Source: a virus. Taken from it: a stretch of 28,078 nt of DNA. Made by a program: the position numbers and the translations under genes. The notes under the pieces are model-generated. The model was not told the origin of the DNA. It ran no database searches and was given only the letters and a program-made list of their open reading frames with translations. This document shows, piece after piece, positions 1-28,078 of this stretch. The stretch lies in IMG/VR virus record IMGVR_UViG_3300043444_000406, positions 1-28,078 of that record. One strand, 5' to 3'. The number at the start of each line of letters is the position of its first letter. Within the stretch, counting starts at the first letter, position 1.

Positions 1-915
1 CCAGTCCTATTCGGTGGAGATGTTTACAACATTCCATCTGGAGACTATGACGAGTACTCAGAGCTTGTCTCTGACGGTATGTCTCCAGAATCTCGAATCA
101 AGCTTCGCGGTCGACCTGTAACCAAGGTCCACTCTATCCGCAACAAGAACGGCGCATTCCTAAGCCCCTCTCAGTACTACCTAGTTGACCACTCGACTAT
201 TCACATTGTTGCTGGCACCCCATGGACTCCGTGCAACACCGAGATTACTTACAGCTACGGATACGCTCCCCCTACGGCAGGAAAAATGGCAGCCCGCACT
301 TTGGCTCTAGAGTTTGCAAAGCTCTGGGCAGGAGACGACGACTGCATGCTTCCTCAGCGTGTGACATCGGTTTCCCGTCAAGGCGTCTCCTACACGATTC
401 TCGACCAACAAGATTTTATCGCCGAACTCCGCACTGGTCTTTATGCTGTTGACCTATTTTTGAAATCAGTTAATCCTGACGGAGCTCGCGCCAAAGCAAA
501 GGTGTTCTCGGTAGACACTCCACGTGCTCGTCGTTACACACCTAAGGCCAACGTCTACACGACCAACACATTGACTGATGTCATTATTCAACGAGGAACG
601 ACAGGCACCATCACTATCCCTCTAGCCAATCTAGACGCGACATTCATTGTTACTGAAGACGACTGGAACACTAGCGCTACAGTGCGAAACTGGGCAGGAA
701 CCAAATCAGTTACAGTCAGCGGGTCTACCAGTGTGAACACATCGGCTAACACAATAACCGTCACCATTCCCTACACCAACGTAATTTCCACTATTGGTAT
801 GGCGGACCCCGGAACTTACGACATCTACGCAAGTCGGCCAGACTTGTCGGACCCAACTATTGACGAAGTAGTTCTAGTCAAGTCATCAAATCTTGTAGTC
901 AACCTGACTGCATAG
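1..915 (+). CDS. Head-tail connector/adaptor protein with C-terminal Ig-like domain (5' partial)
   Basis: The reading frame is open from base 1, so the true start is upstream and the ATG at 79 is internal; 304 residues are visible. The first ~180 visible residues resemble siphovirus head-tail adaptors (gp6/gp15-like): a beta-rich segment (SRIKLRGRPVTKVHSI) followed by helices (MAARTLALEFAKLW) and an RQGVSYT...D motif. Such proteins bind below the portal and join the tail to the filled head. The last ~110 residues (after RRYTPKANVY) form a Thr/Val-rich beta domain (TVTIPYTNV, DPGTYDIYAS) resembling the Ig-like domains added to many tailed-phage structural proteins, which may bind surface glycans. 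The order before tail-terminator-like and gp10-like genes fits the connector role. The domain assignment comes from sequence character only; the adaptor call is moderately sure, the Ig-like call less so. Confidence 0.62.
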   Translation, partial: PVLFGGDVYNIPSGDYDEYSELVSDGMSPESRIKLRGRPVTKVHSIRNKNGAFLSPSQYYLVDHSTIHIVAGTPWTPCNTEITYSYGYAPPTAGKMAARTLALEFAKLWAGDDDCMLPQRVTSVSRQGVSYTILDQQDFIAELRTGLYAVDLFLKSVNPDGARAKAKVFSVDTPRARRYTPKANVYTTNTLTDVIIQRGTTGTITIPLANLDATFIVTEDDWNTSATVRNWAGTKSVTVSGSTSVNTSANTITVTIPYTNVISTIGMADPGTYDIYASRPDLSDPTIDEVVLVKSSNLVVNLTA

Positions 916-964
916 GCTTACAATAGAAGTAAGTTAAATAATAACTAATCGAGAAGAGGACCAA
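916..964 (+). promoter_or_regulatory. AT-rich leader with strong ribosome binding site, possible promoter
   Basis: This 49-base gap is AT-rich (TTAAATAATAACTAAT) in an otherwise balanced region and ends in GAGAAGAGGA, a strong Shine-Dalgarno sequence just before the ATG at 965. A TTACAA at 918-923 could be a -35 element, but no good -10 hexamer lies at 16-18 bases from it. The RBS is convincing; a promoter is only possible. Confidence 0.3.
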
Positions 965-1138
965 ATGTCTGAGATTATGACCAACTTCCGCGCTGTTGAC
1001 ATGCCGGGCGCTGCTAAGCCAGCTGAGGTTGCACCTAAGAAGGTTGCACCTAAGAAGGTTGCGCCTAAGGTCGAGCCAGTTGCAGTTGTCGAAGAGCCAG
1101 TTGCAGTTGTCGAAGCTGAAGAGCCAGCAGGAGAGTAG
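965..1138 (+). CDS. 57-residue Lys/Ala/Pro/Glu repeat protein
   Basis: A small gene of 57 residues with a strong RBS (GAGAAGAGGA), lying between the connector and the tail terminator. The N-terminus (MSEIMTNFRAVDMPGAAK) is ordinary. The rest is low complexity: VAPKK units, then two EPVAVVE units, ending acidic (AEEPAGE), so charge runs from basic to acidic. At DNA level the gene holds a 15-base tandem unit (about 2.8 copies, 1028-1069) and a perfect 21-base duplication (1073-1114), both in multiples of three, so the frame survives copy-number change. Small Ala/Pro/Lys-rich proteins occur in actinophage structural operons, but I do not recognise this one. It is probably an unstructured structural or assembly accessory; the function is unknown. 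Confidence 0.72.
   Translation: MSEIMTNFRAVDMPGAAKPAEVAPKKVAPKKVAPKVEPVAVVEEPVAVVEAEEPAGE
1028..1114 (+). repeat. In-frame tandem repeats (15-base and 21-base units)
   Basis: GTTGCACCTAAGAAG occurs at 1028-1042 and 1043-1057 with a 12-base partial copy differing by one base at 1058-1069. A 21-base unit then occurs as two identical copies at 1073-1093 and 1094-1114. Both lie inside the 57-residue gene and preserve its frame. Confidence 0.95.
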
Positions 1139-1143
1139 CTCCT

Positions 1144-1650
1144 ATGTCACTTCCTTTTAGACTGTCCGATGTCTCTGAGGATGCCTTAAACCTTAAAACG
1201 TTGCTGGATGGTGTCCTAGAGAAAGTCTGTGACACCTTTCAGTCATACAACGTTCCCCTCCCCAGTAGGCAATACTGGACAATGGGTCAACCTGCGCTCG
1301 ATTGCGAGCAACTGGTTGTCTCTTTTATCCAGATGTATTTGGGTGTTCCTGGGGACCAAGCTACGACACCTCAGCGGTGCCATGTACCGCGCACCGCTGT
1401 CGTACAGATTCAACTATCTCGAGCCATACCTGTAGTTGGTCAAAACGGTAAACCGCCATCAGGAAACAAAATTGAAGAAGGCTCGTACGCATCCGCCGTC
1501 GATGCTTGGGTTTTGATGGAGTCAATCAACCAGCTCGACCAGTGGGATAGCACGGGTTTTGGTCTCGGTGTTATCGCTACCCTTGACATGATTGGACCAG
1601 AGGGCGGGTTCACTACGACAAACCTACAGTTGACGATAGCGGTCCCGTAA
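1144..1650 (+). CDS. Probable tail terminator / head-tail joining protein
   Basis: A protein of 168 residues that starts five bases after the previous stop, with GGAGAG upstream. An N-terminal helix (LKTLLDGVLEKVCDTFQSY) is followed by a segment common in actinophage tail terminators and stoppers (DCEQLVVSFIQMYLGVPG). The C-terminal half is a beta-rich part ending GPEGGFTTTNLQLTIAVP. Tail terminators cap the tail tube and bind the neck. Position fits: after the connector, beside a gp10-like protein and before the assembly chaperones. A stopper protein is the main alternative. The call rests on position and general character, not on a diagnostic motif. Confidence 0.55.
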   Translation: MSLPFRLSDVSEDALNLKTLLDGVLEKVCDTFQSYNVPLPSRQYWTMGQPALDCEQLVVSFIQMYLGVPGDQATTPQRCHVPRTAVVQIQLSRAIPVVGQNGKPPSGNKIEEGSYASAVDAWVLMESINQLDQWDSTGFGLGVIATLDMIGPEGGFTTTNLQLTIAVP

Positions 1651-2060
1651 TGGCTGATGTTCATCTAGAAGTACACCTAGACAAAGTTAAGCTACATAAA
1701 TTTCTCAATACTCCGTACTCAGGAGATAAAGAGGACCTTTGGTTCCACATGGAGAAGGCTATGCTCGAGGCTGTCGCTGGGGCAAAGCGAAAAGCGGGCG
1801 TAAAAACTGGAAGACTTCGTCGAAACATAACTGGTCGCCATCTAGGCAATTTTACGGGTCAATATGTGACCGTCGGTGCTGACGTGCCTTACGCACTTCT
1901 ACACCACGAGGGCACTAAGCCTCACGTAATTCTCCCGTCCAATGGAAGATTTTTACGCTTCCAAAAAGGGTCTCAGGTCGTATTCACCGAACGTGTATTC
2001 CATCCCGGAACTAAGCCAAACCCGTACTTACGGTCCCAGTTGATACATTTTAGGTTCTAG
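1650..2060 (+). CDS. HK97 gp10-like neck/minor structural protein
   Basis: A protein of 136 residues whose ATG overlaps the previous stop (TAATG at 1648-1652), suggesting translational coupling. It shows the gp10-like pattern: an N-terminal helix ending KRKAGVKTGRLRRNI, then a beta segment with VTVGADVPYALLHHEGTKPH, then a C-terminal NPYLRSQL helix. In HK97-type phages these proteins sit at the head-tail joint or act in tail completion. The V.YA...HEGT.PH pattern is the strongest support. It is followed by the tail assembly chaperones, with no major tail tube gene between. Confidence 0.75.
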   Translation: MADVHLEVHLDKVKLHKFLNTPYSGDKEDLWFHMEKAMLEAVAGAKRKAGVKTGRLRRNITGRHLGNFTGQYVTVGADVPYALLHHEGTKPHVILPSNGRFLRFQKGSQVVFTERVFHPGTKPNPYLRSQLIHFRF

Positions 2061-2149
2061 TTACGGAAGTCACTTTGTTATTTTCAGAGTAGAATAATAG
2101 AGAGGGCATTGCCTTCAAACCATACTCATACAACGAGAAAGATAACAAC
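2061..2149 (+). promoter_or_regulatory. 89-base gap before the chaperone gene, weak promoter candidate
   Basis: This gap holds TAGAAT at 2091-2096 as a possible -10 element, with no convincing -35 at the right distance, and GAGAAAG as RBS before the ATG at 2150. No stable hairpin is obvious. Its length is unusual in this compact operon and it marks where a major tail protein gene would normally stand. Confidence 0.25.
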
Positions 2150-2485
2150 ATGACCAGATTCAAAGACTTTGGCTCGGGCTCGGGCTCGGTTCCAAAAGAA
2201 GCACCAGTGTTTAAGCTTCATGGCGAAGAGTTTATCTGCAAGCCAGCCATTCAGGGTAAGGTCCTCTTGAGCCTTGCCGCAAACAGCTCGAGCGAAGACC
2301 CTTCGAAGGCCGCTGGAGTTATTGATGATTTCTTCGGCTATGTATTGACAGAAGAGAGCTCGACTCGATTCCAGTCTCTACTGGTTGACCCAGACCGAAT
2401 TGTCTCGGTTGAAACACTAAGCGACATTGTTGCTTGGCTAGTTGAAGAATACACCAGCCGCCCAAATCAGCAGCCAGAGGCTTAG
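2150..2485 (+). CDS. Tail assembly chaperone, short product (G-like)
   Basis: A protein of 111 residues made by normal translation. Siphoviruses place two overlapping chaperone frames just before the tape measure; the short product (lambda G-like) and the frameshifted long product (G-T) coat the tape measure during tail assembly. The body is small and acidic (FKLHGEEFICKPAIQGKVLL, then helical DDFFGYVLTEESS), as in actinophage chaperones. The upstream GAGAAAG RBS supports the start. The frameshift site lies 19 bases before its stop. Identification rests on position, size and the slippery sequence, which together are strong. Confidence 0.85.
   Translation: MTRFKDFGSGSGSVPKEAPVFKLHGEEFICKPAIQGKVLLSLAANSSSEDPSKAAGVIDDFFGYVLTEESSTRFQSLLVDPDRIVSVETLSDIVAWLVEEYTSRPNQQPEA
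2461..2467 (+). promoter_or_regulatory. Programmed -1 ribosomal frameshift site (slippery CCCAAAT)
   Basis: The heptamer reads C CCA AAT in the frame of the 111-residue chaperone, matching X XXY YYZ exactly. Slipping back one base gives CCC AAA and joins, without any intervening stop, the frame holding the 2557-2844 segment. The zero frame ends 16 bases after the heptamer. Pro and Asn are decoded before the slip. Confidence 0.85.
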
Positions 2486-2844
2486 CCGACTGGGCAGTTA
2501 ACCTCTGGCCCTACATAAATGGAAAGGCCCTGAATAACGGAATAGACCTAGCCGAGATGGAAGTCTCGTCGATGTTGGATATCATTCATTACTACTTTGA
2601 GGATGACAACAGTAGATACGAGTCAGGCGAACATGCCGAAGCCGTCTCGAAAATGAGAACCCAACTCTATGGTTTATATGGTTATCAGTACAACTACAAA
2701 ATAACAGCGAAGAAGCAAGGTGGACAAAGTGGTGGTTTTGATGGAGCTCCTTCAGGAGCAGTCAAGCCTTACATTCCTCCGACTGAATTCGACCCAGACT
2801 CTATCGACCCGTTCGGTGGAGTTCTAGACCAGCCGCTTAGATAG
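2467..2844 (+). CDS. Tail assembly chaperone, -1 frameshift extension (T-like)
   Basis: This -1 frame is open from the slippery site to the stop at 2842-2844 and adds 125 residues, making a ~231-residue fusion. It begins SAARGLADWAVNLWPYINGK, then LAEMEVSSMLDIIHYYFEDD, and ends PFGGVLDQPLR. The ATG at 2557 lacks a ribosome binding site and sits mid-domain (within LAEMEVSSMLD), so it is not a separate start. The long form is thought to recruit tail tube protein to the tape measure. The stop is followed by GAGGAGGTGA, the RBS of the tape measure gene. Confidence 0.85.
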   Translation, partial: SAARGLADWAVNLWPYINGKALNNGIDLAEMEVSSMLDIIHYYFEDDNSRYESGEHAEAVSKMRTQLYGLYGYQYNYKITAKKQGGQSGGFDGAPSGAVKPYIPPTEFDPDSIDPFGGVLDQPLR

Positions 2845-2866
2845 AAGTTCCTGAGGAGGTGACCCC

Positions 2867-5713
2867 GTGGCAGTTGTAGGTGAGGCGCATATTGTCGTCA
2901 AGGCAATTACCACGGGCGTCGCCGAAGAAATCCAAAGGGCAATTGCCTCCGCCTCTTCTAACGTTCGTAAAGAAGGGCAGAAACTAGGGGAAAGCTTCTC
3001 TGACGGTTTTAAGCGCGGTAGCTCTCGCGGTAAAAACCCCTTCAAAAAGCTATTCGATGCCGACGCCGCTGAAAAAGCGCGCCAGCAATTTGCTCGCCTC
3101 CAAAAAGGTGGAATGTCGGTTCAAACCGCAATCGGTACACTGGCAGGCTCAATCGGCTCATTAGTCGTATCACTGGGAGCTCTTATTGGCTCCGCGGGTG
3201 GAGCTGCCGCATCCCTAGTCGCTGTGGGCGGTGCTGCCATCGGCGCTGGTATCGGCATGAAGCTTGCTGGTATGGCGTTGGGCGGCGTAACTGGTCCTAT
3301 GAAGCAGGTCGGTAAAGCTGCTGGCGGTACCAAGAAAACCATTGCTGAACTTCGTGAAGAGATGCAGCAGCTGCGTTTTGACGCCGAAGAAGCGGCTCTT
3401 TCCGAAAAAGAAGCTGCGTTAAACCTTGAAAAAGCTCGTGAAAACTTGGCACGAGTTCAAGACTTGCCGCCAAACTCGATGGCCCGCCGTGAAGCTGAGC
3501 TGGCATATCAGCAGGCAGACCTTTCGCTACGTCGCGCAATTGACCGCAACAACGACCTTCAAGAAGAAATTCAAAACGGACCTAAGAAGGCAGCGGGCGC
3601 TGCTGGCACTGACCCCTACGCTGGTCTGACTAAAAGCCAAAAAGACTTTGCAAAAACGCTTGTAGAACTCAAGCCTAAATTTGATGACCTAAAAGAAGCC
3701 GTCGCGAGTGGGTTCCTCCCCATCCTCGGCGACCAGATTGACACCCTATTCGGTGACAACTACCCGACGCTTCTCCGCATGTTTACGGGAATGGGAGCTG
3801 CGCTCGGAGATGCCACCGAGAAGGTATTCGGGTTTGTTAACAGTTCCGAAGGCATGCGACTTTTTGAGACACTTTTTAAAAACTCTGAGGGTGTTGTCCG
3901 AGACCTAGGTGATGTACTGGCTGGAGCCTTGCAGGCAGCTCTAAAACTTCTAGAAGCTGCGGCTCCAATTACTGAAGAGTTCACTGGCTGGTTGGTAGAT
4001 AGCCTAGATACTTTTAACAAGTTTCTAGATAAGTCCAAAGGCAACGGAGAGTTAGCAGAGTTCTTCACAAACTCGGCCAATGCCGCTAAGCGTTTCGGTG
4101 ACATCTTTGGAAACATCTTCTCTGGATTCGGCGCACTAATAAGTGATTCGGTAAAGCCGGGTTCTGGTGGCGACGACTTACTAAAGTGGCTCACCACCGC
4201 CACCTCGGGTTTTGCAAACATGGGCAAGGACCCCGGTTTTTCCGAGTTTATGGATAAGTCCACCGCAAACGCCATCAAGATGTTTGATGCTCTTGGTGAC
4301 ATTATCGGCATCATTGTTGGGATGGCGGATGACCCAGCGGTCGGGCAGTTTTGGGACACCATCGCGGGAGCTGCTGACCCGCTAAAGCGACTACTAGAGA
4401 ACGGTGCTGCCGCGGGCGATGAGATGGCTGGACTAATTGTCTCGCTCACCGAAGTTGCCGCTGCTTTTGGTGACCAGGGGCAGCTAGAAGCATTCTTTGG
4501 TACCCTTCGCGATATTGCAAAGACTGTTGCAGACTTCTTGAATCAGGAGCAAGTCAAACAGTTCCTCAACTTCCTCGGCCCAGTTGTCGGTACTATGTTG
4601 GCGTTTGGAACCGCGATTAAGTTAAGCAGCTTCTACTTTAAAGCTCTGCTTGGAACATTCAACATGTTCGCAGCCCCGTTTAAGTTCTTCTTTGCTAAAG
4701 ACGCCGCGACTGGCTTAACTAAGTTTGGCGGAATGCTTAAGAGTGTCAAGAGCGGCCTCGAGACAATTGCACTAAAGGCGATGTATGCGAAAGATGCAAT
4801 TGTCAAAGGTTTCAACATTGCAAAAACTGGTGCCATAAATCTAGCCAAGGGCATTGGTAGTGTAACAAAAGCACTAGTTCTTCAAGGTATCGAAATTGCC
4901 AAGAACATCGGAAAATGGATTGCCCAGAAAGCCGCGGTTGTAGCATCTACCATCGCCCAAACCGCGATGAGAATAGCTACCGCGATTGCTACTGGAGTTC
5001 AGGCAGCCTTCAACGCCGTGATGGCCCTAAACCCGATTTACCTAATCGTTGCTGGTGTTCTGGCTCTTGTTGCGGCTCTCGTCTGGTTCTTTACTCAGAC
5101 TGAGCTAGGCCAAGAAATCTGGGCAAACTTCACTGCCTTCCTAGCAGAGGCGTGGAACAACATTGTTAACTTCTTTGTTGATACTTGGAACGGTTTTGTT
5201 ACAATGTTCCAAACTGCTGTAGGCGCGATTGGAGAGTTCTTCGGTAATGCCTTCCGCGTTGTTGGGGATATATTCAGAGGCTACATCAACTTCTGGATTG
5301 GCCTAGTTGAAGGCTTTGTTAACTTCTTTATTCGCGGCATCAACATGATTATCGACGCTCTAGGCACACTGAGAATGGATATTCCCGACTGGGTACCGCT
5401 GGTCGGTGGACAGACGTGGGGTATTAACATTCCCCGTATTCCAGAACTTCGTCTACCTCGTCTAGCCGAGGGTGGTGTGGTTATGCCATCCGCTGGCGGA
5501 ACCATTGCTCAAATTGCGGAGGCTGGTCGTCCAGAGCGTGTTGAACCTCTTGACGAAAACGGTATGTCGAAGCGTGACAAAGAACTTATGAAACAGATGG
5601 GTAGCGGAGTAAACATCACTGTCAACCCATCCGCTGGTATGGATGAAACTGAGCTTGCACACACTGTATCTAGATTGCTCGCGTTCCAGATGCGAGCTGG
5701 AGGCGCATACTAA
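2867..5713 (+). CDS. Tape measure protein
   Basis: A protein of 948 residues with a GTG start behind the excellent RBS GAGGAGGTGA (2853-2862). Tape measure proteins set tail length and occupy the tail lumen. At the usual ~0.15 nm per residue this predicts a tail of about 140 nm. A basic N-terminus is followed by a Gly/Ala hydrophobic stretch at ~88-142 (SIGSLVVSLGALIGSAGG), a charged coiled coil at ~156-236 (KEAALNLEKARENLARVQ), long amphipathic helices, and a second hydrophobic segment near 723-745 (IYLIVAGVLALVAALVWFF) that could enter the host membrane. The C-terminus has the frequent LAEGGVVMPSAGG pattern. No lysozyme or peptidase motif is evident. It follows the chaperones directly, and its stop overlaps the next start. 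Confidence 0.95.
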   Translation: MAVVGEAHIVVKAITTGVAEEIQRAIASASSNVRKEGQKLGESFSDGFKRGSSRGKNPFKKLFDADAAEKARQQFARLQKGGMSVQTAIGTLAGSIGSLVVSLGALIGSAGGAAASLVAVGGAAIGAGIGMKLAGMALGGVTGPMKQVGKAAGGTKKTIAELREEMQQLRFDAEEAALSEKEAALNLEKARENLARVQDLPPNSMARREAELAYQQADLSLRRAIDRNNDLQEEIQNGPKKAAGAAGTDPYAGLTKSQKDFAKTLVELKPKFDDLKEAVASGFLPILGDQIDTLFGDNYPTLLRMFTGMGAALGDATEKVFGFVNSSEGMRLFETLFKNSEGVVRDLGDVLAGALQAALKLLEAAAPITEEFTGWLVDSLDTFNKFLDKSKGNGELAEFFTNSANAAKRFGDIFGNIFSGFGALISDSVKPGSGGDDLLKWLTTATSGFANMGKDPGFSEFMDKSTANAIKMFDALGDIIGIIVGMADDPAVGQFWDTIAGAADPLKRLLENGAAAGDEMAGLIVSLTEVAAAFGDQGQLEAFFGTLRDIAKTVADFLNQEQVKQFLNFLGPVVGTMLAFGTAIKLSSFYFKALLGTFNMFAAPFKFFFAKDAATGLTKFGGMLKSVKSGLETIALKAMYAKDAIVKGFNIAKTGAINLAKGIGSVTKALVLQGIEIAKNIGKWIAQKAAVVASTIAQTAMRIATAIATGVQAAFNAVMALNPIYLIVAGVLALVAALVWFFTQTELGQEIWANFTAFLAEAWNNIVNFFVDTWNGFVTMFQTAVGAIGEFFGNAFRVVGDIFRGYINFWIGLVEGFVNFFIRGINMIIDALGTLRMDIPDWVPLVGGQTWGINIPRIPELRLPRLAEGGVVMPSAGGTIAQIAEAGRPERVEPLDENGMSKRDKELMKQMGSGVNITVNPSAGMDETELAHTVSRLLAFQMRAGGAY

Positions 5714-8700
5714 TGACGATTAACCAAGGACAAGAGAATGCAATTCTCAATAAAGCCCTATCGCCTGTACCGTTCCCGCACCTAACTGGTGCTGAACTAA
5801 ATGCGGACATCGTCCTCGGCACACGTACGTTCAACACTATCGACGCCAATAATGTTGCTTGGATTCTTACAGACATTCAAGGATGGCTAACTACCCCAGA
5901 ACCAGAGTTTCCAGAGGTGTCTCGTGGTATCCAAGGTGACGGTGACTATGACGTCGACGGTCGTTACAAGGCTCGTATTATTACCCTTGCTGGCTCACTC
6001 CTAGTTCCCGACCGAACCTACATCCCCGCCGCCCAGCAGGACCTGATTGATGTCGTGGACCTAGTCCGTCGAGGTGTATGGCTTAAGTTCTTGGAGAACC
6101 CTACTCGCGCCGTCTTTGTACGCCTCAGTGGACAACCTCAGATTCAAACAATGAACCCTAGGGGTCGAATCGACTTCTCTATCGGTCTTAAGGCCGCTGA
6201 CCCTCTAAAGTATGAATGGAACGAAGACCGCTCAGACGGATACTTCTTAGCCAACGTAAAGGCTAGCAACTATGACGGTAGCGAGACTGGAGCGGTTTCG
6301 ATTACCAATAATGGAAACTACGATGTTTCGGCTATCTATGAAATCACTGGACCCATTATCGGTCCCGGAGCAAGCATCTTTAACAACGCAAACTCTGACC
6401 TTATTGAGTTTGCTCAGCCATTACGTCCCGCTAGAAACTTAACTGTTAGCAATAAATCAATGACTAATGGGGTTGTAACACTAACCCTAAACACGGTCAG
6501 TGACCTTCAGGCTGGTGACGAGCTTATGCCGCGCTTCGTGGAATCTCGCACCGTAAGCCAAGCAACCCGCACTAGTGGAAGCTCTCTAGTTACCATCACA
6601 ACGTCGGGCGGTCACGGTTTCTCTACTGGCGATACTGTGGTTTTGTCGGGGGTCAACTCGGACATCAACGGCACCGAGTACTCTATCACTCGCGTAAATA
6701 CGACAGCCTTTACATTTACCAGCGGCGCTACAACTGCCATCAGCAACACCACAGGTACGGCTTTCAACATCACCAACGACCGCTACAACGGCACGTTCAC
6801 ACTTGACAGCGTAGACTCGACAAACAATAAAGTCACATACACGACCATCTACAACGAAACGTACGCAAGCGCTACGGCGTTTTCCGCTGTTGCCTATCGC
6901 TCTCCAGACGTACTTGAGATTGACACCTACTCTCAAGAAGTTGCCCTAAACGGTGAGACCTATCAGCAGCGCTCAAAGCTGGCAACTCTGGTTGATTGGA
7001 TGAAGCTTAAGTCTGGGGCTAACGAAATCACGCTGGACGACAGTAACCAAGAGCCTATTTATGTTTACAAGGTTTCTCAGACCAACACGACAGCGACCCT
7101 AACCACTGCCACCGAGCACGGCTTTAACGTCACTGACGTTGTTCTTGTGGACAATGTCCCCGCACTCTCCAACAGCTACGACACCGCTGTTCGTCAAGCA
7201 ATCACTTCCTACAGCCAGAGCGGTACAGCAGTCACTCTAAATGTGACGGGGCACGGCTACTCGGCTGGCGACTTGGTTGTCATCTCTGGTGTAGACGCTG
7301 AAACTATTGATGGCGAGTATACAATCGCCACGGTAGCAACAAACTCGTTCACGGTTACATCAGCCTCTTCAGCTACTACATATACGACATCGTTGCCCAC
7401 TGGCTCCGCCTATGTCAAAAAGATTCTCAAGATTAGTCACTACAGCCGTTCAAGTTTTGCAGCCTACATCTACACCACAACTACTCACGGTTTATCTGTC
7501 GGAGATTACGTAGATGTGTTCGGCGTACCGTCTGGATTTGATGGTTTTGATGGTCTTCAGCAGATTGTGGCAGTGGACTCTGGGACTAACCTAATCACTC
7601 TATCTACGAGAACAGAAGCAACCGTTGCAAACACTAACGTCACTGGCGGAACTATAACCAAGCGATTCCCGATTACTGCGGTTACTCCGTACTCTTTCAG
7701 TTACGTCAACGGTGGGACAACCAACGTCAGCACCACCACTGTTAGCGCGCTGGTGTCGTCAGAAGATATTTACTCCACCCCCAGCTCCATTACCAAAGAT
7801 ACCAACGTCGTTACAGTGGTAACTACTCGTCCGCATGGCTACACTGCTAACAACTTAGTTCAGGTTGAAAACGTGGGTGCTGGATTCAATGTTGGTACTG
7901 GTGACCCAGTAGCTATCGCCAACGTTTCACGAAGTGGAACTACAGTCACCGTGAGAACCGCGGCGGCTCACTCGCTTATCGCCAATGACATAGTTCAGGT
8001 TTACGGAACATCGGTCACCGAAACTGACGTCTCCCTGAACGGAACTTACTCAGTTTTGGCAACCTCTAACAACACGCACTTTACATATACAACTCAAGAC
8101 ACTGGCACTGTTGCTACGCAGACGCAGGAGCGAGCCTTTGCCGCAAAGAAAGTACGTGTTGCGTACTACACAAAGAACGCCAGCACTAGCAACGCCTACA
8201 GTACTACCGCAGGTAACGTGGTTTGGTTCTACACAAAAACTAACCACGGTCTCGCCACTGGCGACTCTGTCTATGTCGAGAACCTGAGTTCGTCGCTAAA
8301 TGGGCTGCAGGGGACTGTCACCAACGTTAACGCGACATTCTTCCGAGTGGTATCAAACAATATCTCTCTTGTAACGACTGCAAACATTACTTCGGCAGCA
8401 GGAGGTTTTAGCGGAAATATGGTCCGTCTGAGGTTCGATGCACCGCATGGTCTATCTCGTGATGACTCAATTTGGGTAAACAGCAACACCAATTCAAGTA
8501 TCAATGGACCGAAGACCGTTGCTTTTATTTATGATGCAACCGCTATCGAGTTCGACAACGGCACAACAGCGACTGGAACTCTTAATAACACCACTAGAGG
8601 TAAGGTAGGTCGACACTACGAAACTTCTTCCGTAGCTCGCGCATACCCAATCACCAACGTAATTAACACCACAGCATTTACGTACTTCAGCCAAGAAGCC

Positions 8701-8817
8701 CCTGCAACCAACGCCACAAACCAGATAAACGGTACAACTTCTAATGCTGCTGGTGAGGTTGTCCTCAACGGTGACGGTAGAATGAGTGTATATTACCGCT
8801 CTGGTTGGATAGCTTAA
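5713..8817 (+). CDS. Distal tail protein (Dit-like) with inserted beta modules
   Basis: A protein of 1034 residues; start and stop overlap as TAATG. Residues 1-170 match the N-terminal ring part of siphovirus distal tail proteins (GDYDVDGRYKARIITLAGSL, RRGVWLKFLENPTRAVFVRL, RIDFSIGLKAADPLKYEW). The second Dit domain (galectin-like in known structures) is split: NGNYDVSAIYEITGPI at ~200-215, IDTYSQEVALNG and WMKLKSGANEITLDDS at ~403-444, and the last strand GRMSVYYRSGWIA at 1022-1034. Between these lie insertions at ~241-398 and ~446-1020 holding eight copies of a module with the signature HG(F/Y/L)SxGD. Usual Dit length is about 250-300 residues, so most of this chain is inserted. Dit forms the hexameric hub joining tail tube and tip; the modules would project outward. 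Confidence 0.85.
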   Translation: MTINQGQENAILNKALSPVPFPHLTGAELNADIVLGTRTFNTIDANNVAWILTDIQGWLTTPEPEFPEVSRGIQGDGDYDVDGRYKARIITLAGSLLVPDRTYIPAAQQDLIDVVDLVRRGVWLKFLENPTRAVFVRLSGQPQIQTMNPRGRIDFSIGLKAADPLKYEWNEDRSDGYFLANVKASNYDGSETGAVSITNNGNYDVSAIYEITGPIIGPGASIFNNANSDLIEFAQPLRPARNLTVSNKSMTNGVVTLTLNTVSDLQAGDELMPRFVESRTVSQATRTSGSSLVTITTSGGHGFSTGDTVVLSGVNSDINGTEYSITRVNTTAFTFTSGATTAISNTTGTAFNITNDRYNGTFTLDSVDSTNNKVTYTTIYNETYASATAFSAVAYRSPDVLEIDTYSQEVALNGETYQQRSKLATLVDWMKLKSGANEITLDDSNQEPIYVYKVSQTNTTATLTTATEHGFNVTDVVLVDNVPALSNSYDTAVRQAITSYSQSGTAVTLNVTGHGYSAGDLVVISGVDAETIDGEYTIATVATNSFTVTSASSATTYTTSLPTGSAYVKKILKISHYSRSSFAAYIYTTTTHGLSVGDYVDVFGVPSGFDGFDGLQQIVAVDSGTNLITLSTRTEATVANTNVTGGTITKRFPITAVTPYSFSYVNGGTTNVSTTTVSALVSSEDIYSTPSSITKDTNVVTVVTTRPHGYTANNLVQVENVGAGFNVGTGDPVAIANVSRSGTTVTVRTAAAHSLIANDIVQVYGTSVTETDVSLNGTYSVLATSNNTHFTYTTQDTGTVATQTQERAFAAKKVRVAYYTKNASTSNAYSTTAGNVVWFYTKTNHGLATGDSVYVENLSSSLNGLQGTVTNVNATFFRVVSNNISLVTTANITSAAGGFSGNMVRLRFDAPHGLSRDDSIWVNSNTNSSINGPKTVAFIYDATAIEFDNGTTATGTLNNTTRGKVGRHYETSSVARAYPITNVINTTAFTYFSQEAPATNATNQINGTTSNAAGEVVLNGDGRMSVYYRSGWIA
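6433..6906 (+). repeat. Inserted beta module, first Dit loop
   Basis: Residues ~241-398 of the distal tail protein contain one clear module (GHGFSTGDTVVLSGVNSDING, His at residue 301, then YSITRVNTTAFTFTS) plus a second beta segment without the signature. It separates the Dit strand ending RPARNL from the strand VLEIDTYSQEVALNG. Confidence 0.7.
7048..8772 (+). repeat. Array of seven beta modules, second Dit loop
   Basis: Residues ~446-1020 carry seven modules, seen as EHGFNVTD (469), GHGYSAGD (514), THGLSVGD (592), PHGYTANN (708), AHSLIAND (753), NHGLATGD (845) and PHGLSRDD (912). Each is preceded by a T/V-rich strand and followed by a V-x-V/I strand, often an NG turn, then a T-x-F-x-(F/V) strand. 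The copies are diverged at DNA level, so this is an old array. The pattern resembles what databases often label E1 FCCH-like domains in phage tail proteins. Confidence 0.75.
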
Positions 8818-8826
8818 GGATTCTAA

Positions 8827-11145
8827 ATGACTGACTTATTGACGCCTAAATATCAGTTTATGGTGACGGACCTTGTTACCAACCGAGTCCTAGGGCAACT
8901 CCCTATTGATGGGGCATCATATACCAAAGCTATCCGCGGTGCTGGCGCTTTTTCTGGTGCCATCAAGGACCCGAACGCTCTAGCTCAAAGTGACATCTAC
9001 CGCAACACTATGCCGGGTCGAACTGGGCTGTATATCCTCAGGGACGGCGAGTGTGTTTGGGGTGGAATTCTTTGGTCCCGCAACTACAGCGCAAACAGTA
9101 AAACTTTGGAACTAAGCGGAGCAGAGTTTCCTAGCTACTTTTATCACCGCAAACTGTGGCGTACTTTTAACACGGTTATCGGCGGAACGCTTGTGGTTCC
9201 GACTTCAGGTGATGCCTACGTCCAGCTCGAGACTGGAAACTACTACAACTTCTTTGAGGGTCAGGCGGTTAAGGTTATGTTTACTGACGCCTCCCTCAGT
9301 AACTTGAATGGTTATTTCAACATTCTCGCCAACCCGGGCAGGGACTTTTTCTATGTGGATGCGTCGGAACGGTTCTACCGATTAAAGACCCGCAAAATTA
9401 CCAAATATGACACTAAAGACTCCGCTTCTGCCAGCAGCGCCACAGTAGAGTTTGTGACCAAAACTAGCCACACCTTCCAAAAAGGTGACCTAATCACCCT
9501 CAAAGGCACTGGAAACGCTCGAATGAACGGCACCAAAGAGGTTAAATCTACCCCCAACTCGACCACTTTTACTGCCGTAGTTCCCGCGTGGGCAGGATTT
9601 AAAAAACAAAAAAAGAAGGTCGTCACGCTAGCTAATGGGTCATACGCATCTATTAATGGGTCCATACCGCCCGGAACATATTCGGTATCAATCGACGTAA
9701 CTGCCAGCACTTATCGTTATGTGAAACAGTTGCTAGAAGCGATGGCGATAGATTTTGATGGAAGCGTGTTCCCGAACACCGCTATCGAACCGGGGACCGA
9801 TAAGGTTCTCGACATTGAGACCTATGAATGCGATGAAGATGGCTATGCCATCCTCACGACATCCACGGGGCACGAACTTGCTCCGGGTCAACGAGTGGTT
9901 ATTCGCAACGTTCGTAAAGACTTTAACGGCGAGCATACCGTTTCAGAAGTTGTTGACGACAACACCTTTAAATACTTTATTGGCTCCAACCCATTCTCTG
10001 AAAGCACTATTGACATCAAAAAATATACAGTCAATAGGAAAAAGGTAGTCAACAAAACAATTACATACACAACCACCGCCGCCCACGGGCTTAGCGTGGG
10101 TGACTCAATCACTATCACTGGGGTTCCTGCGGAGAAAGAGACTTATACCGAGGGCGGTAAGGAAAAAACCGCAACGCACGTCTACGACGGAGCCTATTTG
10201 GTTACAGTAGTGCCGACCACTACAACGTTCCAAGTTGATACCACCATTGTATTCAAGAACACAAAGACTGTAGCGGAAAAGGTTTTATCTTCGGGAACTA
10301 TCTATTCTTACCCAGAAGTGGTTGTTAAAACTTATGGCTCATTCACGGCTAACTCCGACATCGGTATAACTTTTAACGACGACGACGAAGATTTAGATAT
10401 CACCAAGGTTCCGACTCAGGTTCGAGGACATGAACTTTTAACGGTTGGAGAATACTTAGACCGCTTCTCAGATAGCTCTGGTGGCTTCGACTATAGAGTC
10501 GACTGCGCGTACGACTCTGAAACGAACTCTTTCACGAGAACATTTAGATTCATACCCGTTCTTCCAGCCTACGAATCAACCATTGATATCCAAACCAAAA
10601 TCCAGCTTCTAGGGGCGGACAAGTTGGTCTTTGAATACCCCGGAAACATCAGTGAAGTTTCAATGAGCGAATCAGCTGAAAATGCCGCAAACCGATTCTT
10701 TATGATTGGAAACAAAGAAGGTCTCGATAGCGAGGCGTCTCAGCCCTACTCGGCAGCCGTATCAGATGGATTCGACACAACCGACTTCCCGCTACTAGAT
10801 GCAAGTGCCTCTGATGACCAGAACGCCGACATTGACATTCTTTATCTGGGGGCTAAGCGATACGTCAATGAGGCTAGACCGCCAGTATCAGATATCGGTC
10901 TAACAATTAACGGGTCACTAACCCCCAAAGTTAATGAGTATATGCCGGGTGACTGGTGTACACTTATTATAGATGACCCATTCATTGCGCTGCGTCTAGC
11001 TAGTGACTCTGAGGCTCGAGACGACTTATTGATTAGAAAAATCAATAGCATCTCGGTGCAGGTAAATGAGGGTTCTACATTCCCTGAGGTTGTTACCTTA
11101 GACCTAGTGACAGAGTATGAAGTTGATACAGGAGAGTTTAACTAA
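8827..11145 (+). CDS. Minor tail protein, tail-tip hub (gp27-like), with inserted modules
   Basis: A protein of 772 residues with AAGGAT as RBS. The N-terminal ~115 residues follow the hub pattern of actinophage minor tail proteins (YQFMVTDLVTNRVLGQLP, then GAGAFSGAIKDPN, TGLYILRDGECVWGGILWSR). The second half of the hub is recognisable at ~525-620 (HELLTVGEYLDRFSD, LVFEYPGNISEVSMSESAEN) and continues to the end (NEYMPGDWCTLIIDDPF). Hub proteins close the tail tube under the distal tail ring and carry the receptor-binding parts. Residues ~128-475 hold four beta modules related to those in the distal tail protein, including AAHGLSVGDSITITGV at 418-433. The usual length of this family without insertions is roughly 400-600 residues. 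Its stop overlaps the next start (TAATG). Confidence 0.8.
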   Translation: MTDLLTPKYQFMVTDLVTNRVLGQLPIDGASYTKAIRGAGAFSGAIKDPNALAQSDIYRNTMPGRTGLYILRDGECVWGGILWSRNYSANSKTLELSGAEFPSYFYHRKLWRTFNTVIGGTLVVPTSGDAYVQLETGNYYNFFEGQAVKVMFTDASLSNLNGYFNILANPGRDFFYVDASERFYRLKTRKITKYDTKDSASASSATVEFVTKTSHTFQKGDLITLKGTGNARMNGTKEVKSTPNSTTFTAVVPAWAGFKKQKKKVVTLANGSYASINGSIPPGTYSVSIDVTASTYRYVKQLLEAMAIDFDGSVFPNTAIEPGTDKVLDIETYECDEDGYAILTTSTGHELAPGQRVVIRNVRKDFNGEHTVSEVVDDNTFKYFIGSNPFSESTIDIKKYTVNRKKVVNKTITYTTTAAHGLSVGDSITITGVPAEKETYTEGGKEKTATHVYDGAYLVTVVPTTTTFQVDTTIVFKNTKTVAEKVLSSGTIYSYPEVVVKTYGSFTANSDIGITFNDDDEDLDITKVPTQVRGHELLTVGEYLDRFSDSSGGFDYRVDCAYDSETNSFTRTFRFIPVLPAYESTIDIQTKIQLLGADKLVFEYPGNISEVSMSESAENAANRFFMIGNKEGLDSEASQPYSAAVSDGFDTTDFPLLDASASDDQNADIDILYLGAKRYVNEARPPVSDIGLTINGSLTPKVNEYMPGDWCTLIIDDPFIALRLASDSEARDDLLIRKINSISVQVNEGSTFPEVVTLDLVTEYEVDTGEFN
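9208..10251 (+). repeat. Four beta modules inserted in the hub protein
   Basis: Residues ~128-475 of the hub protein contain modules at ~128-180 (weak signature, NGYFNILANPGRDFFYV), ~205-255 (SHTFQKGDLITLKG), ~335-387 (GHELAPGQRVVIRNV) and ~405-475 (AHGLSVGDSITITGV). They are related in pattern to the arrays in the neighbouring genes. A Lys-rich piece (FKKQKKKVVTL) separates the second from the third. Confidence 0.7.
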
Positions 11146-14100
11146 TGCCTAGTAAGAGACTACGCAGTAAACGAACTATTGCCGCGGCTGTAACCAACCT
11201 ATCCTCCTCCGTAACACGAGTCGAGCAGGTCAGCGTTCCATACCAAATCTCTCCGCTGGCGTTGTCTGGGGATGCTTTTGACCAAGACGCCATCAAAACT
11301 GATGCGATTGCTAGTGGAGCCATTAGCTCCAAAACCCTCGGCCTTTCCGCTTACGTCCCTAACGGAGAAGGTACGCAGCGTGTACCTGCCCCGCTAAATG
11401 ACATCGAGTATTGGGAAGACGTTGTTGAGGGCCTCATCGAGCTTCACCGCAGCGGTATCCACGATAACGAGGACATCCAAAACGTAACTGTTACCACAGA
11501 GGGTTTGGTATTCACCCCCACTGGTTATGACGCTGACACGGACACATACGGAGATGCTCGAATCTATTTGACTGGACGACTTCCTATGCCTCGCAGTGGG
11601 GTTATCTACGCCACATGGAAGAGCACCGCTACTATCCCCATCAAGCTGATTTGGTGGACTGCTACAACTCCAGTCAAGGTCTCTAAAGCATCAATTGCCA
11701 GCAGTGTAGTTACGTTCACAACTGCGTCGGCACACGGCTTCTCTGTCGGTCAAGAAGTAAAGGTTACTGGTTGCGGCAGCACTTTTAACGGAATCTACAC
11801 TGTAGTTTCAAATGCTGGCGCTGAAGGTGAAACAACTGTATTCACCGCCGCCGCCAACTCGGTTGCTCCAGCCGACGTGAACGAAACAGTATTTGCTATC
11901 GAGGGCCTAGTTGCATTAGAAGAGCATGAGTATGTCAATTTAGAAAATAAGATTTCTTGGCGAGCTCCAGACACTGCTGGCGAATATGCAGTCTACGCAG
12001 AACTTCCATATGACTCCACCGAGCGCACTCTGACAGACGCCAAAGTCTTTGAAACAATCGGGTCTGGTAAATCGATAGTTGTCGCATCTAACGTCAACAA
12101 CTACTCCATCACATCGAATGTGATTACCTACACTACCGCTACAGACCACGAGTTCACGGCAGACGACATTATCTCTGTCGGGTACAGCCCAGAGGAAGTC
12201 TCCGCCGCATCCTCGGCACAGGTTTCGGCTGGTTCACCGAATGTATTGACCGTAAGGTTCTCTTCTGCCCACAAGTTCCATGTTGGATATGAAGTACTTC
12301 TAGACTTGTCGGCTACTCCGCTCAACGGAACATACACGGTTTCTGCCATCCCTAACACGACGGCAATCAACCTACTGACCACAATAAACACCACGGCTAA
12401 CACGGCTGTAACGGGCAATGTTACCGCCACCACCTCGCCACTCAGCGGGCAAGGAAAAATCACAAGCACCACGGCGAATACGTTCACAGTCGCAAGAACT
12501 AACCTACAAGACGTTTCTTCGACATCGATTTCGAACACACTGGCTCAGGTGGGCCGTCCTAGGTATTCTTACATAACCTACGCAGCGACTAACACTTCTG
12601 CCAACACTATTGAAATTTACACCGAGAGCCCTCACGGGTTTGAGGTCGCAGAGCCCATTGCGATTTCGGGACTCCCTTCAGAGACATTTCCTGGAGTTGA
12701 CGGTCAATACACTATTGCTGCAGCCACTGATAGATTCTTTAGAATTGACAACGCCAATGTGTCTACAACAGTCTCGTCAACAGCAATAACCGCTAAGCAA
12801 GCTCTGGCCTTTACGGGAAGTAGTGACTTCAACGTTGAGCTCAGCCCTGAGGGATTCAAGTTTACTGGCTCAGGTGACGCCTCCGTAGGGTCAGACCTAA
12901 GAACAACAGCGGATAACTTCCTGACACTGAGCCGAATCGATGGTCAGGTGCTAGCCACGATTGACAATCAGGGTGTCGGCACATTCTCGGAAGTTGCTAT
13001 CAACGACGCTCAGATTTCTGGTTACGGGCTAGTAGGAACGATTCTCAGCGACACATACAACGACAACGCCTATGGAGTCGTTGAGTATTCTGGAGACATT
13101 TTAAATCGCTTTGCTAGAGGGAATGTTTACAAGGGGTACTTCTACATCCCAAACAACACGGCTATCACTACCAAGTATGCAACTTTGGCATATGGAAGAT
13201 TTACTCTCAGCGAAAATCGTTCGTATCTTATTACTGCAGCATTCGGCGGTCTTCGAGGTACAGCATCGACTAACGCCGTAGTAGAACTTCTGATGAGCAC
13301 CGAGCCCTTCCAAGCAGATGCCGTTGGGCCTAGAAGGATGGCTAGTACTCTGGCTACCAGCGTGTACAGCGAGTTCACGCCGCTGATTGGTACCTTCTAC
13401 ACAGAGGCAGCGTCACCAGCCGAGGCAAGTGTTTCTATCTCTTCAATCTCTAGGTCGACCACTACCGTAACCGTTGTGACGTCTACCGCTCATGGATTGC
13501 TGGCTAATGATTATGTAGGAGTCTCTGGAACCACGAACACCCTCCTAGAGGGAACGTTCCTAGTAGCGACGGTAGTCAACACTGTGGCATTCACCTATAG
13601 CACAGAGACTACGGGGACAATCACATCACTGACGACAGGCACGGTGAGAAAGGTAAGCTCTCTTCTCAGTAGTGCTGGAGTGTTGCCTGCAGGACTGCCA
13701 ATCTACTGGTTGCTTAGACTTCGTCACGCAGCGGCTCCTACCTCATACTCACTGGGCTACACTTCCCTGCCGCTTACCGAGCCTCAGATGGAACTAACGG
13801 TTATTGACATTGGCGATTCGCGCTCGGGGCTGGGCGTTGACGCCAGCAAGGTGAACAGCAGCACTGGTCTGCTAGAGTTATCACCTGACAGTGGTAGTGG
13901 TGGTGGAACATCTACTTACACCGCAACCGAGACTGTGGCCGCTTCAAGCTCTGCCTACTATGACAACTACGGTAAGGGGTCAGGTACAAGTGACCCATAC
14001 GCTTACAAGTATTCGTTGTATCAGGGGAACCCAGGGACTGCGTCTGGAACCAAGAAGTCAGCCGTAGTGTTCCCTGCATTTGCAGGTCCGCCAGCTGGTG

Positions 14101-14471
14101 CTACAAACGTTACCGTCACCAAGGTTGAGGTCTATCTACGCAACCGTCACTCATACAATTCAAGCGGTCTTACCACAAAAATTGGTGTCCACAATAGCTC
14201 GTCCTTGGGGAGCTCTGTGCCAGCTGGTGTTAGTGGTATCACCTCAACGTCTACTACCTTCAGTAAGGGTCAAGGCAAGTGGGTCACTCTAAGCTCAACC
14301 ACACATGCTGGCTTTGCCCCAGACGGTTCCCAGTCGCATAGGGGAATCCTAATTAGCCTGACGTCACCTACTGGAACTTACGACTCCACACTATCTAACT
14401 ATGGCTATTTTGACGGAAATACGATGTCAGATGAGCCGCAACTTAGAATCACCTACACCTACGACTTATAA
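11145..14471 (+). CDS. Large minor tail protein, probable receptor-binding protein
   Basis: A protein of 1108 residues, coupled to the previous gene by TAATG. The N-terminus is basic and helical (MPSKRLRSKRTIAAAVTNL) and probably docks on the tail tip. Beta-module copies occur at ~183-240, 315-350, 362-425, 480-540 and 765-822. A beta-rich domain spans ~560-900 (AYGRFTLSENRSYLITAAFG, LPIYWLLRLRHAA). A Ser/Gly linker (SPDSGSGGGTSTY, ~913-925) leads to a C-terminal ~185-residue domain (VTKVEVYLRNRHSYNSSG, then GILISLTSPTGTYDSTLSNY, ending EPQLRITYTYDL). This domain resembles C-terminal beta-sandwich domains of mycobacteriophage minor tail proteins thought to bind cell-surface sugars. It is the last large tail gene, a usual site for host-range determinants. 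The receptor-binding role is inference. Confidence 0.72.
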   Translation: MPSKRLRSKRTIAAAVTNLSSSVTRVEQVSVPYQISPLALSGDAFDQDAIKTDAIASGAISSKTLGLSAYVPNGEGTQRVPAPLNDIEYWEDVVEGLIELHRSGIHDNEDIQNVTVTTEGLVFTPTGYDADTDTYGDARIYLTGRLPMPRSGVIYATWKSTATIPIKLIWWTATTPVKVSKASIASSVVTFTTASAHGFSVGQEVKVTGCGSTFNGIYTVVSNAGAEGETTVFTAAANSVAPADVNETVFAIEGLVALEEHEYVNLENKISWRAPDTAGEYAVYAELPYDSTERTLTDAKVFETIGSGKSIVVASNVNNYSITSNVITYTTATDHEFTADDIISVGYSPEEVSAASSAQVSAGSPNVLTVRFSSAHKFHVGYEVLLDLSATPLNGTYTVSAIPNTTAINLLTTINTTANTAVTGNVTATTSPLSGQGKITSTTANTFTVARTNLQDVSSTSISNTLAQVGRPRYSYITYAATNTSANTIEIYTESPHGFEVAEPIAISGLPSETFPGVDGQYTIAAATDRFFRIDNANVSTTVSSTAITAKQALAFTGSSDFNVELSPEGFKFTGSGDASVGSDLRTTADNFLTLSRIDGQVLATIDNQGVGTFSEVAINDAQISGYGLVGTILSDTYNDNAYGVVEYSGDILNRFARGNVYKGYFYIPNNTAITTKYATLAYGRFTLSENRSYLITAAFGGLRGTASTNAVVELLMSTEPFQADAVGPRRMASTLATSVYSEFTPLIGTFYTEAASPAEASVSISSISRSTTTVTVVTSTAHGLLANDYVGVSGTTNTLLEGTFLVATVVNTVAFTYSTETTGTITSLTTGTVRKVSSLLSSAGVLPAGLPIYWLLRLRHAAAPTSYSLGYTSLPLTEPQMELTVIDIGDSRSGLGVDASKVNSSTGLLELSPDSGSGGGTSTYTATETVAASSSAYYDNYGKGSGTSDPYAYKYSLYQGNPGTASGTKKSAVVFPAFAGPPAGATNVTVTKVEVYLRNRHSYNSSGLTTKIGVHNSSSLGSSVPAGVSGITSTSTTFSKGQGKWVTLSSTTHAGFAPDGSQSHRGILISLTSPTGTYDSTLSNYGYFDGNTMSDEPQLRITYTYDL
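11691..12779 (+). repeat. Four beta modules in the receptor-binding-type protein
   Basis: The signatures are AHGFSVGQEVKVTG (His at residue 197), DHEFTADDIISVG (335), AHKFHVGYEVLLD (376) and PHGFEVAEPIAISG (497), each with flanking T/V-rich strands. Residues ~245-300 between the first and second copies (LEEHEYVNLENKISW, AGEYAVYAELPYD) belong to the host domain, so the modules interrupt it. Confidence 0.7.
13437..13649 (+). repeat. Single beta module splitting the ~560-900 domain
   Basis: Residues ~765-835 form one clear module (TTVTVVTSTAHGLLANDYVG, then VVNTVAFTYST). It interrupts the beta-rich domain between TPLIGTFYTEA and LPAGLPIYWLLRLRH. Confidence 0.7.
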
Positions 14472-14483
14472 AATAGGACTATC

Positions 14484-14879
14484 ATGCCATCTATCCAAGT
14501 AAACGACATCGTGCAAGCTTCGCTATACAACGAAGTGACTAACTCGACCGCGACCCAGCGCTTCAAGGTTCTAGCTATTGACGGAACAGTGTATGAAGGC
14601 GGGGCACTACCCTGTGACACCGCCAGTGGTTGGGTTGTAGAAATCATCCTGAAAGACTTGGCAAATCTCAATCTCCCTTCGTCGCTATCAGAAATTACAG
14701 TAGTTGACCGAAGTGGAAATAAGCACTATCTAACGGGTAAAGATTTAGTCTGGCGCGACGCCAAAGGTTCATTGTTTGATGTAAACTTGATTGTAGAGTG
14801 GACATCTGGACACCAGATAGATGACGCTCAAATCGCAGCATTGCGAACCATCTCAGGACAAACAGACGTAGAAGGCTAA
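14484..14879 (+). CDS. Hypothetical protein, tail-proximal
   Basis: A protein of 131 residues starting 12 bases after the large tail gene, with AGGA as RBS. I do not recognise a family. It starts with short beta-like segments (IQVNDIVQASLYN, RFKVLAIDGTVYEG, GWVVEIILKD), then NKHYLTGKDLVW, suggesting an SH3-like small beta-barrel, and ends in a short acidic helix (DDAQIAALRTISG). No membrane segment, so it is not an obvious holin. The two genes after it are equally small; the three form a bridge between tail and replication blocks. Confidence 0.75.
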   Translation: MPSIQVNDIVQASLYNEVTNSTATQRFKVLAIDGTVYEGGALPCDTASGWVVEIILKDLANLNLPSSLSEITVVDRSGNKHYLTGKDLVWRDAKGSLFDVNLIVEWTSGHQIDDAQIAALRTISGQTDVEG

Positions 14880-14881
14880 CC

Positions 14882-15352
14882 ATGTATCACGTGAAAGACG
14901 GAGCGCGGACTCTTCAATTTAATGGAACACTGCTAGGTAAATCTTCCTCGTGGCGTCGCGGTTCAACTCGCTGGATTGAGTTTGAGTTATACAAGACTGA
15001 AAGCGGTTCGTACATTCTTTCGCGTGTGGGTGTTTCTTTGGTCTACCACGGAGCCGCCTGCTTGCTTGTTAAGCGATACGGACTTGTTGAGTCTGCCTAT
15101 ACAGAGCTAGAACCAGATGCAATTCCTTGCGACGAATGTTCGCCCACGGAAGAAGCAGATTTGATTTTCCCCGAAAAGCACCGCTACTGGGCTCAGGTTT
15201 CGGAAGAACCAGAGGCCGTACTAGATGCACTATATAAGTATGACCAAGGCGGTGCTCGTTACCTTACTAACGTCGCCCAGAGATTGTTGGAGGACGCATC
15301 CGAGAAAGACGAAGCTATTGAGTCGGTCTATCGGATTGAAATGATTCCTTAA
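14882..15352 (+). CDS. Hypothetical protein of a family seen in actinophages
   Basis: A protein of 156 residues, two bases after the previous stop, with AGAAGG as RBS. It opens with YHVKDGARTLQFNGTLLG and has WIEFELYKTESGSYILSRVG, a Cys pair (IPCDEC) and FPEKHRYWAQVSEEPEAVL, ending in an acidic helical region. I recall similar uncharacterised proteins in actinobacteriophage genomes but know no function. A single CxxC is not enough to claim a zinc site. The beta-rich front and helical back suggest a soluble protein. The stop is followed at once by the next ATG. Confidence 0.78.
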   Translation: MYHVKDGARTLQFNGTLLGKSSSWRRGSTRWIEFELYKTESGSYILSRVGVSLVYHGAACLLVKRYGLVESAYTELEPDAIPCDECSPTEEADLIFPEKHRYWAQVSEEPEAVLDALYKYDQGGARYLTNVAQRLLEDASEKDEAIESVYRIEMIP

Positions 15353-15619
15353 ATGTCAGAAGACGCCAAGGATTCATCGCACGTTAGCGACCCCATGACC
15401 TATATGGTCTCCGTCGCTGTAGAACTCCACGAGATGAAAAGGGCTCTCATCGAGGCTGGATTTACTAGCAAAGAAGCCCTATTCTTAGTTGGTCAGGCTG
15501 TCGCAGCTGGTGCTATGCTCCCTATCAGCGACTTTGGTCCAGACGACATTAGCAGCAATGCAGCCATGGACATCGATGACGAAGATTTCGATGAAGAAGA
15601 CAACGACGGCATGGTGTAG
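15353..15619 (+). CDS. Small acidic hypothetical protein
   Basis: A protein of 88 residues whose ATG follows the previous stop with no spacing, so it is probably translated by coupling. One helix-turn region (VAVELHEMKRALIEAGFTSK, then ALFLVGQAVAAGAM) is followed by a strongly acidic tail (DIDDEDFDEEDNDGM). I do not recognise a family. It ends the rightward structural block; the next gene starts behind a candidate promoter. Confidence 0.72.
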   Translation: MSEDAKDSSHVSDPMTYMVSVAVELHEMKRALIEAGFTSKEALFLVGQAVAAGAMLPISDFGPDDISSNAAMDIDDEDFDEEDNDGMV

Positions 15620-15648
15620 TTGCACTTCTACGAATAAAGCAGTATCCT
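15620..15648 (+). promoter_or_regulatory. Candidate promoter for the replication block
   Basis: TTGCAC (15620-15625) and TATCCT (15643-15648) are separated by exactly 17 bases, matching the sigma-70-type -35 at three positions and -10 at four. It lies in the gap between the last small gene and DNA polymerase, at the functional boundary between tail and replication genes. AAAGGAC before the ATG at 15671 is the RBS. Confidence 0.4.
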
Positions 15649-15670
15649 AAAACTCAAGCAAAGGACAAAA

Positions 15671-17488
15671 ATGACAAACGGACTAGAAAACGTTCAACTT
15701 GAACTGGTGGACAGCGTAGCGAAGGCTCAGGAGCTTATCTCTTGGCTTGGCGAGCGCCGCCCGTTCAACGCTATCGCTATTGATACGGAAACTGGAGAGC
15801 TTCCAGGTAAACCGAAAGACCACGCTTTTTCACCATGGCACGGAAAGCTTCGCCTCGTTCAGGTCGGAGACGGTCAGCGCGGTTGGTCTATCCCGTGGGA
15901 CCAGTGGTCTGGTGTTTTCTACGAGGCGATGAACAAGTTTGACGGTCCAATCGTCTGTCACAACGTCGCCTTCGAAGCGAAGTGGTTTGAGATTCAGTCG
16001 GAATGGTCTATTCCTTGGCACAAGACTCACGACACCATGATTATGTCGCGCATCATTGACCCTCTAGGTTCGGCGGCACTAAAGAATCTAACGTCTAAGT
16101 ATGTAGACCCCAAGGCTGCCGCTCTTCAAGCGCACCTCGACCAGTCCATGCACGAGAACGGGTGGACGTGGGGTACTGTTCCTACCAACTTCCAACCGTA
16201 TTGGGCTTATGGCGCTTTGGACACCGTTCTAACAATGCGTCTATTCGAGCAGTTCTGGGATAAGACTGGCCCCGGAAAGATTTACAGCATCCCTTACGAA
16301 CTGGAGATGGCTGCTCGAAAGATTGCTACCCGCATGGAGCTCAACGGCGTTCGTGTAGACCTCGAGTACTCCAAGAAAAAGCTTGACGAGCTAACATCTT
16401 ATGGAGAGTCGGTCCGCCAGTGGGGTCAAGACACCTACGGCATCTCCATCACAAGCAACCTGCAGCTAGTTAATCTGCTGGAGAAGCTTGGTGCCGAGAT
16501 TACCGAAACGACTCCGTCGGGACAGAAGTCTGCGTCCAAGGACCAGATGAAGATGCTCCTAATCAATGGAAACCCTGAAGTTCAGCAGCTCGCTGACGTT
16601 GTCCTAAAGCAGCGTAAGGCAGACAAGTTGGCAAGCACCTACTTCAGCAACTTCCTATCTGACAACATCGACGGGTTCCTACACCCGACCATCAACACAT
16701 TGCAGGCTCGCACTGGACGTATGTCTATTACCAACCCCGCGCTGCAGACCCTGCCTAAGGGTGACGACACTGTCCGTCGTGCGTTCTTGCCTAAGGATGA
16801 AGACCACGTAATCGTGACTTCTGACCTTGACCAAGTCGAGTTCCGTATGTTCTCCTCGCTGTCTCAGGACGAGAACCTAATCAACCTATTCAACATGGCA
16901 GATGCTACTGGCTCTGACCCGTTCACCGAGATTGGTCGTGAGATTTACCAAGACCCGACAATGCAAAAGTCTGACAAGCGCCGTGGTCTAATCAAGGGTG
17001 TAGTTTATGGACGTCTGTACGGTGCGGGTGTTGCTAAGCAGGCTCTTACTGCTGGAGTTCCTAAGGAACAGATGCAGGCTGTGTCCGACGCATTTGACCA
17101 GCGTTTTCCGGGAATGACCTTGTTCCAGAAGAAAGTTGAAGATGTCGGTATGAGACGACTTCGCTCCGAAGGACGTGGTTATGTCAACACTTGGACGGGA
17201 CGTCGAATCCCTTGTGACGAAGACCGCGTCTACACGCTAGTCAATTACCTCATTCAGGGTGGGGCGGCTGAAATCTTCAAGTCGAACCTAGTCAAGCTGG
17301 ACCAAGCGGACCTGACTGACTTGCTGATTGTTCCAGTACATGACGAAATCGTTCTCAACGCTCCACGCAAGGACGCGGAAGAGATTAAGCAACTCGTTCG
17401 TCAATGTATGACCACGACCGAAGGCTGGGCTGTCCCTCTGACGGCAGATGCCGACGGACCTCTTGAGACATGGGGAGACAAGTACTAA
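15671..17488 (+). CDS. polA: DNA polymerase I (family A) with 3'-5' exonuclease domain
   Basis: A protein of 605 residues, phage-length, with no 5' nuclease domain. Exonuclease: DTE at 38-40, the Exo II motif HNVAFE at 97-102 and the Exo III motif Y180-x3-D184 (DEDDy type). Polymerase motif A is DLDQVEFR at 385-392 with the conserved Glu390. Motif B is R438-x3-K442-x3-Y446-x3-Y450. Motif C is VHDE at 556-559. Residue 446 aligns with Phe762 of E. coli Pol I and is Tyr, as in T7. Exo II has Glu102 where Asp is usual. This is the replicative polymerase of the phage; recombination genes follow. The stop overlaps the next start (TAATG). Confidence 0.96.
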   Translation: MTNGLENVQLELVDSVAKAQELISWLGERRPFNAIAIDTETGELPGKPKDHAFSPWHGKLRLVQVGDGQRGWSIPWDQWSGVFYEAMNKFDGPIVCHNVAFEAKWFEIQSEWSIPWHKTHDTMIMSRIIDPLGSAALKNLTSKYVDPKAAALQAHLDQSMHENGWTWGTVPTNFQPYWAYGALDTVLTMRLFEQFWDKTGPGKIYSIPYELEMAARKIATRMELNGVRVDLEYSKKKLDELTSYGESVRQWGQDTYGISITSNLQLVNLLEKLGAEITETTPSGQKSASKDQMKMLLINGNPEVQQLADVVLKQRKADKLASTYFSNFLSDNIDGFLHPTINTLQARTGRMSITNPALQTLPKGDDTVRRAFLPKDEDHVIVTSDLDQVEFRMFSSLSQDENLINLFNMADATGSDPFTEIGREIYQDPTMQKSDKRRGLIKGVVYGRLYGAGVAKQALTAGVPKEQMQAVSDAFDQRFPGMTLFQKKVEDVGMRRLRSEGRGYVNTWTGRRIPCDEDRVYTLVNYLIQGGAAEIFKSNLVKLDQADLTDLLIVPVHDEIVLNAPRKDAEEIKQLVRQCMTTTEGWAVPLTADADGPLETWGDKY

Positions 17489-17958
17489 TGACTAGACACA
17501 TTCTTTCAGTAGACCCTGGAAAGGCGACAGGCATGTCGTACTTTGTGTGGGAGAGTCCTGACGTTGAGCCAGTAATGGTTTGGTCTGGTGAATACCAGCA
17601 AGAGGAGTATGCTGCCCCGATTCGGGACGCACTTCTCACCTGCCAGCTTCTTGGTGTAACTTTGGAAGTTGTTTGCGAACGATTCACAATCAACGCTCAG
17701 ACGGTTAGGAACTCTCAGGCTCCATACTCGCTAGAGCAGATTGGCATCCTCAAGCAATGTCTAATGGATGTCGGTAGGGCTCCTGACGACATCTACTTCC
17801 AATCCCCAGCCGACGCTAAAGCAATGTTTGATAACGCAAAGCTGAAGAAACTTGGTTATTGGCACGTTGGCGGTGAAGGACACGCGCTTGACAGCATCCG
17901 ACACGGTTTGCTAAGATTGGTAAAAAGCGGCTGGAAACCTCTAGCACTGCTAACATAA
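17488..17958 (+). CDS. RuvC-like Holliday junction resolvase / RNase H-fold nuclease
   Basis: The preferred start is the ATG at 17488, which overlaps the polymerase stop as TAATG with GGGGAGA upstream and gives 156 residues. An ATG at 17470 would lie inside polA. The RNase H-fold acidic residues fall in RuvC order: Asp9 in ILSVDPGKATGMSYF, Glu64 in LEVVCERF, and GHALDSIRHGLL with His132 and Asp135. RuvC-type enzymes cut four-way or branched DNA, needed to resolve recombination and replication intermediates before packaging. Phage versions at this length are common in actinophages beside polA and helicase genes. The fold is fairly sure; the exact substrate is not. Confidence 0.8.
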   Translation: MTRHILSVDPGKATGMSYFVWESPDVEPVMVWSGEYQQEEYAAPIRDALLTCQLLGVTLEVVCERFTINAQTVRNSQAPYSLEQIGILKQCLMDVGRAPDDIYFQSPADAKAMFDNAKLKKLGYWHVGGEGHALDSIRHGLLRLVKSGWKPLALLT

Positions 17959-18041
17959 TTTCAGAGATACTATCAAAAAATTTAAATAAAAAACTAAAAT
18001 CTGTGATAGTATGTAGACATAAAGACGAAAGGATGGCTTAA
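17959..18041 (+). promoter_or_regulatory. AT-rich promoter/operator region with 9-base dyad
   Basis: The 83-base gap is strikingly AT-rich. A perfect 9-base inverted repeat has arms ATACTATCA (17967-17975) and TGATAGTAT (18004-18012). Between them lies TAAAAT (17995-18000), five of six to the -10 consensus; no good -35 is seen. The arms would cover the -35 region and the transcription start, a typical operator layout. AAAGGA (18027-18032) is the RBS of the helicase gene. Confidence 0.45.
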
Positions 18042-19853
18042 ATGCCTGTAAATGTTGACCTCGACGATGCGAGGACACATATCATTATCGGTGCCGATTG
18101 GCGCTTCAAGGAGTTGTGCAAGAGTATTCCCGGTGCAACTTACGACGGAAAAACCCAGCTGTGGAAGGTCCCAGTTTCTTGGTCCTCTTGCCTCGCACTG
18201 CGCTCGACTTTCCGTGACGACCTAGTTCTAGGTGACAGCCTCAAGCAATGGGCCGCTGACGAGCGCGCTAACCGAATCGACCCAGCCAATGCACTGCGCG
18301 AGGCTGAGACCCTGCCAGACGGCGAGGGGGATGAAGATTTGTTTCCGCACCAGCGTGCTGGTGTGAAGTTCTTGGCGACCGCCAAGCGCGCACTTCTTGC
18401 TGACGAGCCCGGGCTTGGGAAGACCGCTCAGGCTATCCGTGCAATTAAAAAGATTCAGGACGACGGTGGAGAAGCTTTCCCTGCTCTGATTGTCTGCCCT
18501 AACACTTTGAAGAACAACTGGAAACGCGAGTTCGAGAAGTGGTGGCCGGGAGTAAAGGTTCAGGTCATCAAGGGCAGTGCGACTCAGCGTCGTAAGCAGT
18601 TTGAAGAAGAGGCCGACGTCTATGTTGTCAACTGGGAGTCGCTACGTTCACACTCGCGCCTTGCTCCTTATGGTGCAGTGGCATTGGCTCGCTGTCCTGA
18701 GTGTAAGGGACACGACCCTAAGATTACTGAGGCACGTTGCGAAGTCCACGAGCGTGAGTTGAACCGCATCGACTTCAAGGCTGTTGTGGCTGACGAGATT
18801 CACCGTTCAAAGGACCCGAAGTCTAAGCAGACTCGCGCACTGTGGGCTGCTACTGGCAATGCTGATGTTCGATTTGCATTGACTGGTACTCCTGTCGCCA
18901 ACAACGTTCTCGACATGTGGTCCATTCTGCACTGGATTAGCCCAGAGGACTGGCCTTCAAAGACTCGCTGGATTGACCGCATGGTAAACACCATGCTCAA
19001 CGCTTTCGGTGGCATGATGGTCTTGGGTCTAAAGCCACACATGGAGGAAGAGTTCCACGCAACTGTCAATCCTCGTATGCGTCGTATGCTCAAGCAGCGC
19101 GTGTTGCCTTGGCTACCTGAGATGATGTTCGAGCGTCGCGACGTAGAGATGTCAGCGAAGCAGGCAAAAGCCTACAAGGACATGCGTGACAACATGATTG
19201 CAGAACTCGAGGGTGATGGCAGTGCTGTCGTAGCTCCGTCGGTTCTAACTCAGACTACTCGCCTCAATCAGTTTGCCAGCTCTTTCGCTCAGACTGTTAT
19301 TGATGAAGTCACAGGTGAAGAGAAAATTGTTTTGTCAGAGCCCTCTTGTAAGATTGATGCTCTAATGGACGACATCAAAAATGGAGACTTCGGTGACGAC
19401 TCAGTGGCAGTAGCCGCTGTGTCTAGCCAGCTAATCAACTTGCTCAGCGCACGCTTCACCAAGGAGGGTATCGCTCACGGATTGATTACTGGTGCTCAGT
19501 CAGAAGACGAGCGCACCAAGGCTATTGATGATTTCCAGTCTGGACGCACCAAGTGGATTCTGTTCACCGTTCAGGCTGGTGGTGTGGGTGTTACCCTGAC
19601 CACTGGTCGTCGTCTGGTTATGCTTCAGCGTCCGTGGTCTCTTGTTGACCACAAGCAGGCGCTTGACCGTATCCACCGCATTGGTTCAGAGATTCACGAC
19701 TCGGTTATCATCATGGACTACGTGACCGAGGGAACCATTGAGGAACGAGTTATTCAGGTCTTGGAAACCAAGGCTGAAAACTTTGAACAAATTGTCCACG
19801 ACAAGGCACGTCTGCTCGACTTGCTAAAAGAAGACAAGGCTGGTAAGCTCTAA
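18042..19853 (+). CDS. SNF2-family DNA helicase/translocase
   Basis: A protein of 603 residues. N-terminal ~95 residues (GATYDGKTQLWKVPVSW) resemble the small substrate-recognition domain found before the motor in SMARCAL1/HARP-like proteins. Motor motifs: LFPHQRAGVKF (~100-110), Walker A DEPGLGKT 121-128, DEIH 251-254 in place of DEAH, TGTP 281-284, QAGGVGVTLT 511-520 and motif VI QALDRIHRIGSE 539-550. A possible zinc site (C218, C221, C233, H236) is inserted just before motif II. Family members remodel branched or annealed DNA using ATP, for example fork regression. In phages they sit, as here, beside Cas4-like nuclease, Sak4 and SSB genes. Its own upstream region suggests separate regulation. 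Confidence 0.92.
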   Translation: MPVNVDLDDARTHIIIGADWRFKELCKSIPGATYDGKTQLWKVPVSWSSCLALRSTFRDDLVLGDSLKQWAADERANRIDPANALREAETLPDGEGDEDLFPHQRAGVKFLATAKRALLADEPGLGKTAQAIRAIKKIQDDGGEAFPALIVCPNTLKNNWKREFEKWWPGVKVQVIKGSATQRRKQFEEEADVYVVNWESLRSHSRLAPYGAVALARCPECKGHDPKITEARCEVHERELNRIDFKAVVADEIHRSKDPKSKQTRALWAATGNADVRFALTGTPVANNVLDMWSILHWISPEDWPSKTRWIDRMVNTMLNAFGGMMVLGLKPHMEEEFHATVNPRMRRMLKQRVLPWLPEMMFERRDVEMSAKQAKAYKDMRDNMIAELEGDGSAVVAPSVLTQTTRLNQFASSFAQTVIDEVTGEEKIVLSEPSCKIDALMDDIKNGDFGDDSVAVAAVSSQLINLLSARFTKEGIAHGLITGAQSEDERTKAIDDFQSGRTKWILFTVQAGGVGVTLTTGRRLVMLQRPWSLVDHKQALDRIHRIGSEIHDSVIIMDYVTEGTIEERVIQVLETKAENFEQIVHDKARLLDLLKEDKAGKL

Positions 19854-19855
19854 AT

Positions 19856-20821
19856 ATGAGTGACGAAACTACACAAGAAGTAAAGCCATACCGCCTCTCC
19901 AACTCGGAGATTCAGGTATTCAAAGATTGCCGACGTAAGTGGTGGCTCAACTACTACCGACGTCTCATGCCAAAGCAAAAGGATTACACTGGCGCATTGG
20001 CATTGGGTTCTCGTATCCACGAAGCCCTAGACCAGTACTACACCTCGAACTGCGAGCTGGACCTCCTAGAGATTCACGCAAAGCTTGTCGAGGCTGACCG
20101 CAAGACTCTTATGGACGAGTACCGTGACACTACGGACCTCGAATCAGAAGCTGAACTTGGTCGCATCATGCTGGAGGGTTACCTCCAGTGGATGGACGAG
20201 CAGGGCATCGACGCAGAGCTTGAGATGATTTCTACCGAAGAAATTATTGAAATGCCACTGCTCGATGGTGAGGTTATTCTTCAGGGTAAGCTCGACATGC
20301 GTGTTCGTCGCAAGAGCGACGGTGTTCGTATGTTCCGCGACTTCAAGACCGTTGGTGGTTCTTTCGCGGACTTTGCTAACCAAGCTCAGATGAACGAGCA
20401 GATTCTGACATACATGATGTTGGAGCACGCTCAGAACAGAGAGCCGGGAGAGCGTTCCGAGGGCGGCATCTTTACCATGCTTAAAAAGGTAAAGCGTACT
20501 GCCAATGCTCGACCACCGTTCTACGACCAGATTGAAGTTCGACACAACGTGTTTACGCTTCGTTCGTTCTGGCAACGTATTCACGGAACGATTACCGACC
20601 TGATGAACGTCAAGAAGTCTCTTGATGCAGGCGCGGACCCAAACTTCGTGGCGTACCCACGCCCGACAAAGGACTGCAAATGGAAGTGTCAGTTCTACAC
20701 TATCTGTCCTCTAATCGATGACGGTAGTGCAGCTGAGGCAGCTATTGAGCAGATGTATGAGGTCGCCGACCCATACGGTTACTACAACAGCAACACCGAC
20801 GAAAAGAAAGGTACTGAGTAA
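19856..20821 (+). CDS. Cas4/RecB-like PD-(D/E)XK exonuclease with probable Fe-S cluster
   Basis: A protein of 321 residues, two bases after the helicase stop. N-terminal LSNSEIQVFKDCRRKWWLNY and LGSRIHEALDQYY give the first Cys (25) and the catalytic-site His55. The nuclease core is GKLDMRV (Asp147) and RDFKT (Asp162, Lys164), followed by the Q182-x3-Y186 motif. The C-terminus holds three more Cys (274, 278, 284) in TKDCKWKCQFYTICPL. One Cys early and three late is the Fe-S arrangement of Cas4 and AddB nucleases. It probably resects DNA ends to make 3' single strands for the Sak4/SSB pair encoded next. All key residues are present, so it should be active. Confidence 0.92.
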   Translation: MSDETTQEVKPYRLSNSEIQVFKDCRRKWWLNYYRRLMPKQKDYTGALALGSRIHEALDQYYTSNCELDLLEIHAKLVEADRKTLMDEYRDTTDLESEAELGRIMLEGYLQWMDEQGIDAELEMISTEEIIEMPLLDGEVILQGKLDMRVRRKSDGVRMFRDFKTVGGSFADFANQAQMNEQILTYMMLEHAQNREPGERSEGGIFTMLKKVKRTANARPPFYDQIEVRHNVFTLRSFWQRIHGTITDLMNVKKSLDAGADPNFVAYPRPTKDCKWKCQFYTICPLIDDGSAAEAAIEQMYEVADPYGYYNSNTDEKKGTE

Positions 20822-20823
20822 GC

Positions 20824-21582
20824 ATGTCAGATGTACAGCGTTCTCTAACCATGATGGTGTATGGCGAGTCCAAGGTTGGTAAGTCAACCTTTGCCGTCAC
20901 AGCACCGTATCCTCGTCTGATGCTCGACGTTGAGGGTGGACACCGATTCCTCCCAATCAACGTCAAGTATTGGGACCCAATGCGTGAGGAGCCGCCACAG
21001 GCGGACGGCACTTGGGACACCGTAGTCGTGCAGGTTCGTGACTACGACGTCGTTTTGAAGGCATTCCAGTGGCTTCAGAGTGGCAAGCACCAGTTCAAGT
21101 CGCTTATCATCGACTCCATCTCGGAGCTTCAGGTTAAGTGCATGGACAACATCGCTGGTACAGAGCAGATGAAGATGCAGCAGTGGGGCGAATTGCTTCG
21201 CCACATGGGCGCACTTCTTCGTGACCTCCGTGACCTCACGATGCACCCGACTCAGCCTCTGGAAGCCGTAGTGCTTACCGCGATGGCTAAGCGTGGACAG
21301 GACGACCTCATGCACCCCTACCTACAGGGTCAGCTTGCGGTTCAGGCCCCGTACTTCTATGATGTACTTGGCTACATCTCTAACGAGATGATTCCTAACC
21401 CAGACCCTACTCAGCTGCCTTATCGAGCACGTCGTATGTATGTGGAGCGTACCGACAAGTTCGAGGCTGGTGAGCGCGTACAGGGTCGTCTCGGCTCAAT
21501 CGTTGAGCAGGAGAACCTCGGAGTTGAGCGTATGCTCGACATGATTTTCGGTCCAAAGACCGAGAAAAAGAAGTCAGCGTAA
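20824..21582 (+). CDS. Sak4-like RecA-fold ATPase (single-strand annealing/exchange)
   Basis: A protein of 252 residues two bases after the nuclease stop, with GAAAGG as RBS. Walker A is GESKVGKS (14-21) and Walker B is SLIIDS (93-98), with LMLDVEGG at 32-39. This is the AAA_24/Sak4 group of phage RecA-like ATPases, which bind ssDNA and promote annealing and homologous recombination, often together with an SSB. A basic, Lys-rich C-terminus (GPKTEKKKSA) could contact DNA or SSB. Placement between a Cas4-like nuclease and an SSB gene agrees closely with this role. Confidence 0.88.
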   Translation: MSDVQRSLTMMVYGESKVGKSTFAVTAPYPRLMLDVEGGHRFLPINVKYWDPMREEPPQADGTWDTVVVQVRDYDVVLKAFQWLQSGKHQFKSLIIDSISELQVKCMDNIAGTEQMKMQQWGELLRHMGALLRDLRDLTMHPTQPLEAVVLTAMAKRGQDDLMHPYLQGQLAVQAPYFYDVLGYISNEMIPNPDPTQLPYRARRMYVERTDKFEAGERVQGRLGSIVEQENLGVERMLDMIFGPKTEKKKSA

Positions 21583-21590
21583 GCTGGCTA

Positions 21591-21600
21591 CTACTAGTAG
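21591..21600. repeat. Perfect 10-base palindrome
   Basis: CTACTAGTAG is its own reverse complement and lies just upstream of the AGAAAGAA RBS in the 33-base gap between the Sak4-like and SSB genes. It could be a protein-binding site or chance. Confidence 0.4.
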
Positions 21601-21615
21601 AAAGAAAAACGAACT

Positions 21616-22176
21616 ATGAGTTCATTAAACTGGGCCGATTTGGTCAAAGACGCTGGCGAGTCCGCTGGCGGTAACTACGAGCCGCTACCAGATGGCGACT
21701 ACGACTTCAAGGTAATTGAAGCCACCGCAACCGTTTCTCAGAGCGGTAAGACCATGTTCAAGCTGAAGTCTGAGGTCCTCACTGGTCCTCACGCTAAGCG
21801 TCTCGTATGGGACAACTTGGTAATCTCACCTGAGAACGGTGCTGCACTGGGCATCTTCTTCTCGAAGATGGCTGCTCTCGGGTTGCCTCGTGAGTTCTTC
21901 ACGAACAACAACCCAACCAACGCACAGATTGAGGCTTCGCTTATCGGCAAGACCTTCCGTGCACAGGTTGCTACCCGCACGTGGAACGACACCCGACAGA
22001 ACGAAATTAAGAAGTACTACGTTATGTCGGCTGGTCAGGCTCCTGCAGCCTCGGCTCCTGCAACTCCGTTTGCTGGTCCTTCGGCTTCGACCCCGCCTGC
22101 GCCTCCTGCTCCGCCTGCGCCTCCTGCTCCGCCTGCCGCTCCTGCGGTCGGTAACGTAGCTGACGCTCCGTTCTAA
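21616..22176 (+). CDS. Single-stranded DNA-binding protein (DUF669-like)
   Basis: A protein of 186 residues. An OB-like N-terminal part (LPDGDYDFKVIEATATVSQS, MFKLKSEVLTG, RLVWDNLVIS, then IGKTFRAQVATRTWND) matches phage DUF669-type proteins thought to bind ssDNA. A Pro/Ala-rich linker follows (~139-178, PPAPPAPPAP), encoded by 18-base tandem repeats. The last residues are VADAPF, resembling the acidic-hydrophobic tip (DDIPF) by which bacterial SSB recruits partners. Next to Sak4-like and nuclease genes it is the likely strand-coating partner. The gene is followed by a strong hairpin. The binding function is inferred from family and neighbours. Confidence 0.82.
   Translation: MSSLNWADLVKDAGESAGGNYEPLPDGDYDFKVIEATATVSQSGKTMFKLKSEVLTGPHAKRLVWDNLVISPENGAALGIFFSKMAALGLPREFFTNNNPTNAQIEASLIGKTFRAQVATRTWNDTRQNEIKKYYVMSAGQAPAASAPATPFAGPSASTPPAPPAPPAPPAPPAAPAVGNVADAPF
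22093..22140 (+). repeat. 18-base tandem repeat coding the Pro/Ala linker
   Basis: CCGCCTGCGCCTCCTGCT occurs at 22093-22110 and 22111-22128, followed by a partial diverged copy. It is in frame and encodes PPAPPA, so copy number changes linker length without breaking the SSB gene. Confidence 0.93.
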
Positions 22177-22189
22177 GCAGTAGCCAGTC

Positions 22190-22225
22190 AAGGGGGCATC
22201 GCTTGTTTACAAGTGGTGCCCCCTT
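22190..22225 (+). terminator. Strong 16-pair hairpin after the SSB gene
   Basis: AAGGGGGCATCGCTTG (22190-22205) and CAAGTGGTGCCCCCTT (22210-22225) pair along all 16 positions as RNA, with two G-U pairs and a UUUA loop. The first nine pairs are perfect and GC-rich. The downstream tract is only CATTT, so it may be an intrinsic terminator of the kind tolerated in Actinobacteria, or a 3' stabiliser or processing site. It lies 13 bases after the SSB stop and ends before the next gene's RBS. Confidence 0.75.
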
Positions 22226-22242
22226 CATTTAGGAAAGAGAAA

Positions 22243-23259
22243 ATGGGAAAAGTTTTAATCACAGGAATGTCAGCACCTCAGGTGTCCAGTTCCGCAAACA
22301 GCAGAGCTCTAAGTTTTGCAGCTGTCCTGAATCGAGCATTGCTGGATGCTGGTCACACCGTGACTTGGGGAGAGCCGAACATCTACATGAACGATACTGC
22401 GGTAAAGAAGTTTGACGCTATCTTTGTAGGTCTCAGTCCGCTGACCAGTCTTGGTGCAAATCGAGCTTATGGAGCATTGGCAACTATTGATGCCGTCATT
22501 GAAAGTGCTCCTGAAAAGCTGCGATTTTTCATTGACGCACCTAACGTGTCGCAGATTGAAGTCTCATTAAAAGCTTTGGCGACATCGCCTGAATCGTTGG
22601 TAAAAGAGTTTTACTCTTATCGAAAGGACTATGCGGCAGTTTCAGTTGACACGGCGCTGCAAGAACGTTTTATGGGAGTGGTCAATCGTCTTCTTTCAGA
22701 GACGTGGCCTATCACCATCTACCCGAAGCTTCCGTGGCAATCTGACGATGCCGTTGCGCGCAACCTCCCGAGTGTGGCTGCTGGTTCAATTAGAGGTCTC
22801 AATCTAGACGCGTATCTTCTAACCGAACCTAAAGACTCTCAGGAACGTGTGGGGAAGTGGGCGACAAGCGACCCTAAGTCTAAGTGGCATCAGAAACTTA
22901 TCCGCACGGTGGGGCTTCCATGCTCGCCGATTCGGATAACTAAGGGCTCCACGGATACCGACACAGAGGCGCAGATTTCTCGCTCGGTTGGTGCCATCAT
23001 CACTCCTGACAAAAAGCAGGATACGTGGTGGTCGTACTACTACATACAGGCTCTCAACACTGGAACCCCTGTTGTAACTAAATGGCAAGACAGCCAAGCT
23101 ATCGGTTCGCCGTGGACTGTGCTTGCTGCCACTATCGAAGATATGTCGGAATCAGGGCGACTTGAGCTAGCAGCAGCGCAGCGCAGGTCGTATGAAGACA
23201 ACATACCTGATAAAATTGAAGCCGCAAGACTTCTAGAACAACTAGCAAACCTTAAGTAA
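22243..23259 (+). CDS. Putative GT-B-like glycosyltransferase
   Basis: The preferred start is ATG 22243, with AGGAAAGAG just upstream; a GTG at 22213 lies in the hairpin and has no RBS. The protein has 338 residues. The N-terminus (KVLITGMSAPQVSSSANSR, then AAVLNRALLDAGHTVTWGEP) looks like the first Rossmann domain of GT-B enzymes. The C-terminal part has SRSVGAIITPDKKQDTWWSY and QALNTGTPVVTKWQDSQAIG, similar to the acceptor/nucleotide side of GT-B proteins. Middle residues (PWQSDDAVARNLPSV) do not help. It could modify phage DNA, virion or host glycans; another Rossmann-fold function is possible. It lies downstream of a terminator-like hairpin, so it may have its own expression or depend on read-through. 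Confidence 0.55.
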   Translation: MGKVLITGMSAPQVSSSANSRALSFAAVLNRALLDAGHTVTWGEPNIYMNDTAVKKFDAIFVGLSPLTSLGANRAYGALATIDAVIESAPEKLRFFIDAPNVSQIEVSLKALATSPESLVKEFYSYRKDYAAVSVDTALQERFMGVVNRLLSETWPITIYPKLPWQSDDAVARNLPSVAAGSIRGLNLDAYLLTEPKDSQERVGKWATSDPKSKWHQKLIRTVGLPCSPIRITKGSTDTDTEAQISRSVGAIITPDKKQDTWWSYYYIQALNTGTPVVTKWQDSQAIGSPWTVLAATIEDMSESGRLELAAAQRRSYEDNIPDKIEAARLLEQLANLK

Positions 23260-23268
23260 GGAAAAACC

Positions 23269-23685
23269 ATGCACGTAAATTACGAATGGGTGAAGGAACA
23301 ATTCGCCGAATCAAAAACCAGAGTGGCTGTTGGAAAAGCAGTCTTGGATTTGCTCAAGGTCTGGGAGACAATCGACCTTAACCCTGAGCAGGCAAGACGA
23401 GCGCTGGAGATTTTCCAAGACCTAGGTATGGGACACTCGCTGGTCTCTCTCGCAAAGGATGAAGTTTGGGTGGACGCTAAGCGCGGTCAGCTGAGCGTGG
23501 GTGACCAAGTTCGAGTTATGCACGACGCTTTTGACGGTGAGCTTGGTGCTATCCACAACGGACGTCGCGGCACTATTGTTGCTATCCGTTCTGGAGACAT
23601 CATTGTGAACTCTATTGACGGTAAGCGTCCATCAATTGATGGCGTCCACTACCAGCCAGAAAAACTACAGAAGCGGATTCGATAA
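23269..23685 (+). CDS. Hypothetical protein with KOW/SH3-like C-terminal domain
   Basis: A protein of 138 residues with AAGGAAA as RBS, nine bases after the previous stop. The N-terminal half is helical (EQARRALEIFQDLGMGHS). The C-terminal half reads LSVGDQVRVMHDAFDGELGA, then NGRRGTIVAIRSGDIIVNS, the G-x-(V/I)-x-R-x... G...GTIV pattern of a small SH3/KOW-like barrel seen in nucleic-acid-associated proteins. I do not know the family's function. Its stop overlaps the next start, so the two small genes are probably made together. Confidence 0.75.
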   Translation: MHVNYEWVKEQFAESKTRVAVGKAVLDLLKVWETIDLNPEQARRALEIFQDLGMGHSLVSLAKDEVWVDAKRGQLSVGDQVRVMHDAFDGELGAIHNGRRGTIVAIRSGDIIVNSIDGKRPSIDGVHYQPEKLQKRIR

Positions 23686-23903
23686 TGACCAAGACAACGT
23701 TTGAATTAGAGTTCGAGGCATCGACGGCATCTAGTGCGATTTCCTTGGCGGAAGAAAAGATTTCTGACTTTCTGGGAATCCCGTCAGAGACCATCTCATC
23801 AAAAGTTGATATGGAACTTAAAGTCAAAACTGCTGAAGATGGTAAGACATTAAAAGTCACCGTGTTCGCAAGTGTGAAGAGGAATCAAGTTACACCTCTC
23901 TAA
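23685..23903 (+). CDS. Small hypothetical protein
   Basis: A protein of 72 residues, translationally coupled (TAATG) to the preceding gene. It consists of a beta strand, an Ala/Glu helix (STASSAISLAEEKISDFLG) and two more strands (VDMELKVKTAEDG, LKVTVFASVKRNQ), a likely beta-alpha-beta-beta fold. No cysteines, membrane segment or known motif. It is the last gene before a consensus promoter and dyad. Confidence 0.68.
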   Translation: MTKTTFELEFEASTASSAISLAEEKISDFLGIPSETISSKVDMELKVKTAEDGKTLKVTVFASVKRNQVTPL

Positions 23904-23905
23904 GC

Positions 23906-23934
23906 TTGACAAGAGAAACCCTTTCTTATACCAT
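23906..23934 (+). promoter_or_regulatory. Consensus sigma-70-type promoter
   Basis: A perfect -35 TTGACA (23906-23911), a 17-base spacer and TACCAT (23929-23934, four of six, with the key T, A and final T). It lies in the 55-base gap before the 23959 gene, leaving an expected leader of about 18 bases that carries AGAAAGGG as RBS. It is the best-matching promoter seen in the window. Confidence 0.75.
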
Positions 23935-23956
23935 TTAGGTAAGAGAAAGGGTTTTT
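23916..23956 (+). terminator. 10-base-pair hairpin with T-tract, overlapping the promoter
   Basis: AAACCCTTTC (23916-23925) and GAAAGGGTTT (23945-23954) are perfect inverted repeats with a 19-base loop, followed by two more T. For transcripts from upstream it has the shape of an intrinsic terminator. For the promoter above, the arms fall in the spacer and the leader, bracketing the -10, so it could also be an operator. The right arm contains the RBS of the next gene. Confidence 0.6.
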
Positions 23957-23958
23957 CC

Positions 23959-24450
23959 ATGCAAACATTTGTACCAGTAACATCATCATTCGAAGACATC
24001 GCTAAGGTTCTTGACCGACAGCGCCTCAACAAGCAGGCCCTCGAGGGCTGGCAGATTCTTATGACTCTGCTTGAGCTTGACCCGCAGGGCAACCACCGTA
24101 TACCTAAGGGCTGGGTGAACCACCCTGCCGTCAAGATGTGGCGCGGTCACGAAGTGGCCCTATACAACTACATCCAAGCAATGGTAGATGAGTGGAAGAA
24201 GCGTGGCTACAAGTCAACTATCGGAGACAAGGCTAAGGCAACCATGCTGCGTGCCCTTGAGTTGGACATTATTGACGGGTCTGCCACCAATCCTGAGTGG
24301 CTTTCGGACCTAGCAACGTTCAAAGACATTGCTGCAAGCCACAGGCTTGCTCTGTTGAACAAGGACTACGAGTGGTACTCTCAGTTTGAGTGGCCTGAAG
24401 ATAAGGGGTTCCGCCCAGAAACTTATGACTACATTTGGCCTGTAAATTAG
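23959..24450 (+). CDS. MSMEG_6728-like protein, possible pyrimidine-dimer glycosylase relative
   Basis: A protein of 163 residues. It shows the pattern MQTFVPVTSSFEDIAKVLD, then RQRLNKQALEGWQIL, WVNHPAVKMWRGHEVALYNY and EWKKRGYKSTIG, which is well conserved in actinobacterial proteins often named pyrimidine dimer DNA glycosylase/endonuclease V-like. T4 endonuclease V removes UV-made thymine dimers using Thr2 and Glu23. Here Thr is at position 3, not 2, while a Glu in KQALEGWQIL may match Glu23. Repair of UV damage would suit a phage in sunlit water. Whether it is a true glycosylase is not shown. It has its own consensus promoter. Confidence 0.6.
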   Translation: MQTFVPVTSSFEDIAKVLDRQRLNKQALEGWQILMTLLELDPQGNHRIPKGWVNHPAVKMWRGHEVALYNYIQAMVDEWKKRGYKSTIGDKAKATMLRALELDIIDGSATNPEWLSDLATFKDIAASHRLALLNKDYEWYSQFEWPEDKGFRPETYDYIWPVN

Positions 24451-24502
24451 TTTAGGTTTTATAAACAATTTTTAGCCTAGTCAATGTATAATTAATACAG
24501 GT
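24451..24502 (+). promoter_or_regulatory. Promoter with perfect -10, nearly leaderless start
   Basis: A perfect TATAAT (24487-24492) ends 10 bases before the ATG at 24503. With a normal 6-7 base discriminator the transcript starts at about 24499, leaving only 3-4 bases of leader. The only purine-rich bases (CAGG) touch the ATG, too close for a Shine-Dalgarno. The gap is AT-rich and has no clear -35. Leaderless mRNAs are common in Actinobacteria. Confidence 0.6.
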
Positions 24503-24856
24503 ATGGCTAAAGATTCAAGAATTGGTGAAACGCTCTGGAGTGAGTGGTCTGGTGAAGGCTACGACACCTCAGGGCGTTCGCCAATTCTGTTTTTTACGGA
24601 AGACCACATTAGCCTAGAGCATGACGTGGTTAAACGAGCTTTGGCTTCTGCCCTACAAAGAGACGGAGTTGTCACCTCGCTCGGTGAAGGATATCGAGCT
24701 GTTGAATCGGGAACCATAGTCGAAGGTTTTGCTGGCTATGTCGATGGGGATGACGAACTAACTTTTTGCGACGAGCACGGCGAAACTTTTTACGGAGATT
24801 TCGTTGAAAGTGTCGTCGCCGTAACTTGGGTGGAAATCTATGTGGGAACCGACTGA
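24503..24856 (+). CDS. Acidic hypothetical protein upstream of whiB
   Basis: A protein of 117 residues, strongly acidic (YVDGDDELTFCDEHGETFYG). Front part WSEWSGEGYDTSGRSPILFF, then a helix (LEHDVVKRALASALQRDG). No known motif and no membrane segment. It is probably translated from a leaderless mRNA. Its last 17 bases overlap the start of whiB, so the two are co-expressed; this raises the chance that it works with the WhiB protein or is simply an early gene. Function unknown. Confidence 0.72.
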   Translation: MAKDSRIGETLWSEWSGEGYDTSGRSPILFFTEDHISLEHDVVKRALASALQRDGVVTSLGEGYRAVESGTIVEGFAGYVDGDDELTFCDEHGETFYGDFVESVVAVTWVEIYVGTD

Positions 24857-25331
24857 TAGCTCTTATCAAGAAAACGGCGAGTGTACTAAAAAATCAAATG
24901 AGTCTTTGATTGAGTATTTTTTCTCCAATGAGCCAGAAGAGAAGTATGCTGCTAAAAACCTATGCTTCCAATGTCCCGTACGCCGCGAGTGCGTTAAGTG
25001 GGCTCTAGAGAACAAGCAAATCTGGGGTGTCTGGGGTGGACGTGACGAGAATGAGATTCGTCGCGCCCTCTCGGTAAATGCTGATGGCGATGAGATACGT
25101 CGAGACCGATACCCGCAGTGTCCGTATTGCACAGCTCGCACAAGTAAGCTGCAGAGCCACGTTGTCGAAAACCCGACTGGAGGTCGTTGGACAACAATGC
25201 GGCTCGTTGAGTGTCTAGATTGTGGCTTTGTTTGGAGGAGTCGCACTAGTGCGAACGCTGTTAATGCTTACCACGCCGAACGTGCCGATAAGACGGCTCG
25301 AAGACTTAACCGAAAGCCTACAAAGCGTTAG
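24840..25331 (+). CDS. whiB: WhiB-family Fe-S regulator fused to a C-terminal zinc ribbon
   Basis: A protein of 163 residues, longer than the usual ~80-110 of phage WhiB proteins. Four cluster cysteines are present (C15, C42, C45, C51, with CFQCPVRREC), followed by the GVWGG turn (63-67) and a charged GRDENEIRR segment. WhiB proteins hold a 4Fe-4S cluster, bind the main sigma factor and tune transcription; phage versions can act on host whiB targets. A second domain has C94-x2-C97 (CPYC) and C125-x2-C128 (CLDC), a classic zinc ribbon, then a basic tail (KTARRLNRKPTKR) suited to DNA. The ATG lies inside the previous gene's end. The last 14 bases overlap the end of the opposite-strand glycosyltransferase gene. 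Confidence 0.93.
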   Translation: MWEPTDSSYQENGECTKKSNESLIEYFFSNEPEEKYAAKNLCFQCPVRRECVKWALENKQIWGVWGGRDENEIRRALSVNADGDEIRRDRYPQCPYCTARTSKLQSHVVENPTGGRWTTMRLVECLDCGFVWRSRTSANAVNAYHAERADKTARRLNRKPTKR

Positions 25332-26376
25332 AGTAAAACTCTAGATTACGCACTAGTCGAACATCGGTTGGGTTTAGGACCACCGCTTTTTGTCCGTAAC
25401 GAAGTGCTTCTGAATACTTACCCAAGTTGTAAGCCGCCAGTGCCGCTAGGTCGTAGGGTGTGTAGCCCCAAGCAAACTCCTCGCAAGCGTAGTCTAGGGA
25501 CTTATTCTCGATGGAGATGGCAGCCACAGCGGCGTCATAGCATTTGGTCCAGTCAGAGTTCTCATAGTGAATCTGAGCTAGTTCTACCAAAGGTTCACGT
25601 CTACCGGGGGCTTCTTGGGCGGCCTTTTCTAGAAACTCTGTGGCGCGGGAGGGGTCGCATTTTGCCATAAACCTGTAGGAAGCAGCTCTTTCTGGTGCCC
25701 ACAGTGCAGTCGGAAGCGAAAGGTGTCGCTGAAATTCAACTAGGGCTTCTTCATACATTCCGTGGAAATAGAGTTCTCTGGCGTAGTAGAAGGCGTCTCG
25801 GTCGTCGTGTGGACTCTCTTTTACAGCCATCTTCAGTAGGCTAAAGTATTGGCTGCGTGGTTTTGAGTTGTCGGGGTGGTGCTCAATCTCGATGCCAGTC
25901 CACTCCTGAGTCTCTACTTGATTTCCGTACGCCTTCAAAACTTCGTGCACTGGATGTGTCCATCTGTAGCCAAAGCGGCTGTGGATTTTATCGCCACCGT
26001 ATTGGTACTTGGGCTTCCCGTCCTCGGTCCAAGACCATGTGTATTGATAGCGCGGTCGGGTGATACCCCTTGCGTGCACTCGTTCCAACTCTTCACGCCA
26101 CCCTGGTTTTAGGACTTCGTCCATATCAAGGGCGATGCAGTAGTCCATGTACTCAGGAATGAGGGAGAGGCTAGCATTTCGAGCGTCATCAAATCGCCAA
26201 GGTTTGATGTTAATCAACTGTACGTGGATTCCTAGCTCCAGAGCTTTCCGACGAGTTCCGTCAGTTGACCCTGTGTCTGCGATAAGTAGGTAATCCGCTT
26301 CTTTGGCGGACTCATACCAACGTTCAACGAACTGCTCTTCGTTTAGCGCTATAGCGTAGACAGCAACTTTCATCAC
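25318..26376 (-). CDS. Family 2 glycosyltransferase with C-terminal TPR-like repeats
   Basis: A protein of 352 residues from GTG 26376, or 351 from the adjoining ATG at 26373, which is likelier. The GT-A domain shows VAVYAIALNEEQFVERWYES, the nucleotide-binding ADTGSTDGT (33-41) and the DxD metal site DMDE (84-87), with a W/H-rich acceptor region (RFGYRWTHPVHEVLK). From ~190 to the end come helix pairs typical of TPR repeats (FYYARELYFHGMYEEALVEF; ALAAYNLGKYSEALRYGQKA). Such GT2-TPR enzymes transfer sugars onto glycans or proteins. It is the last gene of the minus-strand string, its start overlapping the methyltransferase stop. Acceptor unknown. Confidence 0.9.
   Translation of the reverse strand: MMKVAVYAIALNEEQFVERWYESAKEADYLLIADTGSTDGTRRKALELGIHVQLINIKPWRFDDARNASLSLIPEYMDYCIALDMDEVLKPGWREELERVHARGITRPRYQYTWSWTEDGKPKYQYGGDKIHSRFGYRWTHPVHEVLKAYGNQVETQEWTGIEIEHHPDNSKPRSQYFSLLKMAVKESPHDDRDAFYYARELYFHGMYEEALVEFQRHLSLPTALWAPERAASYRFMAKCDPSRATEFLEKAAQEAPGRREPLVELAQIHYENSDWTKCYDAAVAAISIENKSLDYACEEFAWGYTPYDLAALAAYNLGKYSEALRYGQKAVVLNPTDVRLVRNLEFYSNAL
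25329..25343. terminator. Small bidirectional hairpin at convergent gene ends
   Basis: TAGAGT (25329-25334) and ACTCTA (25338-25343) form a perfect 6-base palindrome with loop AAA, starting at the whiB stop codon. It sits where plus-strand and minus-strand transcripts collide. There is no T-tract and the stem is short and AT-rich, so terminator function is only possible. Confidence 0.25.
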
Positions 26377-26954
26377 TACTTAACCTTTACCCAGAATTGG
26401 TAGCCGATGTCAATAACTTCTAACGTATCTTGGTTGCAGCGAAACACGGCTTCGATAGCTGGCTTAGGGTCAAAGGCTGGACCTTTTCCTAGAGTCCAGT
26501 TGTAATCGTCAAAACCGATAATCCCGTTTGGGGTCAGGTGCCGTAGGGCATTTACCCCGTCGCGAAGGACGGTCGAAGCCTTGTGGTCCCCGTCAATGTA
26601 GATAAAGTCAAACTTATCGTCAGGTCCAAGAGATGCAAAGTAGTCGTCGCTATACATCTTTTTAACAACTAGCTTTCCGCTCTCAATCGCTTCCTTGTGT
26701 CGTGATAGGTAGTAGTCCTCTACTGACGTCCAGTCCATCGTATGGTGTGCTGGTTCGTCAGAGCCTGTCCACGGGTCAACGTCGGTGAGCGTTGCTTCTG
26801 GGTGCGTAAGTACGTTCTTCAACAACCACTCGGTGGCATCGCCCGTATACGCGCCAACTTGTAGAACTCGGGCGGGCTTTCCTCGAAGATGCTCTAAGTT
26901 TCTTTCAAAAGTTACGTTAGCCTGTACGCGCTCAAACCAGTTTGGGAATGTCAT
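26376..26954 (-). CDS. Class I SAM-dependent methyltransferase (Methyltransf_24-like)
   Basis: A protein of 192 residues. The SAM-binding glycine loop is VLQVGAYTGDATEW (30-43); TDVDPWTGSDE (58-67) gives the ribose-binding acid; FDFIYIDGDHKASTVLRDG (115-133) is the signature of the Methyltransf_24 group, whose Asp/His residues may hold a metal. NGIIGFDDYNW follows. Relatives methylate sugars or small polar acceptors, and phage copies often lie beside glycosyltransferases, as here. Start and stop overlap neighbours on both sides (TAATG upstream). It probably O-methylates the glycan made by this cassette; DNA methylation is unlikely, as no DPPY/NPPY-type motif is present. Confidence 0.88.
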   Translation of the reverse strand: MTFPNWFERVQANVTFERNLEHLRGKPARVLQVGAYTGDATEWLLKNVLTHPEATLTDVDPWTGSDEPAHHTMDWTSVEDYYLSRHKEAIESGKLVVKKMYSDDYFASLGPDDKFDFIYIDGDHKASTVLRDGVNALRHLTPNGIIGFDDYNWTLGKGPAFDPKPAIEAVFRCNQDTLEVIDIGYQFWVKVK

Positions 26955-27175
26955 TAGTTCTCTACTTTCTTGGTCACCTTGATTTTAGCCCAGACTCTCT
27001 CGTGGAAGTAGTACAAAACAAACTCGGCTAAGGAGCCGACTAAGGTGATAGTTACCGCCTTGTATGGGTCGCCCACGACGACCCACGCAATGAGAAAGAA
27101 AAGTGTTTCGTGAAAAATTATATAGCTCGCGCCTTTGAGGGCGGAGCGGAGTCTAGAGTTTTCTGTTTTTGTCAT
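26954..27175 (-). CDS. DUF2061-family small membrane protein
   Basis: A protein of 73 residues. Basic N-terminus (SRLRSALKGASYIIFHETLF), two hydrophobic segments (LFFLIAWVVVG and AVTITLVGSLAEFVLYYF) and the terminal YYFHERVWAKI pattern typical of DUF2061 membrane proteins. The function of this family is not established; in phages it appears near sugar-metabolism genes. Its first 23 bases overlap the end of the cytidylyltransferase gene, and its stop overlaps the methyltransferase start, so it is firmly within the cassette. A membrane anchor or transport role for the glycan product is a guess. Confidence 0.82.
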   Translation of the reverse strand: MTKTENSRLRSALKGASYIIFHETLFFLIAWVVVGDPYKAVTITLVGSLAEFVLYYFHERVWAKIKVTKKVEN

Positions 27176-27599
27176 TTGTCTCTTCCATTCTTGCTTTTAA
27201 GTTTGTGGTGCTGATTCCCTTTGTGTAGGGGACGTACACGAGTCCGATTCCGCGTTCATCAAGCCACTCTTGCGTGAACCCCATCTGGGCGTAGTAGTCT
27301 TTGGTTGCCCAGTCGGAGCCAATCACAATGTAGTCGGGCTTAACCAAATCAATGGCAATCTTGGAATCCGCTCCACCGATGTTCGGTACCACGTCGTGAA
27401 CCCACTTGCACGCCATCAAGATTTCTCGTCGCTCTTCGTACGACATGACTAAAGCCTTGCCTTTGTACTGAAGCGAAAACTCGTTCAAATTAAGAGAGAC
27501 CACGACGTCGCCGAAGTGGGATGCGCGCTCAAGTAGGCGAAAATGTCCGTGGTGTGGCAGGTCAAAGCTGCCTCCTGTGTAGACGATTGGTCTGCTCAT
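27153..27599 (-). CDS. Cytidylyltransferase (glycerol-3-phosphate / sugar-phosphate type)
   Basis: A protein of 148 residues, normal for TagD-type enzymes. YTGGSFDLPHHGHFRLLERA carries the HxGH nucleotide-binding motif (H16, H19); MSYEERREIL is the conserved middle segment; GISTTNLKAR (128-137) is the second ATP/CTP-binding signature. Family members join CTP or ATP to a phosphorylated polyol or sugar (glycerol-3-phosphate, heptose, ribitol-like) to make an activated donor. The start overlaps the previous stop (TGATG). It supplies the activated building block for the GT2 enzyme in the same string. Substrate cannot be read from sequence. Confidence 0.9.
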   Translation of the reverse strand: MSRPIVYTGGSFDLPHHGHFRLLERASHFGDVVVSLNLNEFSLQYKGKALVMSYEERREILMACKWVHDVVPNIGGADSKIAIDLVKPDYIVIGSDWATKDYYAQMGFTQEWLDERGIGLVYVPYTKGISTTNLKARMEETNDKNRKL

Positions 27600-28078
27600 C
27601 AGTAATCTAAATCTTTCTCGTTCGTCAAAAGTTGGTATATCTTTTCGATTTCGTAAGTTCCGCCTCGATAGACCGTTTCATTTTCAGTAATCGCTTCGTA
27701 AATTCTACGAACCGTTGAGTTGTTACCGCCCTTTCGAGCAATAAATTCTTCAAACCTTCGTTTGATGTTATTGCACTCTTGGCTGGCAGTTCTGGTGTTG
27801 TAGCTTGTTGTCTTTGTGGTTTCCATTGTGAATACCCAATCGCGGTAAATCTTTTTGTTGTTGTAGATTGTCCACGCAGCGTAGACCGTATCTAGGCAGT
27901 GACCCGTAATCATCGTGGAGAAGTTCATGTACCCGTGCTTCAAAAGCCACTCGAAATACTCCAAGATAAAAAGAGCCAGCTCCCTACGTAGAGACACGTA
28001 GATTCCATTGATATGGCTGATGAGCGCGATGTCTTCGTATTTCTTTGACATCTGGATTAGCGTCGTTGTGCCGTCCCC
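27599..28078 (-). CDS. Hypothetical protein, first visible gene of minus-strand cassette (5' end probably outside)
   Basis: The frame is open from the window edge to the stop at 27601-27599. An ATG at 28051 would give 150 residues, but has no RBS, and nine more open codons (GDGTTTLIQ) precede it, so the true start is probably upstream. Seen: a helical hydrophobic piece (RRELALFILEYFEWLLKHGY), then a mixed, Asn/Thr-rich, basic C-terminus (NIKRRFEEFIARKGGNN). I do not recognise a family. Its stop overlaps the cytidylyltransferase start, which suggests a role in the same glycan pathway. Codon use and composition look less GC-rich than its neighbours. Confidence 0.7.
   Translation of the reverse strand, partial: GDGTTTLIQMSKKYEDIALISHINGIYVSLRRELALFILEYFEWLLKHGYMNFSTMITGHCLDTVYAAWTIYNNKKIYRDWVFTMETTKTTSYNTRTASQECNNIKRRFEEFIARKGGNNSTVRRIYEAITENETVYRGGTYEIEKIYQLLTNEKDLDY

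Follow-up and report, generated by a model that had tools for sequence, protein, structure and literature searches.

The window (the whole 28 kb stretch of DNA analysed here, from an IMG/VR virus record) carries its tail genes on the plus strand in the usual order of tape measure, distal tail protein (Dit), hub and receptor-binding type, the tape measure gene being recognised by PHROG matches. Directly 3' of the tape measure gene lies the Dit gene (5713..8817), whose 1034 amino acid product contains nine copies of a beta module in two insertion sites. It is followed by the gene of a hub-like minor tail protein in the Tal position (8827..11145; 772 amino acids). Its match to PHROG 1885 (minor tail protein, 104.9 bits) and the gene order suggest the hub role, and an alignment of hubs found no match among PDB sequences. 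The third tail-tip protein (11145..14471; 1108 amino acids) is probably of the receptor-binding type (RBP-like), given its position after the hub. Relatives with different middle regions retain 46-56% identity in the C-terminal part of this third protein (13932-14468, about residues 930-1108), a conserved end domain that has no Pfam or PHROG match. After the tail genes, on the same strand, positions 15671-19853 hold genes for a family A DNA polymerase and an SNF2-type helicase.

The closest named relatives of the window phage are Actinomycetia phage DSL-LC01, Microbacterium phages and Streptomyces phages. As these are actinobacteriophages, their similarity makes an actinobacterial host likely. 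Prophages gave no host assignment, since the hub alignment had no relatives in 84,980 scanned genomes of bacteria and archaea. For comparison, relatives were fetched from IMG/VR, comprising 92 complete Dits and 94 complete hubs.

Copies, fold and identity of the module

A first-pass annotation of this DNA had proposed that one module recurs about 17 times across the three adjacent tail-tip proteins, with eight copies in Dit, about four in the hub and five in the third protein. A profile built from 10 seed copies from the three proteins and then iterated returns 16 copies at E<=1e-4. Dit accounts for 8 of them, the hub for 3 and the third protein for 5. One marginal extra hub copy appears at residues 134-171 (E 0.042), and a six-frame scan of the window yields no further significant copy outside the three proteins. 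When trained on Dit only (leave-one-protein-out), the profile still detects the hub copies at 19-23 bits and three RBP-like copies at 21-28 bits, compared with a best score of 6.5 bits among 900 shuffled proteins of the same composition. Thus, a profile of one protein detects the copies in the other two at scores beyond the shuffled controls, which bears out the proposal of a shared module, and the coordinates and genes given for it are correct. Three of the 16 copies are N-terminal halves only (Dit 455-487, Dit 697-729 and RBP-like 321-345), with matching C-terminal halves downstream, past intervening whole modules. Dit also has a ninth module that had been missed, whose two halves lie on either side of the first. 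The three proteins together contain about 17-18 modules.

In the hub, the modules are H1 (residues 190-262; 9394..9612; 34.9 bits), H2 (326-395; 9802..10011; 51.5 bits) and H3 (398-480; 10018..10266; 43.7 bits), the last with a long beta3-beta4 loop, preceded by the marginal, diverged possible module H0 (134-180; 9226..9366). The three contiguous RBP-like modules that stand outside any other are R1 (174-250; 11664..11894; 47.1 bits), R4 (474-550; 12564..12794; 30.1 bits) and R5 (760-835; 13422..13649; 32.9 bits).

The module is a barrel of about 75 residues and six strands, of the E1 FCCH and endosialidase-barrel type. An AlphaFold model of one window copy, made with 94 other copies as alignment, has six strands and a pLDDT of 90.3. 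When this model is compared with known structures by VIA-align, the FCCH domains of human UBA1 and UBA6 rank first (UBA1: Z 10.9, rmsd 1.9, 76 of 79 residues), followed by the phi92 endosialidase (4hiz; Z 10.4, 29% identity), EndoNF (3gvj; Z 9.6) and riboflavin synthase-type barrels (Z 7.5). The module profile also matches the endosialidase barrel by sequence (4hiz, E 3e-5; 1v0e, E 0.0027), and in BFVD the fold is present in baseplate, fibre and tailspike proteins. Pfam E1_FCCH (PF16190, cut-off 29.5 bits) matches Dit above the cut-off at 45.9 bits, and the hub (24.8 bits) and RBP-like protein (11.9 bits) below it. End_beta_barrel (PF12195) scores 21.1 bits, below its cut-off of 35, and an NCBIfam search gave no matches. 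The earlier label 'E1 FCCH-like' therefore agrees with both the Pfam score of Dit and the strong fold match, and structure prediction for the modelled copy gave the fold that this label implies. Chance resemblance among low-complexity strands can be dismissed with practical certainty, as the modules are indeed rich in T, S, V and N, yet shuffled proteins of the same composition fail to match and structure prediction gives one common fold. Profile matches to TAL effectors in the PDB (E down to 4e-8) were rejected as an artefact, because these values add up many 14-residue matches to 'aHGLtp.qvV.I', each stretch falling short of significance by itself.

Like the E1_FCCH domain, the module has a six-stranded barrel, an HGF..GD..V signature and an NG turn. 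That family belongs to ubiquitin-activating E1 enzymes, whereas the window modules are located at the tail tip, in many copies, some of them nested. Because the carrier is an SPP1-type Dit in which no adenylation domain was found, the module is an FCCH-like domain and its carrier not an E1. The End_beta_barrel of the phage K1F and phi92 endosialidases shares with the module its fold and its occurrence in a phage adhesion protein, and a loop region of the module is equivalent to that of the sialic-acid-contacting serines of EndoNF, but the endosialidase barrel is a single one within a tailspike. The T1-type tail tube and FCWL1 head-tail proteins (PDB 9l0f, 9jlf; residues 17-97) share the FCCH barrel as well (Z 8.6-9.2).

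In a module tree of five related phages, copies cluster mainly by position and not by genome, though with weak resolution; the tree separates positional orthologues but not their deep order, and its cross-protein groupings are unreliable because of long branches. The closest cross-protein pair, Dit module D6 and R5, has 49% identity, with no match at the DNA level. Both the positional clustering and this low identity support the expansion being old, as had been suggested. Dating the duplications from DNA repeats between modules was abandoned, the modules being too diverged.

Insertion sites and split modules in the distal tail protein

The full-length Dit model (pLDDT 70.5) aligns by VIA-align with SPP1 Dit (2x8k) at Z 16.3 over 230 amino acids, spanning model residues 28..1033. 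Because the match reaches residue 1033, the last strand of the Dit core must lie beyond all modules. This strand, YYRSGWIA (8779..8814), is included in the structural match and corresponds to the conserved end of the 20-21 amino acid tails of module-free sites. Pfam PF22768 scores 23.5 bits on the window Dit, below its cut-off of 25, compared with 32.1 bits on the module-free relative L062. Another structural match is the Bxb1 distal tail protein (Z 13.7, VIA-align), which, like that of Corndog, is an actinobacteriophage protein enlarged by extra domains (9d93; PMC13252515). Corndog has one inserted Rossmann-like domain and Bxb1 has CTE-like extra domains, but, unlike for the window Dit, no FCCH barrels or recursion are described in the accessible part of that source (PMC13252515).

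Both insertion sites are in the C-terminal half of the Dit core and are empty in relatives. The tail that follows the conserved NxIxFxD strand at site 2 has 20-21 residues in most relatives, 103-109 with one whole module in L005, L007 and L010, and 591 in the window. The 92 complete Dits form a ladder of lengths, from 306-327 amino acids with no module and 379-407 with one, to 775 with six, 861-878 with seven and 1103-1301 with eight or nine. Some Dits of 469-565 amino acids owe their length to an N-terminal CBM-like domain and not to modules. In one relative (L035:4758-6947), the N-terminal CBM-like region has two complete modules within it, so modules may also insert into another type of domain. 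At least two modules are found in each of the 94 complete hubs, and most third proteins have none.

In a split module, the first three strands precede, and the last three follow, one or more whole modules placed in the beta3-beta4 loop. At site 1, a profile of 43 single-module Dits matches the window Dit in two pieces. Residues 231-270 fit its positions 3-42 (23.6 bits), residues 355-413 fit positions 49-104 (31.5 bits), and a complete second copy stands between them at 274-349 (31.8 bits). In four relatives, the profile is likewise split around a whole module. Since the profile splits around a complete copy, one whole module appears to be lodged in the beta3-beta4 loop of another. The outer module, D0, thus has its N-half at residues 236-275 (6418..6537) and its C-half at 355-396 (6775..6900), and the nested D1 occupies residues 277-354 (6541..6774; 45.8 bits; own model pLDDT 90.3). 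In the full-length Dit model, D1 matches E1 FCCH at Z 9.7 and endosialidase at Z 9.6 (VIA-align).

At site 2, a profile from the three one-module relatives is again split, with positions 1-54 at window residues 427-480 (32.7 bits) and 73-122 at 979-1033 (11.0 bits, and 18.9 in relative L002), some 500 residues lying between the pieces. The N-half of D2, the first module of the site (447-487; 7051..7173; 24.7 bits with an N-half profile made without window sequences), coincides with the first piece of the site-2 profile and is followed by the complete modules D3 (493-562; 7189..7398; 34.1 bits) and D4 (567-644; 7411..7644; 38.9 bits) and then by the D2 C-half (645-685; 7645..7767), which is weak alone (3.9-4.9 bits; 7.2 bits for its counterpart in L002) and has three predicted strands. 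The N-half of D5 (688-724; 7774..7884; 19.8 bits, N-half profile) is followed by the complete modules D6 (728-806; 7894..8130; 35.2 bits), which is nearest to R5, D7 (818-886; 8164..8370; 37.2 bits) and D8 (887-967; 8371..8613; 27.0 bits), and the D5 C-half (974-1018; 8632..8766) coincides with the second piece of the site-2 profile. The RBP-like protein contains one comparable case, in which the R2 N-half (312-348; 12078..12188; 16.9 bits, N-half profile) and C-half (433-470; 12441..12554) enclose the complete module R3 (353-425; 12201..12419; 36.0 bits).

N-half profiles trained without the window recover the unpaired N-halves at residues 457 and 697 of Dit and 323 of the RBP-like protein. 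Past the intervening modules, C-halves score 9.1 bits in the RBP-like protein and 14.2 bits in relative L022, against a maximum of 8.2 bits in 1000 shuffles; the site-2 C-halves of the window Dit reach just 2.5-6.5 bits with the C-half profile, near noise. The predicted strands of the Dit model agree with the layout, with three before and three after each insertion. The halves were paired on sequence order, strand prediction and orthologous sites, which strongly support a nested topology, written in brackets as (()) (()()) (()()()) for the nine modules of Dit and () (()) () () for the RBP-like protein. A D2 N-half joined to the D5 C-half is the disfavoured alternative, prompted by L005, L007 and L010, which have one module at this site; the non-crossing arrangement, in which each of D2 and D5 would keep its own halves, needs one duplication plus insertions and is preferred, short of proof. 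In a set of 294 diverse contiguous modules, hardly any position other than one in the beta3-beta4 loop varies in length; the mean number of inserted residues is 1.38 there (at least three in 21% of the modules) and at most 0.18 elsewhere.

The term evolved Dit is used for Dit proteins with inserted carbohydrate-binding modules (PMC10688798, PMC6669499). Like those of lactococcal and other Gram-positive siphophages, the window Dit combines an SPP1-type core with insertions in its C-terminal half (PMC10688798, PMC6669499). Unlike them, its insert is of the FCCH type, occurs in 0-9 copies with modules within modules, and is shared with the hub and RBP-like protein; additionally, the Dit of some relatives is on two genes. 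The nested FCCH-type Dit is a new form of evolved Dit. A search of the literature on phage E1 FCCH and nested tail domains, with most subscription papers outside its reach, found no earlier description.

Arrays of half-modules in Microbacterium phages

In the Microbacterium phages Pumpernickel, Zooman, Big4, A3Wally and Cece, the gene at the Dit position encodes successive N-halves at intervals of about 36 residues and, after them, a few C-halves. The next gene encodes FN3-like repeats, then five C-halves, then the last strand of Dit, ending in FRSGWAG, YRSGWAG and similar sequences. In six relatives (L172, L174, L176, L177, L178 and L179), Dit appears divided in this way between two adjacent genes, the second of which encodes 744-979 amino acids with other domains first and is annotated in the isolates as a minor tail protein. 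Automatic counts of site-2 halves per gene pair give seven N-halves and seven C-halves in Pumpernickel and eight of each in Big4 and A3Wally. Zooman has seven of each, with one weak match in the FN3 region left out, and Cece has eight N-halves and seven C-halves, the eighth C-half being truncated at the gene end. The metagenomic L172 pair has seven N-halves and six C-halves; the arrays of L172 and L154 balance only with hand-read halves and were given less weight. The isolate hubs similarly contain five or six N-halves, then four to six C-halves. No C-half stands before an N-half in any of these cases, an order with a chance of 1 in 3432 for seven plus seven tokens, although kinship among the phages (about 40-85% identity) means that their patterns do not count as independent. 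The orthologous site between beta3 and beta4 is empty in Zooman and Pumpernickel and holds one whole module in Big4, A3Wally and Cece.

These arrays bear on the alternative that each half-module is a three-stranded repeat in its own right or pairs with the half next to it. The regular spacing of about 36 amino acids between N-halves in several phages fits this alternative, as do the long continuous predicted strands that cross half-module borders in the window Dit. It is nevertheless improbable, since C-halves follow in equal or near-equal numbers in every fully read case and the same module occurs whole and split at orthologous sites. The recursive reading, judged reasonably probable, is that nests reach six to eight barrels in depth as out-and-back arms, and that in some phages two Dit polypeptides would fold together, so that five barrels and the Dit core are completed in trans.

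The hubs of L005, L007, L010 and L012 are of about double length (1546-1592 amino acids). The added material aligns into the loops of the hub modules, and its halves are diverged; modules are possibly nested in these hubs too. In Cece (L176:581-1621), the major tail protein has one module at residues 238-283, which at 74 bits is the highest score seen, and the module would therefore also be present on the tail tube.

Proposed arms, adhesion and glycan binding

The evidence on balance favours, with somewhat less assurance than the deep nests themselves, a mechanism in which recursive loop insertion gives Dit and hub adhesive arms that run out and back, some of whose loops may bind glycans. On this reading, the module has multiplied in all three proteins (Dit, hub and receptor-binding type), partly as tandem copies and partly as whole modules set into the beta3-beta4 loops of others. 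Each nested insertion would attach one more barrel to its parent through two crossings of the chain, which would run out via the N-halves and back via the C-halves. As the modules lie within one another's beta3-beta4 loop, they would probably form arms rather than surface beads, a feature that the earlier description of a decoration studding the tail tip overlooks. In other siphophages, the tail tip has six Dits and three hubs; on this stoichiometry, six Dits and three hubs would bear stiff arms of adjustable length, set by nesting depth. The arms would reach the cell envelope with adhesion surfaces at the tip, in the form of variable loops, FN3 or CBM domains, and some loops may bind envelope or capsule glycans.

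Such a mechanism would provide a rule for the enlargement of siphophage tail tips, in which one barrel with one permissive loop is repeatedly inserted, suggesting a stiff scaffold of tunable length. Nesting accounts for odd half-motifs that annotation divides or overlooks. It predicts that Dit and hub bear long arms and that cultured Microbacterium phages encode their distal tail protein in two genes. It also offers a testable lead on what 'E1 FCCH' means where phage proteins commonly carry this label.

Glycan binding by the barrels themselves is a plausible but tentative proposal, drawn from homology. Among phage homologues whose ligand is known, the endosialidase beta-barrel is the nearest, and in EndoNF it has a polysialic-acid site that includes S460 and S468 (PMC12632334). 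By numbering from alignments, these serines flank the loop equivalent to the beta3-beta4 loop of the module. As the E1 FCCH sequence has the HG..GD signature too, this motif marks the fold and not a ligand, and no ligand-contact residue is conserved among the modules. The fold in itself does not imply glycan binding, because it is also used for E1 protein contacts, the T1-type tail tube and head-tail proteins.

A purely structural role, in which the modules are spacers or stabilisers comparable to Ig or FN3 domains, bind nothing and leave receptor specificity to other domains, is rather unlikely, though it is the better of the two remaining alternatives. It would fit the signature shared with eukaryotic E1 FCCH, the occurrence of this fold in tail tube proteins of the T1 type and head-tail proteins of FCWL1, the module in the Cece major tail protein and the 12 complete short Dit relatives that lack any module. 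However, length variation is nearly all in the loop bracketed by the EndoNF serines of the polysialic-acid site (PMC12632334), and the ladder of 0-9 copies suggests selection on number. A little less likely again is a decoration of independent tandem copies, in which many weak sites give avidity to capsule or envelope sugars. The homology to the endosialidase barrel with its published polysialic-acid site (PMC12632334) and the tandem module arrays in L064 and L067 point in this direction, but independent beads leave the half-modules and their balanced N/C order unexplained, and the lack of conserved ligand-contact residues also counts against them. The arm-building mechanism and the bead alternative share one further observation. 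An N-terminal CBM_4_9 domain above the Pfam cut-off, which the window Dit lacks, occurs in two sister Dits (L043:5312-6964 and L022:4062-6944) and is consistent with adhesion to sugars.
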